This document shows positions 1-64,000 of a stretch of 64,000 bases of DNA, piece by piece (the stretch's first letter is position 1; every line of letters starts with the position of its first letter). This DNA is from Zafaria cholistanensis (GTDB lineage Bacteria; Actinomycetota; Actinomycetes; Actinomycetales; Micrococcaceae). The DNA is taken from the NCBI RefSeq assembly GCF_008580665.1, contig NZ_BKDJ01000012.1, forward strand, positions 1-64,000, given 5' to 3'. Position numbers and translations under genes: made by a program. The notes below the pieces were generated by a model, which was given only the letters and a program-made list of their open reading frames with translations, made no database searches and had not been told where the DNA came from.

Positions 1-118
1 GTCCGAACTGGAAGTGACCATCGGCGCGGACGGCTTCTCCTACACCCGCCCCGGAGACGAGAACGGCGCCTACCACGGCATGGCCTCGAAGGGCTTCAAG
101 CTCGGCACCCAGGTCTAG
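1..118 (+). CDS. C-terminal fragment of an unidentified protein
   Basis: An open frame runs in from the left edge (first full codon at base 2) and stops with TAG at 116-118, giving 38 residues that end in KGFKLGTQV. The fragment is rich in Gly, Asp and aromatic residues and has no motif I recognise. A strong hairpin 33 bases after the stop supports a real gene end. Function cannot be assigned from this tail. Confidence 0.6.
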   Translation, partial: SELEVTIGADGFSYTRPGDENGAYHGMASKGFKLGTQV

Positions 119-150
119 CCAGGACCAACGCCGGTCCGGCTTCAGGATCC

Positions 151-197
151 GGCACGACGGCGGGGTGCGGCACTATGCCGCACCCCGCCGTCGTGCC
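151..197. terminator. Perfect 20-bp hairpin after the first gene
   Basis: Arms 151-170 and 178-197 are perfectly complementary around a 7-nt loop. There is no U-tract after it, which is common for actinobacterial terminators. It most likely ends the gene that stops at 118. Confidence 0.75.
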
Positions 198-348
198 CGC
201 AACGGAGACGTCCCCGCCCCCTGCCCGGTGCCTAAGATGGGGGAAACGGCACCGGGCGGCCCGGGGGCGGCCCGGGCCGGCAAGTCCAGGCTGACAAGTC
301 CAGGCCTACAAGTTCGGGCTGGCAGTCCAAACCGAGGGGGCACCATCC

Positions 349-1431
349 ATGCCGGAAGAACGCACGTCCGCCGGAGCCCTGCGGGCTACCGGCCTGCTGG
401 CCCGCCTGGGGGCCAGCATCCCACTGGTTGCGGCGCCGATGGCGGGCGGGCCCAGCACGCCCGAGCTGGTCCAGGCTGCCGCCGGGGCCGGGGGACTGGG
501 CTTCCTCGCCGCCGGGTACAAGACACCCGGGCAGCTGGCCGGGGAAATTGCGCAGGTGCGCGCCGGAACCGGGCGCTTCGGCGTCAACGTCTTCGCGCCG
601 AACCCCGTGCCGGTGCAGCGGGCCGCGTTCGATGCCTACGTCGAGGCGCTGCGGGACTGGGCCGGAAACTATGGGGTGGACCTTCGCAGCGCCGAACCCC
701 GCGAGGACGACGACGAGTGGGACGCCAAGGTGGAGCTGCTGGCCGCCGATCCCGTCCCGGTGGTCACCTTTACTTTCGGCCTGCCCCCGGCCGGGACCGT
801 GGGCCGGCTGCGGCGCGCCGGATCGCTGGTCCTCCAGACCGTGACAAGTGCGGAGGAGGCCAGGCGGGCCGCCGCCCTGGGCGTGGATGGCCTGGTGATC
901 CAGTCCCACCTTGCCGGGGGCCACTCCGGCACCCTGACCCCGGAGGCCCCGCTGGGAGAGGTCCCCCTGGTGCAGCTGCTGGGCCGCGTCCGCGCGGAAG
1001 TGGACCTGCCCCTGTGGGCCGCCGGGGGCCTGTCCACTCCGGCCGGGGTCCGCGAGGTCCTGGCAGCCGGAGCCGAGGCGGCCGTGCTGGGCACCGTCCT
1101 GCTGCGCACCCCCGAAAGCGGGGCCAGCGCCCCCTACAAGGCGGCGCTGGCTGACGCCGCCCGCACCCACACCTCCCGCACCGAAACCCTGCTCACCAAG
1201 GCGTTCTCCGGCCGCCCGGCCCGTGCCCTGCGCAACGGGTTCGTGGATCGGTTCCACGGCCAGGCCCCGGCCGGGTACCCCGCCCTCCACCACCTGACCA
1301 GTCCCCTCCGGAAGGCCGCGGCCGCGGCCGGGGATCCCGAGGGCATCAACATCTGGGCCGGCGCCGGATACCGGGACGCCACCGAGGAACCCGCTGCGGA
1401 CCTGCTGCGCCGCCTGGCCGGAACCAGCTAG
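349..1431 (+). CDS. Nitronate monooxygenase (2-nitropropane dioxygenase family)
   Basis: A 360-residue FMN-dependent TIM-barrel flavoprotein expected to oxidise alkyl nitronates such as propionate 3-nitronate to the aldehyde or ketone plus nitrite. The N-terminal barrel strand has APMAGG (about residues 29-34), followed by GLGFLAAGY. The AGGHSG motif near residues 187-192 matches the conserved His loop of class I enzymes, and AAGGLSTPAGV is the phosphate-binding strand. Length is normal for the family. ATG 349 has a GAGGGGG ribosome site 6 bases before it. It stands alone and convergent to the asparagine permease, so it is probably a detoxification gene. The broader family also includes enoyl reductases, so the exact substrate is open. 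Confidence 0.88.
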   Translation: MPEERTSAGALRATGLLARLGASIPLVAAPMAGGPSTPELVQAAAGAGGLGFLAAGYKTPGQLAGEIAQVRAGTGRFGVNVFAPNPVPVQRAAFDAYVEALRDWAGNYGVDLRSAEPREDDDEWDAKVELLAADPVPVVTFTFGLPPAGTVGRLRRAGSLVLQTVTSAEEARRAAALGVDGLVIQSHLAGGHSGTLTPEAPLGEVPLVQLLGRVRAEVDLPLWAAGGLSTPAGVREVLAAGAEAAVLGTVLLRTPESGASAPYKAALADAARTHTSRTETLLTKAFSGRPARALRNGFVDRFHGQAPAGYPALHHLTSPLRKAAAAAGDPEGINIWAGAGYRDATEEPAADLLRRLAGTS

Positions 1432-1530
1432 GCAACCGCCGGCCGGAACCGCCGGGATGGGCCTGGACCTTGACCTAAATCTGGACCTGCTCCGGGCAGG
1501 CCGGGATTGGGCCCACCCCGCCAAACAAGG

Positions 1531-1563
1531 CGACGGCGGCACCCACCCGGGGTACCGCCGTCG
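1531..1563. terminator. Bidirectional hairpin between convergent genes
   Basis: The arms CGACGGCGG (1531-1539) and CCGCCGTCG (1555-1563) are perfectly complementary. The hairpin sits in the gap between the nitronate monooxygenase (plus) and the amino acid permease (minus), and could serve both. Confidence 0.65.
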
Positions 1564-1575
1564 TCCTTTGCCGTG

Positions 1576-3096
1576 TCAGGAGCCGTGCGTGGCGGCCCCG
1601 GCGACCAGTTGCGCGCTGGCCTCTTCCGCTTCCCGCCGGGCGGCGATGGCGTGGATGCGGTCGCGGCAGCGGTACCAGCCGAAGACGAGCAACGGGATGA
1701 TAATGACCAGCGAGGCCACGGTCCAGGTGCCGACCGGGGAATCGAACGCCATCAGGACCAGCACCGCCAGCAGGAACACCAGCGTGAGGTAGCCGGTCAC
1801 CGGAGCGCCGGGCATCCGGAAGGAGGGGCGCTCGGCGGTACCGGACCTGGCCCAGCGCGTCAGCTTCAGCTGGCACAGCACGATCATGCCCCAGGCGCTG
1901 ATAATGCCGATGGCCGCCGCGTTCAGGACAATCTCGAAGGCCTGCGCCGGTACGACCGCGTTGAGCACCACTCCCAAAAGCGCGATCGCCGCGGTCAGCG
2001 CGATGCCGCCATACGGCACGCCGGACTTGCTCATCCGGGCCGCGAAGCGCGGGGCCGAACCCGCCACGGACATCGAACGCAGGATGCGTCCGGTGGAGTA
2101 GAGCCCGGCATTGAGGGAGGACAGCGCCGCCGTCAGGACGACCAGGTTCATGATTGCGTCCACTCCGGCGACCCCAATGCTGCCAAAGAAGGTCACGAAG
2201 GGGCTTTCGCCGGCCTTGTAGGCGGTGTAGGGCAGCAGCAGGGAGAGCAGGATCAGGGACCCGACATAGAAGACGGCGATGCGCAGCACCACGGTGTTGA
2301 TTGCCCGCGGGATAATTTTCTCCGGGTTCTTGGTCTCGCCGGCCGCCGTGCCGATCAGCTCGATCGAGGCGTAGGCGAACACGACGCCCTGGATGACGAT
2401 CACGGCCGGCATCAGGCCGGACGGGAAGATGCCTCCGTTGCCGGAGATCAGGCTGAATCCGACGTCCTGGCCTTCGAGGGGCGTGCCGAAGATGACGAAG
2501 TAGGTGCCCACCAGCAGGAAAGCGGAGAGCGCGGCCACCTTGATCAGGGCGAACCAGAACTCAAGTTCGCCGAAGACCTTCACGGAGACCAGGTTCAGGC
2601 CAAGGACCAGCACCAGCGCGGCCAGGGCGAAGACCCACTGCGGGACGTCCCCGATCGGCGCCCAGTATTTGGCGAAGAAGTTCATGTACAGGGCGACGGC
2701 GGTGACGTCCACGATCGCGGTCATCACCCAGTTCAGCCAGTACAGCCAGCCCGTGGCGAAGGCCGCCTTTTCGCCAAAGAACTCCCGGGCGTAGGAGACG
2801 AAGGAGCCGGAGGAGGGCCGGTGCATGATCAGTTCGCCCAATGCCCGAAGGATCAGGAAGGCGAAAAATCCGCAGAGGGCATAGGTGAGCACCAGGGCCG
2901 GACCCGCGTTGGCCAGGCGGCCGCCGGCTCCCATGAACAACCCGGTGCCGATGGCACCGCCGATGGCGATCATCTGGACCTGGCGGGGTTTCAGGCTCTT
3001 GTGGTATCCGGGGTCCTCGGCGTGCAGGATGGCCCCGGAAGGGTGCCCGCCGTCGGAGGGCACCGGGGGGTGCAGGCCCTTGGAGGAGAGAGTCAT
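1576..3096 (-). CDS. ansP: L-asparagine permease (AAT/APC family)
   Basis: A 506-residue membrane protein with about 12 hydrophobic segments. The hallmark of the amino acid transporter family is present near the N-terminus: a K[18 protein letters not shown] loop around residues 35-53. Later come [13 protein letters not shown] and the [14 protein letters not shown] segment typical of AnsP/GabP-like permeases. It imports amino acids by proton symport. Its place as last gene of an operon with asparaginase and aspartase makes asparagine (or aspartate) the likely substrate. ATG 3096 is preceded by AAGGA. The 66-bp gap to aspA carries a short run of CCCCAT-like repeats. Confidence 0.88.
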
Positions 3097-3162
3097 GTCA
3101 TTCCTTGATGGGGGTGGGGATGGGGATGGGGGTTCGGGGGAGACGGTGCGGCCGGAAAGGCC

Positions 3163-4566
3163 TTAGTTGGTGAGGTTGGCCAGCCGTTCGGGGCGGAGCA
3201 GTTCTTCGAGCCGGTCACCGGAGAGCAGTCCGTGTTCGAGGACCAGTTCGGCCACGCCGCGGCCGGTGGCCAGGGCCTCCTGCGCGATGGCCGTGGCCGC
3301 CGCATAGCCCAGGTGCGGGTTCAGCGCGGTCACCAGGCCGATGGACTGCTCAACGGAGAGCCGCAGGCGCTGGGTGTTGGCGGTGATGCCGCGCACGCAG
3401 CGGTCGGTCAGGGTGCGGCAGGCGTTCTCCAGGTGGGAGATGCTCTTGTCCAGGCTGTGGACGATGATCGGTTCGAAGGCGTTCAGCTGCAGCTGGCCGG
3501 ATTCGGCGGCCATGCTGATGGTGACGTCGTTGCCGACCACCTCGTAAGCGACCTGGCTGACCACTTCGGGGACGACCGGGTTGATCTTGCCCGGCATGAT
3601 GGAGGAACCGGACTGCACGGCCGGCAGGTTGATTTCTCCCAGGCCGGCGCGCGGGCCGGAGGAGAGCAGGCGCAGGTCGTTGCAGATCTTGGAGAGCTTG
3701 ACCGCGACCCGCTTGAGCACCCCGGACAGGTGCACGAAGGCGCCGACGTCCTGGGTGGCCTCGATCAGGTCCACCGAGGTCACCAGCGGCAGGCCGGTGA
3801 CCCCGGCCAGGTGCCGGCACGCCGCGGCGCTGTATCCGACCGGGGCGTTCAGGCCGGTGCCGATGGCCGTGGCCCCCAGGTTGATCTCGTGGATCAGCAG
3901 GCCGGCCTCGGCCAGCCGCAGCCGGTCTTCGCCCACCGTGACCGCGTAGGTGCCGAATTCCTGCCCGAGGGTCATCGGAACGGCGTCCTGCAGCTGGGTC
4001 CTGCCCATCTTGACGACGGTGCGGAATTCGGCGGCCTTCCCGGCAAAAGCTTCTTCCAGGGTTTCAAGGGCATCGAGCAGCCCCCGCACGCTGAGGATCG
4101 TGGCCACGCGCACTGCCGTGGGGTAGACGTCGTTGGTGGACTGGCTGAGGTTGACGTGGTCGTTGGGGTGCAGCCGGGAGTAGTCGCCCTTTTCATGGCC
4201 CAGGATCTCCAATGCCCGGTTGGCGATGACCTCGTTCGCGTTCATGTTGGAGGAGGTGCCGGCACCTCCTTGGATGACGTCGACGATGAACTGGTCGTGC
4301 AGCTTGCCGTCGAGGATCTCCTGGCACGCCTCGGCAATGGCGTCCGCCCGGACGGCATCCAGCAGGCCCAGCTCCTGGTTGGTGCGTGCGGCGGCCAGCT
4401 TGACGGCGGCCAGGCCGCGGACCAGGTGCGCGTTGGTGGACAGCGGCTGGGCGGTGATCGGGAAGTTCTCCACCGCGCGCAGGGTGTGCACCCCCCAGTA
4501 GGCGTCCGCGGGGATGTCGCGGTCTCCCAGCAGGTCGTGGTCGGTGCGGAAAGAGGCAGTGCTCAT
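3163..4566 (-). CDS. aspA: Aspartate ammonia-lyase (aspartase)
   Basis: A 467-residue member of the fumarase/aspartase superfamily, cytosolic and tetrameric in the family. It deaminates L-aspartate to fumarate and ammonia. The superfamily signature GSSIMPGKINP lies near residues 316-326, with catalytic Ser in the SS loop. TSSNMNANEV near residue 104 and the TNDV segment of the second active-site region are intact. Length is standard. It lies between asparaginase and permease genes on the same strand and so completes conversion of asparagine to fumarate. Class II fumarase is the main alternative, but the operon context favours aspartase. Confidence 0.93.
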   Translation of the reverse strand: MSTASFRTDHDLLGDRDIPADAYWGVHTLRAVENFPITAQPLSTNAHLVRGLAAVKLAAARTNQELGLLDAVRADAIAEACQEILDGKLHDQFIVDVIQGGAGTSSNMNANEVIANRALEILGHEKGDYSRLHPNDHVNLSQSTNDVYPTAVRVATILSVRGLLDALETLEEAFAGKAAEFRTVVKMGRTQLQDAVPMTLGQEFGTYAVTVGEDRLRLAEAGLLIHEINLGATAIGTGLNAPVGYSAAACRHLAGVTGLPLVTSVDLIEATQDVGAFVHLSGVLKRVAVKLSKICNDLRLLSSGPRAGLGEINLPAVQSGSSIMPGKINPVVPEVVSQVAYEVVGNDVTISMAAESGQLQLNAFEPIIVHSLDKSISHLENACRTLTDRCVRGITANTQRLRLSVEQSIGLVTALNPHLGYAAATAIAQEALATGRGVAELVLEHGLLSGDRLEELLRPERLANLTN

Positions 4567-4628
4567 GGACGGTCCTTGGGTGTGGTGGGGTGGCGTCTCG
4601 GGCGGAGGGAGGTCGGGGCGGGAGGGCC

Positions 4629-5618
4629 CTAGCGGGGGAAGTCCACGGCGCGCAGCTGGCCTACCGGCAGCCCGCCGCCCAGGACGGGGTCCGGCTGAAG
4701 GGATGCCAGCGTGCCGCCGTCCAGGCCCATCAGTTCGAGGGCGTGGAGGGTCACCGGCAGCCGGGCCCGGTCCGCACCGTCGGCGATCTTGATTGCCAGC
4801 GAGCGGCCGTCCGGCAGCCCTATGAGCTGGAGGCCTTCGAATCCGTCCTTGGCGAGCAGGCCGGGCACCCGGCGCATCAGCGCGGTGACGTCCCGCCCCT
4901 CGCCGGCCACCTGCTCGGGGTGGGCGCGCATGGCATCGGCCACTGCCGCCTCCGCGCTCCCCGGCGCCGCGGAGGCGATCAGTCCGAACGCCCGGGCCAT
5001 GCCGCCCAGCGGTACCGCAAACAGCGGGGTTCCGCAGCCGTCCGTGCTCACAACGGGCAGTTCCCCGCCGGTGAGCTCGGCGACGACGCCGGCAATTGCC
5101 TGCTGCAGGGGATGCGACCGTTCCATGTACCCGCGCACGGGCCAGCCGTTAACGACGCAGGTGGCCACCATGGCCGCGTGCTTGCCCGAGCAGTTCTGTG
5201 CCAGCCGGGTGGCGGTGCCGCCGCGCCGCAGCCACTCGCCGCTCTCAACGCGGCCGTAAGGAAGGTCCGGGGTGTTTTCCAGCGACTCCTCGTCCAGTCC
5301 GTGCAGGTCCAGGATCCGCCGGGCCCCCTCGACGTGCATGAGGGAACCGGAATGGCTGGCAGCGGAGAGCGCCAGCAGCTCCGCCGGCAGCCGAAGCCCG
5401 GCGCGGACCATGGCCACGGCCTGCAACGGCTTGAGCGAAGAGCGGGGGTAGAACAGCGCCATCGGATCTCCGGCCCAGAAAATCGTGCCGCCGTCCGGCG
5501 CCAAGGCGATCACGGACCCGTAGTGGACGCTCTCCACCAGCCCGTCGCGGGTCTGCTCCGCGATGGGCACGTGGGCGGGCCGCACGGTGCCCGGGTTCAC
5601 AACGAGGGGCTGGAGCAC
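4629..5618 (-). CDS. Asparaginase (Asparaginase_II family, PF06089 type)
   Basis: 329 residues if translated from GTG 5618, which has AAAGGA 7 bases upstream. An in-frame ATG at 5669 has no good ribosome site and would add 17 low-complexity residues. Family motifs are clear: YPRSSLKPLQA, NCSGKHAAM and DGCGTPLFAVPL, the last two holding the likely nucleophile and binding residues. This family is unrelated to the E. coli AnsA/AnsB fold and hydrolyses asparagine to aspartate and ammonia. It lies 102 bases after the FadR gene and 62 before aspA, consistent with one transcript. Confidence is high for the family and slightly lower for the start. Confidence 0.87.
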   Translation of the reverse strand: MLQPLVVNPGTVRPAHVPIAEQTRDGLVESVHYGSVIALAPDGGTIFWAGDPMALFYPRSSLKPLQAVAMVRAGLRLPAELLALSAASHSGSLMHVEGARRILDLHGLDEESLENTPDLPYGRVESGEWLRRGGTATRLAQNCSGKHAAMVATCVVNGWPVRGYMERSHPLQQAIAGVVAELTGGELPVVSTDGCGTPLFAVPLGGMARAFGLIASAAPGSAEAAVADAMRAHPEQVAGEGRDVTALMRRVPGLLAKDGFEGLQLIGLPDGRSLAIKIADGADRARLPVTLHALELMGLDGGTLASLQPDPVLGGGLPVGQLRAVDFPR

Positions 5619-5720
5619 AGAAATATCCTTTGGTTCGAGGGGGAAAGCTTGGGGTGGGAAAGTTGGCATCTGCGGATGCGGATCCGACGGGCTGCGGGCC
5701 CGCAGGGCGGTTGTCCGGTG

Positions 5721-6416
5721 TCAGCGGCGCAGCACCCGGTCCAGGGCAGCGTCGACCGCAGCGAGGTGGCGGCGCATGGCTTCAGCGGCCTGCTCGGGTG
5801 AGGCCGCTTCGATGGCGGCCACGATTTCGCGGTGCTCCACATCGGAATCGGCCTGCCGTCCGGCCACCATGTTCAGGGTCTCCGACTGGTTGGCCATCGC
5901 ATCGCGGATGTCGGCCACCACCTTCTCGAAGACACGGTTGCCGCTCATCCTGGCGATCGCACCATGGAAAGCGCTGTCCAGCGCCACCCAAGCCTCCGGG
6001 TCCTTTTCGCGGTCCATGGCGGCCATGATGTCGCGGAGAAGCTGCAGCTCGTCCTCGCTGCGCCGCTGCGCGGCCAAGCCGGCGGCAGGCACTTCGATGT
6101 GCGGCCGGGCCTCGGTCAGGTCCCGCGCCGAATACTGTCCCAGCGCCAGATCGCCGCCCACATGGTCGGAGACTACGAAGGTTCCCTTACCCGTCCGGGT
6201 CTCGGTCAGGCCCAGGGAGGCGCAGGAGCGCAGGGCCTCCCGGACCACCGACCGGCTGACTCCGTACTGCTGCGCCATGGCCGCTTCCGAGCTCAAGCGG
6301 GTCCCCACGGGAAGCTCGCCGCCCTCGATGGCCTGGCGAAGGGAGGTGAAGACGGCTTCGGCCGCGCTGACTCGTACAATTTGCTGTCCTGCTGTCCAGC
6401 TGTCTGACAGGTTCAC
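5721..6416 (-). CDS. GntR/FadR-family regulator of the asparagine operon
   Basis: 231 residues: a winged helix-turn-helix (about 15-80, with LSSEAAMAQQYGVSRSVVREAL) followed by an all-helical FCD domain. FCD metal-ligand positions are visible as D-x-x-F-H (LDSAFHGAI), EHREI and a late H (MRRHLA). It is the first gene of the operon that continues with asparaginase, aspartase and permease, so it probably senses asparagine, aspartate or fumarate and controls its own operon. The GTG start is 6 nt from a -10-like box with no ribosome site, suggesting a leaderless message. An inverted repeat lies at its first codons. Confidence 0.88.
   Translation of the reverse strand: MNLSDSWTAGQQIVRVSAAEAVFTSLRQAIEGGELPVGTRLSSEAAMAQQYGVSRSVVREALRSCASLGLTETRTGKGTFVVSDHVGGDLALGQYSARDLTEARPHIEVPAAGLAAQRRSEDELQLLRDIMAAMDREKDPEAWVALDSAFHGAIARMSGNRVFEKVVADIRDAMANQSETLNMVAGRQADSDVEHREIVAAIEAASPEQAAEAMRRHLAAVDAALDRVLRR
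6400..6410. promoter_or_regulatory. Candidate FadR-type operator
   Basis: CTGTC-T-GACAG is a perfect short dyad covering codons 3-6 of the FadR-type regulator, immediately downstream of its predicted transcription start. The position suits autorepression by a GntR protein. Inferred from position and symmetry only. Confidence 0.4.
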
Positions 6417-6422
6417 GTTTAA

Positions 6423-6452
6423 AAAATGTCATGGATCACATTTGCCTGTCAA
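6423..6452 (-). promoter_or_regulatory. Promoter of the asparagine operon
   Basis: On the minus strand a perfect -35 TTGACA (6447-6452) is followed after 18 bases by CATTTT (6423-6428). The predicted transcription start falls on or next to GTG 6416, making the first gene leaderless. Confidence 0.6.
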
Positions 6453-6562
6453 TTTCCCGCTTTCGGCTCCAGGGCCCCAAGGCCGGAGGGGGCGGGGGAC
6501 CGCTTCCACGGGCCTCCGCCGCCAGCGATTCCGCAGGGCGGTCGAAGCGGCAGGATGCCCCT

Positions 6563-6792
6563 TGTGGATAACGCGGGGAGGGCCGTGGAAAAGTCGCCCC
6601 TGCGGGATGAGTTTTTCCCCACAGCTATCCACGGCTGGGGAGAAACGCCCGATCAAAAAACTTTTTATGCACAGGCGTGGATAGCTGTTATTCCTAGTCA
6701 AATAGGAAATGTGGATAAAGGTTGTGGCTAATCCACAAGTTTCTCCCCAGGCTGTGCACACAACACGCCGCGCAACGCACACCTTATCCACA
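6563..6792. promoter_or_regulatory. DnaA-box cluster with AT-rich stretch upstream of dnaB
   Basis: Within 230 bp there are three perfect DnaA boxes (TTATCCACA): minus strand 6563-6571 and 6710-6718, plus strand 6784-6792. One TTATGCACA lies at 6665-6673. Weaker boxes occur at 6625-6633, 6676-6684, 6723-6731 and 6729-6737; the last two overlap inside a TTGTGG/CCACAA dyad. Between about 6650 and 6720 the DNA is AT-rich, striking in this genome and like an unwinding element. dnaA itself is not in the window, so this may be a DnaA titration or dnaB control site, or an accessory origin element, rather than oriC. Confidence 0.7.
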
Positions 6793-6811
6793 GGGGCTGT
6801 GGGTGGGCCGC

Positions 6812-6840
6812 TTGGGGAGGGGGGTAAAGAGGTCTAGGGT
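6812..6840 (+). promoter_or_regulatory. Predicted dnaB promoter
   Basis: TTGGGG (6812-6817) and TAGGGT (6835-6840) are separated by 17 bases. Transcription would start near 6847, leaving a leader of about 140 nt before GTG 6988. The last perfect DnaA box ends 20 bases before the -35. Confidence 0.45.
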
Positions 6841-6987
6841 GGCATGGTCTCCACTGCATCCCGGGCCCCGCGGCCATGCCGCCGTCCGGCGTCCACAGTG
6901 ACGCAAAGTGTCGTACCCGGCTGGGATGCTGGGGGAGTCGGAGGGCGGGCCGCGCGGCACGCCCCGGCGAAGTTGAAGGGAAAGCCC

Positions 6988-8361
6988 GTGTCGCTCACGC
7001 ACCTAGATTCGGCAGAAGGATCCGGAGAGTCCGAGTTTGGCCGGACCCCGCCGCAGGACCTCGTGGCGGAGCAGAGCGTGCTCGGCGGCATGATGCTCTC
7101 CAAGGACGCCATCGCCGACTGCGTGGAGGTGCTGCGCGGCGTCGATTTCTACCGCCCGGCGCATGAGGCGATCTACGAGTCCATCATCGACCTCTACGGC
7201 CGCGGCGAGCCCGCCGACGCCGTCACCGTGTCCGACCTGCTGACCAAGCGGGGCGAGATTGCCCGCATCGGCGGCCCCGCTTACCTGCACACCCTGCTGC
7301 AGTCCGTCCCGACCGCCGCCAACGCCGGGTTCTACGCCGAAATCGTGCGCGAGCGCGCGGTGCTGCGCCGCCTGGTCGAAGCCGGCACGAAAATCGTCCA
7401 GATGGGCTACTCGCAGGACGGCGAAGTCGACGAGATCGTCAACCAGGCCCAGGCCGAGGTCTTCGCGGTGGCCGAACGCCGCACCGCGGAGGACTATGTG
7501 CCGCTGCGCGACATCATTGAGGGCACCGTCGACGAAATCGAGTCCGCCGGCCACCGTGGCGAGGGGATGACCGGCGTCCCCACCGGCTTCTACGAGCTCG
7601 ATGAACTCACCCAAGGCCTGCATGGCGGGCAGATGATCGTTATCGCCGCCCGGCCGGCCGTGGGCAAATCCACCTTCGCCCTGGATTTCGCCAGGTCGGC
7701 GGCTATCAAGAACAACATGACCGCGGTGTTCTTCTCGCTCGAAATGGGCCGTAACGAGATTGCGATGCGCCTGCTTTCGGCCGAGGCGAGTATCGGCCTG
7801 CAGGACCTGCGAAAGGGAACCATCAAGGACGAGCAGTGGGGCAAGATCGCCACCACCATGGGCCGGCTCAACGACGCCCCGCTGTTCATCGACGATTCGC
7901 CCAACATGTCGCTGATGGAAATCCGTGCCAAGTGCCGGCGCCTGAAGCAGAAGCATGACCTCAAGCTGGTGGTGCTCGACTACCTGCAGCTGATGAGCTC
8001 CGGCAAGCGCGTCGAATCCCGCCAGCAGGAAGTCTCCGAGTTTTCCCGCGCCCTCAAGCTCCTGGCCAAGGAGTTGGACGTCCCGGTCATCGCGCTCTCC
8101 CAGCTGAACCGTGGCTCCGAGCAGCGCACCGACAAGAAGCCCATGGTTTCCGACCTGCGCGAATCTGGATCGATCGAACAGGATGCCGACATGGTGATCC
8201 TGCTCCACCGCGAGGACATCTACGACAAGGAGTCCCCGCGCGCCGGCGAGGCCGACGTGATCGTGGCCAAGCACCGTAACGGCCCGACCAAGACGATCGT
8301 CGTCGCGTTCCAGGGCCATTACTCGCGCTTCAACAACATGGCTACCGAGGGCGGAATCTAG
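6988..8361 (+). CDS. dnaB: Replicative DNA helicase DnaB
   Basis: 457 residues from GTG 6988, chosen because GAAGGG lies 7 bases before it; an upstream in-frame ATG at 6844 would add 48 residues without homology features. The N-terminal DnaB domain begins PPQDLVAEQSVLGGMML and the RecA-like core has Walker A ARPAVGKST near residue 222. The FFSLEM motif, Walker B region LVVLDYLQLM and the DLRESGSIEQDAD motif H4 follow. It is the hexameric fork helicase loaded by DnaA and partner proteins. No intein interrupts the P-loop, unlike in some mycobacteria. A DnaA-box cluster lies directly upstream. Confidence 0.95.
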   Translation: MSLTHLDSAEGSGESEFGRTPPQDLVAEQSVLGGMMLSKDAIADCVEVLRGVDFYRPAHEAIYESIIDLYGRGEPADAVTVSDLLTKRGEIARIGGPAYLHTLLQSVPTAANAGFYAEIVRERAVLRRLVEAGTKIVQMGYSQDGEVDEIVNQAQAEVFAVAERRTAEDYVPLRDIIEGTVDEIESAGHRGEGMTGVPTGFYELDELTQGLHGGQMIVIAARPAVGKSTFALDFARSAAIKNNMTAVFFSLEMGRNEIAMRLLSAEASIGLQDLRKGTIKDEQWGKIATTMGRLNDAPLFIDDSPNMSLMEIRAKCRRLKQKHDLKLVVLDYLQLMSSGKRVESRQQEVSEFSRALKLLAKELDVPVIALSQLNRGSEQRTDKKPMVSDLRESGSIEQDADMVILLHREDIYDKESPRAGEADVIVAKHRNGPTKTIVVAFQGHYSRFNNMATEGGI

Positions 8362-8596
8362 CCGCGGGATCCTCCGCGCAGCCTCTGCCGGGCGGACCGG
8401 CGGTGTGACGTAGTGCCTTGGCGGGCCATGGAGCGGACGGGCCATGGAATAGTGGGACGCGGGATGTGCCTGGCGCCCCGCATGCCGGACGTTTCCCGTA
8501 TCGGTGAGAGGCCGGTGCCGGGGACAACCGAATATTCTCCTCCATTCATCACGGATCGTCGGGCACGTACCTGCCCGTGAAGGGAAGGCTGGAACC

Positions 8597-9733
8597 ATGG
8601 CCACAGTAACGTTTGATCAGGCCACCCGGCTGTACCCGGGTACCGGCCGTCCGGCCGTGGACGGGCTCACCCTCGAAATCCGGGACGGGGAATTCCTTGT
8701 CCTGGTTGGACCTTCCGGCTGCGGCAAATCCACCAGCCTGCGCATGCTTGCCGGGCTCGAGGAGGTCAGTTCCGGGCGGATCCTCATCGGGGACAGGGAC
8801 GTCACGGACGGGGCCCCCAAGGACCGGGACATCGCGATGGTGTTCCAGAACTACGCGCTCTACCCCCACATGTCCGTGGCGGACAACATGGGCTTTGCCC
8901 TGAAGATCGCCGGAGTGCCGAAAGAGGAGCGTGAGCGGCGGGTCCGCGAGGCCGCGCGGCTGCTGGATTTGGAGCAATACCTGGACCGCAAGCCCAAGGC
9001 GCTCTCCGGCGGGCAGCGCCAGCGCGTGGCCATGGGCCGGGCGATCGTGCGCAACCCGCAGGTGTTCCTGATGGACGAGCCGCTCTCCAACCTGGACGCG
9101 AAACTGCGGGTGCAAACCCGCACCCAGATCGCGTCCCTGACCCGGCGCCTGGGCGTGACCACCGTCTATGTCACCCACGACCAGGTGGAGGCCATGACCA
9201 TGGGCGACCGCGTCGCGGTGCTCAAGGACGGGGTCCTGCAGCAGGTGGACACTCCGCGCAACCTCTACGACCGGCCCGCCAACGCGTTCGTGGCCGGCTT
9301 CATCGGATCCCCCGCCATGAACCTGCTGGAACTGCCCGTGCTCGACGGCGGCGTGCGGTTGGGCGAGACCGTCCACCCGGTCCCGGCCGGGGAGCCCGGG
9401 ACCGCGCAGGGCACCACGGTGACCCTCGGGATCCGTCCCGAGGACCTGGAAACCGCACCGGCCGGGGAAGGCCTTGCGGTAACGGTCGACGTCGTCGAGG
9501 AACTCGGCGCCGACGCCTACGTCTACGGCCACGCGACCATCGATGGGACCCGGCACGCCGTCGTCGCCCGCGTCAACGGCCGCCGCCCGCCGGCGGCCGG
9601 CTCCACCGTCCACGTCCGTCCCGTCCCCGGGAACGTCCACTTCTTCCACACCGCCACCGGACAGCGCCTTCCCGACCCCGCCCCTGAGGCCGGACCCGGC
9701 GACGGTTCCGTTTCCGCCACGGCCCGGAGTTGA
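8597..9733 (+). CDS. Sugar ABC transporter ATP-binding protein (MsmX/UgpC type)
   Basis: 378 residues from ATG 8597 with GGAAGG upstream. Walker A GPSGCGKST sits at about 38-46, the Q-loop in MVFQNYALYPHM, signature LSGGQRQRVAMGRA near 136, Walker B VFLMDEPLSNLDAK, and the switch His in VYVTHDQVEAMT. A C-terminal TOBE-like regulatory domain (about 240-360) contains GIRPEDL. Such ATPases energise CUT1 oligosaccharide or glycerol-phosphate importers and are often shared between several permease sets. It stands alone here with no permease or binding protein next to it, which fits a shared, stand-alone ATPase. Confidence 0.9.
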   Translation: MATVTFDQATRLYPGTGRPAVDGLTLEIRDGEFLVLVGPSGCGKSTSLRMLAGLEEVSSGRILIGDRDVTDGAPKDRDIAMVFQNYALYPHMSVADNMGFALKIAGVPKEERERRVREAARLLDLEQYLDRKPKALSGGQRQRVAMGRAIVRNPQVFLMDEPLSNLDAKLRVQTRTQIASLTRRLGVTTVYVTHDQVEAMTMGDRVAVLKDGVLQQVDTPRNLYDRPANAFVAGFIGSPAMNLLELPVLDGGVRLGETVHPVPAGEPGTAQGTTVTLGIRPEDLETAPAGEGLAVTVDVVEELGADAYVYGHATIDGTRHAVVARVNGRRPPAAGSTVHVRPVPGNVHFFHTATGQRLPDPAPEAGPGDGSVSATARS

Positions 9734-9772
9734 CCGCCCCGGAGGTGACCGGCCCGGGAGCGGTCCCGCCCC

Positions 9773-9832
9773 GGGCCTGATCGATACGGGCCTGATCGAT
9801 GCGGGCCTGATCGATGCGGGCCTGATCCGCGT
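9773..9832. repeat. 15-bp tandem repeat, four units
   Basis: Four head-to-tail units of GGGCCTGATCGATGC, two exact and two with changes, lie in the gap between the ABC ATPase and the amidohydrolase. The repeated GATC/TCGA core gives it short self-complementarity. I see no gene here. The rest of 9734-10164 holds nothing else until the promoter region near 10000. Confidence 0.75.
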
Positions 9833-10002
9833 TCCCCGCAAACCCCTGCGCTGATCCTGCCTGCGCCGGTGCCGCCCTGTGCTGATCCTGCTCCGGCCGG
9901 TCACCAGTGGGCCGTGCCGCGCCTCCTGCTTACCGCTCCAAACCGGTCCCGGGTCGGCCTGGAGCTGCCGTGGGGGAGGGGCCAAGCATGCCAGTTACTG
10001 GT

Positions 10003-10052
10003 TTGCTGACTAATAAGTGTTTCTTCAATGTAAAAGATAGACGCAGAGTCTA
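10003..10052 (+). promoter_or_regulatory. Promoter region with TAGAC-N5-GTCTA operator
   Basis: The sequence becomes AT-rich from about 9990. A TTGCTG -35 candidate lies at 10003-10008, with a weak -10 near 10026-10038. The perfect dyad TAGAC (10038-10042), spacer GCAGA, GTCTA (10048-10052) overlaps the expected start of transcription of the amidohydrolase operon. The same dyad occurs at 50668-50682 upstream of another operon that encodes a paralogous TetR protein, so it is a probable TetR operator. Confidence 0.55.
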
Positions 10053-10164
10053 GATTTCTTGGGCAAGTTCAGGTTCCATTGGGAAGGTACAGAGACGTGG
10101 GTCACGCCGAGCGCGCGTGAGGGGCTCCACTGGAACTCCACACCCAACATGCGAGGAGGCAAAC

Positions 10165-11850
10165 ATGGGGGCAACTCCCAACCTGGTGGTCGTAGGCCGG
10201 CGGATCTTCACGAGCGATCCTGACAACCCCTGGGTCGAAGCCTTCGCCGTATCCAACGGCAAGATTGTCGCTGCGGGAAGCCGCGCCGACGCCCTGGCGG
10301 CTGCCGGACCGGACGCCCCGGTGCTGGACTGCGAGGAGCGGCTGGTCCTCCCCGGCCTGGTGGATGTGCATGCACACCTTGGCCTGGGCGGCCGGCAGCT
10401 TGCCTTTGAGTTGCCGATCCTGCCTTCGGACTCCAAGCCGGAGATCCTGGCCAAGGTCCGGGCGTGGTCCGCCGGCTTGGGTGAGGGCGAATGGGTGGTC
10501 GGAGGCATCATCGGCTCCACGGTGATGGAGCACATCACCCGCGAAGACCTGCATGACCTCGACGGGGCAGCCGGCGGCAGGCCGGTACTGCTGCGCGACG
10601 ACACCATGCACAACCGCTGGGTAAACACCGCGGCCCTCGCGCTCATGGGGGTTACGGCGGATTCGCCGGATCCTGACGGAGGGGCCTACGTCCGCGACGA
10701 AGCGGGGCATCTGACCGGCGTCCTGTACGAAATGGCGTCGGGCCTGGCCGAGGCGGCCGCCAACTCCTCCATCAAGGACCCGCAGAAGCACAATGACCAG
10801 GCATTCCAGAAGGCTCTGGAGACCTTGAACTCCTTCGGCATCACCGGAGTCCAGGAGGCCGCAACGATGGGCTACGCGCTGGAAACGCTCAGCCGCCTGG
10901 ATGGCCGCGGCCTCCTTTCCGCGCACGTGGTCGCGTCGATGCCGTCCCGGCCATTCATCGAACCGGGAACCACGGGGGACGAGCTTTACGACTTCGCCGC
11001 CGGGATGGGCAGCGACCACCTCCACCCGACCTTTTCGAAGTACGTGCTCGACGGCGTCCCGATGACCCGGACGGCCGCCATGATCCACCCCTACACGTGC
11101 AGCCATCCAGGACACGACGAGGGGTTCACCGGGGAGACCCTGTGGCAGGTGGACGAGCTGGTGGAATCCCTCGAACGCCTGGTCGACCGCGGGCTGCACG
11201 CGAAGCTGCACGCGACCGGAGACGCCGCCATCCGGCTGGCGCTGGATGCCGTGCAGCGGCTCCGCGAGAGCCGGGGTCCGGAGGCCATCATCCAGATCGC
11301 CCACGCCCTGTACATCGACCCGTCGGACGTCCAGCGCTTCGCCGAGCTCGGCGTCGTTCCGGACTGTTCCCCCTACCTTTGGTTCCCCTCGGTGATGACG
11401 GAGAGCAACGCGCACCAGGTCGACGCCGGCGTGCACGGCAGCTCCGCCCCGTTTCGGGACCTGTTCGAGGACGGGGCGCTGGTTTCGGCCGGCTCGGACT
11501 GGCCCTGCGCGGCGCCGACCCCCGATCCCTGGACCGGGCTGGCCACCCTGGTGACCCGCCGCAATCCGGACCCCGCGGTGGAGGGGGCACTGAATGCCGC
11601 CCAGGCGCTCACCATGGAGCAGGCGGTGGAGGCCTTCACCCGCAACCCGGCCGAGGCCATGGGCCTGAAGGACGTGACCGGCATGCTGAAGGCAGGCCTG
11701 GCCGCCGACTTCATTGTGGTGGACCGGGACATCTTCACCGTTGACCCCTCGACGGTCCACGAGACCAAGGTCCTCCGGACCTACTTCGAGGGCCGCTGCG
11801 TCTACGACAACGGCATGGCCCTGAACCCCCAGGTTCCAGCCGCCCTCTGA
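10165..11850 (+). CDS. Amidohydrolase family protein (YtcJ/NfdA-like)
   Basis: 561 residues from ATG 10165 with GAGGAGG 5 bases upstream. This is a metal-dependent amidohydrolase of family 3: a small beta-domain, the metal-binding HAH in VDVHAHLGL (about 67-75), the KLHATGD barrel strand, a His in QIAHALY and the SAGSDWP aspartate strand near the C-terminus. The closest characterised members deformylate N-substituted formamides or hydrolyse related amides. The downstream genes form a complete RbsABC-type importer, so the substrate probably enters through it and is cleaved in the cytoplasm. No signal peptide is seen. The exact substrate is unknown. Confidence 0.85.
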   Translation: MGATPNLVVVGRRIFTSDPDNPWVEAFAVSNGKIVAAGSRADALAAAGPDAPVLDCEERLVLPGLVDVHAHLGLGGRQLAFELPILPSDSKPEILAKVRAWSAGLGEGEWVVGGIIGSTVMEHITREDLHDLDGAAGGRPVLLRDDTMHNRWVNTAALALMGVTADSPDPDGGAYVRDEAGHLTGVLYEMASGLAEAAANSSIKDPQKHNDQAFQKALETLNSFGITGVQEAATMGYALETLSRLDGRGLLSAHVVASMPSRPFIEPGTTGDELYDFAAGMGSDHLHPTFSKYVLDGVPMTRTAAMIHPYTCSHPGHDEGFTGETLWQVDELVESLERLVDRGLHAKLHATGDAAIRLALDAVQRLRESRGPEAIIQIAHALYIDPSDVQRFAELGVVPDCSPYLWFPSVMTESNAHQVDAGVHGSSAPFRDLFEDGALVSAGSDWPCAAPTPDPWTGLATLVTRRNPDPAVEGALNAAQALTMEQAVEAFTRNPAEAMGLKDVTGMLKAGLAADFIVVDRDIFTVDPSTVHETKVLRTYFEGRCVYDNGMALNPQVPAAL

Positions 11851-11952
11851 CGGCTCCGCGCGGCGGTTTCCTCCCGCCGCGCGGACAGGCACGCCGCATT
11901 CCAGCACGTTTTTGGAAACACATCCGTTCATCCACCTGCGAGGTATTCCGCT

Positions 11953-12948
11953 ATGTCCTTCCGTAAAATCATCCTTGTCCCCACCCTGGTCGCAGCCGGT
12001 CTCGGAGCAGCCCTGAGTGGTTGCAGCACCCCGGCCGACAGCGCCCCGGCCTCATCCGCCGCTGCGGGACCGGTGGACAAGATTCTCTTCGACTTCCCCT
12101 TCACCTCCCTTCCCATTTATGCGGCGCTGACGCCGCAGATCCAGGCGGAGGCCAAGGAGCGGGGCATTACCGTCGAACTGACGAACGACAACTCCGACCT
12201 GTCCACCCAGGTCAGCAACCTCACCGCCAAGGTGGCCTCCGACGTCGACGCCGTGATCTCCTTCCCGATGGACCCGGCAAGCCTGGAGAACGTCGCCTCC
12301 CAGTACACCGCCGCCGGGAAACTGTGGATCACCTATGCCGGGGACCTGGAGGCCCAGACCACCAGCCTCAAGTTCAGCTTTGAGAAGTCCGGCCGCATGC
12401 TGGGCGAGGCCGCCGGCGAATGGGCCACCCAGACCACCGGCGGAGCCGGCAAGGTCCTGGTCATCGAAGACCAGCTCACCCAGATCGGGCGCGAGCGGAC
12501 CGAGGGCATCCTGGCGGGGCTGAAGGAATCCGCACCCGGGCTGGAGGTGGTCTCCCAGCAGCAGGGGGTCACGCCGGAAGAAGGACTCACCGTCACCAGC
12601 GCCGTCCTCTCCTCCCACCCCGACCTGACCATGGTGCTTGCCGCGACCGGGGACGCCGCCCAAGGCGCCTACCAGGCGTTCCTGTCCTCCGGACGCAGCG
12701 AGACCGACGCCAAGACCTACGTAGGTGGCCTGGACGGAAACCTGCCGCTCATGCAGGCCATGACCAAGTCCCCGGATTCGATCGCGCGCGCCTTGGTGAC
12801 CGTCAAGCCGGAGGAGATTGCCCCGGCCGTGGTGGACATTGCCGTGCAGGCCGGGGAGGGAAACACCGCACCCATCGACCTGCCGGTATACATGCTTACC
12901 CCGGGCACCCCCGAGCTGCAGTCGTTCATCACTTCCTTCGGCGGCTGA
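11953..12948 (+). CDS. Substrate-binding lipoprotein (RbsB-like)
   Basis: 331 residues with a classical lipoprotein signal: positively charged MSFRK, a hydrophobic core and lipobox LSGC with Cys24. The mature part is a type I periplasmic binding fold of the sugar-binding family, with repeated alternating helix/strand segments such as VDAVISFPMDPAS and a late VGGLDGN strand. It delivers substrate to the ATPase and permease encoded next. The following gene begins one base after its stop region (ATG 12950), indicating tight coupling. The cargo is more likely an amide or amine than a plain sugar, given the amidohydrolase in front. Confidence 0.85.
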   Translation: MSFRKIILVPTLVAAGLGAALSGCSTPADSAPASSAAAGPVDKILFDFPFTSLPIYAALTPQIQAEAKERGITVELTNDNSDLSTQVSNLTAKVASDVDAVISFPMDPASLENVASQYTAAGKLWITYAGDLEAQTTSLKFSFEKSGRMLGEAAGEWATQTTGGAGKVLVIEDQLTQIGRERTEGILAGLKESAPGLEVVSQQQGVTPEEGLTVTSAVLSSHPDLTMVLAATGDAAQGAYQAFLSSGRSETDAKTYVGGLDGNLPLMQAMTKSPDSIARALVTVKPEEIAPAVVDIAVQAGEGNTAPIDLPVYMLTPGTPELQSFITSFGG

Positions 12949-12949
12949 G

Positions 12950-14431
12950 ATGGGCTTCGGGATTCGCAACCTGAGTAAGCGCTACGGGGCCACCCTGGCC
13001 CTTGACGACGTCACTCTGGACTTCAAGCCCGGCCAGGTCCATGCCTTGCTCGGACACAATGGGGCGGGCAAGTCCACCGTCATCAGGTGCCTGGGGGGAG
13101 GGGCGTCCCCCACGGCGGGCACCATCGAGGTCAACGGCGAGCAAAAGCAGCGCCTTACGCCCCGCGAATCCCGCGAGGCCGGGATCGCCATCATCTACCA
13201 GCACCTGAGCCTGGTGGACACGCTTTCCGTCTCGGACAACCTTTTCCTCGGCGATGAACACACCAGCCGCGGACTGGTGGACCAGCAGCGCCAACGGCGG
13301 GAAGCGCAGGAAGTCCTGGACAGGGTCGGCGCCGACTTCGCGCCGACCGCACGGGTCAGCCAGCTGTCCATGGGCGCACGGCAGCTGGTGGAGATCGCCA
13401 AGGCCCTGCGCCGGAGTGCCCGGTTGCTCGTGCTGGATGAACCCACGGCAGCGCTCTCCCCGGTGGAGTCGGCCCGCCTCGCCGCCCTCGTGGACAAGCT
13501 GCGCACGGAGGGCATTGCGATTGTCTACGTGACCCACCTGCTGGAGGAAGTGGTTCGGCTGGCGGACCACGCCACCGTGTTGCAGAACGGCAGGGTCGTC
13601 TGGTCCGCGCAGATGCAGGGCGTGAGCAAGGCGGACCTTGTCCGGGCCGTTGGAGGCTCCTCCCACGCGCGGCAGAAAAACGCCCCGCCCGCGGGCGCAA
13701 CGGTGCTCCAACTGGAGGGCGTGGTGTGCGGTTCGGCCCCGCCCGTGGACCTTTCGGCCCGCGCCGGCGAAATCGTGGGCCTCTATGGCCTCGTGGGATC
13801 GGGCCGCACGCGCCTCCTGGAAACGGTCTTCGGGGTGCGCAACCGCCGCGGCGGGCGGATCGTCGTCGACGGCGTGCCGGCAGGAACCGCATCCCCCTCC
13901 GAGGCCCTTCGGGCCGGCATCGCCCTGATACCGGGGGACCGCCTCAAGCAGGGGCTGTTCAGCACGCTTCCGGCCAGCGACAACGTCGTCATGCCCGCCA
14001 TCGCCCGGCTTGCCGCCCCGTTCCGGAAACGCCGCGAAGAGCGCGGGCTCTTCAGCCAGGCCGCCCGGGACCTGCGGCTCCACCCTGCCGATCCCCGCCT
14101 TCCGGCCGCTTCCTTCTCCGGTGGCAATCAGCAGAAACTCCTGATCGGCCGCTGGCTCACGGCACATGACCGCGTGCGGGTCCTGCTGGTGGATGACCCC
14201 ACCCAGGGCGTCGACGTCGGAGCGCGGGCGGAGATCTACCGGGTGATCCGGGACGCCGCGGTACAGCGGGGGATCGCCGTGCTCGTGGCCAGCAACGATC
14301 CCGAAGAAATCGTGGCCCTCGCCGACCGGTGCGTGATCTTCCAGGACGGTGCCGCCGTCGCGGACCTCGACATGGAGTCCGTGGACGAAGCCTCGCTCCT
14401 GGCCGCCATCCATACAAGCCCCACTTCCTAA
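12950..14431 (+). CDS. Two-domain ABC ATPase (RbsA-like)
   Basis: 493 residues. The first nucleotide-binding domain has GHNGAGKST near residue 34, signature LSMGARQLVEIAKAL and Walker B LLVLDEPTAALS. The second domain starts near residue 250, with a degenerate P-loop GLVGSGRTRLLE, signature FSGGNQQKLLIGRWL and VDDPTQGVDVGA. This double architecture and degenerate second Walker A are typical of ribose/xylose-type (CUT2) importers. ATG 12950 begins one base after the upstream TGA. It pairs with the permease 21 bases downstream. Confidence 0.92.
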   Translation: MGFGIRNLSKRYGATLALDDVTLDFKPGQVHALLGHNGAGKSTVIRCLGGGASPTAGTIEVNGEQKQRLTPRESREAGIAIIYQHLSLVDTLSVSDNLFLGDEHTSRGLVDQQRQRREAQEVLDRVGADFAPTARVSQLSMGARQLVEIAKALRRSARLLVLDEPTAALSPVESARLAALVDKLRTEGIAIVYVTHLLEEVVRLADHATVLQNGRVVWSAQMQGVSKADLVRAVGGSSHARQKNAPPAGATVLQLEGVVCGSAPPVDLSARAGEIVGLYGLVGSGRTRLLETVFGVRNRRGGRIVVDGVPAGTASPSEALRAGIALIPGDRLKQGLFSTLPASDNVVMPAIARLAAPFRKRREERGLFSQAARDLRLHPADPRLPAASFSGGNQQKLLIGRWLTAHDRVRVLLVDDPTQGVDVGARAEIYRVIRDAAVQRGIAVLVASNDPEEIVALADRCVIFQDGAAVADLDMESVDEASLLAAIHTSPTS

Positions 14432-14452
14432 CCCTCGCCCAAGGACCTACCC

Positions 14453-15502
14453 ATGCACTCCATCGCCGATTCGCCGCTGCGGACCTTTCTCCTGAAAAAC
14501 CCCCTCATCGTCCTCCTGATCCTGCTGGTGGTGGGCGTCCAGCTCTCCACGGGCAGCCTCCTCACCTGGCAGAACATGCGGGGCGTCCTGCTGGACGCCT
14601 CGGTGATCGCCATTGCCGCCGTGCCCTGCGCGCTGCTGATCATCGCCGGATACATCGACCTTTCCGTCGGTGCCAGCCTGGCCCTGGGAGGGGTGGTGGC
14701 AGGGCACGTCATGCACGGGTCCCTGGCCTCGGCCCCCCTCGCGGTCGTGCTGGCCATGGCCGCAGGCGCGCTGGTGGGACTCGTCAACGCCGTCCTGAGC
14801 ACCGTCCTGGGCCTTTCGCCCTTCATCACAACCCTTGGGATGCTGACCGCGGTGCGCGGAGCTGACCAGCTGTTGAGCCCCCTGCCCCTCAGCGGGTTCG
14901 ACGCCTCGTTCCAGTTCCTGGGCATTGGAAGCGTCGCGGGGATCCCCGTGCCGGTGATCATCGCGACGCTTGTCATGGTCCTCGCCACGCTCTTCCTCGC
15001 CGCCACCCCTGCAGGCCGGCACGTCTACGCCATCGGCGTCAGCCGTGAGGCCGCCTTCCTCTCCGGCATTGCGATCCGCCGCATCCCCTTCTTCCTCTAT
15101 GTCGCCTCCGGCGCCATGGCTGCCCTTGCGGGAGCGGTCACTGCGGCGCGCCTCAACAGCGCCCCGGCCGGCCAGCTGGGCCTGGGGTTCGAGCTTACGG
15201 TCCTCACCGCCATCCTGTTGGGTGGAATCGCGCTCACCGGTGGCGAGGGATCGATGCTTGGCGTCCTGGTGGGAGTGCTTTTCCTTGGCCTGCTGGGCAA
15301 TTCGCTTACACTGCTGGGGGTTACCAGCTTCTGGCAGAACGTCGCCAGCGGCCTGGCCCTCGTGGCGGCCATCGGCATCACGGCCGCCACGCACGAGGTA
15401 AGGAAAAGGGTGGCGGCGCGCCGCGCCCAATTGAGTGCCCCGGCAACCGGTCCGGCGGCGCCGGCCGCTTCCCGTCCCGAATCTGCGGAAATCGGCAGCT
15501 AA
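14453..15502 (+). CDS. ABC permease (RbsC-like)
   Basis: 349 residues with about ten membrane segments and the family segment AGYIDLSVGASLALGGVVAGHVMH near residues 64-87, the equivalent of the conserved G-x-x-D-L-S-V-G motif. GGIALTGGEGSMLGVLVG near residue 258 is also typical of CUT2 permeases. It forms the channel for the binding protein and ATPase encoded before it. The C-terminal tail is Ala/Pro-rich. A strong hairpin follows the stop and ends the operon. Confidence 0.92.
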   Translation: MHSIADSPLRTFLLKNPLIVLLILLVVGVQLSTGSLLTWQNMRGVLLDASVIAIAAVPCALLIIAGYIDLSVGASLALGGVVAGHVMHGSLASAPLAVVLAMAAGALVGLVNAVLSTVLGLSPFITTLGMLTAVRGADQLLSPLPLSGFDASFQFLGIGSVAGIPVPVIIATLVMVLATLFLAATPAGRHVYAIGVSREAAFLSGIAIRRIPFFLYVASGAMAALAGAVTAARLNSAPAGQLGLGFELTVLTAILLGGIALTGGEGSMLGVLVGVLFLGLLGNSLTLLGVTSFWQNVASGLALVAAIGITAATHEVRKRVAARRAQLSAPATGPAAPAASRPESAEIGS

Positions 15503-15506
15503 GAGC

Positions 15507-15535
15507 GGAAAGGGCCGGCATTGCCGGCCCTTTCC
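15507..15535. terminator. Operon-ending hairpin
   Basis: Arms 15507-15519 (GGAAAGGGCCGGC) and 15523-15535 are perfectly complementary around a 3-nt loop. It lies 5 bases after the permease stop, between that operon and the convergent TetR gene. Confidence 0.8.
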
Positions 15536-15588
15536 CGTTTCATCGGCTCTTTCTCCGACCGCCCTGTCCGGCCCGACGGGTGGGGCCG

Positions 15589-16224
15589 TCAGTGAGCGGC
15601 GGCTACCGGTTTCCGCTCCAAACCGGCGAGGAGCAGGTCGAAGGCACTCAGGACGCTGGCGGAACTGACGGCCCCGCGGGCCAGTTCGATTCCGGCCTCG
15701 CGCAGGCTGCCCACGAGCAGGATGGCGGTGGCCGTGGCGTCCACGCCCCCGTCGACGGCACCTTGGGACTGGCCCTGCAGGAGTTGGTCGCGGACGGCGT
15801 CCAGCGTGGCCGAGGATCCCCGGCCCCGCTCTGTCTGGCCGTCGGCGAGCGCCGGACCGGCCACATTGTAGAAATGTCCGCGGTGGGGGTCCTCGGCCAG
15901 CAGGACCATTGGCCGGGCGTAGGCCAGGACCCGTTCACGCCAGGTGCTGCCCGCGGCCGCCAGGGACTCCGCGGCGGCAACCAGGTCGGAGCCGATCCTC
16001 CGGTACGCCTCACGGAGGATTTCGTCGCGTCCGCCCTCGAAATGGGCGTAGACGGTGCCGCGGGACATCCCGGCGTGGGAAGCCAGGCGTTCGATGGTCG
16101 CGGCGTCGACTCCCTCAGAGGAGATGATGTCCAGCGCGGACGCCACGATCTCCTGGCGGGTCTGCTCCCGCCGGCGGTCCCTCAAGCTCAGAGGCGACGG
16201 AGCCGCTTCCTTATCTCGCTTCAT
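15589..16224 (-). CDS. TetR-family regulator (paralogue of 47583-48266)
   Basis: 211 residues. The helix-turn-helix spans about 15-65 with AGMSRGTVYAHFEGGRDEIL as recognition region. The ligand domain includes GHFYNVAGPAL. ATG 16224 has GGGAGG just upstream. It is convergent with the amidohydrolase/ABC operon and close in sequence to the TetR at 47583-48266: both carry SR-x-T-x-YAHF-x-GGR, an AES segment and FYNV-x-GP. Since the two regions also share the TAGAC-N5-GTCTA dyad, it most likely represses the amidohydrolase operon. Ligand unknown. Confidence 0.85.
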   Translation of the reverse strand: MKRDKEAAPSPLSLRDRRREQTRQEIVASALDIISSEGVDAATIERLASHAGMSRGTVYAHFEGGRDEILREAYRRIGSDLVAAAESLAAAGSTWRERVLAYARPMVLLAEDPHRGHFYNVAGPALADGQTERGRGSSATLDAVRDQLLQGQSQGAVDGGVDATATAILLVGSLREAGIELARGAVSSASVLSAFDLLLAGLERKPVAAAH

Positions 16225-16227
16225 CAA

Positions 16228-16441
16228 GCCTCCCTATCACTACTCCTCATCATAAAGGGTGGCCAAAATTTGAGACACAGTGCTGAAAGTGAACATTCAG
16301 TCCAGAACTTAGCCGCCCAATCTAATTCGCCCTCTAATACGGCGAAGGCGCGCTTAGTGGGCGCCCCGAGGGACCCGGCCGTGCGGAAGAGGCGGCGGGC
16401 CGGTGCCCGCCAGGCCGCGGCGGACGCCGCTTAAATGCCGG
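16228..16441. other. Intergenic region upstream of the TetR gene
   Basis: The first 120 bases are relatively AT-rich and should hold the promoter of the TetR gene on the minus strand. The rest is GC-rich with no supported reading frame and no TAGAC-type dyad. Beyond it, 16442-16586 is filled by two hairpins that end the GMC oxidoreductase gene. Confidence 0.4.
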
Positions 16442-16485
16442 CCGCCCCGGATTCCGGCCCCGTGAGGGGCTGGAATCCGGGGCGG
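16442..16485. terminator. Long hairpin downstream of the GMC oxidoreductase
   Basis: Arms 16442-16461 and 16466-16485 pair over 20 positions with one G-U and a 4-nt loop. It is the distal of two hairpins reached by leftward transcription of the GMC oxidoreductase. Confidence 0.7.
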
Positions 16486-16546
16486 TAATCCCGAAGCCAT
16501 AGCGAGTTGCCGGCTGGCGCCTCCCCGGCAGGGGAGGGGGTGACGA

Positions 16547-16579
16547 TGGCGGGACGTGGGGAGTGCCCGCGTCCCGCCA
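16547..16579. terminator. Proximal hairpin downstream of the GMC oxidoreductase
   Basis: TGGCGGGACG (16547-16556) pairs with CGTCCCGCCA (16570-16579), extended inside by three more pairs and a 5-nt loop. It starts 8 bases after the minus-strand stop at 16587, so it is the likely main terminator. Confidence 0.75.
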
Positions 16580-16586
16580 CCGCGTA

Positions 16587-18170
16587 CTAGAGGCCGCTGG
16601 CCGCCGGTTCCAGGGAGGTGGAGGCTTCCGCCGCCGGGTCGGCGCCGAGCAGCACGGCGGCGGCGCGTTCGGCGATCATGACGGTGGGGGCGTTGGTGTT
16701 GCCGGTTGGGACGAGGGGCATGATCGAGGCGTCGGCGATCCGCAGGCCCTGCAGTCCGTGGACCGCGAAGGTCTGCGGGTCCACGACCGCCAGTTCGTCC
16801 TGTCCCATTTTGCAGGTGCCCACCTGGTGGTGGTAAGTCACCACGGATTCGCGGACGTAGGTCTCAAGCTCGTCGTCGGCGACCTCCGGGCCGGGGTAGA
16901 TCTCCGTCGGTTCCCAGCCGCTCAGGGCCTGGGTGCGTCCGATCTGCCGGCACTGGCGGACGGAGGCGACCAGGGCGTCGACGTCCTGCTGCTCCTTCAG
17001 TGCGCCCAAATCGATGCGGATGGGGTCTTCCGGGTTGGGGCCGGTCAGGGTCAGCTCGCCGCGGCTGGCTGGGCGGACGAGTCCGCCCAGCATGGAGAAG
17101 CCGTTGTCAGGGCCGGTCATGTCCCCGGGCTTGTAATTCTGGGAGTACATCGGGACCGAGAAGAAGATGGGCTGGGTGTCCGGCACGGGCAGCTCGGGGC
17201 GGCTTTTGGCGAACAGGTGCACCTCGGCGGGAGCGGTCTCGCCCATGGGCACCGGCCGGGCGGCGGTGGTGAAGATGACGGGCGCGAGCAGGTGGTCGTG
17301 CAGGTTCTTGCCCACCCCGGGGAGGTCGTGTACCGGCTCGATCCCCACCCCGCGCAGTTCCTCCGCCGGCCCGATGCCCGAGCGCAGCAGCAGCTCCGGG
17401 GAGTTCAGGGCACCGGCGGCCAGGATCGTTTCGGAGGCGCGCAGGGTCTTCCGCTCGCCCTGGTGGTCGAACTCGATGCCGGTGACCCTGCCGTCCTCGA
17501 CCAGCAGCCGGCGGGCGTGCGCGCCGGTCACCAGGGTGAGGTTCGGGTGGTTGGCGACCGGCTTGAGGTAGGCCCGCCACGTGTTCAGGCGCTTGCCGTC
17601 GCGGATATTGAGCTGCATCCGGGACACGCCCTCGACGGTTCCGCTGTTGTAGTCCTCGTTCAGCGGCAGGCCGATCTCGAGGGCGCCAGCGAGCATGTCT
17701 TCCTGGACCTGGTTGCGGGGGAAGTCCTGGACCACGTCCAGCGGACCGTCCGCACCGCGGGTCTCCGAGGCGCCGCCGTCGAAGTTCTCGATGGCCTTGA
17801 ACACCGGAAGGACCTCGTCCCAGGACCAGCCGGGGCAGCCGGCCTGCGCCCAGGAGTCGTAGTCCCACCGGTCCCCGCGCACCCAGATGGTGGCGTTCAG
17901 GGCGTGGGATCCACCCATCACCTTGCCGCGGGGCAGGTGCAGGCGCCGCCCGGCGCAGCCTTCCTGCTCGACGGTGTAGTAGTCCCAGTCCTGCTCGCTG
18001 TGCCACAGCAGGCCCAGCGTGTTGAGGTGGTCAATATGCGGGTTGATGTCCTGGTCGCCGGCCTCCAGCACGGCCACGCGCTTGCCGGCATCGATCAGGC
18101 GCCGCGCGAGGACGTTGCCGGCCGAGCCGGCACCAACGACGATGAAATCGAACTCAGGGGTGGTCTGCAT
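16587..18170 (-). CDS. GMC-family flavin oxidoreductase
   Basis: 527 residues from ATG 18170, chosen because GAAAGG lies 5 bases before it; an upstream in-frame start at 18206 lacks a site. The FAD-binding fold begins DFIVVGAGSAGNVLARRL with the ADP-binding GxGxxG, and the GMC signature PRGKVMGGSHALNATIWVRG lies near residues 80-99. The catalytic His in TYHHQVGTCKMG and the AS-I-MP-x-V-x-TGNTNAPTVMIAERAA C-terminal segment are present. These enzymes oxidise primary alcohols such as choline or polyols. No betaine aldehyde dehydrogenase is adjacent, so choline dehydrogenase is only one option. Confidence 0.9.
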   Translation of the reverse strand: MQTTPEFDFIVVGAGSAGNVLARRLIDAGKRVAVLEAGDQDINPHIDHLNTLGLLWHSEQDWDYYTVEQEGCAGRRLHLPRGKVMGGSHALNATIWVRGDRWDYDSWAQAGCPGWSWDEVLPVFKAIENFDGGASETRGADGPLDVVQDFPRNQVQEDMLAGALEIGLPLNEDYNSGTVEGVSRMQLNIRDGKRLNTWRAYLKPVANHPNLTLVTGAHARRLLVEDGRVTGIEFDHQGERKTLRASETILAAGALNSPELLLRSGIGPAEELRGVGIEPVHDLPGVGKNLHDHLLAPVIFTTAARPVPMGETAPAEVHLFAKSRPELPVPDTQPIFFSVPMYSQNYKPGDMTGPDNGFSMLGGLVRPASRGELTLTGPNPEDPIRIDLGALKEQQDVDALVASVRQCRQIGRTQALSGWEPTEIYPGPEVADDELETYVRESVVTYHHQVGTCKMGQDELAVVDPQTFAVHGLQGLRIADASIMPLVPTGNTNAPTVMIAERAAAVLLGADPAAEASTSLEPAASGL

Positions 18171-18305
18171 GATTGCCTTTCGCCTGTCCATCTCGATCTG
18201 AATCAATTGTGATCAGCGACACAGGGTGGCGTTTAGGCGATGCGTGCTCTCTTCTTGACCGCCAGCGCACGGGCACCTGCCGGCGCAGGCTTGTGCAGCG
18301 GCCGG

Positions 18306-18340
18306 CCGGGGCGGAGCCGCCCTCTCAGGCCCCGCCCCGG
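18306..18340. terminator. Hairpin downstream of the zinc alcohol dehydrogenase
   Basis: CCGGGGCGG (18306-18314) is the complement of CCGCCCCGG (18332-18340). It begins 14 bases beyond the minus-strand stop of the alcohol dehydrogenase gene. Confidence 0.55.
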
Positions 18341-18353
18341 TTTACGGGTCCCG

Positions 18354-19397
18354 CTAGGCCAGGGTGGCGGCGTCGATGACGAAGCGGTAGCGCACCTGGG
18401 AAGCCATGACGCGTTCGTAGGCCTCGTTGATCTGGTCGGCGCTGATGAGTTCGGTTTCCGCAGTGACGCCGTGTTCGGCGCAGAAGTCCAGCATCTCCTG
18501 GGTTTCGCGGATTCCGCCGATCAGGGATCCGGCGAAGCTGCGCCGGCCAGTGATGAGGGCGGTCGCTTTGACCGGCAGCGGTTCAGCCGGGGCGCCCACG
18601 TTGACCAGGGTTCCGTTGAGGGAAAGCAGCATCAGGTAGGCGCTGATGTCGATGCTGGCGCTGACGGTGTTCACGATCAGGTCGAAGCTGCCGGCAAGCC
18701 GTTCGAAAGTTTCCGGGTCGCTGGTGGCGAAATAGTGGTCGGCGCCCAGCCGCAGCCCGTCCTCCTTCTTGGACAGGGTCTGGGAGAGGACGGTGACCTC
18801 CGCGCCCAGCGCGTGGGCAATCTGGACGGCCATGTGGCCGAGCCCGCCCATGCCGACGACGGCGACCTTCTTGCCGGGCCCCGCGCCCCAGCGCTTGAGC
18901 GGGGAGTAGGTCGTGATGCCCGCGCACAGCAGCGGGGCTGCGGAGGCGAAGTCGAGGGATTCCGGAACGCGCAGGACAAAGTCCTCGTTGACGACGATGT
19001 GGGTGGAATACCCGCCCTGGGTGATGGTGCCGTCACGGTCGAGGCCGCCATAGGTGGGGATGTTGCCCTGGAGGCAGTACTGCTCCTCACCCTGGAGGCA
19101 GTGGACGCACTCGCGGCAGGAGTTGACCATGCAGCCCACCCCGACGCGGTCCCCGACTTGGTGCCGGGTGACGTCGGATCCGGTTTCGGTGACGAAGCCG
19201 ACGATCTCGTGGCCGGGAGCGAGCGGGTACTGCACCGGTCCCCACTCGCCCCGGACGGTGTGGATGTCCGAGTGGCAGATCCCGGCGTACTTGACCTCGA
19301 TCAGTACGTCGTGCGGGCCGACGTCGCGGCGTTCGATCTTGGTGGGGGCCAGCGGCTCGGAGGCGGAGGTGGCGGCGTAGGCATTCACGAGAGTCAT
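18354..19397 (-). CDS. Zinc-dependent NAD(P) alcohol dehydrogenase (YahK/CAD type)
   Basis: 347 residues of the medium-chain family. Catalytic zinc ligands are in GICHSDIH (Cys, about 40-46) and GHEIVG. The structural zinc loop has four Cys in [17 protein letters not shown]. The Rossmann fold shows [14 protein letters not shown]. Sequence style is that of YahK and cinnamyl-alcohol dehydrogenases, broad aldehyde reductases that use NADPH. AGAAGGAG precedes ATG 19397. It is divergent from an MmyB-type regulator that probably controls it. Confidence 0.9.
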
Positions 19398-19511
19398 GCT
19401 GTTCTCCTTCTGGTGGGTTGGAAGATAGGGGGCTGGGAGCGCGGGGGGACGGGGAGGCGCAGGAGCCCCCTACTAGATCACCACGGGCGGCAGGCATGAG
19501 GGAGTCCCTGT

Positions 19512-19540
19512 TGTGGGGTGTACCGGCAGGGCACCCCACA
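19512..19540. promoter_or_regulatory. Inverted repeat in the divergent promoter
   Basis: TGTGGGGTG (19512-19520) and CACCCCACA (19532-19540) are exact complements with an 11-nt loop, and CCCTG/GGG flanks extend the symmetry with a bulge. It lies between the two divergent starts, just upstream of the -10 box TACCCT (19558-19563) of the regulator. It is a candidate operator for that regulator. Confidence 0.45.
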
Positions 19541-19568
19541 GGGAGGCTGGGGCGCCTACCCTTGGGTT

Positions 19569-20447
19569 GTGGACAACCGAAGCGAGGTCCGCGACTTCCT
19601 CATGTCGCGGCGGGCCAGAATCACCCCGGAAGAGGCCGGGCTCCCACCCGGGCCCAACCGCCGCGTGAAGGGACTGCGCCGCAGCGAGGTCGCCGCCCTG
19701 GCGGGGGTCAGCGTGGAGTACTACGCGAAGCTGGAGCGCGGCGCGATCGCCGGCGCCTCCGCCGGGGTGCTGGAGGCCCTGGCCGGGGCGCTGCAGTTGG
19801 ACGAGGCCGAACGCGCCCACCTTTTCAACCTCGCCCACGCTGCCGGCGGCCTGCCCGCGGCCGTCCGCCCCCGCCGCAGGACCGGCAAGACCTGGAATCC
19901 GCGCCCCAGCCTGCAATGGGCCCTGGACGCGGTCACCCACGGCGCCGCCTTCGTGCGCAATGGCCGCATGGACCTGCTGGCCGCAAACCAGCTGGCGCGG
20001 GCCTTCTACCTGCCCGTCCACGCGGACGGGGCGCACCCGCCCAACCTGGCCCGTTTCCAGTTCCTCGATGAGGCCTCCCGCGATTTCTACCCGGACTGGG
20101 GATTCTTCGCCGACGTGTGCGTCGAGATCCTCCGCACGGAAGCGGGCCGCGCCCCGCGCGACAAGGACCTCCACGACCTGGTCGGCGAGCTCTCCACCCG
20201 AAGCGCCGAATTCCGCACCCGGTGGGGTGCCCACAACGTTCGCCAGCACGGCACCGGCACCAAGCACTTCCGGCACCCCATCGTGGGAGAACTGACCCTG
20301 GCCTACGAGGGACTGGAAATGGCTGCCGAACCGGGCCTCACCATGACCATCTACACGGCAGAACCCGGCTCGCCCTCAGACGAGCGGATGCGCCTGCTCG
20401 CATCGTGGGCAGCCACGCACCCGGCGGCCGCGCTTCCCGGGCACTAG
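19569..20447 (+). CDS. XRE-type regulator with MmyB-like ligand domain
   Basis: 292 residues. An N-terminal helix-turn-helix (about 1-75) contains RRSEVAALAGVSVEYYAKLERG, the standard start of this actinobacterial family. A PAS-like MmyB domain follows (about 100-285, with LLAANQLARAFY and FRTRWGAHNVRQHGTGTK). GTG 19569 follows a TACCCT -10 box by 5 bases with no ribosome site, so the message is probably leaderless. These regulators usually sit divergent from an oxidoreductase gene and repress it, as here. The ligand is unknown. Confidence 0.88.
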   Translation: MDNRSEVRDFLMSRRARITPEEAGLPPGPNRRVKGLRRSEVAALAGVSVEYYAKLERGAIAGASAGVLEALAGALQLDEAERAHLFNLAHAAGGLPAAVRPRRRTGKTWNPRPSLQWALDAVTHGAAFVRNGRMDLLAANQLARAFYLPVHADGAHPPNLARFQFLDEASRDFYPDWGFFADVCVEILRTEAGRAPRDKDLHDLVGELSTRSAEFRTRWGAHNVRQHGTGTKHFRHPIVGELTLAYEGLEMAAEPGLTMTIYTAEPGSPSDERMRLLASWAATHPAAALPGH

Positions 20448-20611
20448 CCGTCCCGGAGGAGGACGCGGCGATTTTCGGCACTGCCGATTTCGGCATCATG
20501 GGCGGGGTGTTTAAGGTTGTCCCACAGCTGAGTGAGGCCCTCGGGACCCGCTCCAACTAATTCCGTGGCCGCGGCCCTCCTGCCGCGGCCCGTCCGAGAG
20601 GAATACCCGTC

Positions 20612-21547
20612 ATGATTGAGGCTGCGAAGACACCGGCTGTCTTCAAGAGCCCGTGGGCCAGGGCAGGCGCCATCGCGGCGGCCGCCGTGGTCGTCCTGTT
20701 CCTGGTGGTGCTGCTGGCGAAGTGGCTGCGCGAGCAGCCGGCCGTCCAGGATTTCCTGGTCACCTACCCCGGACACTCCACGTTGCCCGCCCACGCCCCC
20801 GCCGGCCTGCCGGCCTGGCTGGGCTGGCAGCACTTCCTGAACATGCTCTTCCTTGTCCTGATCGTCCGGTCCGGCTGGCAGGTGCGCACCACCGCGCGCC
20901 CGAAGGCCTACTGGACCCGCAACAACAAGGGCCTGGTCAAGACCAAGGGCAAACCCACCAAGATCAGCCTGGACCTGTGGTTCCACCAAAGCCTGGACGT
21001 GCTGTGGATGCTCAACGGGCTGGTGTTCATCGTGCTGCTGTTCGCCACCGGGCAGTGGATGCGCATCGTGCCCACCAGCTGGGACATCTTCCCCAACGCG
21101 GTGTCCGCCGCGCTGCAGTACGCCTCGCTGGACTGGCCGCATGAGAACGGCTGGATCAACTACAACGCCCTGCAGCTGCTGTCCTACTTCGCGATCGTGT
21201 TCCTCGCCGCGCCGGTGGCCATCGTCACGGGTGCGCGCATGAGCGGGGCATGGCCAAAGAACGCCACCAGGCTGAACAAGGCCTACCCGATCGGGGTGGC
21301 CCGCGCCCTGCACTTCCCGACGATGCTGTTCTTCGTGGCGTTCGTCGTCGTGCACGTGGTGCTGGTGCTGACCACCGGGGCGCTGCGCAACCTGAACCAC
21401 ATGTACGCCGCGCAGGACACCGACAGCTGGCTCGGGTTCTGGTTCTTCGCCGCCTCGGTCGTGGCCACGGTGGGGGCCTGGTTCCTGGCCCGGCCGCTGT
21501 TCCTGCGGCCCGTCGCCGCCCTGATGGGCAGCGTCACCAAGAACTGA
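20612..21547 (+). CDS. Cytochrome b561-type membrane protein
   Basis: 311 residues with about six membrane spans. Candidate haem-ligand histidines sit in WQHFLNM, WFHQSLDVLWM, LHFPTMLFF and VVHVVLV segments, resembling the di-haem four-helix cytochromes b of formate dehydrogenase, hydrogenase or thiosulfate reductase. It probably passes electrons between quinone and a partner at the membrane. No molybdopterin or iron-sulfur partner is next to it, which is unusual for this role. ATG 20612 has GAGAGGAA upstream. A strong terminator follows. Confidence 0.75.
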   Translation: MIEAAKTPAVFKSPWARAGAIAAAAVVVLFLVVLLAKWLREQPAVQDFLVTYPGHSTLPAHAPAGLPAWLGWQHFLNMLFLVLIVRSGWQVRTTARPKAYWTRNNKGLVKTKGKPTKISLDLWFHQSLDVLWMLNGLVFIVLLFATGQWMRIVPTSWDIFPNAVSAALQYASLDWPHENGWINYNALQLLSYFAIVFLAAPVAIVTGARMSGAWPKNATRLNKAYPIGVARALHFPTMLFFVAFVVVHVVLVLTTGALRNLNHMYAAQDTDSWLGFWFFAASVVATVGAWFLARPLFLRPVAALMGSVTKN

Positions 21548-21566
21548 CCCCCCTGTGGAAGGTCCT

Positions 21567-21607
21567 GTGGAAGGGCCCCGCGCACCCCGTGCGCGGGGCC
21601 CTTCCAC
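21567..21607. terminator. Bidirectional 19-bp hairpin
   Basis: Arms 21567-21585 and 21589-21607 are perfectly complementary with a 3-nt loop. It lies between the convergent cytochrome gene (stop 21547) and cysE (stop 21615) and should serve both. Confidence 0.88.
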
Positions 21608-21614
21608 GTGGGGG

Positions 21615-22202
21615 CTACAGCAGCACTGACGGATCGATCAAATCCGTGCGCGGGTCCATCGGGTATTTGCCGTCCTTGTGGCGGTGGATGGCGGGGATGC
21701 CGAGGGCGATCGAGTCGGCCGGGATATCGGTGACGACCACCGCGTTGGCTCCGATGGCGCAGTTGTCGCCAATGGACACGGGGCCCAGGACCCGGCAGCC
21801 GGAGCCCAGCATCACGTTGTTGCCCACCGTGGGGTGCCGCTTGCCGCGGTCCAGGGCGCGGCCGCCCAGGGTGGCGCCCTGGTACATCATCACGTCATCG
21901 CCGATGACGGTGGTTTCCCCAACGACGATCTTCGCGCCGTGGTCGATGAACGGACGCCGGCCGATGCTGGCCCCCGGGTGGATTTCCACCCCGGTGAGGA
22001 AGCGGGTGAACTGGGAAAGCAGCCGGGCCGGGGTGCGCCAGGACCGGCGCCAGAGGGCATGGGCGATCCGGTGACTCCAGATCGCATGCACGCCGGAGTA
22101 GGCAAGGCCCACCTCCAGGTCGCTGCGCGCGGCGGGGTCCTGGGCCCGGGCGGCCTGCAGGTCCTCGCGGAGTAGCTGGCGGAGAGTGGGTTTGGTGATC
22201 AC
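21615..22202 (-). CDS. cysE: Serine O-acetyltransferase
   Basis: 195 residues from GTG 22202. The short helical N-terminal part (REDLQAARAQDPAAR, GVHAIWSHRIAH) and the left-handed hexapeptide repeat core (GVEIHPGASIGRRPFIDHG onward) match actinobacterial CysE. Catalytic-type residues are the Asp-His pair in IDHG and His in GKRHPTVG. It makes O-acetylserine for cysteine synthesis in the cytosol. cysK is not adjacent. The GTG overlaps the TGA of a small upstream frame by 4 bases, suggesting translational coupling; a stable hairpin lies in the leader. Confidence 0.9.
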   Translation of the reverse strand: MITKPTLRQLLREDLQAARAQDPAARSDLEVGLAYSGVHAIWSHRIAHALWRRSWRTPARLLSQFTRFLTGVEIHPGASIGRRPFIDHGAKIVVGETTVIGDDVMMYQGATLGGRALDRGKRHPTVGNNVMLGSGCRVLGPVSIGDNCAIGANAVVVTDIPADSIALGIPAIHRHKDGKYPMDPRTDLIDPSVLL

Positions 22203-22336
22203 GTGGGTGCCAACCCCGCAGGGGGCCGGTTCATTCCGCAGGCGTTCGGAAGCTTCTGGTGGAAAGCGCGACGGCGGGGCGCCACCGGGAAGGTGGCGCC
22301 CCACCGCTGGAAGGCGGTGCCGGCCGGAATTACCAT
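22199..22336 (-). CDS. Possible 45-residue leader ORF coupled to cysE
   Basis: From ATG 22336 (with TAAGGG 8 bases upstream) a 45-codon frame ends in TGA that overlaps the cysE GTG as GTGA. The peptide is basic and has a single Cys. A coding hairpin lies inside it. It could couple or attenuate cysE translation, but it may be a chance frame; no homologue is recognised. Confidence 0.3.
   Translation of the reverse strand: MVIPAGTAFQRWGATFPVAPRRRAFHQKLPNACGMNRPPAGLAPT
22276..22302 (-). promoter_or_regulatory. Leader hairpin before cysE
   Basis: GGGGCGCCACC (22276-22286) and GGTGGCGCCCC (22292-22302) form an 11-bp perfect stem. A competing dyad CACCGC/GCGGTG (22302-22307, 22314-22319) begins at its edge, so the two can not both form fully. 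This is an attenuator-like arrangement, inferred only. Confidence 0.4.
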
Positions 22337-22450
22337 GGTGCTGGCCCTTAGTTTTGGCTCTTGATTCCGGGCCGGCAGGGTCCTGCCAGCGGATCCGCAC
22401 CGCCGGCCGCCTGACCGCCGCGGCCTCCGCCGCGCCACCGGAAGGAAGAC

Positions 22451-23149
22451 ATGTCAAAGATCCTGTTCCTGATGACCGGAGCCAATCATTGGACGCTCAC
22501 GGACGGCACCGCGCACCCGACGGGCTACTGGGCGGACGAGGCCGTCATCCCCTATGAGGCCTTCACGGCGGATGGCCACCAGGTCACCGTGGCCACCCCC
22601 GGGGGAGTGCGCCCGCCGGTGGACCCCGCCAGCCTGTCCCCTGAGGCGAATGGAGGCCCCGAAAACGCCGACCGCGTCAAGGCGGTGGTCTCTTCCGCGC
22701 CGGAGTTCCAGGCGCCGCTGGCCCTGGACGCGGTCCGCATCGAGGACTTCGACGCCATCTATGTCCCTGGAGGCCACGGGCCGATGGAGGACCTCGCCGT
22801 GGACGGATCGGCCGGGCGGATCCTGCGGCAGGCGCTGGAAGCGGGCCTGCCCACGGGCATCGTCTGCCACGGTCCGGCCGCCCTGCTGGCGGCCACCACC
22901 GGGGACGGGGCCAACGCCTACGCCGGGTACCGGGTCACCGCCTTCAGTAACGACGAAGAACGGCAGGCCGGGACCGCCGACAAGGCGCCGTGGCTGCTTG
23001 AGGACCGCCTGGCCTCGGCGGGCCTGGCGGTGGAAACGGGCGAGGCCTACGCCCCGCACGTGCAGGTCGACCGGAACCTCGTGACGGGGCAGAACCCCGC
23101 CTCGGCCGGTCCGGTCGCCGTCGAACTCCTCAAGAAGCTTGCCGGCTAG
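22451..23149 (+). CDS. DJ-1/PfpI family protein (Hsp31/type 1 amidotransferase-like)
   Basis: 232 residues. The nucleophile elbow is VCHGPAALLAA with Cys near residue 138 followed by His, and the preceding VPGGHGPMEDL loop supplies the acidic neighbourhood of the family. Insertions such as WADEAVIPYEAF place it with the Hsp31-like glyoxalase/chaperone branch. The likely role is glyoxal or methylglyoxal detoxification or protein repair in the cytosol. GGAAGGAA lies before ATG 22451. It is divergent from cysE. Confidence 0.85.
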   Translation: MSKILFLMTGANHWTLTDGTAHPTGYWADEAVIPYEAFTADGHQVTVATPGGVRPPVDPASLSPEANGGPENADRVKAVVSSAPEFQAPLALDAVRIEDFDAIYVPGGHGPMEDLAVDGSAGRILRQALEAGLPTGIVCHGPAALLAATTGDGANAYAGYRVTAFSNDEERQAGTADKAPWLLEDRLASAGLAVETGEAYAPHVQVDRNLVTGQNPASAGPVAVELLKKLAG

Positions 23150-23195
23150 TCTGCGGCAGCCCGGCCGGAGGAGGCCGCAACTGTAGGATCGGGGC

Positions 23196-23660
23196 ATGAC
23201 TGACCGTGCCCAGCCGACCCTGTCCTACCTGGCCACCGTAAAGGTGGAGGTTTCGCGCCCTATCGAAGTCGGAGACACTGCCGACGGTTTCCGCCGCGTC
23301 GTCCCGATCGCCGGGGGATCGGTCGAGGGACCCGAACTTAAGGGAAGCGTCCTGCCTGTTGGCGCGGACTTCCAGCTCCTGAAGTCGGAGACGGTGACCG
23401 AACTGGAAGCCAAATACATCATCGAGACGGACGAGGGCGAAAAGATCTACGTCTCCAACTACGGGATCCGTGCGGGATCGGCCGAGGACATCGCCGCGCT
23501 GGTCCGCGGGGAGAGCGTGGACCCGGAACGCATCTACTTCCGCTGCTCGCCCCGGATGGCCTCCGAGGGGCGCTGGGCGTGGCTGGGCTCACGCATCATC
23601 GTGGGCTCGGGAGTGCGCCACCCGGACGCCGTGCACCTGGAGTTCTACGTCCTGGACTAG
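23196..23660 (+). CDS. DUF3237 domain protein
   Basis: 154 residues, a single DUF3237 beta-barrel domain: opening LATVKVEVSRPIEVGDT, central GSVLPVGADFQLL and closing YFRCSPRMASEGRWAWL, then a V-x-LEFYVLD end. The family is widespread, of unknown reaction, and often found beside aromatic or terpenoid catabolic genes. A TAGGAT box (23184-23189) lies 6 bases before ATG 23196 without a ribosome site, so it is probably leaderless and independently transcribed. Confidence 0.85.
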   Translation: MTDRAQPTLSYLATVKVEVSRPIEVGDTADGFRRVVPIAGGSVEGPELKGSVLPVGADFQLLKSETVTELEAKYIIETDEGEKIYVSNYGIRAGSAEDIAALVRGESVDPERIYFRCSPRMASEGRWAWLGSRIIVGSGVRHPDAVHLEFYVLD

Positions 23661-23804
23661 CTGTATGCCCGGATTCTTCGTCGGGGACGGCTGGAGCCCG
23701 GCCGCCGCGGCCTGTCCGCGACGGCTGCTGCCGCTCCGGGCTCCTCATCGCCGCCACCGTCCAGTGGCTGGATCCAGTGGCTGCGATGATTCGGCGGATA
23801 CGCC

Positions 23805-24368
23805 CTAGGCGTCCCGTTCGAAGAGCCGGTCCGTGAGTCTCCGGGCAGCGTCGGGCGGCAGCTTCCCCGGCTCGAACAGTATCCGGTAGACGATTGGGGC
23901 CAGCACCAGGTCAATGACGTCCTCGAGATCGGGCACGTCCTCTCCCCGGTGCCGGGCGCGCTCAAGCATGATGCCGATCCGCGCGCGCGCGTACTCGCCG
24001 CCGCGCAGCGCGCTGGAGCAGTCCGCGCCGCCCGCAACCATGTCCCGCAGGAACTCCCTTCCTGTCGGTGAGGCCGATTCCTCCAGGTACTCTTCGGCCC
24101 AGGCGGTGAGGTCCCCGCGCACCGTTCCGGTGTCCGGCGGGCCCTGGGGCCGCATCCTCGCCACGGCCACGTCGGCAAGCAGCTGGTTGAGGTCGCCCCA
24201 CCGGCGGTAGATGGTCGAGGGGGCCACTCCTGCCAGCGCAGCGATCTTGGGGACGGTGAGGCTTTGCCGGCCGTGCTCGGCCTGGAGGGAACGGACGGCT
24301 GCGTGAACCGCCTGCTGGACGCGGACGGCACGGCCATGAGGGCGGGGGTCCTGAGGGTTCACCCTCAC
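23805..24368 (-). CDS. TetR-family repressor of the adjacent MFS gene
   Basis: 187 residues. The helix-turn-helix contains IAALAGVAPSTIYRRWGDLNQLL (about 43-65), followed by a TetR C-terminal domain. The frame opens at GTG 24368, but TACCCT at 24369-24374 directly before it means the transcript may start at the second GTG (24362), which would be leaderless. It is divergent from an MFS exporter. A pair of CGC-x-AA/TT-x-GCG dyads lies between them, fitting a local drug-responsive repressor. Confidence 0.87.
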   Translation of the reverse strand: MRVNPQDPRPHGRAVRVQQAVHAAVRSLQAEHGRQSLTVPKIAALAGVAPSTIYRRWGDLNQLLADVAVARMRPQGPPDTGTVRGDLTAWAEEYLEESASPTGREFLRDMVAGGADCSSALRGGEYARARIGIMLERARHRGEDVPDLEDVIDLVLAPIVYRILFEPGKLPPDAARRLTDRLFERDA

Positions 24369-24375
24369 AGGGTAA

Positions 24376-24435
24376 CGCGAATCCGTTGCGTTTCCCGGTG
24401 ACGGTCGCTAAACTCCTGTTCGCAAAATCTTTGCG
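24376..24435. promoter_or_regulatory. Divergent promoter with two TetR-type dyads
   Basis: For the MFS gene, -35 TTGCGT (24386-24391) and -10 TAAACT (24409-24414) are 17 bases apart. The perfect dyad CGCAAA-ATC-TTTGCG (24421-24435) sits just after the start of transcription. A related imperfect copy, CGCGAATCCGTTGCG (24376-24390), overlaps the -35 and lies next to the repressor's own -10. Two sites so placed would repress both genes. Confidence 0.65.
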
Positions 24436-24452
24436 TTTTGAGAAAGGCTCTT

Positions 24453-25676
24453 GTGCCGCTGTTTCCCGCCGCGCCCCTTCCCCGGGCAGTGCTGTCCGCA
24501 CGTGCCGCGTTTTGGCTCCAGGCCTCCGTGGTAGTCGTCTTGATGGCTGCCTCCAGCGCCCCCACCCCGCTGTACCCCGTGTATCAGCAGATGTGGGGCT
24601 TCCCGCCGGTCGTGCTGACCGTTATCTTCGCCGCCTATGTCCTGGCCCTGCTCGCCGCCCTGCTTACCGTCGGATCGCTGTCCAGCCACCTGGGCCGCCG
24701 CCCCGTGCTGCTGGCGGCCCTGGGCGTGGAAATTGTCTCCATGGCCGTGTTCTTCACCGCCGGCGGCCCGGCAGCCCTGATCGTGGCCCGTGTCCTGCAG
24801 GGGTTGGCCACCGGAGCGGCCATCGGGGCGCTGGGAGCCTACCTCATCGAGCTGGAGCCCGCGGTGCGGCCCGGTCTTGGCACCGTGCTCAACGGCGCGG
24901 GCCCTGCCTTCGGCCTGGCAGGCGGGGCCGTGGCCTCCAGCCTGGTCGTGGCCACTGCCCCCGGAGCCGTCCACCTGATCTACTTCGTGTTGCTGGCCGT
25001 GCTGGTGCTGCAGGTGATCGCCACCGCCCTGGGGCCCGAGACCGCCGGCCGGCAGCCCGGCGCCCTGGCTTCCCTCAAGCCCCGCGTCTCTTTCCCGCCG
25101 GCCACCCGGCGGTCCGCGGTGTGGATGATGCCGGCCGCGGCGGCCACGTGGTCGCTGGGCGGGCTGATCCTGTCCCTGGGCCCCAGCCTGGTGCGCTCCA
25201 TGGCCGGGCCGGATGCCGTGGTGCTGACCGGCCTCCTTGTCGCAGCGCTCACCGGTACGGGAGGGATCGTCACGCTCCTGCTGGGTGGGATGCGTCCGAC
25301 ACGCGCGCTGGGCCTGGGCATGGCGGTCCTCCTGGGGGGCCTCGCCGCCACCCTGGTGGCGCTGAGCACTGGTTCCGTGGGGCTGTACTTCGCCGCGACC
25401 GTGGTGGCGGGGGCCGGGTTTGGCGCAGGATTCCTGGGCGTGCTGGGCACGCTGATACCCCAGGCCGATCCCTCCCAGCGGGCCGGGCTGCTGTCCGCAA
25501 TCTACGTCGTGAGCTACCTGGCCAACAGCGTGCCCGCCGTCGCCGCCGGCGCGCTGGCCGGGAGGTTCGGGCTGGTCCCGACCGCACTGGGATATACCGG
25601 CATGGTCATGGCGCTGGCCCTGTTCGTCCTCGTCGGCCTCGCGGTCCGGACCCGGGCAGCGACCCCGGGGCAGTAA
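24453..25676 (+). CDS. MFS transporter (drug efflux type)
   Basis: 407 residues from GTG 24453, which has AGAAAGG 5 bases upstream; the longer frame from TTG 24438 would contain that ribosome site. About 12 membrane spans. The loop between spans 2 and 3 is SLSSHLGRRPVLL, the usual MFS motif A, and VARVLQGLATGAAIGALGAYLI follows. Probably a proton-driven exporter of a small hydrophobic compound, controlled by the divergent TetR. The substrate cannot be read from the sequence. Confidence 0.87.
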   Translation: MPLFPAAPLPRAVLSARAAFWLQASVVVVLMAASSAPTPLYPVYQQMWGFPPVVLTVIFAAYVLALLAALLTVGSLSSHLGRRPVLLAALGVEIVSMAVFFTAGGPAALIVARVLQGLATGAAIGALGAYLIELEPAVRPGLGTVLNGAGPAFGLAGGAVASSLVVATAPGAVHLIYFVLLAVLVLQVIATALGPETAGRQPGALASLKPRVSFPPATRRSAVWMMPAAAATWSLGGLILSLGPSLVRSMAGPDAVVLTGLLVAALTGTGGIVTLLLGGMRPTRALGLGMAVLLGGLAATLVALSTGSVGLYFAATVVAGAGFGAGFLGVLGTLIPQADPSQRAGLLSAIYVVSYLANSVPAVAAGALAGRFGLVPTALGYTGMVMALALFVLVGLAVRTRAATPGQ

Positions 25677-25700
25677 GCCGGGAGCAGTCCTGGCCCAAAT

Positions 25701-25742
25701 GGCACCGGCCTGACGGCGGATTCCCGCCGTCGTGCCGGTGCC
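25701..25742. terminator. Bidirectional two-part hairpin
   Basis: GGCACCGGC (25701-25709) pairs with GCCGGTGCC (25734-25742), and GACGGCGG (25712-25719) with CCGCCGTC (25724-25731), with a small internal mismatch. It lies between the convergent MFS and monooxygenase genes. Confidence 0.8.
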
Positions 25743-25758
25743 TGTGCTGCGCCGCGGA

Positions 25759-27660
25759 TCAGGCCTTGGCGCGCTGGCCCGCCGTGAGCAGCGGGGCGAA
25801 GAACCCGGCGAGTTCCGCCGTCGCCTCCAGCGGCAGGACGCCGGCCACGTACTGGTCCGGGCGGACGAGCACGACGACGCCGCTGCGGGAGAGCCCGCGG
25901 ATGTCGAAGATGTCCTCGTCAGGAAGCGTGCCGTAGACCTTCTCCAGGTCGGTGAGCCGGAACGGACCGACCTCCGGCTTGAACACCGCGGGCACGGCGT
26001 TGATGTCGATGTCCTCGTGCTTCTGCTGGTAGATGACGTTCACGTCGAACCACGCGTCCTGGTCCGCGCCCTCCGGCGTGGCGGCCAGCGGCGAGTCGGG
26101 ATCGTTCGCGAGCCACTCGGCCAGGTCGGTCACCGGCGACGGCGCCCCGGCTTCGGACGCGTCCGCGAAGACGTAGATCCGCCAGCGCCCGTCAGCGGTG
26201 GCCTGGTGGCCCAGGTGCAGGGGATTGGTATCGCAGACCCGGGAGACGCGGGCGGACTTGAAGCGCTTGCCGACCGGGAAGCCCGCGGCCAGGTCCTGGT
26301 GCGCGGACCCGCCGATGATCAGGGAGGGCGCGTACTGGGTCATGAACCCGGCGGGGAACTCGGCGGTGCGCACGTAGAAGTCCTCGAGTTCGGCGGGGTC
26401 GTTGAACTCCTCGGGCTTCTTGGCCATCAACGTCGACCATTCCTTGTCGAAGTCGATGAGGTTCTGCGCGATCACCTGGCGTTCGGCCGAGTAAGTGGAG
26501 AGCAGCGACTCGGGGCTGCGGCCCTCCAGCACGTGGCCGAGCTTCCAGCCGATGTTGAACCCGTCCTGCATGGAGACGTTCATGCCCTGGCCCGCCTTGG
26601 CGGAGTGGGTGTGGCAGGCGTCTCCGGTGATGAACACGCGCGGAGTGCGGGTGCCGATCTGCTCGGGCAGGACGTCGTCGAACCGGTCCGTGAGGCGGTG
26701 GCCGACCTCGTACACGCTGTGCCAGGCGACCGAACGCACGTCCAGCGTGTAGGGGTTGAGGATCTCGTTGGCCTTGGCGATGATCTGCTCAATGGTGGTC
26801 TTGCGCACGGCCCCGTGGTCGTCCTCGGGCACCACGCCCAGGTCCACATACATGCGGAAGAGGTGCCCGCCCTCGCGCGGGATGAGCAGGATGGATCCGC
26901 CGTCGTGCGACTGGATGGCGCACTTGGTGCGGATGTCGGGGAAGTCGGTCCTGGCCAGCACGTCCATGACGCCCCATGCGTGGTTGGCCGCGTCCCCGGC
27001 GAGGGTGCAGCCGATCGAGGCGCGGACCTTGCTGCGCGCGCCGTCGGCCCCGACGACGTACTTGGCGCGGACGATGCGCTCGGTGCCCTCGTCCGGGCCG
27101 GCGCTGCGGACCAGGGTGACCTTCACGGGGTACTCGTTCCCGTCAATCACCTCGAGGGTCCGGAAATCCCAGCCGTAGTCCGGGGTCAGGCGGGTGGGGG
27201 AGTTGGCTGCGACCTCGGCGAAGTAGTCCAGCACGCGGGCCTGGTTGACGATCAGGTGCGGGAATTCGCTGATGCCGTGGGGATCGTCCGGGGCGAGGCC
27301 GCCGCGGACGATCTTCGTGGGGTCCTCGGCGCCGGGGCGCCAGAAGGCCATTTCGGTGATCCGGTAGGCCTCGGCAGTGATCCGCTCCGCAAAGCCGAAG
27401 GCCTGGAAGGTCTCGACGCTTCGGGCCTGGATCCCGTCCGCCTGCCCGATGGCGAGGCGGCCGGGGCGGCGCTCGATAATGCGCGTGGTGATGCCCGGGA
27501 ACTGGGCGAGTTGGGCGGCGGTGATCATGCCCGCGGGCCCGGAACCCACGATCAGCACGTCGACCTCCTCGGGAAGTTCCGACGGGCGGTTGATTCCGAC
27601 GCCGGCAGCCGGCTGGACTCGCGGGTCGCCGGATACGTAGCCGTGGTGGTGGAATTTCAC
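25759..27660 (-). CDS. FAD-dependent aromatic hydroxylase (phenol/3-hydroxybenzoate type)
   Basis: 633 residues. The FAD fold begins VDVLIVGSGPAGMITAAQLAQ near residue 33, the DG motif is YVVGADGARSKVR, and the second FAD motif GDACHTHSAKAGQGMNVSMQD lies near residue 353. A C-terminal thioredoxin-like dimerisation domain (about 450-630) gives the length typical of phenol 2-monooxygenase and 3-hydroxybenzoate 4-monooxygenase. It hydroxylates an aromatic ring using NAD(P)H and O2. No ring-cleavage gene is adjacent. GTG 27660 has AAGGAAAA upstream. Substrate assignment is tentative. Confidence 0.87.
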   Translation of the reverse strand: MKFHHHGYVSGDPRVQPAAGVGINRPSELPEEVDVLIVGSGPAGMITAAQLAQFPGITTRIIERRPGRLAIGQADGIQARSVETFQAFGFAERITAEAYRITEMAFWRPGAEDPTKIVRGGLAPDDPHGISEFPHLIVNQARVLDYFAEVAANSPTRLTPDYGWDFRTLEVIDGNEYPVKVTLVRSAGPDEGTERIVRAKYVVGADGARSKVRASIGCTLAGDAANHAWGVMDVLARTDFPDIRTKCAIQSHDGGSILLIPREGGHLFRMYVDLGVVPEDDHGAVRKTTIEQIIAKANEILNPYTLDVRSVAWHSVYEVGHRLTDRFDDVLPEQIGTRTPRVFITGDACHTHSAKAGQGMNVSMQDGFNIGWKLGHVLEGRSPESLLSTYSAERQVIAQNLIDFDKEWSTLMAKKPEEFNDPAELEDFYVRTAEFPAGFMTQYAPSLIIGGSAHQDLAAGFPVGKRFKSARVSRVCDTNPLHLGHQATADGRWRIYVFADASEAGAPSPVTDLAEWLANDPDSPLAATPEGADQDAWFDVNVIYQQKHEDIDINAVPAVFKPEVGPFRLTDLEKVYGTLPDEDIFDIRGLSRSGVVVLVRPDQYVAGVLPLEATAELAGFFAPLLTAGQRAKA

Positions 27661-27705
27661 GGTTTTCCTTACTTGGTTGGGGTTCCTGCCGCCGACCCTG
27701 CTTGT

Positions 27706-27736
27706 TCTATATCAGAACTCTACGTTCGATAATCGA
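27706..27736 (-). promoter_or_regulatory. Monooxygenase promoter with palindromic operator
   Basis: On the minus strand GATTAT (27729-27734) and TATAGA (27706-27711) are 17 bases apart. The dyad TCGAT-A-ATCGA (27726-27736) covers the -35. It is a candidate operator, possibly for the MarR protein encoded 260 bases upstream or a regulator outside the window. Confidence 0.5.
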
Positions 27737-27740
27737 TTAA

Positions 27741-27998
27741 TGGTCGTTCAGGAAGTACTGTACGGCACGCATGGCGTGCGTCACAAGCGCGGGGGCATGC
27801 GGCCGTATCCGGAGCGCCGGGCGCTGCGGAAGGGGCGGGGGCAGGGGGCGGGGACCGGGGATCAATGCGGCCGCTGCCGAAGGCATGCGGAATGGCCCGG
27901 CCAGCCGTTTTTCGCGTCCGCCCATGTGTGCCAGGGGGGCGATCGCCACTGCTGCCGCTGCTTATGGCGGAACGGGCCGGTGGGGCCCGGGCTTCGTT
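27741..27998. other. Intergenic region, no supported gene
   Basis: Apart from the promoter at its left edge this stretch has no convincing reading frame. At its right edge a 13-bp direct repeat (TGGGCTTCGTTCT type) straddles the MarR stop codon, so the last MarR codons are echoed beyond the stop. Otherwise I see nothing in it. Confidence 0.35.
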
Positions 27999-28523
27999 CT
28001 AGACCTGGGCTTCGTTCTCGAGCATCTGCAGTTCCCGGGTCTTCTCGAGCATGCGGCGCAGCAGGTGGTTCAGCCGGCAAATGTCATCCTCGGAGAGGTC
28101 GGACAGGATAATCTCCTGCCCCCGCATCGAGATCGGCAGCATGGCGTCGTGCATCTCCACGCCCGCACGGGTCAGGTACATGGGCCGCGAGCGCCGGGGC
28201 CCGTCGATCAAAACCAGGAGGCCGCGTTCGACCAGGGTGTTGACGCTCTTGGAGATGACCGCCTTGTTGAGGACAAGGAACTCGGACACTTCGGCCGCCG
28301 ATGTTCCGGGCCGTATTGCGGCAGCGGAGATGACCCGCCAATCGTTCGTCCCCAACCCGTAGCGCCGTTGCAGCTCGTGGGATTCCCGCCATACGAGGGC
28401 GTTGGAGAGCAGTGCCAGGAGCCGGGGGGTGAAGTTCTCCGGGTCGATCGTCTCGGCCAGCGGCGTTGTGACCGCCTCGGGGGGTATTGGCGCAGACGGC
28501 CGCTGTTCCCTGTGGCTCAACAT
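27999..28523 (-). CDS. MarR-family regulator of the transketolase cluster
   Basis: 174 residues. A winged helix fold with GLGTNDWRVISAAAIRPGTSAAEVSEFL and LNKAVISKSVNTLVERGLLVL as the recognition helix region, then the DGPRRSRPMYLT wing. Long helices at both ends form the dimer interface. It is divergent from the 14-kb sugar-type cluster, and a palindrome lies over the -35 of that cluster, so it is the probable repressor. ATG 28523 has AGGAG upstream. Confidence 0.88.
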   Translation of the reverse strand: MLSHREQRPSAPIPPEAVTTPLAETIDPENFTPRLLALLSNALVWRESHELQRRYGLGTNDWRVISAAAIRPGTSAAEVSEFLVLNKAVISKSVNTLVERGLLVLIDGPRRSRPMYLTRAGVEMHDAMLPISMRGQEIILSDLSEDDICRLNHLLRRMLEKTRELQMLENEAQV

Positions 28524-28697
28524 GGCACTCCTTCTGGCGGCGATGAATTTGGATGGCCGTCATTCGTTCGGGGGTTAAGTGTGCGGGAGTGCGGCCCGGG
28601 AGCGCCACGCCTTGGGTCCCGCGGCCGGCATTTCCCCTGCGGTTCCCGGCTGGAACGGTGTCCCGCCGCCCCGGTGAAACAAGATTACGCGAAAGGT

Positions 28698-28727
28698 GTT
28701 TACACGTAAACATAGCGGTGTTAGCCT
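28698..28727 (+). promoter_or_regulatory. Cluster promoter inside a MarR-type palindrome
   Basis: GTTTAC-AC-GTAAAC (28698-28711) is a perfect dyad. The -35 TTTACA (28699-28704) lies within it and the -10 TAGCCT (28722-28727) follows after 17 bases. Binding there would block RNA polymerase directly. The remaining leader to ATG 28837 is about 100 nt, and the other side of this gap (28524-28690) holds the MarR promoter. Confidence 0.65.
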
Positions 28728-28836
28728 CGTCACACTGAAGGCGGAGAGCGGCGGGTTTTCGACCGCAGGCGAGTCGGTGGGAACGCCCCGAAAGGCGGCA
28801 GATCGACATCCGCGTCATTCCATGAGGAGGCATGAG

Positions 28837-29715
28837 ATGGGCCAAACGAGCCTGCAGACGGGTGGTAATCCACCCACGATCGAGGAGCTGGAAGATCTCG
28901 CATTCGAGCTGAGGTCCAAGCTTCTGCATTTGTGCGGCACCTATGAGGGCGCCGTGCACATCGGTGGTGACCTTTCCGCGGCGGACATCTTCACGGTGCT
29001 TTACAACTACGGCCTCAACGTCGACCCCACTGACATCGCCAACCCCGCGCGGGACCGCTTTGTGCTGAGCAAGGGGCACGCCGCGGTGTGCATGTACATC
29101 GCCATGGCCATGCGCGGATTCTTCTCCTACGACGGGATCGTCGAGACGTACGGCCAGCTCGATTCCGCCTACGGCATGCACCCGTGCAAGGTCCAGCTGC
29201 CGGGAGTGGAATGCTCCACCGGGTCGCTGGGGCACGGTTTGCCCTTGGCCGTCGGAATGGCGCTCAGCGCCCGGGGCCGCGGCGAGGGGCACCGCGTGTT
29301 CTGCCTGCTCGGCGACGGCGAGACCGGCGAGGGATCCGTCTGGGAGGCGGCAATGGCCGCCCGCAGCAACGAACTCGGCAACCTGGTGGCCTTCATCGAC
29401 CGCAACCGCCAGCTGATGACGAGCTTCGCCGAGGAGCGCATCGTTTTCGAGCCGTACCCGGACAAGTGGGCGGCCTTCGGCTGGAACGTCGTCAACGTTG
29501 ACGGCCACGACATGCGGCAGCTGGTCGAGGCGCTCGACGCGCTGCCGGCGGCCGACAGCAACCGGCCGACCGTGGTCATCTGCGACACCGTCAAGGGCAA
29601 GGGCGTCGATTTCATGGAACGCAACCTGGCCTGGCACGCCGGCTCGCTGGGGCCGGCCGACCTTGAGCGCGCGATGGCAGCGCTCGAAGCATCGCGCGAG
29701 AAGGAGTCAGTCTGA
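28837..29715 (+). CDS. Transketolase, N-terminal (ThDP-binding) subunit
   Basis: 292 residues from ATG 28837 with GAGGAGG 6 bases upstream. It covers the pyrophosphate-binding half of transketolase: SKGHAAVCMYIAMA, the STGSLGHGLPLAVGMALS segment, and the ThDP motif GDGETGEGSVWEA near residue 160 ending in a metal-binding N-x-x segment (IDRNRQL). Split two-gene transketolases are common in sugar-specific clusters. It must pair with the next gene, whose ATG overlaps its TGA, to transfer two-carbon units between ketose and aldose phosphates. Confidence 0.92.
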   Translation: MGQTSLQTGGNPPTIEELEDLAFELRSKLLHLCGTYEGAVHIGGDLSAADIFTVLYNYGLNVDPTDIANPARDRFVLSKGHAAVCMYIAMAMRGFFSYDGIVETYGQLDSAYGMHPCKVQLPGVECSTGSLGHGLPLAVGMALSARGRGEGHRVFCLLGDGETGEGSVWEAAMAARSNELGNLVAFIDRNRQLMTSFAEERIVFEPYPDKWAAFGWNVVNVDGHDMRQLVEALDALPAADSNRPTVVICDTVKGKGVDFMERNLAWHAGSLGPADLERAMAALEASREKESV

Positions 29716-30680
29716 TGCCGGTTACATTCACCTTTGGAGAGATGCTCTCCGCCCGATCCGTCATCGGGTCCACCCTTGCCGAGCTCGGCGACGAGTACGA
29801 CAACCTGTGGGTTATCACCCCCGACATCGGAGCGACGCTCGTGGAGTTCCGCGACAAGTTCCCGCAGCGGTTCCTGGATGTGGGCCTCGCCGAGCAGGCG
29901 TGCGTGGGCATTGCGGCGGGCCTCGCATACGACGGCAACATCCCGGTTGTTTCGGGGATGCTCCCGTTCCTGAGCATGCGTGCGCTGGAACAGGTGCGCA
30001 CCGACGTCTGCTACCCGAACCTTCCGGTGAAAATCATCGGCACCCACGGCGGGCTGGTCGGCAACGGCGGCTCCACCCACTACGCGGTCGAGGACCTCGC
30101 GCTCATGTGCGCCCTGACGAACATGACCGTCACTTCCATCGGCGACCCGCTGATGGTCGGTGAGATCATCCGCCAGTCGATGACCATGCAGGGGCCGATC
30201 TACATCCGCCTCGCTGTCGGCAAGAGCGACAAGGTGCTCTACGAGCCGGGGCAGCATGAGGTGCGCATCGGCAAGGGCATCGTGGCGCGCGAGGGCACCG
30301 ATGCCACCATCTTCACCCACGGCACGGTCGTCGCCCAGGCGCTGGAAGCCGCCGAGGAGCTGGCGAAGGACGGACGCTCGGTGCGCGTCGTGGACATGTT
30401 CACGCTCAAGCCGATCGACGAGGAACTCATCGCGCAGTGCGCCGCCGAAACCGGCGGCAGGTTCGTCGTCCTGGAGGACCACCTGGCGTACGGGGGCCTC
30501 GCCTCACGGGTCGCGGATGTCGTCGCCGACCGCAACATCCACCTCACGGCGTTCGAGCGCCTCGGAATCCCGCAGGTTTACGCAGGCTTCGGCGGCGACG
30601 AGGAGCTGCGCAACAAGCACGGTTACGGGCTCGAAGCGACGATTGCCGCCACCCGGCGAGTCATCGCCGCGCAGGCCTGA
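29715..30680 (+). CDS. Transketolase, C-terminal subunit
   Basis: 321 residues. It holds the pyrimidine-binding domain, with the FLDVGLAEQACVGIAAGLAYDG segment in which Glu activates ThDP, and a C-terminal transketolase domain (about 195-315). Its ATG overlaps the stop of the N-terminal subunit by one base, consistent with a 1:1 complex. Similar splits exist for apulose-4-phosphate and sulfo-sugar transketolases, so the substrate may be a non-standard ketose phosphate. Confidence 0.92.
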   Translation: MPVTFTFGEMLSARSVIGSTLAELGDEYDNLWVITPDIGATLVEFRDKFPQRFLDVGLAEQACVGIAAGLAYDGNIPVVSGMLPFLSMRALEQVRTDVCYPNLPVKIIGTHGGLVGNGGSTHYAVEDLALMCALTNMTVTSIGDPLMVGEIIRQSMTMQGPIYIRLAVGKSDKVLYEPGQHEVRIGKGIVAREGTDATIFTHGTVVAQALEAAEELAKDGRSVRVVDMFTLKPIDEELIAQCAAETGGRFVVLEDHLAYGGLASRVADVVADRNIHLTAFERLGIPQVYAGFGGDEELRNKHGYGLEATIAATRRVIAAQA

Positions 30681-30714
30681 CCACTCACCCGTCACGCGCT
30701 CACCGGAGAGACGA

Positions 30715-31785
30715 ATGAAAACAGTAGCTGTCACCAAGATCGGAAGCCTTCGGGATCCCGACGAGCAGTCCCGCGGCCGCATCGGCCTGGTCGACTTCGC
30801 CGAGCACCCGCTCGGACCCGAGGATGTCAGGATTCGGGTTGCTTATTCCGCGATCTGCGGATCCGACCCGCATCTGGCGGAGGGATTCTTCGGCACCGAG
30901 GTGCCGATCGGACTCGGCCACGAACTGTCGGGCGTGGTTGAGGCGCTGGGCGAGAAGGCCCACCGCAACGGATTGCGGGTCGGCGACCGGGTCGCCGGCA
31001 ACTTCCTGCGCTTCTGCGGCACGTGCATGCCCTGCCGGAACGGCAAGCAGCAGTTCTGCGAGCACATTCAGGAATACAACCGGCCCGGCATGGCGGAGAC
31101 GGTGACCTGGCACGAGTCGCAGGTCTACAAGCTGCCCGCGAACGTGTCCCTGCTGAAGGGATGCCTGCTCGAGCCGACCTCCGTTGCCGTGCGGATTGCT
31201 GACAAGACCAACATCAAGGTCGGCGACCGCGTGGCCATCTGCGGGGGCGGTCCAATCGGCCAGTTGGCGATGCAGGTGCTGAAGATGAATGGCGCCACAT
31301 CGCTCACCCTCATCGAGCCGATCGCGGAGCGTCGTGAGATGGCGCTGCGCCATGGTGCCGATGCGGTGATTGATCCCGTCGCCGAGGACCAGTACCGGCG
31401 GGCGCAGGAAATCACCGACGGCCAGGGGTTCGACGTCGTGGTCGACGCATCCGGATCCCCGCGCGCAGTGCGGGGCCTGCTCGACATCGCCGCCAAGGGA
31501 GCCACCGTCGTCTACGGGGCGATGTATCCCCACGACTTCGAGATGCCGCTCAACCTCTCGGACTACCTCTACCTCAAGGAACTCACGCTCACCGGTGTCT
31601 TCGTCTCACCGTACGCGTTCCCGCGCGCGCTGCAGGTGCTGCCCCACCTGGAGCTGGACGAGTTCACCGAGGCGGTGTTCGACCTCGATGACGCCGCGGC
31701 AGCCTTCGAGGCCCACGTGAGCGGAAAGCACCCGAAGATCGTCATCCGCTGCAACCCCATCGACGACGGGGCAGGTGCCGCATGA
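30715..31785 (+). CDS. Zinc-dependent polyol/sorbitol-type dehydrogenase
   Basis: 356 residues of the medium-chain family. The catalytic zinc site is SAICGSDPHLAEG and GHELSG. The structural Cys cluster is FCGTCMPCRNGKQQFCEH, with Cys spacing C-x2-C-x2-C-x7-C. The Rossmann fold is AICGGGPIGQLAMQVL. Closest style is sorbitol/threonine dehydrogenase, oxidising a secondary alcohol of a polyol or sugar acid with NAD. Its stop overlaps the ABC ATPase start as ATGA, linking the enzyme to the importer in one transcript. Confidence 0.9.
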   Translation: MKTVAVTKIGSLRDPDEQSRGRIGLVDFAEHPLGPEDVRIRVAYSAICGSDPHLAEGFFGTEVPIGLGHELSGVVEALGEKAHRNGLRVGDRVAGNFLRFCGTCMPCRNGKQQFCEHIQEYNRPGMAETVTWHESQVYKLPANVSLLKGCLLEPTSVAVRIADKTNIKVGDRVAICGGGPIGQLAMQVLKMNGATSLTLIEPIAERREMALRHGADAVIDPVAEDQYRRAQEITDGQGFDVVVDASGSPRAVRGLLDIAAKGATVVYGAMYPHDFEMPLNLSDYLYLKELTLTGVFVSPYAFPRALQVLPHLELDEFTEAVFDLDDAAAAFEAHVSGKHPKIVIRCNPIDDGAGAA

Positions 31786-33317
31786 CGGCTGTGAATTCCT
31801 CGGAGACCGGGACCGCCCTGCTTGAGCCGGTCGCGGCCCTCGAAGCACGCGGCATCGTCAAGCGCTTCGACGGCGTGCACGCCCTCAACGGGGTCAGCCT
31901 CTCGGTGCAGCCGGGCGAGATCCACGCCCTGCTGGGTGAGAACGGTGCGGGCAAGTCCACGCTCATCAAGATCATCACCGGGCTGTACCAGCCGGACTCC
32001 GGGCAGATTGTCCGTGACGGCAATGAGCTCGAATTCGCGAACGTCCGGGCCGCCAACAAGGCCGGGGTCGTGGCGCTCTACCAGGAGCTCTCGATCATCC
32101 CGACGATCAGCGTGGCCGAAAACATCCTGCTCGGCGAGCAGATGCCAAGCCGCGGTTCCCTGGTCGACTGGGGCGCCCTGCGAAAGCGTGCCCGGGCGCA
32201 GCTGGACCGGCTGAACCAGCGCATCCCGCTGGGCAAGCTCGCCGGGCAGCTCTCCCCCGTGCAGCAGACCATGGTCTCCGTCGCCCGTGCCCTCGCCACC
32301 GATGCCCGGGTGCTGATCCTCGATGAGCCGACCGCCGCCCTCACCGACCTCGAGATCACCGACCTGTTCGCGGTGTTGAGGGGGCTGCGCGAGGAGGGAG
32401 TCGCGATCATCTACGTCTCCCACCGCCTCGAGGAGGTCTTCGAACTCTGCGACCGCCTCACCATCATGCGCAACGGCGAAACCATCACCACCAAGCCCGT
32501 CGCCGACACCACCGTGGACGAGGTCATCTCGACGATGGTCGGCCGTTCCGCGGGAGAGCTCTTTCCGGAGCGCAGCACCGCCACCGACCAGGTAGTGCTG
32601 ACGGTCGAGGGCCTGAACGGGCGCAGGGTGAAGGACGTCTCGTTCCAGGCGTACGCCGGCGAGGTCCTGGGCATCGGCGGCCTGGCCGGCTCCGGACGCA
32701 GCGAGCTGCTGCGCCTTCTGGCCGGCGCCCAGAAGTACTCGTCGGGGACGGTCACCCTGGCCGGCCAGCGCCTGCCGCATGCGCCCGGTGTCGGCCGCGT
32801 CCTGGAAGCGGGCATCGCCCTGGTTCCAGAGGAGCGGCGAAGCCAGGGGGTAATCGTGAGCGCCCCGATCGACGACAACATCGCGCTCGGCAACCTCAAG
32901 GCGGTGAGCTCGCTGGGGTGGGTTTCGGACCGCAAGGTCGTGGACCTGGCCCGTGATGGACTCGCCAACCTGCAGATCAAGGCCCGCGGGCCGCGGCAGG
33001 CCGTGGGCCAGCTCTCCGGCGGCAACCAGCAGAAGGTCGTGCTCGCCAAGATGCTCGCCCGCAAGCCCAAGGTGCTTTTGATGGATGAGCCGACCCGCGG
33101 CATCGACGTGGGTACGAAGGCCGAGATCTACCGCCTCATCCGCGAACTGGTTGCCGGCGGTACCACCGTCATCGCCGTCAGCTCGGAACTGCCCGAGCTG
33201 ATCGGAATGTCGGACCGCATCATCATCATGCACGAGGGCCGGATCGCCGGCGAAGTGCAGGCCGAGGGCGCCGACGACGAACTGCTCCTCTCCTACTGCT
33301 ACGGAAAGACCGACTGA
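31782..33317 (+). CDS. Two-domain sugar ABC ATPase (RbsA-like)
   Basis: 511 residues. The first domain carries GENGAGKSTLIKIITG near residue 46, signature LSPVQQTMVSVARAL and Walker B LILDEPTAALTD. The second domain has the degenerate loop GLAGSGRSELLRLL, signature LSGGNQQKVVLAKML and LMDEPTRGIDVGTK. This is the CUT2 importer architecture. It overlaps the dehydrogenase before it by 4 bases and ends one base before the permease ATG. CUT2 systems bring in free monosaccharides or polyols, so phosphorylation must occur inside. Confidence 0.93.
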   Translation: MTAVNSSETGTALLEPVAALEARGIVKRFDGVHALNGVSLSVQPGEIHALLGENGAGKSTLIKIITGLYQPDSGQIVRDGNELEFANVRAANKAGVVALYQELSIIPTISVAENILLGEQMPSRGSLVDWGALRKRARAQLDRLNQRIPLGKLAGQLSPVQQTMVSVARALATDARVLILDEPTAALTDLEITDLFAVLRGLREEGVAIIYVSHRLEEVFELCDRLTIMRNGETITTKPVADTTVDEVISTMVGRSAGELFPERSTATDQVVLTVEGLNGRRVKDVSFQAYAGEVLGIGGLAGSGRSELLRLLAGAQKYSSGTVTLAGQRLPHAPGVGRVLEAGIALVPEERRSQGVIVSAPIDDNIALGNLKAVSSLGWVSDRKVVDLARDGLANLQIKARGPRQAVGQLSGGNQQKVVLAKMLARKPKVLLMDEPTRGIDVGTKAEIYRLIRELVAGGTTVIAVSSELPELIGMSDRIIIMHEGRIAGEVQAEGADDELLLSYCYGKTD

Positions 33318-33318
33318 C

Positions 33319-34311
33319 ATGACCAAGACCGACACGCTCCCGGCGACGACGACGGCGCCGCGGGTCCGCGAACGCGCATCCATCTCCCAGCTCTTCTGGC
33401 AGGGCGGCACCATCGTTGCCCTGATCGTCCTCATCGCGTTCTTTACGGCGATGCGCCCGGACGTCTTCCTCAGCTTTGGGAACATGCGCAACATCCTCGA
33501 GCAGATCGCCATCCTCACCATCATCGCCGTGGGCCAGACGGTCGTGATGGTAGTGGGCGACTTTGACCTCTCGGTGGGCACCAACGCGACCCTCTCGGGC
33601 GCAACGGCGGCGTCGCTGATGATCGGAGGAACCCCCATCCCCCTGGCGATCGTCGCGGGACTTTGCGTCGGCCTCCTGGTGGGCGTGGTAAACGGTCTCC
33701 TCGTGGCGTTTCTCCAGCTCTCCGCATTCGTGGCAACCCTTGCGACGATGACCACCGTCGGCGGCCTGGCCTTCATCGCCACCAGCGGAACCACGCTCTA
33801 CGGCATGCCGGAAGACTTCTTCTGGATCGGACAGGGCAGGCCGATGGGGATCCCCATGCCCATCTTCTTTGCGGTCGCCGCGGCCATCATCCTGTGGCTC
33901 GTCCTGCGGTTCACCACCCTTGGCCGCCGGTGGTACGCGGTGGGCGGCAACGCCGAGGTTGCCCGGCTCTCGGGCGTGAATGTGCGGTGGACCCGCTTCC
34001 TGGCGTTCGCCGTGGCCGGCCTGGCGTCCGCGATCGGCGGCATCATCCTGGTCAGCCGCCTCGGCAGCGCCAGCTCGGCAAGCGGCAACAACTACATGAT
34101 GCTCGCCGTGGCGGCGGTGTTCCTGGGCATGACCATCCTGAAGTCGGGGCAGGCCAACGTGGGCGGCACCCTCGTGGGTGTGGGCATCATCGGCGTCATG
34201 AGCAACGGCCTCAACATCATCGGCGTGAACACCTACATCCAGCAGGTGCTCACCGGGCTCATCATCATCGCGGCCGTCACGCTCTCGGCACTTAAAGCCC
34301 GCAAGTCCTAG
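33319..34311 (+). CDS. Sugar ABC permease (RbsC-like)
   Basis: 330 residues, about ten membrane spans. The CUT2 permease motif VGDFDLSVGTNATLSGATAASLM lies near residues 77-99, and the C-terminal QANVGGTLVGVGIIGVMSNGLNI segment is typical. It pairs with the ATPase upstream and with the two binding proteins encoded downstream. Confidence 0.93.
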   Translation: MTKTDTLPATTTAPRVRERASISQLFWQGGTIVALIVLIAFFTAMRPDVFLSFGNMRNILEQIAILTIIAVGQTVVMVVGDFDLSVGTNATLSGATAASLMIGGTPIPLAIVAGLCVGLLVGVVNGLLVAFLQLSAFVATLATMTTVGGLAFIATSGTTLYGMPEDFFWIGQGRPMGIPMPIFFAVAAAIILWLVLRFTTLGRRWYAVGGNAEVARLSGVNVRWTRFLAFAVAGLASAIGGIILVSRLGSASSASGNNYMMLAVAAVFLGMTILKSGQANVGGTLVGVGIIGVMSNGLNIIGVNTYIQQVLTGLIIIAAVTLSALKARKS

Positions 34312-34345
34312 CGCCCGCCCCTCCGGCGGAACAAAGACCCATCCC

Positions 34346-34375
34346 CACAAGACTCATTCACACAAGACTCATCCA
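34346..34375. repeat. Two 15-bp tandem units before the first binding protein
   Basis: CACAAGACTCATTCA (34346-34360) and CACAAGACTCATCCA (34361-34375) are adjacent and differ at one base. They lie between the permease stop and the ribosome site of the first binding-protein gene. Meaning unknown. Confidence 0.6.
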
Positions 34376-34398
34376 TGCAATCACAAGGGAGTAGATTG

Positions 34399-35379
34399 AT
34401 GCGTAAGCGTATGGCGGCATTTGCCGGAATGGCCCTGGCCTCGGCACTGGCGCTGACCGGTTGTTCCGGTTCGGCCAGCGGCACTGCCGAAGGATCAGAG
34501 GACACGTTCAAGGTTGCCGCCTTCACCGCCGGCTACGGCACCCCCGGCGGCAAGTCCACGCTGGACGACTTCGTGGAGAAGGGCGAGGCGCTGGGCTGGG
34601 ACGTCACGCTGTACACCAGCGAGTTCGACTACGACAAGATCAACACCGACGTGACCAGCGCGATCACCCAGGGCGTCGACGCGATCCTGGCCGGCTTCCC
34701 GGACCCGCGCCAGGTCTCCCCGCTGGTGAACGCGGCCAAGAACGCGAACATCCCGATCTTCTCGATCGACGGCGGCGTCGAGCCCAACGACGACTTCGTC
34801 GTCGACGTCACTTTCCGGCAGCAGCAGCTCGCCGAACTCACCGTGGGCGCCCTCGAAGAGGCCATGGGAGGCCTGAGCGGCAAGGACGTCATGGTCATCG
34901 GCCACGACCCGCACATCGGAATCATGACCCGCAGCAACATCGCCCAGGAGCTCCTCAAGGCCGGCGGGGCGAACATTGCCGGCGGCGAGATGAAGCAGGT
35001 GCTGAACCCGGGCACGTCCCAGGAAGAGGCCCTGAAGTTCGTCACCGACTACCTGCAGGCCAACCCGGAGGGCCTGGACGGTGTCTGGGTGGGCTGGGAC
35101 CACGCCGCCCTGGGCGCGACACAGGCCATCAACGAGGCAGGCCGCGACGACATCTTCGTGACGGGCGTCGACGCCTTGGGCATCGCTGTCAACGAGATCA
35201 AGAAGGACGGCCCGTTCTACGGTTCCGTCTTCCAGGACTGGACCTCGGTCGTCGACCAGGTGGTGGGCGACATGGATGCCTACCAGAAGTCGGGCACCCT
35301 GCCCTCCGAGAACTTCGTTGAGGTCGAGGGAACCCTCATCGACCGCAGCAACGTGGACGGCTTCACGCCGGCCCTCTGA
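34399..35379 (+). CDS. Sugar-binding lipoprotein, copy 1 (RbsB-like)
   Basis: 326 residues from ATG 34399 with AAGGGAG 7 bases upstream. The signal peptide ends with lipobox ALTGC (Cys near residue 22). The mature part is a type I binding protein with FKVAAFTAGYGTP at the start and VTGVDALGIAV near the end. It is nearly identical to the protein at 36383-37360; the two differ mostly at the signal junction, residues around the 137 loop and the last 50 residues. It delivers the substrate of the cluster. A hairpin follows its stop. Confidence 0.9.
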   Translation: MRKRMAAFAGMALASALALTGCSGSASGTAEGSEDTFKVAAFTAGYGTPGGKSTLDDFVEKGEALGWDVTLYTSEFDYDKINTDVTSAITQGVDAILAGFPDPRQVSPLVNAAKNANIPIFSIDGGVEPNDDFVVDVTFRQQQLAELTVGALEEAMGGLSGKDVMVIGHDPHIGIMTRSNIAQELLKAGGANIAGGEMKQVLNPGTSQEEALKFVTDYLQANPEGLDGVWVGWDHAALGATQAINEAGRDDIFVTGVDALGIAVNEIKKDGPFYGSVFQDWTSVVDQVVGDMDAYQKSGTLPSENFVEVEGTLIDRSNVDGFTPAL

Positions 35380-35395
35380 GCCGACGAGCCGAACC

Positions 35396-35430
35396 GGGTG
35401 GGGGATCCGCCGACCGCGCATCCCCCACCC
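35396..35430. terminator. Hairpin after binding-protein copy 1
   Basis: GGGTGGGGGAT (35396-35406) and ATCCCCCACCC (35420-35430) are exact complements. As transcription must continue into the next genes, it may be a partial terminator or an mRNA-stabilising element giving extra binding protein. Confidence 0.6.
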
Positions 35431-35471
35431 GTCCCACCTGCAGCCGTGAGAACCAACGAAAGGCATGGGCC

Positions 35472-36329
35472 ATGACCACGTCTAAGACAGCAGAAAAAAA
35501 CGCGGCGGAGACCGCCCCCGGTGACGGGCGCGTCACCGACCTTTTCAACCTGCACGGCGACATCGTCGTCGTAACGGGTGCATCCAGCGGCATCGGCCAG
35601 GCCGCGGCGGAAATCTATGCGGCGGCGGGTGCCGTGGTCGTCGTCGTAGGCCGGCACGAGGGCCGGCTGGCGGCCGTACGGGACGGGATCATCGAGGCGG
35701 GAGGCATCGCGCATTCCTACGTCGCTGACGTTGCCGTCCGGGGCTCGTTCGACCAGGTCCTCCGCGACGTCGTCGCCGAGGTCGGCCAGCCCACGGTCAT
35801 CGTCGCCAACGCAGGCATCGCCGGTGGCGGGAGCTACCTTACGGATGAGGGATCGCTCGCCAATTACACGGATGAAGAGTGGGACGGCGTTCTCGCCACC
35901 AATCTCACCGGCACGTTCGAGACCCTCCGCGCGGCGGCGCGTGTGCTGCCCGACGGCGGACGCGTCCTCGTCACGGCCTCCACCGCCGGGCTTCGCACGG
36001 ACCCGATGGTGTCGTACGCGTACATCACCACCAAGGCCGCGATCCTCAACCTCGTCCGCCAGATGGCGCTCGAGTTCGCGCCGCGGGGGATCCGCGTGAA
36101 CGCGATCGCCCCCGGGCCCTTCAAGGACACCCGGATCGGCGGCGGCGCCGTGCTCGACGCGGAGGGGGAGCGCCAGTGGAGCGCGACCATCCCCCTCGGC
36201 CGCATGGGCGTTATGGAGCAGATCCAGGGCCCGATGCTTTTCCTCGTTTCGCCCGCGTCCGATTTTGTCACGGGCGCCACGCTCGCCGTAGACGGAGGCG
36301 CACTCGCCCTGTCCCACAGCCTTTTCTGA
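35472..36329 (+). CDS. Short-chain dehydrogenase/reductase 1
   Basis: 285 residues with an N-terminal extension of about 30 residues. The cofactor motif is TGASSGIG near residue 35, NAGIAGG follows, and the catalytic Ser-Tyr-Lys is spread over VTASTAGL and YAYITTKAAIL. The C-terminal end FVTGATLAVDGG is typical of classical SDRs. It probably oxidises a hydroxyl of the imported polyol or sugar. It lies between the two copies of the binding protein and is only distantly like SDR 2. Confidence 0.9.
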   Translation: MTTSKTAEKNAAETAPGDGRVTDLFNLHGDIVVVTGASSGIGQAAAEIYAAAGAVVVVVGRHEGRLAAVRDGIIEAGGIAHSYVADVAVRGSFDQVLRDVVAEVGQPTVIVANAGIAGGGSYLTDEGSLANYTDEEWDGVLATNLTGTFETLRAAARVLPDGGRVLVTASTAGLRTDPMVSYAYITTKAAILNLVRQMALEFAPRGIRVNAIAPGPFKDTRIGGGAVLDAEGERQWSATIPLGRMGVMEQIQGPMLFLVSPASDFVTGATLAVDGGALALSHSLF

Positions 36330-36382
36330 GCCGGTCGCCCTGCATTCGACCAACGGCGCAACAAGCGACAAAGGAGTAATTG

Positions 36383-37360
36383 ATGCGTAAGCGTATGACT
36401 GCATTTGCCGGACTGGCCCTGGCCTCGGCACTGGCGCTGACCGGTTGTTCCGGTTCGGCCAGCGAGGCGGGGGGATCCGAAGACACGTTCAAGGTTGCCG
36501 CCTTCACCGCCGGCTACGGCACCCCCGTCGGCAAGTCCACCCTTGACGCGTTCGTGGAGAAGGGTAAGGCGCTGGGCTGGGACGTCACGCTATACACCAG
36601 CGAGTTTGACTACGACAAGATCAACACCGACGTGACCAGCGCGATCACCCAGGGTGCCGACGCGATCCTGGCCGGCTTCCCGGACCCGCGCCAGGTCTCC
36701 CCGCTGGTGAACGCGGCCAAGGACGCGAACATCCCAATCTTCTCGATCGACGGCGGCGTCGAGCCCAACGACGACTTTGTCGTCGACGTGACGTCGAACC
36801 AGCAGCAGATCGCCGACCTCACCGTGGGCGCCCTCGAAGAGGCCATGGGAGGCCTGAGCGGCAAGGACGTCATGGTCATCGGCCACGACCCGCACGTCGG
36901 AATCATGACCCGCAGCCACATGGCGGAGGAGCTGCTCAAGGCCGGCGGGGCGAACATTGCCGGCGGCGAGATGAAGCAGGTGCTGAACCCGGGCACGTCC
37001 CAGGAAGAGGCCCTGAAGTTCGTCACCGACTACCTGCAGGCCAACCCGGAAGGCCTGGACGGTGTCTGGGTGGGCTGGGACCACGCCGCCCTGGGCGCGA
37101 CGCAGGCCATCAACGAGGCAGGCCGCGATGACATCTTCGTGACGGGCGTCGATGCCGTGGGCATCGCCCTGGCGGAGATAAAGAAGGAGGGTCCGTTCTA
37201 CGCGACGGTCGTGCAGGACTGGCCCAAGGTCCTGGACCTCGTGGTGGAGGACATGACGGAGTACGCGAAGTCGGGCACCCTGCCCTCCGAGAACTTCGTC
37301 GAGACCGATGTCACGCTGGTCGACCGCACCAACGTCAACGACATCCAGCCCACCGACTGA
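36383..37360 (+). CDS. Sugar-binding lipoprotein, copy 2 (RbsB-like)
   Basis: 325 residues from ATG 36383 with AAGGAG 6 bases upstream; a TTG one codon earlier is unlikely. The lipobox is ALTGC. It is a near-duplicate of 34399-35379: one 116-base block (34954-35069 versus 36935-37050) is identical. The C-terminus diverges strongly (for example VQDWPKVLDLVVEDM against FQDWTSVVDQVVGDM). Both copies probably serve the same permease with different affinity or substrate range. A hairpin follows. Confidence 0.9.
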   Translation: MRKRMTAFAGLALASALALTGCSGSASEAGGSEDTFKVAAFTAGYGTPVGKSTLDAFVEKGKALGWDVTLYTSEFDYDKINTDVTSAITQGADAILAGFPDPRQVSPLVNAAKDANIPIFSIDGGVEPNDDFVVDVTSNQQQIADLTVGALEEAMGGLSGKDVMVIGHDPHVGIMTRSHMAEELLKAGGANIAGGEMKQVLNPGTSQEEALKFVTDYLQANPEGLDGVWVGWDHAALGATQAINEAGRDDIFVTGVDAVGIALAEIKKEGPFYATVVQDWPKVLDLVVEDMTEYAKSGTLPSENFVETDVTLVDRTNVNDIQPTD

Positions 37361-37364
37361 CACG

Positions 37365-37398
37365 GGTGCGCGGGCGGGTGGAAGCCCGCCCGCGCACC
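37365..37398. terminator. Hairpin after binding-protein copy 2
   Basis: Arms 37365-37378 and 37385-37398 pair perfectly over 14 bp with a 6-nt loop. It mirrors the hairpin behind copy 1 although the sequence differs. Confidence 0.65.
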
Positions 37399-37436
37399 GC
37401 TGAGGCCAATCACCATTAATCAGGAAGAGAACAATC

Positions 37437-38219
37437 ATGCGCTTGGAAAACAAGGTCGCCATCATCACCGGCGGCGCCAGCGGAATTGGACGGGCCACCG
37501 TGCACAAGTTTGTCCGTGAGGGCGCGCGGGTGCTGGTTGCCGACATCAATCTGGAACAGGCCGAAAAGGTCGTTGCCGAGGTCACGGCCGCAGGCTTCGA
37601 GGGTGCCGCCGCCGCGGCCCAGGTGGACGTTTCGAGCTACGCGGAAGTCGAAGCCATGGTGGCCCGTGCCGTGGAGGTGTTCGGCGGACTCGACGTCATT
37701 TTCAACAACGCGGGCATCGCAGGCGGCAAGCCGCTGCTCGAACACGATCCCGAAGTCGACTACGCGCCGATGATCCGCATCGACCAGGACGGCGTCTACC
37801 ACGGCATCCTTGCAGCGGGCAGGCAGTTCCGGGACCAGGGCCGGGGCGGCGTCATTATCAACACCTCCTCGATCTACGGCGAGCAGGCCGCGGAGTTGGC
37901 CTTTTCCTACAGCGCCGCCAAGGCGGCCGTGATTTCCTTCACCCGCTCCGCAGCGTATGAGCTGGCCGAATACGGGGTCCGCGCGGTGGCGATCACCCCC
38001 GGCCGCGTCGGCACCCCGATCATTAACCAGTTCAGCGAGGAGCTGAGGCAGACGTTCGCCTCGGAGCAGATGCGCGGCGCCCTGACCGAGCCCGAGGAGA
38101 TCGCCAACGTCGTGGCCTTCCTCGCCTCCGACGAAGCCAACGTGATCAACGGAACCGTAGTGCACGTCGACGACGGGTACTCCAGCTTCAAGAAGCGCCT
38201 CGAACTGCCGGTGTTCTAA
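37437..38219 (+). CDS. Short-chain dehydrogenase/reductase 2
   Basis: 260 residues. Cofactor motif TGGASGIG near residue 12, an Asp after the second strand (VADIN) that favours NAD, NNAGIAGGKP, and the catalytic set NTSSIYGEQ with YSAAKAAV. The INGTVVHVDDGYSSF end is typical. It probably carries out a second oxidation or reduction of the sugar. AGGAAGAG precedes ATG 37437, and the epimerase starts 11 bases after the stop. Confidence 0.9.
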   Translation: MRLENKVAIITGGASGIGRATVHKFVREGARVLVADINLEQAEKVVAEVTAAGFEGAAAAAQVDVSSYAEVEAMVARAVEVFGGLDVIFNNAGIAGGKPLLEHDPEVDYAPMIRIDQDGVYHGILAAGRQFRDQGRGGVIINTSSIYGEQAAELAFSYSAAKAAVISFTRSAAYELAEYGVRAVAITPGRVGTPIINQFSEELRQTFASEQMRGALTEPEEIANVVAFLASDEANVINGTVVHVDDGYSSFKKRLELPVF

Positions 38220-38230
38220 GGAATCGGACA

Positions 38231-39109
38231 ATGGACGCCGATCTGGATGTGGCCTGCCACCTGAACATTTTCGTACCCGACCTGGCGTCGGAGCAGCTTC
38301 CGGCGGCGCTGGATGCCATCGCTGACGCCGGTTACCGGCGGGTCGTGCTGCCGCCGCTGGATCCGGATGCCGTTGATGCGCCGGCACTGCGGGCGCTGTT
38401 CGCCGGCCGCGGCCTGACTCCGATCACCATTGCGGGCCAGGCCCCTGCCGCCGATGTCTCGTCAGCCAGCGAAGAAGTGCGCGAAGCAGGAGCTGCCCTG
38501 CTTCGCCGGGCGCTTGACCTGACCGTAGCCCTCGGCGCAGACCAGATGAACGGGGTGCCCTACGGCGTGTTCGGCCCCCCGGCCGGCCCCACCAGCCGCG
38601 CGGCCTTCGAGCGGTCGGCGGCAGAGGTGGGCCGGATCGCCGACGCCGCCCACGCCCGCGGGGTCTGCATGACTTTCGAGGTGCTCAACCGCTACGAGAC
38701 CTCCGTCGTGAACACCGCCGCGCAGGCGATGGACTACGTCTCGGCGAGCGGCTCCGATCACCTTCGGATCCATCTCGACACCTTCCACATGGCGATCGAG
38801 GAGTCCGACGCGTCGGCCGCCATCCGCACCGCGCTGCCCAAGCTGGGCTACCTCGAGCTGGGCCAGTCGGGGAGGGGGCAGCTCTCGTCGGGGGCAGTCG
38901 ATATCGCGGCCATCGTGCACCAGGCCCTGGACGCCGGCTACCAGGGGCGATGGGGCGTCGAAGCGTTCTCCCGCTCGGTCCTCGCCCCGGCGGTGGCGGA
39001 CATGCTCGCCATCTGGCGGCATCCCTACGGCGACGGCGCAGCCTTCGCCGCCGACGCGGCGCAGACAATCGACGCGGGCTGGACGGCATGGGCCCCCAGC
39101 CGCGTGTGA
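38231..39109 (+). CDS. Ketose 3-epimerase-like sugar isomerase (TIM barrel)
   Basis: 292 residues of the AP-endonuclease-2/xylose-isomerase-like superfamily. Residues matching the metal site of D-tagatose 3-epimerase family are seen in order: Glu in FEVLNRYE, Asp and His in HLDTFHMAIEE, Arg in SGRGQLSSG, and the last Glu in GVEAFSR. Such enzymes epimerise free ketoses at C3 or isomerise sugar acids with a divalent metal. Its substrate would be the ketose produced by the dehydrogenases beside it. Inosose or hydroxypyruvate isomerase relatives are the alternatives. Confidence 0.85.
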   Translation: MDADLDVACHLNIFVPDLASEQLPAALDAIADAGYRRVVLPPLDPDAVDAPALRALFAGRGLTPITIAGQAPAADVSSASEEVREAGAALLRRALDLTVALGADQMNGVPYGVFGPPAGPTSRAAFERSAAEVGRIADAAHARGVCMTFEVLNRYETSVVNTAAQAMDYVSASGSDHLRIHLDTFHMAIEESDASAAIRTALPKLGYLELGQSGRGQLSSGAVDIAAIVHQALDAGYQGRWGVEAFSRSVLAPAVADMLAIWRHPYGDGAAFAADAAQTIDAGWTAWAPSRV

Positions 39110-39144
39110 CCAGCGACAAAGCAAGGAAATAGAAAGGCACGAAC

Positions 39145-40632
39145 ATGACCACGACCACGGAAACCCGCGGGATCCTCATCGACGAGGCGAATTTTGCGGG
39201 CAAGATCTACATAGACGGTGAGTGGGTCACTGGCTCGGGTGGCGAAATCGCATCGATCGAGCCCGCCACCGGAAACACCCTCGCGATGGTGGGAATTGCC
39301 GGTGCGGATGACGTTGCGCGGGCCGCGGAGGGCGCAGCCCGCGCGCAGAAGGAGTGGGCGGCCACTCCCCATCCCGTCCGCGCCGCGGTGTTGCGCCGGG
39401 CCGGTCAGCTGTGGGAGGAGCACGCCGAGGAGATCTCGGGCTGGAACGTGCGCGAGGTGGGTGCAATCCCCCCGCTCGCCGGGTTCGCCCTGCATGTGAC
39501 GGCCGCCGAGTGCTTCGAGGCCTCGGCCCTTCCCTCTGCACCGCGCGGCACGGTCCTCTCCAGCGAACAGCCCCGCCTCTCCCTCGCCGAGCAGGTGCCG
39601 GTGGGCGTCGTGGGTGTGATCTCGCCGTTCAACGTTCCGCTGATCCTGGGCATTCGCGCCGTCGCGCCGGCACTGGCGCTGGGCAATGCCGTGTTGCTGA
39701 AGCCGGACCCGCGCACGATCATCACGGGTGGTGTGTCCATGGTGCGGATCTTCGAAGAGGCGGGCCTTCCTGCCGGCCTTCTCCAGCTCGTTCCGGGCGG
39801 CGCCGAAGTCGGGGAGGCCATGGTGGCGGACCCGCGCGTCCGCGTCATTGCCTTCACCGGGTCCACGCGCGCCGGGCGCAGCGTCGGGGAACTGGCCGGC
39901 CGGCACCTCAAGCGGGCCCACCTTGAGCTCGGCGGCAACTCGGCCTTCGTCGTGCGCCACGACGCCGACGTGGACAAGGCCGTCAACCTCGCCACATGGG
40001 GATCCTTCCTGCACCAGGGGCAGATCTGCATGACGGTGGGGCGCCACCTGGTGCACGAGTCCCTGTTCGAGGAGTACGTTTCCAAGCTCGCGGCCAAGGC
40101 GGAGTCGATGCACGTTGGCGATCCGGCCACCGGGCCCGTGCACCTTGGCCCGCTGATCGACGAGGTGCAGCGGGACCGCGTGCACGCGCTGGTGCAGGAC
40201 GCCGTCGCCCAAGGCGCAGTCCTGCGTGCGGGCGGTACGTACGAGGAACTGTTCTACCGGCCGACGGTCCTGGCGAACCCTCCGCGGGAGGCCGCCGCGT
40301 ACTGCGACGAGGTGTTCGGCCCGGTCGCGTCGGTGGTGCCGTTCTCGACGGACGACGAGGCCGTCGAACTGGCCGCGGCCACGGACTTCGGCCTCTCGCT
40401 GGGCATTGTGACGGAGGATGTGATGGCGGCGCTCGAGATGGCACGCCTCATCCCGACGGGCATCGTGCACATCAACGACCAGACGGTGAACGACGAGGCG
40501 AACACGCCGTTCGGCGGCGTGGGCGCGTCGGGCACGGGATCCCGCCACGGCGGCGCCCAAGCAAGCGTCGAGGCCTTCACCGAGACCCGCTGGATCACCA
40601 TGCGGCGCGAGCCCGGCGCATACCCGCTCTGA
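39145..40632 (+). CDS. Aldehyde dehydrogenase (benzaldehyde dehydrogenase-like)
   Basis: 495 residues. The general-base Glu lies in AHLELGGNSAFVV and the catalytic Cys in HQGQICMTVGRH. The cofactor loop FTGSTRAGRSVGELA and the SPFNVPLILGIRAVAPALALGNAVLLKP segment are typical. Sequence style is close to aromatic or medium aldehyde dehydrogenases. In this cluster it could oxidise an aldehyde released by the transketolase or transaldolase step, such as glycolaldehyde or a substituted glyceraldehyde. AAAGG precedes ATG 39145. A hairpin follows the stop. Confidence 0.92.
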   Translation: MTTTTETRGILIDEANFAGKIYIDGEWVTGSGGEIASIEPATGNTLAMVGIAGADDVARAAEGAARAQKEWAATPHPVRAAVLRRAGQLWEEHAEEISGWNVREVGAIPPLAGFALHVTAAECFEASALPSAPRGTVLSSEQPRLSLAEQVPVGVVGVISPFNVPLILGIRAVAPALALGNAVLLKPDPRTIITGGVSMVRIFEEAGLPAGLLQLVPGGAEVGEAMVADPRVRVIAFTGSTRAGRSVGELAGRHLKRAHLELGGNSAFVVRHDADVDKAVNLATWGSFLHQGQICMTVGRHLVHESLFEEYVSKLAAKAESMHVGDPATGPVHLGPLIDEVQRDRVHALVQDAVAQGAVLRAGGTYEELFYRPTVLANPPREAAAYCDEVFGPVASVVPFSTDDEAVELAAATDFGLSLGIVTEDVMAALEMARLIPTGIVHINDQTVNDEANTPFGGVGASGTGSRHGGAQASVEAFTETRWITMRREPGAYPL

Positions 40633-40638
40633 TGCCGG

Positions 40639-40673
40639 CCGCCCCCGAAGCGGCCTGGCGGCTTCGGGGGCGG
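40639..40673. terminator. Hairpin between aldehyde dehydrogenase and transaldolase
   Basis: CCGCCCCCGAAGC (40639-40651) and GCTTCGGGGGCGG (40661-40673) are perfectly complementary. It is followed by a 160-bp gap before the transaldolase, so the last two genes of the cluster may have their own promoter. Confidence 0.72.
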
Positions 40674-40834
40674 ACCCAGCGCCATCTGTCTTGCAAGACT
40701 GACCGGTCCGCGTGCGGTAACGGGGATGTCCGGTCCCAATCCCGGCCCGGCACCAGGGTGCCCGAGGCGCGCGGGGCTCTGCAGGGGCGAAGGCTCCTGC
40801 CCGAACCACTCCTGACTGAAATGAGACAAGACAC

Positions 40835-42049
40835 ATGACGGCGACCAAGCCCACCCAGGAGCTCTCCGACGCAGGCGTCAGCATCTGGCTCGACGACCTC
40901 AACCGTGAGCACATCGTGTCCGGCGGCCTGCAGAAGCTGATCGAGGAAAAGAACGTCGTGGGCGTCACCACGAACCCCACCATCTTCGCCGCCGCCCTGG
41001 CCCGGGGGGAGTCGTACAGCGGGCAGGTCGCGGCGCTGGCCGCAGCGGGTGCGGAGGCCGCGGAGGCCGTCCTGGAAATCACTGCCCGGGACGTTGCTGC
41101 AGCCTGTGACATTTTCAGGCCCGTCTACGACGCCTCGAACGGATTCGACGGCCGCGTCTCCCTCGAGGTGGACCCCGGCCTCGCCCATGACACCCAAGCC
41201 ACCATCGAGCAGGCCAAAGCGCTGCACGCGAAGGTGGACCGCGAGAACGTGCTGGTCAAGATCCCCGCCACCGCTGAGGGCCTGGAAGCCATCACGGAAA
41301 CCATCGCGGCCGGAATCTCGGTGAATGTCACGCTGATCTTTTCGATCGAAAGGTACCGGGAGGTCATCGACGCCTACCTCGCCGGATTGGAGCAGGCCGG
41401 GCAGGCAGGCCTGGACCTGTCGCGGATCCACTCGGTGGCCTCGTTCTTCGTCTCGCGCCTCGACACGGAGATCGACAGCAGGCTTACGGCCATCGGCACC
41501 GGGGAGGCCCTCGCCCTAAAGTCCCAGTCGGGTGTTGCGAACGCCCGGTTGGCCTACGGGGTGTATGAGAAGGCCTTCAGCACCGCCCGCGCAAGGCGCC
41601 TCCTCGAAGCCGGCGCGAACAGGCAGCGCCTGCTGTGGGCGTCCACCGGCGTGAAGGACCCGTCGGTTCCCGACACCCTGTATGTGGTTGAACTTGCCGC
41701 ACCCGGAACCGTGAACACCATGCCGGCGAAGACCTTGGAGGCCACCTTCGACCATGGGGTCGTGCGGGGCAACACCATCGCGGGCAGCTACGCGGAGTCG
41801 GCCCGGATCCTGGACGCGGTCGCCGCCGCCGGGGTGTCCCTGGCCGACGTCACCGGGCTCCTCGAAAAGGAGGGGATCGAGAAGTTCGCCGTCTCCTGGG
41901 ACGAACTGTGCGGCACCGTCAGTGCCGCGCTCGCGCAGCATCGGCAAGTTGCCGGAACGGGTGCGGACCCGCTTCCGGCGGCCGCGGCCACGGCCGGGCG
42001 TCTCCCTTCCGGAAAGGTGCACATCGACGGTCCGAAGGAGGGGGCGTGA
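40835..42049 (+). CDS. tal: Transaldolase
   Basis: 404 residues. The N-terminal motif [13 protein letters not shown] (about 43-55) and the Schiff-base Lys in VLVKIPAT (about 146) define transaldolase, with [11 protein letters not shown] following. It moves dihydroxyacetone units between ketose and aldose phosphates. The C-terminal extension of about 30 residues ([14 protein letters not shown]) is longer than in most relatives. It is a second non-oxidative pentose-phosphate enzyme beside the split transketolase, implying a dedicated set for this sugar. The PfkB start overlaps its stop as GTGA. Confidence 0.93.
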
Positions 42050-43110
42050 ACGTCAAGGCGTCCGCGGTAAGGGGCGGCTGCGAGCTGGCCCAGGTCCGCG
42101 CGCCGGGCCGCACGCGGGGCGCCCCCGGCCGGGCCGCAACCCTTCCCCGCGTCGTTACCCTGACGCCGGCGCCCTCAATCGACAAGGTGTACTTCCTTGA
42201 CCGGGTCCAGGCGGGAGAGGTCAACCGGGCCAAGGGGGTGTCCACGTACTTTGCCGGAAACGGGGTCAACGTGGCCCGTAGCCTCCACCTGGCCGGCAAT
42301 GCGGTGTCAGCCGTTCTTCCGGTGGGCCGGGAAGGACTCGCCGCCGACGGTTGCGATGGCGACTTCCTGCAGGTGGTCCGTGGCGTCGAAGTGGGGCGCC
42401 CCATCCGCACCAATGTGGTCCTGGTCGACGAGTCGGGAGTGACGACGAACATCAATGCCCTCCCGGCTCCGCTGGACCCCGACCAGTGGGGCCGGCTCTG
42501 CCAGGCTGCGGCCGACGAGGTTCGGAGGATCGGGGCGGACTGGTTCGTGCTCGGCGGCGCGTTGCCTGTCGACGTGAGCACCGGAGCCGCGGTTGACGTG
42601 CGGCCCCTTTTCCGATCGATGCGCAGGCTCGGAGTGGCGGTCTGCCTGGACGTGGCCGTCGGAGAAGCCCTGTTGGAATGGGACGAGGACTGCCAGCCCG
42701 ATCTGGTCAAGCCCAACGCCGCGGAGTTGGCACTCATGACCGGGCATCCCGTGCGTTCCCTGCGCGATGCCGTGGAGGCGGCGGCCCTGGTCAGGGCGCG
42801 GGGAGTGGGCACGGTCCTGGCCAGCCTGGGGCCGGACGGCATCCTGGAAGCCGGTGAGCAGGGGGCCCTGTGGGCCCGCGGACCACGAACGAAGGTGGTC
42901 AACACGACGGGCGCGGGAGACGCCGCGCTGGCAGGCTACCTCAGCGTCAAGCGCCGGGACGGACGTGGGCAGCGTTACGGGGCACTGCGGCGGGCCGTCT
43001 CGTGGGGAGCCTTGGCCGTCCAGCAGGAAACGACCATGCTGCCGCGCATCATCGAGAACCCCTCCGATATCCTGATTGGCTCCCCGGAGTGGGGACACCG
43101 GCTCACCTGA
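42046..43110 (+). CDS. PfkB-family sugar (phosphate) kinase, 1-phosphofructokinase-like
   Basis: 354 residues from GTG 42046, which overlaps the transaldolase TGA and has GAAGGAGGGG close upstream. The core begins [19 protein letters not shown] and has the [16 protein letters not shown] substrate-binding segment like FruK/LacC hexose-phosphate kinases. [12 protein letters not shown] follows and the catalytic [14 protein letters not shown] is intact. An atypical basic leader of about 38 residues precedes the fold. It probably phosphorylates the ketose, or ketose phosphate, of the pathway. It is the last gene of the cluster. Confidence 0.88.
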
Positions 43111-43162
43111 AGCCATGCCGCAATGTTCCCTCCCGCAAGGGGCGCTCCGGAGGCCTGGCCGC

Positions 43163-43684
43163 TCATCGGAGGGGCAGGTACAGATCCGTGCGCAGCGTGG
43201 CGGGATCCGTCTCCGGGGCCGGTTCGGTGACGTACACCTCCCAGAACGGAAGGCGCGGAGCGCGCCCCTGCTCCTCGACCCAGGCAGTGAGGCGCCGCCA
43301 GGCGTCGGCGAGGGCGTCGTAAGGGCCGAGGTGGGAGAGCACCGCCACGCGGCCCCCGGGCAACTCCGAGGGAACCACGTCCAGGTCCGTCCGGGGGTTG
43401 TCCTGCTCCATCGCGGGCAGCCCGCCCTGCAGCGGACGGATCAGCGGAAAACCAAGCTCCACGTCCACCGTGGCCCCCGGAGGGTGGCGATACAGGGCGA
43501 ACGCGGGACCGACCGGTGGCCTGCCCTCGTCCTGCAAGGCCGCCGAGACGGCCTGGTAGCCGCGGCCGAACAGCCCGGGCAGCGCATCCAGCGCCGCGCC
43601 GGTGGCCTTTACCACGGCGGTCGGGGTCCATTCCACCTCCAGAACGGCGGGTTCCAGGTACGGTCCTCCGGCAGGGATGGCCAT
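43163..43684 (-). CDS. GyrI-like (AraC effector-binding) domain protein
   Basis: 173 residues from ATG 43684 with AAAGGAG 5 bases upstream. It is a single SOUL/GyrI-like small-molecule-binding domain: two repeats, the second with GGRVAVLSHLGPYDALADAWRRL and a PFWEVYVTEP strand. Such proteins bind or hydrolyse drug-like cationic compounds or act as gyrase inhibitors. No DNA-binding domain is attached. It is convergent with the PfkB gene and divergent from the large kinase-aminotransferase gene. Specific role unknown. Confidence 0.8.
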   Translation of the reverse strand: MAIPAGGPYLEPAVLEVEWTPTAVVKATGAALDALPGLFGRGYQAVSAALQDEGRPPVGPAFALYRHPPGATVDVELGFPLIRPLQGGLPAMEQDNPRTDLDVVPSELPGGRVAVLSHLGPYDALADAWRRLTAWVEEQGRAPRLPFWEVYVTEPAPETDPATLRTDLYLPLR

Positions 43685-43946
43685 GATCACTCCTTTGCTG
43701 GGGTCCACTTCTTTGCGGGGTCCACTCCGGGGGTGGGGCGGTTCCCGCTGCGGGCCCGGGAAGCGAAGGCCACGCCTGCAGGGTATCCGTCCCGGCCGCC
43801 AGTAGCGAGGTCCTGCCCGGACACGCGCCCCTCGCCAACGCCGGGTCCGGCCCGAATAATGGGACTGGCGGGCCGGCCCAGCGGCTGCCAGCGAGCGCCC
43901 GGCCGCCACCGCCGGCGGCCGGGGCGCACCACCGACGGGAGGAACC

Positions 43947-46901
43947 ATGAACGACGTCCCGGCTCCGGAACCCGGCGCCCCGGCCGGAGGGCTGCGGCGC
44001 CCGGCGGTGGATGCCGCGCAGGCCGCCCGGATCGCTTCGGCACTCTACGGAGTGGTGGCCACGGCAACGGAACTTGGCAGCAACCAGGACCGCAACTTCC
44101 TGCTGATGTCCGCCGACGCCCGACTGGCAGTGCTGAAAGTGGACAATCCGGCCTTCAGCGTGGTGGAGATCGAGGCACAGAACCTCGCGATCGAACGCCT
44201 CGCGGAAGCCGGGGTACCGGTGGCACGCGTGCTGCCGGGCCTGGACGGCTTCCGGATCCAGCGGGTCTCCGACGACTCCGGCACTGAATACGGGGTCCGG
44301 CTGTTCGAGCACCTCGCCGGCGGATTCCTCCTCGACGCCGGATACCTTTCCCCCGAGGTGCTCGTCGGGATCGGGGCCCTGGTTGGCGAGGTCAGCGCGG
44401 TTTTGGCCGGGTTCGATCACCCGGGCCTGGACCGCGAGCTCCAATGGGACATGCGCCGGGCATTGGCGGTCGTGGAGGACCTGCTCCCCGCCGTTCGCGA
44501 CGAGGACAGGGCGCTGCGGGTGTGGGACGCCGCCGAACGGGCCGAGTCCGTGCTGGTGCCCCTGCGCCCGTTCCTGCCCGTGCAGCCGATCCACGGGGAC
44601 CTGACCGATGACAACATCATCGCCGCACCCGGCCCGGACGGGCGGCCGCGGGCGGCCGGGGTGATCGACTTTGGCGACCTGGCCATCGGATGGCGCGTTG
44701 CCGAACTGGCGGTCACCTGCGCATCCCTGCTCAACCACAACCCGGAGGACCCGCTGGCGGTACTCGAGGCCGTGCGCGCGTTCCACGAACGCTTCGCGCT
44801 GTCCCGGGAAGAGGCGGTGGCCCTGTGGCCGCTGATCGTCCAGCGTGCTGCGGTGCTGGTGGCCAGCGGCTGGCAGCAGCTGGCGCTGGAGGCGGACAAC
44901 GAATATGCGGCGGAACGCATGGACGGCGAATGGGCGATCTTCGAGGCGGCTGCCTCGATCCCGCTCGAGGTAGGGGTGGCCGCGGTGCTGGACGCACTGG
45001 GCGTCCCGGTGGGGGCGCTGGAGAACGTCGGCGAACTGCTGATGCTCCCAGAGGCATACGTGCTGGACCTGGGCGTGGAAAGTCCGCTGCTCGACGCCGG
45101 AAAATGGCTCGGGCCCGATGCCGAGGACACGCTGGGGGTGGAGGCGCTGCGCACCCACGACGCGGTGGTCCTGCCCTACGGGGTGCCCCGGCTGACCCGC
45201 ACCCGCACCGATTCGCGCGCCGCCGCGGATACCGTGCCGCTGGGCCTGCAGCTCTACCTGAACCGTGCCCTCCCGCTGGCCGCCCCCTGGCCGGCCCAAC
45301 TGACCCGCACCGGAATTGGTGAGGTCGAGCTGCGCCGGGCCGATGGGTTGCGCCTGGCCGTCGGCGGCCTGGCCGCCGATCCGGAGGCCGGGGGCGAGTC
45401 CTCCCCGCCAGCCCGCACCCTCGCCGCCGGCGAGGCGTTCGGTGAGGCCCCGGCGTCGTACCCCGGCCTCACCCCGCCACTGTCCGTCCAGCTGGTCACC
45501 CCGGACGCACCGGAAGAAGTGCCCCGGTTCACGTCCCCGGGCCTGGCACCCGCCTGGCGGCGGCTGCTGCGCGATCCGGCCCCCCTGTTCGGGCTGGAGG
45601 CCTCACCCGCTGCCGTGGACCCGGCCGGGGAGCAGCTGCGCCGCAACCGGACCTTCTCCTCGGCGCAGGAGCGCTACTACCACCGCCCGCCGCAGATCGA
45701 GCGCGGCTGGCGGCACCACCTGGTGGACACCGGCGGGCGCAGCTACGTGGACCTGGTCAACAACGTCACGGGCCTGGGCCACGGCCACCCGGCCGTTGCC
45801 GCGGCGGCCGCGGAGCAGCTGCGCCTGCTGAATACCAACTCCCGTTTCCTCTACCGCAGCCTCGCCGACTACGGGGAGCGCCTGGTGGCGCTGGCGCCGG
45901 AGGGCCTGGACACGGTGATGCTGGTCAACAGCGGAACTGAGGCAGTGGACCTGGCCCTGCGCCTGGCATGGGCGGCGACCGGGCGGCGGACCGTGGTGGC
46001 GCTGCGCGAGGCCTACCACGGCTGGTCCATCGGCGCTGACGCGGTGACCACCAGTGCGTACGACAACCCCCACGCGCTCGCCTCCCGACCGGACTGGGTA
46101 CACGTGGCCGACGTGCCCAACCCCCTGCGCGGCACCCACCGGGGACTGGGGGCTGGGGTCGGCTACGCCGAAGACCTGGCCGCCGACCTGGAGCGGCTGG
46201 ACGCCGAAGGCAGGCCCGTCGCCGGGTTCATCTGCGAGCCGATCCTGGGCAACGCCGGGGGTGTCCTGCCGCCCGCCGGGTACCTGGCGGAAGCCTATGC
46301 TGCTGTCCGGGCGCACGGCGGACTCTGCATCGCCGACGAAGTGCAGGTGGGATTCGGCAGGACCGGGGAATTCTGGGCCTTCACTGCCCAGGGGGCGGTT
46401 CCGGACATCATCACCATCGCCAAGCCCATGGGCAACGGCTACCCGATCGGCGGGGTCATCACCACCCGGGCCATCGCGGAGGCGCTGGGCCACGAAGGCA
46501 TGTTCTTCTCTTCCGCGGGCGGCTCGCCGGTGGGCTGCCGGGTGGGGCTGGCGGTGCTGGACGCGATGGAGGACGAGGGGCTGGAGCGCAATGCCCGCAT
46601 GGTCGGAGCCCATCTGAAGGCCCGGCTGGAGGCGCTGGGGGAGCGGCACCAGCTGGTCGCCCATGTGCACGGGGTGGGCCTGTACCTGGGCGTGGAACTG
46701 GTGCGGGACCGGCAGACGCTGGAGCCGGCGGCCGCCGAGGCCGCGGCGATCTGCGAGCGGCTGCTCACGCTCGGGGTGATCGTCCAGCCGACCTCCGAGC
46801 GGCGGAACGTGCTGAAGGTGAAGCCGCCCCTGTGCCTGACCATGGAGAGCGCCGACTTTGTGGTCGAGGCACTGGACCACGTGCTTTCCACCGGCTGGTA
46901 G
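43947..46901 (+). CDS. Three-part fusion: APH kinase, unassigned middle domain, AGXT2L-like PLP lyase
   Basis: 984 residues. Residues 25-330 form an APH/choline-kinase fold with the catalytic loop IHGDLTDDNIIA and metal loop VIDFGDL. Residues about 340-560 do not match a family I can name; relatives of this architecture carry an M23-like domain here, but I see no HxxxD/HxH zinc ligands. Residues 575-980 form a class III aminotransferase fold with IADEVQVGFGRTG and the PLP Lys in TIAKPMGNGYPIGGV. The GNG-x-P form of the Lys motif is that of AGXT2L phospho-lyases. The likely reaction is phosphorylation of a hydroxyl on an amine, then elimination of phosphate and ammonia. Confidence 0.82.
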   Translation: MNDVPAPEPGAPAGGLRRPAVDAAQAARIASALYGVVATATELGSNQDRNFLLMSADARLAVLKVDNPAFSVVEIEAQNLAIERLAEAGVPVARVLPGLDGFRIQRVSDDSGTEYGVRLFEHLAGGFLLDAGYLSPEVLVGIGALVGEVSAVLAGFDHPGLDRELQWDMRRALAVVEDLLPAVRDEDRALRVWDAAERAESVLVPLRPFLPVQPIHGDLTDDNIIAAPGPDGRPRAAGVIDFGDLAIGWRVAELAVTCASLLNHNPEDPLAVLEAVRAFHERFALSREEAVALWPLIVQRAAVLVASGWQQLALEADNEYAAERMDGEWAIFEAAASIPLEVGVAAVLDALGVPVGALENVGELLMLPEAYVLDLGVESPLLDAGKWLGPDAEDTLGVEALRTHDAVVLPYGVPRLTRTRTDSRAAADTVPLGLQLYLNRALPLAAPWPAQLTRTGIGEVELRRADGLRLAVGGLAADPEAGGESSPPARTLAAGEAFGEAPASYPGLTPPLSVQLVTPDAPEEVPRFTSPGLAPAWRRLLRDPAPLFGLEASPAAVDPAGEQLRRNRTFSSAQERYYHRPPQIERGWRHHLVDTGGRSYVDLVNNVTGLGHGHPAVAAAAAEQLRLLNTNSRFLYRSLADYGERLVALAPEGLDTVMLVNSGTEAVDLALRLAWAATGRRTVVALREAYHGWSIGADAVTTSAYDNPHALASRPDWVHVADVPNPLRGTHRGLGAGVGYAEDLAADLERLDAEGRPVAGFICEPILGNAGGVLPPAGYLAEAYAAVRAHGGLCIADEVQVGFGRTGEFWAFTAQGAVPDIITIAKPMGNGYPIGGVITTRAIAEALGHEGMFFSSAGGSPVGCRVGLAVLDAMEDEGLERNARMVGAHLKARLEALGERHQLVAHVHGVGLYLGVELVRDRQTLEPAAAEAAAICERLLTLGVIVQPTSERRNVLKVKPPLCLTMESADFVVEALDHVLSTGW

Positions 46902-46927
46902 CCGGGGCGTTGGAGCAAAACCGTCCT

Positions 46928-47263
46928 TTACGGCACCAGGGCCAGGTGCTCGGGCCGCGGCGCCACCACCAAGTCCCCGTACTCGGGGTGCTTGGCCAGG
47001 TAGGCCTTGATGTACGGGCAGACCGGCACCAGGCGCATCCGGGCCTGGCGCGTCCCGTCGAGGGCCGCGCCGGCCAGCCTCGAGGCCAGCCCCTGCCCGG
47101 CATAGGCGTCGTCGATGCGGGTGTGGTAGAAGATCCGCAGCGGCCCGGCTGCGTCCTCGAAGGGAACGTAGAGCGTCTTGCCGATCACGGCGTCTCCGTC
47201 GAGCAGTTCGTAGCGGTGCCATTCCGGATTGTGACGGGCGACGATGGCGGCGGTTCCGGTCAT
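46928..47263 (-). CDS. Small GNAT-like N-acetyltransferase (YidJ/GCN5-related type)
   Basis: 111 residues from ATG 47263 with AAAAAAGGAG upstream. It matches the short acetyltransferase family with RYELLDGDAVIGKTLYV, IFYHTRIDDAYAGQGLASRLAGAALD (acetyl-CoA loop Q-G-x-x) and LVPVCPYIKAYLAKHPEYGDLV at the end. The family has a conserved Cys in the VPVCPY segment, present here. Probable cytosolic acetyl transfer, substrate unknown. It is convergent with the kinase-lyase fusion, 26 bases apart. Confidence 0.85.
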   Translation of the reverse strand: MTGTAAIVARHNPEWHRYELLDGDAVIGKTLYVPFEDAAGPLRIFYHTRIDDAYAGQGLASRLAGAALDGTRQARMRLVPVCPYIKAYLAKHPEYGDLVVAPRPEHLALVP

Positions 47264-47582
47264 TGTGGCTCCTTTTTTGGGGGGGCTTGGCGGGGACTCG
47301 GCGGGGGCTGCGCTGCGGCGGGGAGCCGGGCGGGGCCAAGTGCGTTCTTGAACGGAGTGCGTACCTGCACGGAGTGCGTGCCTGCGCGGGCTTGGACGCG
47401 CATTTCCGGCCCGAATGCTTCCCTTGCAGGCAAAGGGCTGGCCATGCGGGAAAGGTTCCATTTCATTGTGCCCCCGGTTTCGGCAGCTCAGGTACTGCTT
47501 CTTGGGCACGGAAACGCAGGACCCGGGCGTGGACCCCCGAGGGGTGGAGGCCCCGCCGGTGCCGCGGACCGCCCCGGGAAGG
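47264..47582. other. Intergenic region with a 17-bp tandem repeat
   Basis: No gene is supported. Two 17-bp units starting CGGAGTGCGT lie at 47353-47369 and 47370-47386 and differ at two positions. The right part is GC-rich and could hold the terminator of the TetR gene, though no clean hairpin stands out. Confidence 0.45.
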
Positions 47583-48266
47583 TCAAGGGCCCCCGGGAAC
47601 GGGGCTTTGGAGGGCCTTCAGGATCTGGCGGAACGCTTCCAGACGGCGCGGGGCGGCGGAGGGGTCGCGGGAGGCATCGATGCCGGCTTCCCGGATTGCG
47701 CCGACCAGGAGTGCTGCGATGGATGCGACGTCCAGGTGCGCGGGGATGTATCCACGCTCCCGGGCCTGTCCCAGCTCCGCCGTGATCGTGTCGAGCGTGT
47801 GCTGGGAGCCAACGCCGCGGTGCTTCATGCCCACCAGCTGCGGCCCCGACACGTTATAGAACAAACCGAGCTGGCGCTGGGTAGCGAGGTCAAGCATGGC
47901 GCGCGGATAGGCGCAAAGGCGCTCGATCCAGTCGGCCTGTTCGGCGGCGCTGCTTTCGGCTTGCACGATCAGGTCCCGGCCCAGCGTTTGGTATGCCTCG
48001 GCCAGCAGATCCCCCCGCCCGCCCGGGAAGTGCGCGTAGAGGGTGGCCCGGGAGGTGCCGGCGCGCCCGGTGATCCGCTGGATGGTGGCGCCGTCCAACC
48101 CCGTGACGGAGATGACGTCCAGGGCGGCCCGCACCAGGTCCTGGCGGGTGCGGAGGTGCTGGCGCTCGCGCAGGGATGGCCTGGCGGCGGCAGGTGCGGG
48201 GCCGCCGCCTTCCCTTCCCTCCGGCGGGCTGCCGGAGGGAAGGGAAGGCGTCCGGGTGGGACTCAT
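47583..48266 (-). CDS. TetR-family regulator (paralogue of 15589-16224)
   Basis: 227 residues with a Ser/Pro/Gly-rich head of about 25 residues, then a helix-turn-helix with AGTSRATLYAHFPGGRGDLL and a ligand domain with GLFYNVSGPQL. Its ATG overlaps the stop of the kinase-lyase gene as ATGA, so it is the second gene of that transcript and is likely autoregulated through the dyad at 50667-50683. The close similarity to the TetR at 15589-16224, including the recognition helix, suggests the two recognise similar operators. Confidence 0.87.
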   Translation of the reverse strand: MSPTRTPSLPSGSPPEGREGGGPAPAAARPSLRERQHLRTRQDLVRAALDVISVTGLDGATIQRITGRAGTSRATLYAHFPGGRGDLLAEAYQTLGRDLIVQAESSAAEQADWIERLCAYPRAMLDLATQRQLGLFYNVSGPQLVGMKHRGVGSQHTLDTITAELGQARERGYIPAHLDVASIAALLVGAIREAGIDASRDPSAAPRRLEAFRQILKALQSPVPGGP

Positions 48267-50572
48267 GCGCGCACGGCTGTTCTGTCACTTTCCGCGGCGA
48301 GGGCGGCGCCCAGGGCGTCGGCGACACGGTCCAGTTCGTCCCGCTCGATCACCAGCGGGGGGCGGATCTTCAGGACGTTCTCGTGCGGACCGATGCGGCT
48401 GATGAGGATCCCCTCCTTCAGGAGCGCTTCGACGATGCGCTTGGCCGCGGCACTGTCGGGGGCGCCGTGTTCGTCCACCAGGGCCACTCCGAAGAACAGG
48501 CCCCGTCCCTTGGCGGCCGCCACCCGGGGCTCGCGTTCGGCGATCCCGCCCAGCCGCCGGGCCACGTGGCGTCCCAGGTCCCCGGCGCGCGCCACGAGCC
48601 CGCGGTCTCTGACCTCGGCCAGCACGGCCCGGCCGGCCGCCGCGGCCGCGGGAGTGCCGGCGAAGGTGTTGAAGTACATGTTGGCGCTGCTGAAGTCCTC
48701 AAGGATCGCCTGCGTCGTCACCACGCCTCCGAGGGGATACCCGTTGCCCAGCGGCTTGCCGAGGGTGACCATGTCGGGGGCGATGCCGGTGGCCTGGTGC
48801 CCCCACCAGAAGTCACCCAGGCGGCCCAGGCCGGCCTGTACCTCGTCGGAAATGATCAGGCCACCGGCTGCGCGGACCCGCTCGACCAGCCCGGACAGGT
48901 ATCCCTCCGGCAGGCGGGGGAGACCCTCCGTGGAGAAGGCGGGATCGACGAGCAGGGCCGCGAGCCCATGGCCCTCCTCTTGGAGCGAGGCGATAACCCG
49001 GTCGACCTGCGCGAACGCGGCGGCGAGCAGGTCCCCCGCGTCCTCCGGCCGGACGTCGTCCAAGTCCGGGACGGTGATCGCGCGCACATGCCTGCCAAGG
49101 GGTTCGGAGACCGTGAGGCCCGTCGTGAGCTCCGCCAGCGAGATGGTGTTGCCGTGGTAGCTGTGGTCCGTGACGATCACCCCGGCGCGCCCGGTGCGGT
49201 GGCGGGCGATGCGCAGCGCCAGTTCATTGGACTCGGACCCGCTGTTGGTGAAGTACACCCGGTCCAGCGGGGCGTCGAAGGTGGCCAGCAGTTCTTCGGC
49301 GTAGTCGACGACGGGTTCGCTGAGGTAGCGCGTGTGGACGTTGTAGGTGTGCATTTGCGCGCACACCGCGTCAGCCACGCGGCGGTTGGCGTGCCCGACC
49401 TGCGGCACGTTGTTGTAGGCGTCGAGGTAGCGCCTGCCGTCCGCGTCGGTCAGCCACACACCTTCGCCGGCGACGAAGTGCAGGGGCCGGTCGTAGAACA
49501 GCGGCGAGTAGGGGCCGATGGTCCTGCCCCGCCTGTCCAGCAGGTCGCTGTCGCGGTCCGAAGGCGATACTTCTTCTGCCGATTCGTTGAACGACCGGCA
49601 CATCTCCAGGACCGCGGGCAGGACCTCGGCGCGCAGGAAGGCGCTTGTCTCGTCTCCGGGCCGGTCGGCCGCCCACCCCAGGTACGTGAGGCCGCGGGCG
49701 AGGACGAGGGCCTGCAGCGAGGCCAGGGCCCGGGAGGGGATCTGGACGTGCTGCCCGTATCCCTTCAGCAGCGCGTCGCGGTACTCGTCCACGCGGGGGT
49801 GGCGGTGGTACCAGAACAGGACGGTGGCCAGGTCGAAGAGCCACCAGCCCTCGCCGAAGTCGTCGAAGTCGATCAGCGTCAGCTCCCCGCGGGCCGAAAG
49901 GACGTTTTCGGGGGTGAAGTCGGAGTGGATGACCCCGTAGACGTCGGGGCCGGTGCCCAGTCGCGAGAGGTGGCGGCGGATGCCGGCGAGGGCTTCCGAG
50001 ATGGCCTCGCGGTCCGTCTCGGTGTCAGCCAGCCGGCGGGGGTCGCCCCAGAGGGGAGAGGGTCCTGCGAGGCCGTCGATGTCCCATGCGGGCCGGCTGT
50101 AGCCGGCGATCCGGCCAAGCCTGCGGGAAGCCACGTGGAAGCGGCCGCAGAGATCGCCCAACCGGGAGAAGGTCTCGGCCGCCGGGTTGTCCTGGCCCAA
50201 CCAGGCGTCGCCGGCGTCGCCCAACGGCGAAGAGTCCGGGACCCACCGCTGCACATCGACGTGGTGGCGGCGGCCCTGCCCGTCGTCCACCAGCGCGAAG
50301 AATTCCCCGTCCACGGAGGGGACGACCTCGGGCACAGGAAGGCCGGCTTCGCGCAGGGCCACCATGTAGTCGTTCTCCGTGCGCACCTCCGCGTCGGTAC
50401 GGTGCCCGTACCGGTGGATGCGCAGGGCGTAGGAGCCGCGGGTTTCGGTGACCTTGAAGACCACGTTCTCGCGGTGCTTCACAAAAGTGACCTCCGCGTC
50501 GGCGGCGAGCCCGAACGGCGCAAGGGCCCGCCCGGCCAGGGCCAGTGCGGCTTCGCGGGACAGATTGGACAT
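48263..50572 (-). CDS. APH kinase / AGXT2L-like PLP phospho-lyase fusion
   Basis: 769 residues from ATG 50572 with GGAAGGAA upstream; an earlier in-frame start at 50620 lacks a site. The kinase part (about 1-330) has VIHSDFTPENVLS and LIDFDDFG. The PLP part (about 350-765) has YFTNSGSESNELALRIAR, ISDEVQAGLGRLG and the PLP Lys in TLGKPLGNGYPLGGV. In animals an APH-family hydroxylysine kinase and an AGXT2L2 phospho-lyase act in sequence on one substrate, so this fusion probably performs both steps on a hydroxylated amine or amino acid. It is divergent from an SDR and a permease, which fits a small catabolic cluster. Confidence 0.85.
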   Translation of the reverse strand: MSNLSREAALALAGRALAPFGLAADAEVTFVKHRENVVFKVTETRGSYALRIHRYGHRTDAEVRTENDYMVALREAGLPVPEVVPSVDGEFFALVDDGQGRRHHVDVQRWVPDSSPLGDAGDAWLGQDNPAAETFSRLGDLCGRFHVASRRLGRIAGYSRPAWDIDGLAGPSPLWGDPRRLADTETDREAISEALAGIRRHLSRLGTGPDVYGVIHSDFTPENVLSARGELTLIDFDDFGEGWWLFDLATVLFWYHRHPRVDEYRDALLKGYGQHVQIPSRALASLQALVLARGLTYLGWAADRPGDETSAFLRAEVLPAVLEMCRSFNESAEEVSPSDRDSDLLDRRGRTIGPYSPLFYDRPLHFVAGEGVWLTDADGRRYLDAYNNVPQVGHANRRVADAVCAQMHTYNVHTRYLSEPVVDYAEELLATFDAPLDRVYFTNSGSESNELALRIARHRTGRAGVIVTDHSYHGNTISLAELTTGLTVSEPLGRHVRAITVPDLDDVRPEDAGDLLAAAFAQVDRVIASLQEEGHGLAALLVDPAFSTEGLPRLPEGYLSGLVERVRAAGGLIISDEVQAGLGRLGDFWWGHQATGIAPDMVTLGKPLGNGYPLGGVVTTQAILEDFSSANMYFNTFAGTPAAAAAGRAVLAEVRDRGLVARAGDLGRHVARRLGGIAEREPRVAAAKGRGLFFGVALVDEHGAPDSAAAKRIVEALLKEGILISRIGPHENVLKIRPPLVIERDELDRVADALGAALAAESDRTAVRA

Positions 50573-50657
50573 GTGGTTCCTTCCAGGGAGGGGCCAGGCG
50601 GCCGCACTTCTGTAGTCCACCCCATGGTGGCAGGCGATTCCGATGCCCGTAAGCGCA

Positions 50658-50701
50658 GTCTGCTAACTAGACTTAGAGTCTAGCAAACAGACCGCTATAT
50701 C
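50658..50701. promoter_or_regulatory. Divergent promoter with nested TAGAC-N5-GTCTA dyad
   Basis: CTAGAC (50667-50672), spacer TTAGA, GTCTAG (50678-50683) is a perfect dyad. An outer pair, GTCTG (50658-50662) and CAGAC (50688-50692), is symmetrical about the same centre with 4-base gaps on both sides. For the plus-strand SDR, -35 TTAGAG (50673-50678) and -10 TATATC (50696-50701) are 17 bases apart, so the dyad covers the -35. The core dyad matches that at 10038-10052. Confidence 0.68.
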
Positions 50702-50784
50702 TGGCAGGGAGTGGCGCGGACTACATTCGCACCCACGGCCCAAAGGGGGCCGGGGCCCGAAGAATCAGGAATGGAGCGGCCGCC

Positions 50785-51561
50785 ATGGCAAGCGAGCTGG
50801 AGCACCGGGGACTGCCCGGAAAAGTGGTGGTGACGGGAGGATCCTCCGGAATCGGCTTGGCCGTCGCCGCTTTCTTCCTTGAGGCCGGCGCGCACGTGGG
50901 AATCGTTGGACGCGACCCCTCCCGGCTTGAGGCCGCCGCCGAGGGCCTGCGGGCAGTGGGCCCGGACCGGGTCGGGACGGCGTGCGCGGACGTGGGCGAC
51001 GGCGCCCGGATCGGCGGCGCCATCGATGCCCTGGCCCAAGACATGGGCGGCATCGACCTGCTCGTGGCCGCCGCCGGCATTGAGGGGGAGATGGGCGCTT
51101 CCTGCGAGGAGGTGAGCGAGTCCTCCTTCCGCGACGTCCTCGACACCAACGTCTTGGGAACTTTCCTCGCCGTGCGGCATGCCCTGCCCCACCTGAAGCG
51201 TGCCCGTAACGGAAACGTGGTGATCGTCGGTTCCGACTCCGGGTTCGTCGCGGTTCCGGGCATGCTGGCCTACAACGCCGCCAAGGGCGCCCTGGTCCAG
51301 CTCACGCGCGCCCTTGCCGTTGAACTGTTCGATGCCCACGGGATCCGGGTCAACAGCGTGTGCCCCTCGATCGTGGACACCCCGATGGCCCGCCGCGGGC
51401 TCGGCGTCGACTCCTTCGAGGATGCCCCCTATCCGGTCCAGGACCCGGAGGACATCGCGTGGACGGTGGGCTACCTGGCCTCCCGGCACTCCCGTGCGAT
51501 CAACGGCGTGAACCTTCTGTCCGACTTCGGCTACACCGGCCGCTCATCCTTTCCCGCGTAG
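50785..51561 (+). CDS. Short-chain dehydrogenase/reductase 3
   Basis: 258 residues. TGGSSGIG near residue 18, an AAAGIEGEMGA segment in place of the usual NNAG, and the catalytic set VGSDSGF with YNAAKGAL. The INGVNLLSDFGYTG end is of the family type. It lies divergent from the kinase-lyase fusion and 19 bases before the permease, so it probably reduces or oxidises the carbonyl compound formed by the lyase, or the substrate itself. The N-to-A change in the NNAG motif is unusual but occurs in the family. Confidence 0.88.
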   Translation: MASELEHRGLPGKVVVTGGSSGIGLAVAAFFLEAGAHVGIVGRDPSRLEAAAEGLRAVGPDRVGTACADVGDGARIGGAIDALAQDMGGIDLLVAAAGIEGEMGASCEEVSESSFRDVLDTNVLGTFLAVRHALPHLKRARNGNVVIVGSDSGFVAVPGMLAYNAAKGALVQLTRALAVELFDAHGIRVNSVCPSIVDTPMARRGLGVDSFEDAPYPVQDPEDIAWTVGYLASRHSRAINGVNLLSDFGYTGRSSFPA

Positions 51562-51580
51562 AAAAAACGAAAGCAGGATC

Positions 51581-53050
51581 ATGAGCCTTCCCACAGCACC
51601 TCCCCAAGAGGACGCCCTGTCGAAGAACTCCCTCGGGGTTTTCGGCGTCGCATTCCTTGTCCTCGCGGCCGTTGCGCCGCTGACCGGCATCGTCGTCGTC
51701 ACGGCCATCGGCATGGCCCTCGGCAACGGCGGAGGCATGGTCGCGTCCTTCCTCGCCGTGACCGCCGTCCTGCTGCTGTTCGGCACCGGATACGCCCGGA
51801 TGTCACGCGAACTGGTCAACGCCGGCGGGTTCTACGCCTTCGTGCTCAGCGGCCTGGGCCGTCCCGCGGCACTGGTCACCGGGCTGGTGGCAATGATCGG
51901 ATACAACTTCTTCGTGGCCGGGGCCGTGGGCACGATCGGCTTCTTCACGCAGATCGTGATCGCCCAGCTCACGGGGCTGGACATGCACTGGTTCATGTGG
52001 GCGGTCCTTTCCGTGGTCGCCGCGTTTGCCCTGAGCCGCCAGGGAATCGGCTTCAGCGCCAAGGTCCTCGGCGTCGCGCTGGTGTGCGAGGTCCTGATCC
52101 TCCTGGTCTTCGACTTCGCGGTGCTCTTCACCCACGGCTTCGACCTGGGCGTCTTCCGGCCGGAGATCGCCTTTACCGGGGCCGTTGGGATTGGGTTCCT
52201 CTTCGCCTCCAACGCCTTCGTGGGCGTCGAGGCAACGGGGCTTTTCAGCGAGGAGGCGCGCGATCCCAAACGCACCATCCCCCGTGCCACGTTCGTGGCC
52301 ATCGGCTTCATCGGCGCCTTCGCGGCGTTCACCACCTGGGCGATCGTCAGCGCCATCGGCGCGGCCCAGGCGCAGGAAACCGCGCTGGAGCACCTCGAAG
52401 CGGGGGACCTGGTCTTCTCCCTCTCCAGCAGCTACCTGGGGGAAGGGCTCACCACCGTGATGATGGTCCTCCTCCTCGTCAGCCTCTTCGCGGCCCTCAT
52501 GGCGCTGCACAACTCGGCCACCCGCTACATCTACTCCCTCAGCCGCGTCAACATCCTGCCGCGGAAGCTGAGCCGCACCCGTGCCAACGGGGTGCCGGAG
52601 CGCGCCTCCATCGTGCAGTTCACCTTCGCCACCGCCGCCGCGGGCCTGTTCGCACTGGCCGGCCTGGACCCCATCACGTCGCTGGTGCCGAGCATGACCG
52701 GCTTCGGGACCCTGGGGATCATCACCCTTCAGCTCCTGGCTGCCCTGGCGATCGTTGTCCATTTCCGACGCAAGCGCGATCCGCGGATCTTCTCGACGCT
52801 CATCGCCCCCGGCGCCGGGCTGCTGGGCCTGATCGTGATTGTTGCCCTGGCGATCCTCAACTTCCCGGTCCTGGCCGGATCCGACGCGCCGGCCATCGCC
52901 GCTCTTCCGCTGCTGCTGCTCGCCGCGCTCGTGGGCGGGCTCCTGTGGGCAGGCTACCTGCGCCGGAACCGGCCCGAAGTCTACGAGGGCCTCAACCGCG
53001 ACCTCGATCGCTTCGAGGAGGATGTGCCCGCCCAACCCGTCCACAACTGA
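51581..53050 (+). CDS. APC-family amino acid/amine permease
   Basis: 489 residues, about 12-13 membrane spans. The first span region VAPLTGIVVVTAIGMALGNGGG and the FVGVEATGLFSEEARDPKRTIPRATF loop near residue 207 are typical of the APC superfamily (amino acid and amine importers). It follows the SDR closely and shares its promoter. Together with the kinase-lyase fusion it suggests uptake of the same hydroxylated amine or amino acid. Exact substrate unknown. Confidence 0.88.
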   Translation: MSLPTAPPQEDALSKNSLGVFGVAFLVLAAVAPLTGIVVVTAIGMALGNGGGMVASFLAVTAVLLLFGTGYARMSRELVNAGGFYAFVLSGLGRPAALVTGLVAMIGYNFFVAGAVGTIGFFTQIVIAQLTGLDMHWFMWAVLSVVAAFALSRQGIGFSAKVLGVALVCEVLILLVFDFAVLFTHGFDLGVFRPEIAFTGAVGIGFLFASNAFVGVEATGLFSEEARDPKRTIPRATFVAIGFIGAFAAFTTWAIVSAIGAAQAQETALEHLEAGDLVFSLSSSYLGEGLTTVMMVLLLVSLFAALMALHNSATRYIYSLSRVNILPRKLSRTRANGVPERASIVQFTFATAAAGLFALAGLDPITSLVPSMTGFGTLGIITLQLLAALAIVVHFRRKRDPRIFSTLIAPGAGLLGLIVIVALAILNFPVLAGSDAPAIAALPLLLLAALVGGLLWAGYLRRNRPEVYEGLNRDLDRFEEDVPAQPVHN

Positions 53051-53084
53051 CCCACGCGGCGCCGAAGGTCCCGGGGATCGTGGG

Positions 53085-53117
53085 GGAGCCCGGCGGGCGC
53101 GACGCCCGCCGGGCTCC
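53085..53117. terminator. Bidirectional 15-bp hairpin
   Basis: Arms 53085-53099 and 53103-53117 are exact complements around a CGA loop. It separates the convergent permease and pirin genes. Confidence 0.88.
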
Positions 53118-53139
53118 GGTACCCCTATCTCCGATACCC

Positions 53140-54150
53140 CTAGCCCCGGGGCCTCATGCGCACGTTCGGCAGCGCCGGGGCGGGCAGGGGTGCCGGTTCT
53201 CCCGCGGGGAAGGTGCCGAAGCGGGGGACGGGAGCGCCGTCGTCGTACGCCCCGGCCGTTCCGGGAACCGGCGCCTCCGCGCCAATTTCCGCCTGCCAGG
53301 CCGCACGGTAGGCCGCAACCTCCTCGTGGCTGCGGCCCACGAAGTTCCACCACATCACGATCTGCTCGCCCAGCGGCTCCCCGCCGATCAGCAGCGCCCG
53401 CACCGCGCGCTGCCCGGCCTCCAGCACGACGCCGGTCCGTCCCGTGGGCAGGTACGCCAAGTGGTCGGCGGCCACCTGGAGGCCGTCCAGGCCCAAGTCC
53501 CCGGCGTCCAGCAGGACGCCGTGCTCGAAGGCCGGATCCAGCGCCAGCTCCAGGCGCGTGCCGGGCTCCAGCAGAATCTCGGCGCCGACCAGCGGGGTGT
53601 GGGTCCTCACCGGGGAGGACCTGCCGGCAAGGCCGCCCAGGAACACGCGCAGTTCCCACCCCTCCCCGACGGCGGGTTCCGGACGGTAGTGCTGCAGGCC
53701 CGGCTCCACGGCACGGGAGGCGTCGGGCAGCGCGATCCACAGTTGGGCGCCGTGCAGGACGGTGGTGCCCGGGGTGGAGAATTCGGAGTGGCTGATGCCG
53801 CGCCCGGCGGTCATCAGGTTCAGCTCGCCCGGACGGACCAGGGCATGGAACCCGGCGGAGTCCCGGTGCTCGATCTCCCCGGTGAACAGCCAGCTGGCGG
53901 TCTGCAGGCCCGTGTGGGGGTGCCGGGGGACCTTCATGCCCCCGGTGGCCTCCACGTCGTCCGGGCCGTAGTGGTCCAGGAAGCACCAGGCTCCGATCAG
54001 GCTGCGCCGCCTCTGCGGCAGCGTGCGGCGGACGGTCATGGCGCGCACGCCACCGAGCAGAACCTCCCGCGGATCCAAAAGTTCGATCGCCTCGCGAAGT
54101 GTGCCGTTCTCACAGAGGACTTCCGCGGGAACCGCTTCCGTGTTGCTCAT
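53140..54150 (-). CDS. Pirin family protein
   Basis: 336 residues of the double-cupin pirin family. The metal site is visible in the first cupin: His in PRHPHTGLQTASWLFTGEIEHRDS (about 76-99) and the MTAGRGISHSE segment with His and Glu. The second cupin is partly degenerate, as is usual. Bacterial pirins act as quercetinases or redox-linked regulators. AhpD-like 54161-54640 ends 10 bases before its start on the same strand, so the two form an operon, a common pairing for oxidative stress genes. Confidence 0.92.
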   Translation of the reverse strand: MSNTEAVPAEVLCENGTLREAIELLDPREVLLGGVRAMTVRRTLPQRRRSLIGAWCFLDHYGPDDVEATGGMKVPRHPHTGLQTASWLFTGEIEHRDSAGFHALVRPGELNLMTAGRGISHSEFSTPGTTVLHGAQLWIALPDASRAVEPGLQHYRPEPAVGEGWELRVFLGGLAGRSSPVRTHTPLVGAEILLEPGTRLELALDPAFEHGVLLDAGDLGLDGLQVAADHLAYLPTGRTGVVLEAGQRAVRALLIGGEPLGEQIVMWWNFVGRSHEEVAAYRAAWQAEIGAEAPVPGTAGAYDDGAPVPRFGTFPAGEPAPLPAPALPNVRMRPRG

Positions 54151-54160
54151 GTGTACCAGC

Positions 54161-54640
54161 CTAAGCCTGTTTGGCCTCCGGGTCCGGGGTGATGGCGTGC
54201 CGGCTGAGGATGGACACCCGGTTGAAAGCGTTGATGGAGATGGCCGCCCAGGTCAGGGCCGAGTACTGGGCATCGGTGAGGATGTTGCGGGCGCCGGCGA
54301 GTTCGGCCAGCCGGTCCTCCTCGTGGGGAAGCACGGTGACCATCTCGGCGACCGCCAGCGCGGCCATCTCCTCGTCGCTGAACAGCCCGGCCTCCCGCCA
54401 GACCGGCAGCACGCCCAGGCGCTGGATGCTCTCCCCGGCCTCCAGCGCCACCTTGGTGTGCATATCCAGGCAGTAGGCGCAGCCGTTGATCTGCGAGATG
54501 CGCAGGTTCACCAGTTCGATGGTGCGGGGGCCGATTCCGGCGGCCTTCAGTGCGGCGCCCACCTTCAGGGAAAGGGCGTTCAGCGCCTTCCACGCGGCGG
54601 GGTCTGACTTGTCGAGGTAGAAGGCGTCTGCCGAACCCAT
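54161..54640 (-). CDS. Carboxymuconolactone decarboxylase/AhpD-like protein
   Basis: 159 residues, all-helical CMD domain. The redox motif is NGCAYCLDMHTKVALEAG near residues 52-69, with the C-x-x-C and following His of AhpD-type alkylhydroperoxidases. It is expected to reduce peroxides with a small thiol donor. It is first of a two-gene unit with pirin. A decarboxylase role is unlikely because the CxxC pair is intact. Confidence 0.9.
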   Translation of the reverse strand: MGSADAFYLDKSDPAAWKALNALSLKVGAALKAAGIGPRTIELVNLRISQINGCAYCLDMHTKVALEAGESIQRLGVLPVWREAGLFSDEEMAALAVAEMVTVLPHEEDRLAELAGARNILTDAQYSALTWAAISINAFNRVSILSRHAITPDPEAKQA

Positions 54641-54770
54641 GGTTGTCCTGTCTGTCTGCCGGTGCGTGTGCGCCTGCCGCCTGCCGGGGCGGGGCGGGCG
54701 GTGGTGCTCCCATTCTGCGCCCTGTGCCGGGCGGTCCTGCGCAAGGCGCCGGATCCGGTGCGCCCCGGAC

Positions 54771-55106
54771 TCAGGTGCCCCGCGGGGCGTACATGATCAG
54801 GCCGACGCCGGCCAGGCATACCAGCGCGCCGGCCAGGTCCCAGCGGTCCGGCCGAAAACCGTCCACCAGCATCGCCCAGGCCAGCGAGCCGGCGATGAAG
54901 ACGCCTCCGTAGGCGGCCAGGATCCTCCCGAAGTGCGCGTCCGGCTGCAGGGTGGCCACCACCCCGTAGATACCCAGCGCGATCGCACCGGCTCCGACCC
55001 ACGCCCAGCCGCGCTGCTCGCGGATGCCCTGCCATACCAGCCAGGCCCCGCCGATCTCGAAGAGCGCGGCCACACCGAAGAGCACAATCGATTTGAGGAT
55101 GGTCAT
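54771..55106 (-). CDS. YnfA/UPF0060 family membrane protein
   Basis: 111 residues and four membrane spans. It matches the YnfA (UPF0060) family closely: [21 protein letters not shown] at the start, the YGVVATLQP segment and the conserved [31 protein letters not shown] stretch before the last span. It is a small drug/metabolite-transporter superfamily member of uncertain substrate. A GC-rich palindrome follows its stop. Confidence 0.92.
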
Positions 55107-55207
55107 GCTTCATCCTTGCATTTGCGCTCCCGTGCGCGGCGCGGCCGCAGCCGGTACTTCCGGTGCTCCCGGTGCGCCGGAGGTTCAGCCTGCGGGAAAA
55201 TGGGGAC

Positions 55208-55651
55208 ATGGAGATGCAGACCCTCGTGATTGACCGTGAATTTGCCGCTTCCCGCGAAGCCCTCTGGGAGGCCTTCACCCAGCCGGCCCGGCTGGCCGGC
55301 TGGTACGGACCTGCCGGGTGGTCCGTTGTCCCGGGCAGCGTGGAAATCGACCTGCGGGTCGGAGGCCGCCAGCGGCTGGAGATGCACTCGCCGGAGCATC
55401 CGGGCCAGACGGTGCCGGTGGATGCCGTCTTCAGCGTCGTGCGCGCGCCGGAGGCCCTGGTCAACCACGACGGGCCCCACGACATGACCCTGGGCCTGAT
55501 CATCGAACTGTCCCTCGAGTTGGCCGAAGCCCCCGGGGGGGCCCGCCTGACGCTGAACCAGGGCCCGCTGCCCTCCGAGGTGGTGCCCTCCGCGCGCGCC
55601 GCGTGGGAGTCTGCGCTGGGCAAGCTGGAGCGGCTCCTCGCGGCCGGGTAG
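55208..55651 (+). CDS. SRPBCC/AHSA1-like (START fold) protein
   Basis: 147 residues from ATG 55208. It has the activator-of-Hsp90-homologue-like fold: VIDREFAASREALWEAFTQPARLAGWYGP, then VEIDLRVGGRQRLEM and a C-terminal amphipathic helix ARAAWESALGKLERLL. These proteins bind hydrophobic ligands; function is unspecified. A second ATG two codons later is possible. It is divergent from the YnfA gene and precedes the dioxygenase. Confidence 0.85.
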   Translation: MEMQTLVIDREFAASREALWEAFTQPARLAGWYGPAGWSVVPGSVEIDLRVGGRQRLEMHSPEHPGQTVPVDAVFSVVRAPEALVNHDGPHDMTLGLIIELSLELAEAPGGARLTLNQGPLPSEVVPSARAAWESALGKLERLLAAG

Positions 55652-55664
55652 GACGCCCGGTTAC

Positions 55665-55693
55665 TTGAAGCTTGAATAAATTGGGCGTAGCAT
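55665..55693 (+). promoter_or_regulatory. Promoter of the dioxygenase gene
   Basis: TTGAAG (55665-55670) and TAGCAT (55688-55693) are 17 bases apart. Transcription would begin at about 55700, on the second ATG of the frame, so the first ATG (55692) lies inside the -10 and cannot be used from this promoter. Confidence 0.6.
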
Positions 55694-55700
55694 GGGTTCC

Positions 55701-56498
55701 ATGACGCAGACCCTCGATCGCCCCCCGGTCCTCTTCCTCAGCCACGGCGCGCCGCCGCTGGCCGATGACGCCCGCTGGACCCGCGAACTCGCGGACTGGT
55801 CCGGCACCTTCGACAAGCCCAGGGACATCCTCATGGTGTCCGCACACTGGGAAAACGCGCCCGTGACGCTCAGCGCCACGCAGCGGCCCACCGAGCTGGT
55901 CTACGACTTCTGGGGCTTCCCGCAGAAGTACTACGACGTCCGCTACGACGCCCCGCAGGCCCCCCAACTCGCCGCCGAGGTGGAGAAGCTGGTGGGAACG
56001 CACGGGCACCATGTGGAACGCGACGAGCAGCGTGGCCTGGACCACGGCGCCTACGTGCCGCTGAAGGAGATGTTCCCGGCTGCGGATGTCCCGGTAGTGC
56101 AGATGTCCATGCCGACCCTGGATCCCCAGGGCCTGTTCGAGCTGGGCCGGACGCTGGCGCCGCTGCGCGACCGCGGCACGCTGATCGTCGGTTCCGGTTT
56201 CACCACCCACAACCTGCGCTGGTTCAACCCGGCGGCCGGACCGGACGCGGCGCCGCCGGCGGTCTCCAGCGAGTTCGACCACTGGGCGGAGGAGGCCATG
56301 GCCGCCGGCGACGTGGACGCAATCCTGGACTTCATCCACAAGGCCCCGGGCGCCCGCGAGGCGCACCCGCGCTCCGAGCACTGGGCTCCGCTGTACGTGG
56401 CCCTGGGCGCGGCCTCCGCCTCCGGCGGCATCGACGCGAAAACCGCGATCGAAGGCTTCTGGTTCGGGCTCTCGAAGCGGTCCTGGACGCTGGGCTAA
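55701..56498 (+). CDS. Class III extradiol ring-cleavage dioxygenase (DODA/YgiD type)
   Basis: 265 residues from ATG 55701, the start implied by the promoter. The LigB-type fold shows the metal and acid-base histidines in LFLSHGAPPL, VSAHWENAP, GLDHGAYVPL and TTHNLRWF, plus a late SEHWAPLYVALGAA segment. Zn- or Fe-dependent members include DOPA 4,5-dioxygenase and YgiD, which open catechol rings. No catechol pathway is adjacent; the aromatic hydroxylase is 28 kb away. A leaderless message is likely. Confidence 0.9.
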   Translation: MTQTLDRPPVLFLSHGAPPLADDARWTRELADWSGTFDKPRDILMVSAHWENAPVTLSATQRPTELVYDFWGFPQKYYDVRYDAPQAPQLAAEVEKLVGTHGHHVERDEQRGLDHGAYVPLKEMFPAADVPVVQMSMPTLDPQGLFELGRTLAPLRDRGTLIVGSGFTTHNLRWFNPAAGPDAAPPAVSSEFDHWAEEAMAAGDVDAILDFIHKAPGAREAHPRSEHWAPLYVALGAASASGGIDAKTAIEGFWFGLSKRSWTLG

Positions 56499-56535
56499 GC
56501 GGTTTCCCGCCCGGTGCAACGGTGCCGGGCGGGCC

Positions 56536-56609
56536 GGGCCCCTCGCCTCATAGCGTCTCTGGGCCTCCCCGTCCTCGCTGGCGCTCGACCGGGGCCCCTC
56601 GGCTCATAG
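56536..56609. repeat. Direct repeat of an 18-bp promoter-like element
   Basis: GGGCCCCTCGCCTCATAG (56536-56553) and GGGCCCCTCGGCTCATAG (56592-56609) differ at one base. The second copy ends in the -10 TAGACT of the CPBP gene; the first is followed by TAGCGT, a weaker -10. The promoter region may have been duplicated. Confidence 0.65.
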
Positions 56610-56619
56610 ACTGGGGTCC

Positions 56620-57396
56620 ATGCAGCTGCCGCCATCGGGCCAGAACGGTCCCAGGATTACCCGCCCGGAGAAGCGCCGACAGCCGGTGTTCGACGCCGGT
56701 CCGTTCCGCCTGGGCGACGCGATCGTGCTGGTGCTCTACGTAGTCCTCTTCATCCTCGGCTTCGCCGCGCTGCTGCACGAGGTTCCCGGCTTCCGCGAGG
56801 TATTCAGCACTCCGGATGCGGCCCTGTTTGCGGTGAACCTGATCGGCTACGCCGTCCTGTTTGCCGCCTCCATGGCTATGGCCTTTCCCGTCCTCCGGCG
56901 CTCCTTCCGGACCTTCCTTCACCACCCGTGGGCCAAGGGCTTCATGGTTCCGGGGGCGTGGATTGCGGCGCTGCTGGTCAGCGCCGTGACCCTGATGGTG
57001 CTGGGGGAGGCGGTCAAAAGCGAGAACCAGCTGACCATCGAAAACCTGACCACTTCCATTCCGTTCCCCACGATGTTCGTGGTGGCCGTGGTCATGGGCC
57101 CGTTCGTGGAGGAGTACATCTTCCGCCACCTGCTGATCGGCAAGCTCAGCCGCAAGGTCAACACCTGGGTATGCGTGCTGCTCTCGGTGGCGCTGTTCGC
57201 CGGCATCCACTTCGTCGGCTCCGGGGGAAACTTCGACCCTGTCGCGGCGGTGCCCTACATCAGTCTCGGGGCAGTCATCAGTATCGCGTACGTGCTCAGC
57301 GGCAAGTCGCTGGCCTACTCATACATCCTGCACGCGTTCAACAACGCCATCGCCCTCATCGTCACCTACACGGTCCTGCCCCTGATCCAGCCATGA
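56620..57396 (+). CDS. CPBP-family intramembrane metalloprotease (CAAX/Abi)
   Basis: 258 residues with about seven membrane spans. The Abi/CPBP motifs are clear: EEYIFRHLL (Glu-Glu, about residue 166) and FAGIHFVG, and the last HAFNNAI motif. Members cleave prenylated or membrane peptides or serve in immunity to bacteriocins. TAGACT (56607-56612) lies 7 bases before ATG 56620 without a ribosome site, so it is probably leaderless. The MFS gene start overlaps its stop as ATGA. Confidence 0.9.
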   Translation: MQLPPSGQNGPRITRPEKRRQPVFDAGPFRLGDAIVLVLYVVLFILGFAALLHEVPGFREVFSTPDAALFAVNLIGYAVLFAASMAMAFPVLRRSFRTFLHHPWAKGFMVPGAWIAALLVSAVTLMVLGEAVKSENQLTIENLTTSIPFPTMFVVAVVMGPFVEEYIFRHLLIGKLSRKVNTWVCVLLSVALFAGIHFVGSGGNFDPVAAVPYISLGAVISIAYVLSGKSLAYSYILHAFNNAIALIVTYTVLPLIQP

Positions 57397-58628
57397 CGGA
57401 CGCCCGGCAAGCGAACCCGGCGGACGGCCATCCCTGGGCCGGGCATGCCCGCGGCAGCTCCGGCTACCGGAGGATTATCCTGGCCCTCTTCGCCGCCGGC
57501 GTGGCAACCTTCTCCCAGCTCTACTCGGTCCAGGGCGTGCTGCCCGAACTCGCCCGGGACCTGGAGATCACTTCCGCGCAGGCGGCACTGGCCGTCTCCT
57601 CGGCGACGCTGGGACTGGCCACCGCCGTGATCGGCTGGTCCGCCGTAGCGGACCGTATTGGCCGGCTGCGAACCATGGTGATCGCGGTGGTCGCCGCCGT
57701 CGTGCTGGGCCTGCTGGTCCCGGCGGCGCCCGGCTACGAGGTCCTGCTTGTCCTCCGCTTCGTCGAGGGGCTGGCCCTGGGCGGCATTCCGGCCGTGGCC
57801 CTGGCCTATCTCAGCGAGGAGGTTTCGGCGCTGTACGCCGCGGTCGCGGCCGGCACCTACATCTCCGGGACCTCCCTCGGGGGGCTCGCGGGGCGCCTGG
57901 TGGCCGGGCCGCTGAGCGAGTTCGTCGGCTGGCGCCTGGGCACGCTGGTGGTCGGCCTGCTGGCGGCCTGCGCCGCGGCCGTCTTCATAGTCTCCGCCCC
58001 CAAGCCGCGCCGTTTCGACCCGGTTCCCCGTTCGGCGCCCGGGGCGCAAACGCTATGGGGCAAGCTCGCGGTCAGCCTGCGCAGCGCCCCGCTCCTGGCG
58101 CTGTACGCGCAGGGGTTCCTGCTCATGGGCGGGTTCGTGGCGGTGTTCAACTACCTCGGGTTCCGGTTGGAGGCGCCGCCGTTTTTGATCCCCGCATCGC
58201 TGTCCTCGCTGGTGTTTGCCGTCTACCTGTCCGGAACGTGGTCCTCGCGGAAGTCCGGCACGCTGGTCGCGCGGAGGGGCAGGCTGCCGGTACTGCTGGG
58301 GTCGATCGGCGTCATGGCCTGCGGCCTGGCGGTGACGCTGGTGCCGTGGCTGCCGGCGATCGTGGCGGGCATGCTGCTGTTCACGGCCGGGTTCTTCGGG
58401 GCGCACGCGGTGGCCAGCGGGTGGATCCCGCAGCTGGGCAACGGCGGGCGGGCCCAGGCCGCGTCCCTGTACAACCTGGCCTACTACGGGGGATCGAGCC
58501 TGTTCGGGTGGGCCGTGGGCCTGGCCTTCGTGCCGTTCGGCTGGCCCGGGACGGTGCTGTTCGTCGGAGTGCTGATGCTGGTGGCCGCGACCCTGGCGGC
58601 CCGGCTGCTGCGGCACGTCGAGGCGTAG
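57393..58628 (+). CDS. MFS transporter (YnfM-like)
   Basis: 411 residues, about 12 spans. Motif A is VADRIGRLRTMVI between spans 2 and 3, with ARFVEGLALGGIPAVALAYLSEE-like helix 4 (LRFVEGLALGG). Sequence style resembles YnfM/NepI-like exporters. It is translationally coupled to the CPBP protease (4-base overlap), an arrangement that hints at joint export or processing. Substrate unknown. Confidence 0.9.
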   Translation: MTDARQANPADGHPWAGHARGSSGYRRIILALFAAGVATFSQLYSVQGVLPELARDLEITSAQAALAVSSATLGLATAVIGWSAVADRIGRLRTMVIAVVAAVVLGLLVPAAPGYEVLLVLRFVEGLALGGIPAVALAYLSEEVSALYAAVAAGTYISGTSLGGLAGRLVAGPLSEFVGWRLGTLVVGLLAACAAAVFIVSAPKPRRFDPVPRSAPGAQTLWGKLAVSLRSAPLLALYAQGFLLMGGFVAVFNYLGFRLEAPPFLIPASLSSLVFAVYLSGTWSSRKSGTLVARRGRLPVLLGSIGVMACGLAVTLVPWLPAIVAGMLLFTAGFFGAHAVASGWIPQLGNGGRAQAASLYNLAYYGGSSLFGWAVGLAFVPFGWPGTVLFVGVLMLVAATLAARLLRHVEA

Positions 58629-58794
58629 GCGCCCGCGAAGCCGCCCTTTTCCAGTACGCCCGGGGCCGGCGGTCGCGGGGGAGCGCCACGGCCTGACTCC
58701 GAGCCGGGGCCTGCCCCCCCGAGTTGCGGCCCGCCCCGGAGCCGCGGCCCGAACCGGGAAAACCCGGCGGGAGGCAGCGGCTACGCTGGCTTAG

Positions 58795-60141
58795 GTGACC
58801 AGCCTGCCGAAGCCCACCGCCCCCGCCGAGCCGCGCCTGGGACGGGCGATCCTGGCGCTCGCCGTCCCCGCACTCGGCGCCCTGATCGCCGAGCCGCTGT
58901 TCCTGGTCGCGGACACAGCAATCATCGGGCACCTGGGCACCGGGGAGCTTGCGGGGGCCGGTTTGGGGACCACGGTCCTGCACACCGTCGTGGGACTGAT
59001 GGTCTTTTTGGCCTACTCAACCACCCCCGCCGTGGCACGCCAGCTGGGTGCCGGGCGCATGGACCGGGCGCTTGCCGCCGGGCGCGACGGCGTCTGGCTG
59101 GCGCTGGGCCTGGGCCTCCTGCTGGCGGTGACCGGGTGGGTGGCGGCCCCGGCGCTGGCCGCCTCCCTGGGTGCCACGGGCCCGGTGCTCGGCTTCGCCA
59201 CCGACTTCCTGCGCTGGTCCATGCCCGGGGTGCCCGCCATGCTGCTGGTGCTGGCGGCGACCGGCGTGCTGCGCGGCCTGCAGGACACCCGTACTCCGCT
59301 GCTGGTGGCGGGGATCGGGTTTGCCGTGAACATCGTCCTGAACTTCGCGCTGGTCTACGGGGCCGGGCTCTCCGTCGCCGGATCGGCATTGGGCACCTCG
59401 ATCGCGCAGTGGGGGATGGCCGCGGCCTACCTGTGGATGCTGGTGCCGCGCCTGCGCCGCCAGGGCGTGCGGTTGGGCCCGCGCGCCCGCGGCGTGCTGG
59501 CCACCGGCAGGGTGGGGTCCTGGCTGATGCTGCGCACGGCGAGCCTGCGCCTGGCCATCCTCGCCACCGTCTGGGTGGCTTCCGCGCAGGGGACGCTGAC
59601 CCTGGCCGCCCATCAGCTGGTGTTCACGGTCTTCACCTTCCTGGCCTTCGCACTGGATGCGCTGGCGATCGCCGCGCAGGCGCTGATCGGCAGGGAACTG
59701 GGCGCCGGGGACACGGACCGGACCGCACGGCTGACCGCCACCATGATGCGGTGGGGCCTGGGGGTGGGGGTGGCGGCCGGGGTGCTGCTGGCGGTCGCGG
59801 CACCATTCGCCGGCGCGCTGTTCACCCCGGACGCCGAGGTGCAGCGCGCTGCGGCGGTGGGCCTGTGGGTGCTGGCAGCCGCGCAGCCGCTGTGCGGGCT
59901 GGTCTTCGTGCTCGATGGCGTGCTCATCGGTGCCGGAGACGCGCGCTACCTGGCGCTGGCGGGCGCCGCGACCCTGGCGGTCTACCTGCCCCTGCTCTGG
60001 TGGGTGGCGGCGGCTCCGTTGCCGGCCGCATCCGCGCTCCTGTGGCTGTGGGTCGCGTTCTGCGCCGGGTTCATGGGGGCCCGGGCAGGCACGCTGCTGT
60101 GGCGCGTGCGGAGCGGGCGCTGGATGGTGGCGGGTGCGTAG
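58795..60141 (+). CDS. MATE-family efflux transporter (DinF-like)
   Basis: 448 residues with twelve spans in two halves. Opening LGRAILALAVPALGALIAEPLFLVADTAIIGHLGT is the MATE signature and GVLRGLQDTRTPL (about 158-170) is the DinF-type loop. Exports cationic drugs or metabolites by sodium or proton exchange. GTG 58795 follows TACGCT (58782-58787) by 7 bases with no ribosome site, indicating a leaderless message. Confidence 0.92.
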   Translation: MTSLPKPTAPAEPRLGRAILALAVPALGALIAEPLFLVADTAIIGHLGTGELAGAGLGTTVLHTVVGLMVFLAYSTTPAVARQLGAGRMDRALAAGRDGVWLALGLGLLLAVTGWVAAPALAASLGATGPVLGFATDFLRWSMPGVPAMLLVLAATGVLRGLQDTRTPLLVAGIGFAVNIVLNFALVYGAGLSVAGSALGTSIAQWGMAAAYLWMLVPRLRRQGVRLGPRARGVLATGRVGSWLMLRTASLRLAILATVWVASAQGTLTLAAHQLVFTVFTFLAFALDALAIAAQALIGRELGAGDTDRTARLTATMMRWGLGVGVAAGVLLAVAAPFAGALFTPDAEVQRAAAVGLWVLAAAQPLCGLVFVLDGVLIGAGDARYLALAGAATLAVYLPLLWWVAAAPLPAASALLWLWVAFCAGFMGARAGTLLWRVRSGRWMVAGA

Positions 60142-60264
60142 GGGGCCGGCGGCTCTCCCTAAGCTTCGGTCCCGGTCCGCGGCGTGGTCCCAACCCCGTC
60201 CCGGGCCCGTCCCGGCCGCGTCCCGGCCCCGAGGGAGCGCGCCGGGACCAGTAGAATCGAAGGC

Positions 60265-60837
60265 GTGCCTGCCCTGAAAACCCCCGCCGACGTCGCCGCC
60301 GCCGTGTGGAAGCCCGTGACCCTGCGGGCCGCCGCGGCCCTTGCCTTCGGTGCCCTGTCCATCTTCTGGCCCGCCCCGGACGCCTCGACCGTCGCGTACT
60401 GCCTTGCCCTGTTCCTGATCGTCAGTGCCAAGGCGGTCTGGGACTTCGCGAAGGCCCCCGTCATTCCGGACAGCGCGCGCGGGCTTCTGGTGGCCCCGGC
60501 CGCTGTGTGGCTGCTGGCGGCGGTCGCCCTGGTGGTTTCGCCGGGCACGGCGACGGTGGGCTTTGCCGGCGGGCTGGCCTTCATCCTGTCCGGGGCCCTC
60601 GAACTCGCGGCTTGGTTCCGGTCCCGCCGCGACCTGCTCCCTGCCCGGGACCTGGCCATCACCGGCCCCGTATCCATTGGCGCCGGCGCGGGCCTGCTGG
60701 GTGGCCTGGGGCTGGGGCTGGATGCCCACGGCTTCTTCGGCATCGCCGGCGGCGGGGCCATCATTACCGGAGTGTTCCTGCTCATCGCGGGCCTGGGGTA
60801 CCGCTTCGATGCCCGCAGCACGGACGCGCGCCGGTAG
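60265..60837 (+). CDS. Six-span membrane protein, HdeD/DUF308-like
   Basis: 190 residues, about six hydrophobic segments and small loops. GTG 60265 is 7 bases after TAGAAT (60252-60257), so leaderless; upstream in-frame codons lie in promoter DNA and are rejected as starts. The pattern of paired spans (ALAFGALSIFWP, AFILSGALELAAWF) resembles the HdeD/DUF308 group, assigned with low certainty. Function unknown. The -10 for the next gene overlaps its stop codon. Confidence 0.75.
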   Translation: MPALKTPADVAAAVWKPVTLRAAAALAFGALSIFWPAPDASTVAYCLALFLIVSAKAVWDFAKAPVIPDSARGLLVAPAAVWLLAAVALVVSPGTATVGFAGGLAFILSGALELAAWFRSRRDLLPARDLAITGPVSIGAGAGLLGGLGLGLDAHGFFGIAGGGAIITGVFLLIAGLGYRFDARSTDARR

Positions 60838-60875
60838 ACTGGGGCAGACCCCAATCCACTTCAGGAGGCATCACC

Positions 60876-61205
60876 GTGGGCACCAACCCTTCCCAGCCGA
60901 AGCACGCATGGCAGCAGAGCATTAAGGCGCCGCTGATCTTCTCCCTGGTGATGGGCCTGGTGGCCGGCGGCATCGCCGCCATCTCCGCCAGTGGCGGGTC
61001 CGACAGTCCGCTGCGCATCGACATCGGCCTGACCGCCTTCGGGATCGCCTTTGTGGGCTGCCTGCTGGTGATTTCCGTGCTGACCATGGTCAGCAAGGAG
61101 AACCCGGCCGAACTCAGCGAGGGCTCCGGCGTCAACCGCTCGTCCAAGAACCCGGACCCGAAGAAGAACCCGGATACAAACCCGGACGCGAGCCCCGAAG
61201 CGTAG
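60876..61205 (+). CDS. Small two-span membrane protein, unknown
   Basis: 109 residues from GTG 60876 with AGGAGG 7 bases upstream; TAGACT (60835-60840) is its -10. Two membrane spans (about 20-40 and 50-72) are followed by a hydrophilic tail rich in Asn, Pro, Asp and Lys (NPDPKKNPDTNPDASPEA). No domain recognised. It looks like a lineage-restricted conserved hypothetical protein. Confidence 0.75.
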   Translation: MGTNPSQPKHAWQQSIKAPLIFSLVMGLVAGGIAAISASGGSDSPLRIDIGLTAFGIAFVGCLLVISVLTMVSKENPAELSEGSGVNRSSKNPDPKKNPDTNPDASPEA

Positions 61206-61288
61206 CCGGCGGGCGTCCTGCTCCGCCAGCCCTGCCCGGCTGACCCGGAGGCGCCGGCCCTGCCCCGCCGGGCCGTTTTCGGCGGTTC

Positions 61289-61726
61289 CTAGAGTGCGGT
61301 TTCCACGCCGTCCTGGGCGCCCCACTTCTCAAGGAACTCTGCGCGCGTCAACTCGGCCAGGTCCTTGCGCAGCAGCGCCGCCAAGCCTTCGGCCTCGTCG
61401 ATGTTGGAGCCGGTGACGCGCAGGATTTCGGCGTCGTTGTCGATGCGCCGTACGACAGCGGTGGCCCCCATCACGTCCGATCCGTCCCCGCCCAGCGCGG
61501 CGTCCACCAAGCCCACCACCCAGCGTGCAGCGGCCTTGAGCGGTCCGTCATTGGCCTGCTCCAGGTCCACGTCAAATTCCTCGGCGGCATGGTGGGCCGA
61601 GGCGTCCCGCGGCAGAGAACTGTCGGGCGCGGTTTCGGCGCGGGGCTGACCGGAAGGCGGCTGCCCGGGAATTGGCTCCCCGGGCAGCGGTTGGCTGGGA
61701 AGCGGCGGGTCGGCTGGAGTGCTCAC
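61289..61726 (-). CDS. Conserved hypothetical protein with disordered Pro-rich head
   Basis: 145 residues from GTG 61726 with GAAGGAG 5-6 bases upstream. The first 45 residues are Pro/Ser/Gln-rich and probably disordered. The rest is an alpha/beta domain: VDLEQANDGPLKAAARWVVGLVDAALGG and a C-terminal helical part with EGLAALLRKDLAELTRAEFLEKWG. I do not recognise it. TACACT about 45 bases upstream on the same strand may be its -10. Confidence 0.65.
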   Translation of the reverse strand: MSTPADPPLPSQPLPGEPIPGQPPSGQPRAETAPDSSLPRDASAHHAAEEFDVDLEQANDGPLKAAARWVVGLVDAALGGDGSDVMGATAVVRRIDNDAEILRVTGSNIDEAEGLAALLRKDLAELTRAEFLEKWGAQDGVETAL

Positions 61727-61809
61727 ATCGGCTCCTTCGCGCGGGGTGGCGGAGCGCGGGTGTCCGCCTGAGTCCAGTGTAGGTCGGCCGCGGCCCGTCG
61801 TGCGCGGAG

Positions 61810-62358
61810 CTAGCCGGCGGAGGACCTGCGCTGCCGGTAGGCGCGCACGTGCTCGCGGTTGCCGCAGTTCCCGGTGTCGCAGTAGCGCTTGGAGCGGTTG
61901 CGGGACAGGTCCAGCACGGCGGCGCCACAGTCCGGAGCCGCGCACACGCGCAGCCGGTCCAACTCCCGGGAGCGGATGACGTCCACCAGCGCCATCGCCG
62001 CCTCCACCGCCATGCGCTCCTCCAGCGGAGCCTCGGAGGTGGTGGCGTGCAGGTGGTAGTCCCAGTGGTCGTGCCTGACCAGCTGGGGCAGCGCACGGGC
62101 CGCGCGCAGGATGTCGTTCACCGCCCGTACCGCATCGTCCTCGCTGAAGGTCCAGATGGCGCGCAGCCGGTTCCGCAGTTGGCGGACCGCACGCAACTCC
62201 CCTTCGCTGTGCGCGCGGGATCCGGTGAACCCCTCGCGGTCCAGGAAGCTGTCGAGGTCCCCCAGTGTCCGGAGCTGGTCGGCGCCAGTCCCCCCGGCGG
62301 TGTTGATCAGGTTGACCATGCTCCGCAATGCCACTTTCGTGTCAGGTGCAAAACTCAT
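61810..62358 (-). CDS. ABATE-domain CGNR zinc finger protein
   Basis: 182 residues from ATG 62358, which has GGAGGA 9 bases upstream; the longer frame from 62418 is less likely. The ABATE ligand-binding domain (about 1-130, with LINTAGGTGADQLRTLGDLDSFL) is followed by the CGNR zinc finger: CAAPDCGAAVLDLSRNRSKRYCDTGNCGNREHVRAYRQR, here with C-x4-C and CDTGNCGNREH ligands. These are stress-linked transcription regulators of actinobacteria. It is divergent from the EamA transporter and probably controls it. Confidence 0.88.
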   Translation of the reverse strand: MSFAPDTKVALRSMVNLINTAGGTGADQLRTLGDLDSFLDREGFTGSRAHSEGELRAVRQLRNRLRAIWTFSEDDAVRAVNDILRAARALPQLVRHDHWDYHLHATTSEAPLEERMAVEAAMALVDVIRSRELDRLRVCAAPDCGAAVLDLSRNRSKRYCDTGNCGNREHVRAYRQRRSSAG

Positions 62359-62510
62359 GAGGGTCGTGTCCTCCGTTGAATTGACGCCGAAAGGTTCGCG
62401 GCATAGTGTCATAAGCATACTTCTTTTTGGTCCTGACAGGGTTTCCTTCGCGGAGTCTGCCCGTTCCTCCCCCCAAGCGCCGCTACGCGCTGCTCCCGCA
62501 AGGTGTGCCC
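62359..62510. promoter_or_regulatory. Divergent promoter region between CGNR regulator and EamA gene
   Basis: The centre (about 62400-62430) is AT-rich, with GCATA repeated at 62401 and 62415 and a CATACT -10 candidate for the plus strand. No longer dyad stands out. The EamA start could lie at TTG 62427 or, more likely, at ATG 62511. Confidence 0.4.
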
Positions 62511-63578
62511 ATGTCCCCTCACCCAGTCCCGCGCCTGCGGGCAGAACCTTTGACCGTCGTTCCGCTGGCCCCGGTGCCTTCCCGACCCCGAGCGGTCCTC
62601 CGTCCGCAGGCGCTTTCCGGGCTCTGGGTGGCGCTGTTCTCCTCCGCCGTATTCGGGACTTCGGGCGCCTTTGCCAAGCCCCTGCTCGAGGCCGGATGGA
62701 GCCCGGGCGCCGCCGTTACGGCCCGGCTGGCCGGCGCCGCACTCGTCCTTCTGGTCCCGGCCCTGACGATGCTGCGCGGCCGGTGGGGCACGGTGGGCGC
62801 CAACTGGAGGCCGATCCTGCTGCTGGGCGTGTTTGGGGTGGCCGTCTGCCAGTTTGCGTACTTCCAGGCTGTGGAGCGCTTGAGCGTGGGCGTGGCGCTG
62901 CTTTTGGAGTACCTGGCCCCCGTACTGATTGTGCTGCTCCTCTGGGTGCGTACGGGAAGGCGCCCGCGCCGGTACACCACCGCCGGCACATTGGCCGCGC
63001 TGGTTGGCCTGGTGCTGGTGCTGAACCTCACCGGCGATCAGGCCGTGGACCCGGCCGGCGTGCTGTGGGGCCTCGGCGCCGCGGCGGGGCTGGTGGTGTA
63101 CTTCTTTGTCACGGCCAAGGCCAACGACGCGCTTCCGCCGCTGGTGCTCGCTACCGGCGGGCTGTGGGTGGGCGCCCTGCTGATGCTCCTGCTCGGGGCG
63201 ACCGGCCTGCTGCCCATGGAAGCCGCCTTCGGGGCCGTCCCGCTGGCGGGTACCCCCGTGCCCTGGTGGGTTCCCCTCGGCGCCCTGGTGCTGCTGGCCA
63301 CGGTTCTTGCCTATGTGACGGGCATCGTTGCGGCCCGGGCATTGGGGTCCAAGGTGGCCGCCTTCATCTCCCTGACCGAGGTGCTGTTCGCGGTGCTGTG
63401 GGCCTGGCTGCTGCTGGGCGAGCTGCCGCTGCCAGTCCAGATGCTCGGGGGCGCCTTCGTCATCGGCGGCGTGCTGCTGGTGCGGGCCGATGAGTTGCGC
63501 GCCGGCAAGCCCAAGGACCCGGAGCTTGAGAACCCTGAGCCCGAGGATCTGGAACCCAGGGACCTGCTGCCGGCCTAG
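62511..63578 (+). CDS. EamA-family (DMT) transporter
   Basis: 355 residues from ATG 62511; an earlier TTG at 62427 would add 28 unstructured residues. Ten membrane spans in two EamA repeats, with FGTSGAFAKPLLEAGWSPGAAVTARL opening the first and SKVAAFISLTEVLFAVLWAWLLLGELP closing the second, as in RhtA/YdcZ-type exporters. The last 25 residues are acidic Glu/Pro-rich (PEPEDLEPRD). Probably metabolite or amino acid efflux. Its stop overlaps the stop of the convergent acyltransferase gene within CTAG. Confidence 0.88.
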   Translation: MSPHPVPRLRAEPLTVVPLAPVPSRPRAVLRPQALSGLWVALFSSAVFGTSGAFAKPLLEAGWSPGAAVTARLAGAALVLLVPALTMLRGRWGTVGANWRPILLLGVFGVAVCQFAYFQAVERLSVGVALLLEYLAPVLIVLLLWVRTGRRPRRYTTAGTLAALVGLVLVLNLTGDQAVDPAGVLWGLGAAAGLVVYFFVTAKANDALPPLVLATGGLWVGALLMLLLGATGLLPMEAAFGAVPLAGTPVPWWVPLGALVLLATVLAYVTGIVAARALGSKVAAFISLTEVLFAVLWAWLLLGELPLPVQMLGGAFVIGGVLLVRADELRAGKPKDPELENPEPEDLEPRDLLPA

Positions 63579-64000
63579 CGCCGGCCCGCGCCTCCGCGGA
63601 TCCTGGCGGCAAGGCGAACCGCGCCGTTCATGCACCGGGTGGCCACCGCCCAGTAGGCGATGCCGGAGGCCAGCGAGGCCAGCACGGCAAGGCCCTTTCC
63701 GTAGTCATCGACCACGGGATAGACCAGCCAGTGCGTCAGGTAGGCGTAAAGGGAGGCGCTGGCGACGATCCCCAAGGGGCGGTGGAGCGCCGAGGGGACG
63801 GGGATCGAGCGCAGCCAGACCAGCAGCAGCACCCCGCCCAGGATGATGGCGTTGCGCTTGGGGTCGTCCTCGAAGTACCCCGGCACGCTGGCCACCGCCA
63901 CCGCGGTCAGCAGCACCCGTTGCCAGACGGCCCGCGCCCGGGCCGCGGCCCACCCCAGCCCGAAGAGCCACAGGACCGGCATGGTGTGCGGCACCTGGGG
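63575..64000 (-). CDS. C-terminal part of a membrane acyltransferase
   Basis: About 141 residues run out of the window at the right edge; the N-terminus is missing. Several membrane spans and the SLYAYLTHWLVYP segment are typical of acyltransferase family 3 or related multispan O-acyltransferases. It modifies a cell-envelope or lipid substrate. The internal Met at 63994 is not a credible start because the frame remains open to 64000. The stop overlaps that of the EamA gene by four bases. Confidence 0.7.
   Translation of the reverse strand, partial: PQVPHTMPVLWLFGLGWAAARARAVWQRVLLTAVAVASVPGYFEDDPKRNAIILGGVLLLVWLRSIPVPSALHRPLGIVASASLYAYLTHWLVYPVVDDYGKGLAVLASLASGIAYWAVATRCMNGAVRLAARIRGGAGRR

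Follow-up and report, generated by a model that had tools for sequence, protein, structure and literature searches.

What does a dense cluster of DnaA boxes do directly upstream of the replicative helicase gene dnaB, on DNA that does not contain dnaA? The window, the whole 64-kb stretch of Zafaria cholistanensis DNA analysed here, raises this question. The first-pass annotation considered a likeness to a replication origin as well as a DnaA-controlled dnaB promoter. The boxes, their conservation, their register with a promoter, their attachment to dnaB and their separation from oriC are all observed directly. From these we judge it likely that transcription of dnaB is controlled from this region and that DnaA regulates, most likely activates, this gene.

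Boxes in the window and position in the genome

The cluster sits between the leftward gene of a GntR/FCD regulator and dnaB. The regulator gene is the end of an asparaginase, aspartate ammonia-lyase-like and permease set, and Pfam confirms the asparaginase-operon genes that had been named as neighbours. With up to one mismatch allowed, there are 11 matches to TTATCCACA in the window, and six of the 11 fall in the 230 bp of 6563–6792. A shuffled window holds 2.3 ± 1.5 such matches, and none of 100 shuffles reaches 11. With two mismatches allowed, 6563–6792 holds 13 matches and other 300-bp stretches of the window hold at most three. The claimed cluster thus consists of three perfect, three one-mismatch and several weaker boxes in 6563–6806 (Table 1). 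Perfect TTATCCACA boxes number only 15 in the whole draft genome (3.29 Mb). At least two of them occur within 400 bp at just three places genome-wide: oriC (C6:98.0–98.2 kb), C6:83.37–83.76 kb and the site upstream of dnaB. A spacing of 55 bp between boxes on the same strand is the commonest in the sampled loci. The array was also said to lie beside the most AT-rich stretch noticed in the window. This holds at the 100-bp scale, where 6643–6742 ranks first, but not at 50 bp, where 10011–10060 is richer (70% AT).

Two other elements are found among the boxes. Block 6741–6769, with the pattern TCTCCCCA..CTGTGCACA(A/C)(A/G)ACACGCC, is highly conserved in Micrococcaceae, and DnaA boxes do not account for its ACACGCC part. 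The motif CTAGTCA at 6694–6703, about 290 bp upstream of dnaB, is conserved in Micrococcaceae and reads AGGTCAG in other genera; we know of no binder for it.

Table 1. Features of the region upstream of dnaB (window positions)
Feature	Position	Strand	Basis or remark
Perfect DnaA box TTATCCACA	6563–6571	-	Match count; equivalent (-) box at about -420 of dnaB in many Micrococcaceae
Weak box TTTTCCACG	6584–6592	-	Two mismatches
Weak box CTATCCACG	6625–6633	+	Two mismatches
AT-rich stretch inside the array	6643–6742		Base composition, 61% AT
DnaA box TTATGCACA	6665–6673	+	One mismatch
Weak box CTATCCACG	6676–6684	-	Two mismatches
Perfect DnaA box TTATCCACA	6710–6718	-	Match count
DnaA box TTAGCCACA	6723–6731	-	One mismatch; overlaps box 6729–6737
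DnaA box TAATCCACA	6729–6737	+	One mismatch; 55 bp before box A
Conserved block TTCTCCCCAGGCTGTGCACACAACACGCC	6741–6769	+	Alignment of Micrococcaceae upstream regions; weak boxes in register
Box A, perfect TTATCCACA	6784–6792	+	Start-to-start distance to the -10 hexamer 51 bp
Box B of the convergent pair	6798–6806	-	Degenerate in the window (TGTGGGTGG); many relatives have TGTGGATAA
-35-like hexamer TTGGGG of P1	6812–6817	+	TTG conserved at this place
-10 hexamer TAGGGT of P1	6835–6840	+	Conservation; 17-bp spacer; start expected near 6847
Second promoter, putative RecA-NDp/PafBC-type remnant TGTCG...GATGCT	6908–6930	+	Degraded here, well conserved in relatives
dnaB, replicative DNA helicase	6988–8361	+	GTG start, no intein; Pfam DnaB and DnaB_C

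As the first-pass annotation stated, dnaA is absent from the window. It is found at C6:98.3–99.9 kb, where DnaA boxes flank it on both sides in the normal actinobacterial oriC arrangement. The gene rplI, usually the upstream neighbour of dnaB, is on contig C6 with dnaA, 78 kb apart, and this contig presumably continues into contig C12. Among the 14 complete or near-complete relatives in which both coordinates are measurable, dnaB lies about 27–87 kb from dnaA, and 241 kb in one. In the same 14 relatives it is on the strand opposite dnaA and directed away from the origin. The site upstream of dnaB is therefore origin-proximal, but it is not oriC.

Conservation and register with the promoter

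All 29 Micrococcaceae loci have boxes upstream of dnaB, the opposite of the outcome that the first-pass annotation had said would count against its reading. Boxes are also present at most of 80 named loci, including Streptomyces, Microbacterium, Nocardioides, Kitasatospora and Nonomuraea. Most of 60 genomes from 27 families across the class carry boxes too, 127 in all compared with 5 for the reversed word. A pooled mixed sample of Actinomycetes gives at least one box in 153 of 170 loci and at least two in 136, while the reversed-pattern control gives 17 and 1, respectively; shared ancestry inflates these raw counts within families. Only the counts of the held-out set, 60 genomes with the tests fixed beforehand, are independent of the discovery data. 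In these genomes the boxes number 134 while the reversed pattern occurs 5 times, with at least one box in 51/60 and at least two in 42/60. Boxes are absent from 17 of the 170 loci and nine of the 60 held-out genomes (Nesterenkonia, Rothia and Brachybacterium are examples), and many lineages keep just one to three. Nearly all boxes lie at -100 to -450 of dnaB. They stay near dnaB while the rplI–dnaB distance varies from about 0.3 to 9.5 kb; the boxes therefore belong to dnaB, and attachment to the rplI operon is ruled out.

The predicted promoter P1 is of sigma-70 type (TTGGGG-17-TAGGGT, 6812–6840). Here, as in many relatives, 5 bp separate the promoter from the end of the convergent pair of boxes. 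Alignment gives a shared module of box A (+), 5–6 bp, box B (-), 5 bp, TTGnnn, 17–18 bp and TAnnGT. The offset from a (+) box to TAnnGT peaks at 51/52 bp (53 pairs, compared with a mean of 1.35 per offset), and that from a (-) box at 37/38 bp (45 pairs, compared with a mean of 0.47). The strict 51-bp module is present in 100 of 170 loci, although its definition followed inspection of the data and the first count used those same data; it is absent from the reverse strand and from block shuffles. Outside dnaB upstream regions it occurs only twice in 3.1 million strand-bases. When the module offset is displaced, counts above one or two appear solely at -12, +11 and +21 bp, that is, at helical steps. 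The distances of the other (+) boxes from the promoter repeat every 10.9 bp (R 0.85, lineage-collapsed). For the DnaA boxes of oriC, a spacing change of part of a turn is highly detrimental while a full turn is tolerated (review PMC4285127).

The register is repeated in the held-out set, with R of 0.59 between boxes and 0.48 between boxes and promoter (0/5000 simulations each), but the strict module is found in only 8/60 of these genomes, and never on the reverse strand. The cluster and its register are therefore shared across the class but the exact pair is not; this weakens a class-wide rule of a single dyad. Micrococcaceae, Streptomyces, Microbacterium and some other families often have the strict module. 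Of 120 family genomes, 33 contain the exact dyad TCCACA-N5-TGTGGATAA, with about half of its sites just upstream of dnaB; the Z. cholistanensis genome has no copy. The P1 of the window has a degenerate box B and a weak -35. A generic scan of the region for sigma-70 promoters and terminators finds nothing; P1 is predicted from conservation. No structured RNA of Rfam matches 5600–7100 up to E 0.1.

A second element follows P1 in many relatives. The RecA-NDp motif of PafBC, with a consensus that we take to be TTGTCRGTG-N8-TAnnnT, is matched with at most two mismatches between P1 and the start codon in 49 of 147 non-redundant loci and 22 of 60 held-out genomes; the reverse strand gives no match in either set. 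In many relatives this element, downstream of the boxes, fits the RecA-NDp/PafBC promoter known from published work (PMC6789036, PMC8151990). The copy of the window differs in being degraded, with at least four mismatches in the best match upstream of dnaB, and the link to PafBC is made through the motif. The name of the motif and its role are described in PMC6789036. Mitomycin C induces dnaB of M. tuberculosis, and PafBC accounts for part of this induction (PMC8151990).

Probable DnaA control of dnaB and its alternatives

A DnaA-controlled dnaB promoter, one of the functions suggested in the first-pass annotation, is strongly favoured by the conservation of the boxes, their position relative to dnaB and not rplI, the promoter geometry and the binding of DnaA in mycobacteria. 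The site combines two features of DnaA-regulated promoters, a box cluster upstream of the gene and a helically phased, fixed place relative to the promoter. DnaA would bind the box array 200–420 bp upstream of dnaB. With the -10 at 6835–6840, transcription is expected to start near 6847, and the convergent pair would therefore lie at about -63 to -41, just upstream of the P1 -35, which is the usual place for an activator. The other boxes are spaced from this pair by approximately whole helical turns, which would place a DnaA oligomer along a single face of the helix. Binding of DnaA in Z. cholistanensis, activity of P1 and the sign of the regulation are what we infer from this arrangement. Activation of dnaB by DnaA would couple the supply of helicase to the level of the initiator, and the replication initiator probably also sets the amount of helicase made.

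A DnaA-regulated dnaB promoter is already known as a kind. Within the literature searched, which includes few subscription journals, DnaA upstream of dnaB in actinobacteria is described only in an M. tuberculosis paper (PMC7738170). It reports binding there by IDAP-seq (in vitro) for M. tuberculosis and by ChIP-seq for M. smegmatis; the M. tuberculosis variant DnaA I282T binds more weakly upstream of dnaB, and dnaB is under-expressed. This site, in the Rv0057 region, has the same gene, the same place and the same actinobacterial class as ours, a likeness of gene and place and not of aligned DNA. The two differ in that binding is experimental in mycobacteria, while the accessible text describes no box-promoter geometry, register or class-wide conservation (PMC7738170). 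DnaA boxes also lie upstream of dnaB in Caulobacter crescentus, where the gene is a member of the DnaA regulon (Hottes et al. 2005, as cited in PMC8203912). Caulobacter is an Alphaproteobacterium, and the likeness is in the boxes upstream of dnaB.

Among the alternatives, a titration or DnaA-ATP reset locus that limits free DnaA, in the manner of E. coli datA and DARS or of the Streptomyces clusters, fares best but is unlikely; it would explain the proximity to dnaB by an origin-proximal, early-duplicated stretch, and our assessment covers both parts together. The nearness of dnaB to the origin in relatives and a similar cluster at C6:83.4 kb agree with it, but it is dnaB, not rplI, that the boxes accompany, they are phased with its promoter, and the one to three boxes of many lineages are few for titration. 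The site resembles datA and DARS as a strong-box cluster near the origin; it differs from them in that it is not independent of the neighbouring gene and promoter. The Streptomyces coelicolor clusters H24, H69 and D78 are likewise dense DnaA-box clusters close to oriC and outside it; they differ in being, reportedly, titration sites that control initiation. By mismatch count, strong boxes are denser here (three perfect and three with one mismatch) than in the organism's own dnaA–dnaN oriC gap (two and one), and because of this surplus a titration role in addition to promoter control is possible as a secondary function.

Negative feedback, with DnaA repressing dnaB from these boxes, is rather improbable. 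The proximal boxes are upstream of the -35 and not over the -35 or -10, and dnaB expression is reduced with the weaker-binding DnaA variant of M. tuberculosis (PMC7738170). In a few lineages, however, a (-) box lies over or close beside a -10-like hexamer (offset 6 or 17–18), and DnaA autorepression of dnaA is common (review PMC8203912).

An accessory or ancestral origin is very improbable. Several boxes beside an AT-rich stretch and locally divergent genes do give the site some likeness to an origin, as had been claimed, but dnaA/dnaN are not adjacent and a canonical dnaA–dnaN oriC with boxes is on another contig. No GC-skew minimum or switch is found within the 64-kb window, and thus none at the site upstream of dnaB. 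The sites in relatives are about 27–240 kb from dnaA, and DNA unwinding at the site is unlikely in lineages that have one box only. The position of dnaA and oriC, the absence of a skew switch in the window and the dnaB–dnaA distances lead us to reject this reading. Although AT-rich words concentrate in the AT-rich spacers of a 68% GC genome, a chance cluster or base-composition artefact has a negligible probability and is refuted by the shuffles, of which 0/100 reach the observed count, by the reversed word of equal composition, about 25-fold rarer in relatives, and by the helical spacing of the boxes.

Scope of the proposed DnaA control of dnaB in Actinomycetes

Returning to control of dnaB by DnaA, we see about even chances that the circuit, with a fixed architecture, goes back to the root of the Actinomycetes and that this DnaA site outside oriC forms a core element of actinobacterial replication control. 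In this broader form, taken as one claim, a helically phased DnaA array abuts the dnaB promoter, many lineages have a distinct DNA-damage promoter after it, and helicase supply is tied to the level of the initiator in most families of the class. In the literature searched, with most subscription journals outside its scope, no description of class-wide conservation and promoter register of the dnaB boxes was found. Mycobacterial ChIP-seq shows few DnaA sites away from oriC, and the finding helps to account for one of them; such a site is common to most sampled families of Actinomycetes. It also offers an exact geometry, with a box pair 51–52 bp before the -10 and boxes that repeat at about 11 bp. 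Initiator level and helicase supply would form a feed-forward pair if DnaA activates dnaB, which would bear on the timing of replication in actinobacteria, antibiotic producers included.

Two further observations concern the surroundings of these genes. The second dense cluster, at C6:83.37–83.76 kb, has three perfect and three one-mismatch boxes, with TTATTAACA beside a box twice. Its neighbours are ppiA and a gene of the rhomboid family, and dnaA is 15 kb away; the gene order suggests that the cluster corresponds to the Rv0010c–Rv0011c DnaA site of M. tuberculosis (PMC7738170). In DnaB of many relatives the matches are split near query residues 227–234 and 394–403, in frames of 700–1300 aa, an intein-like pattern.
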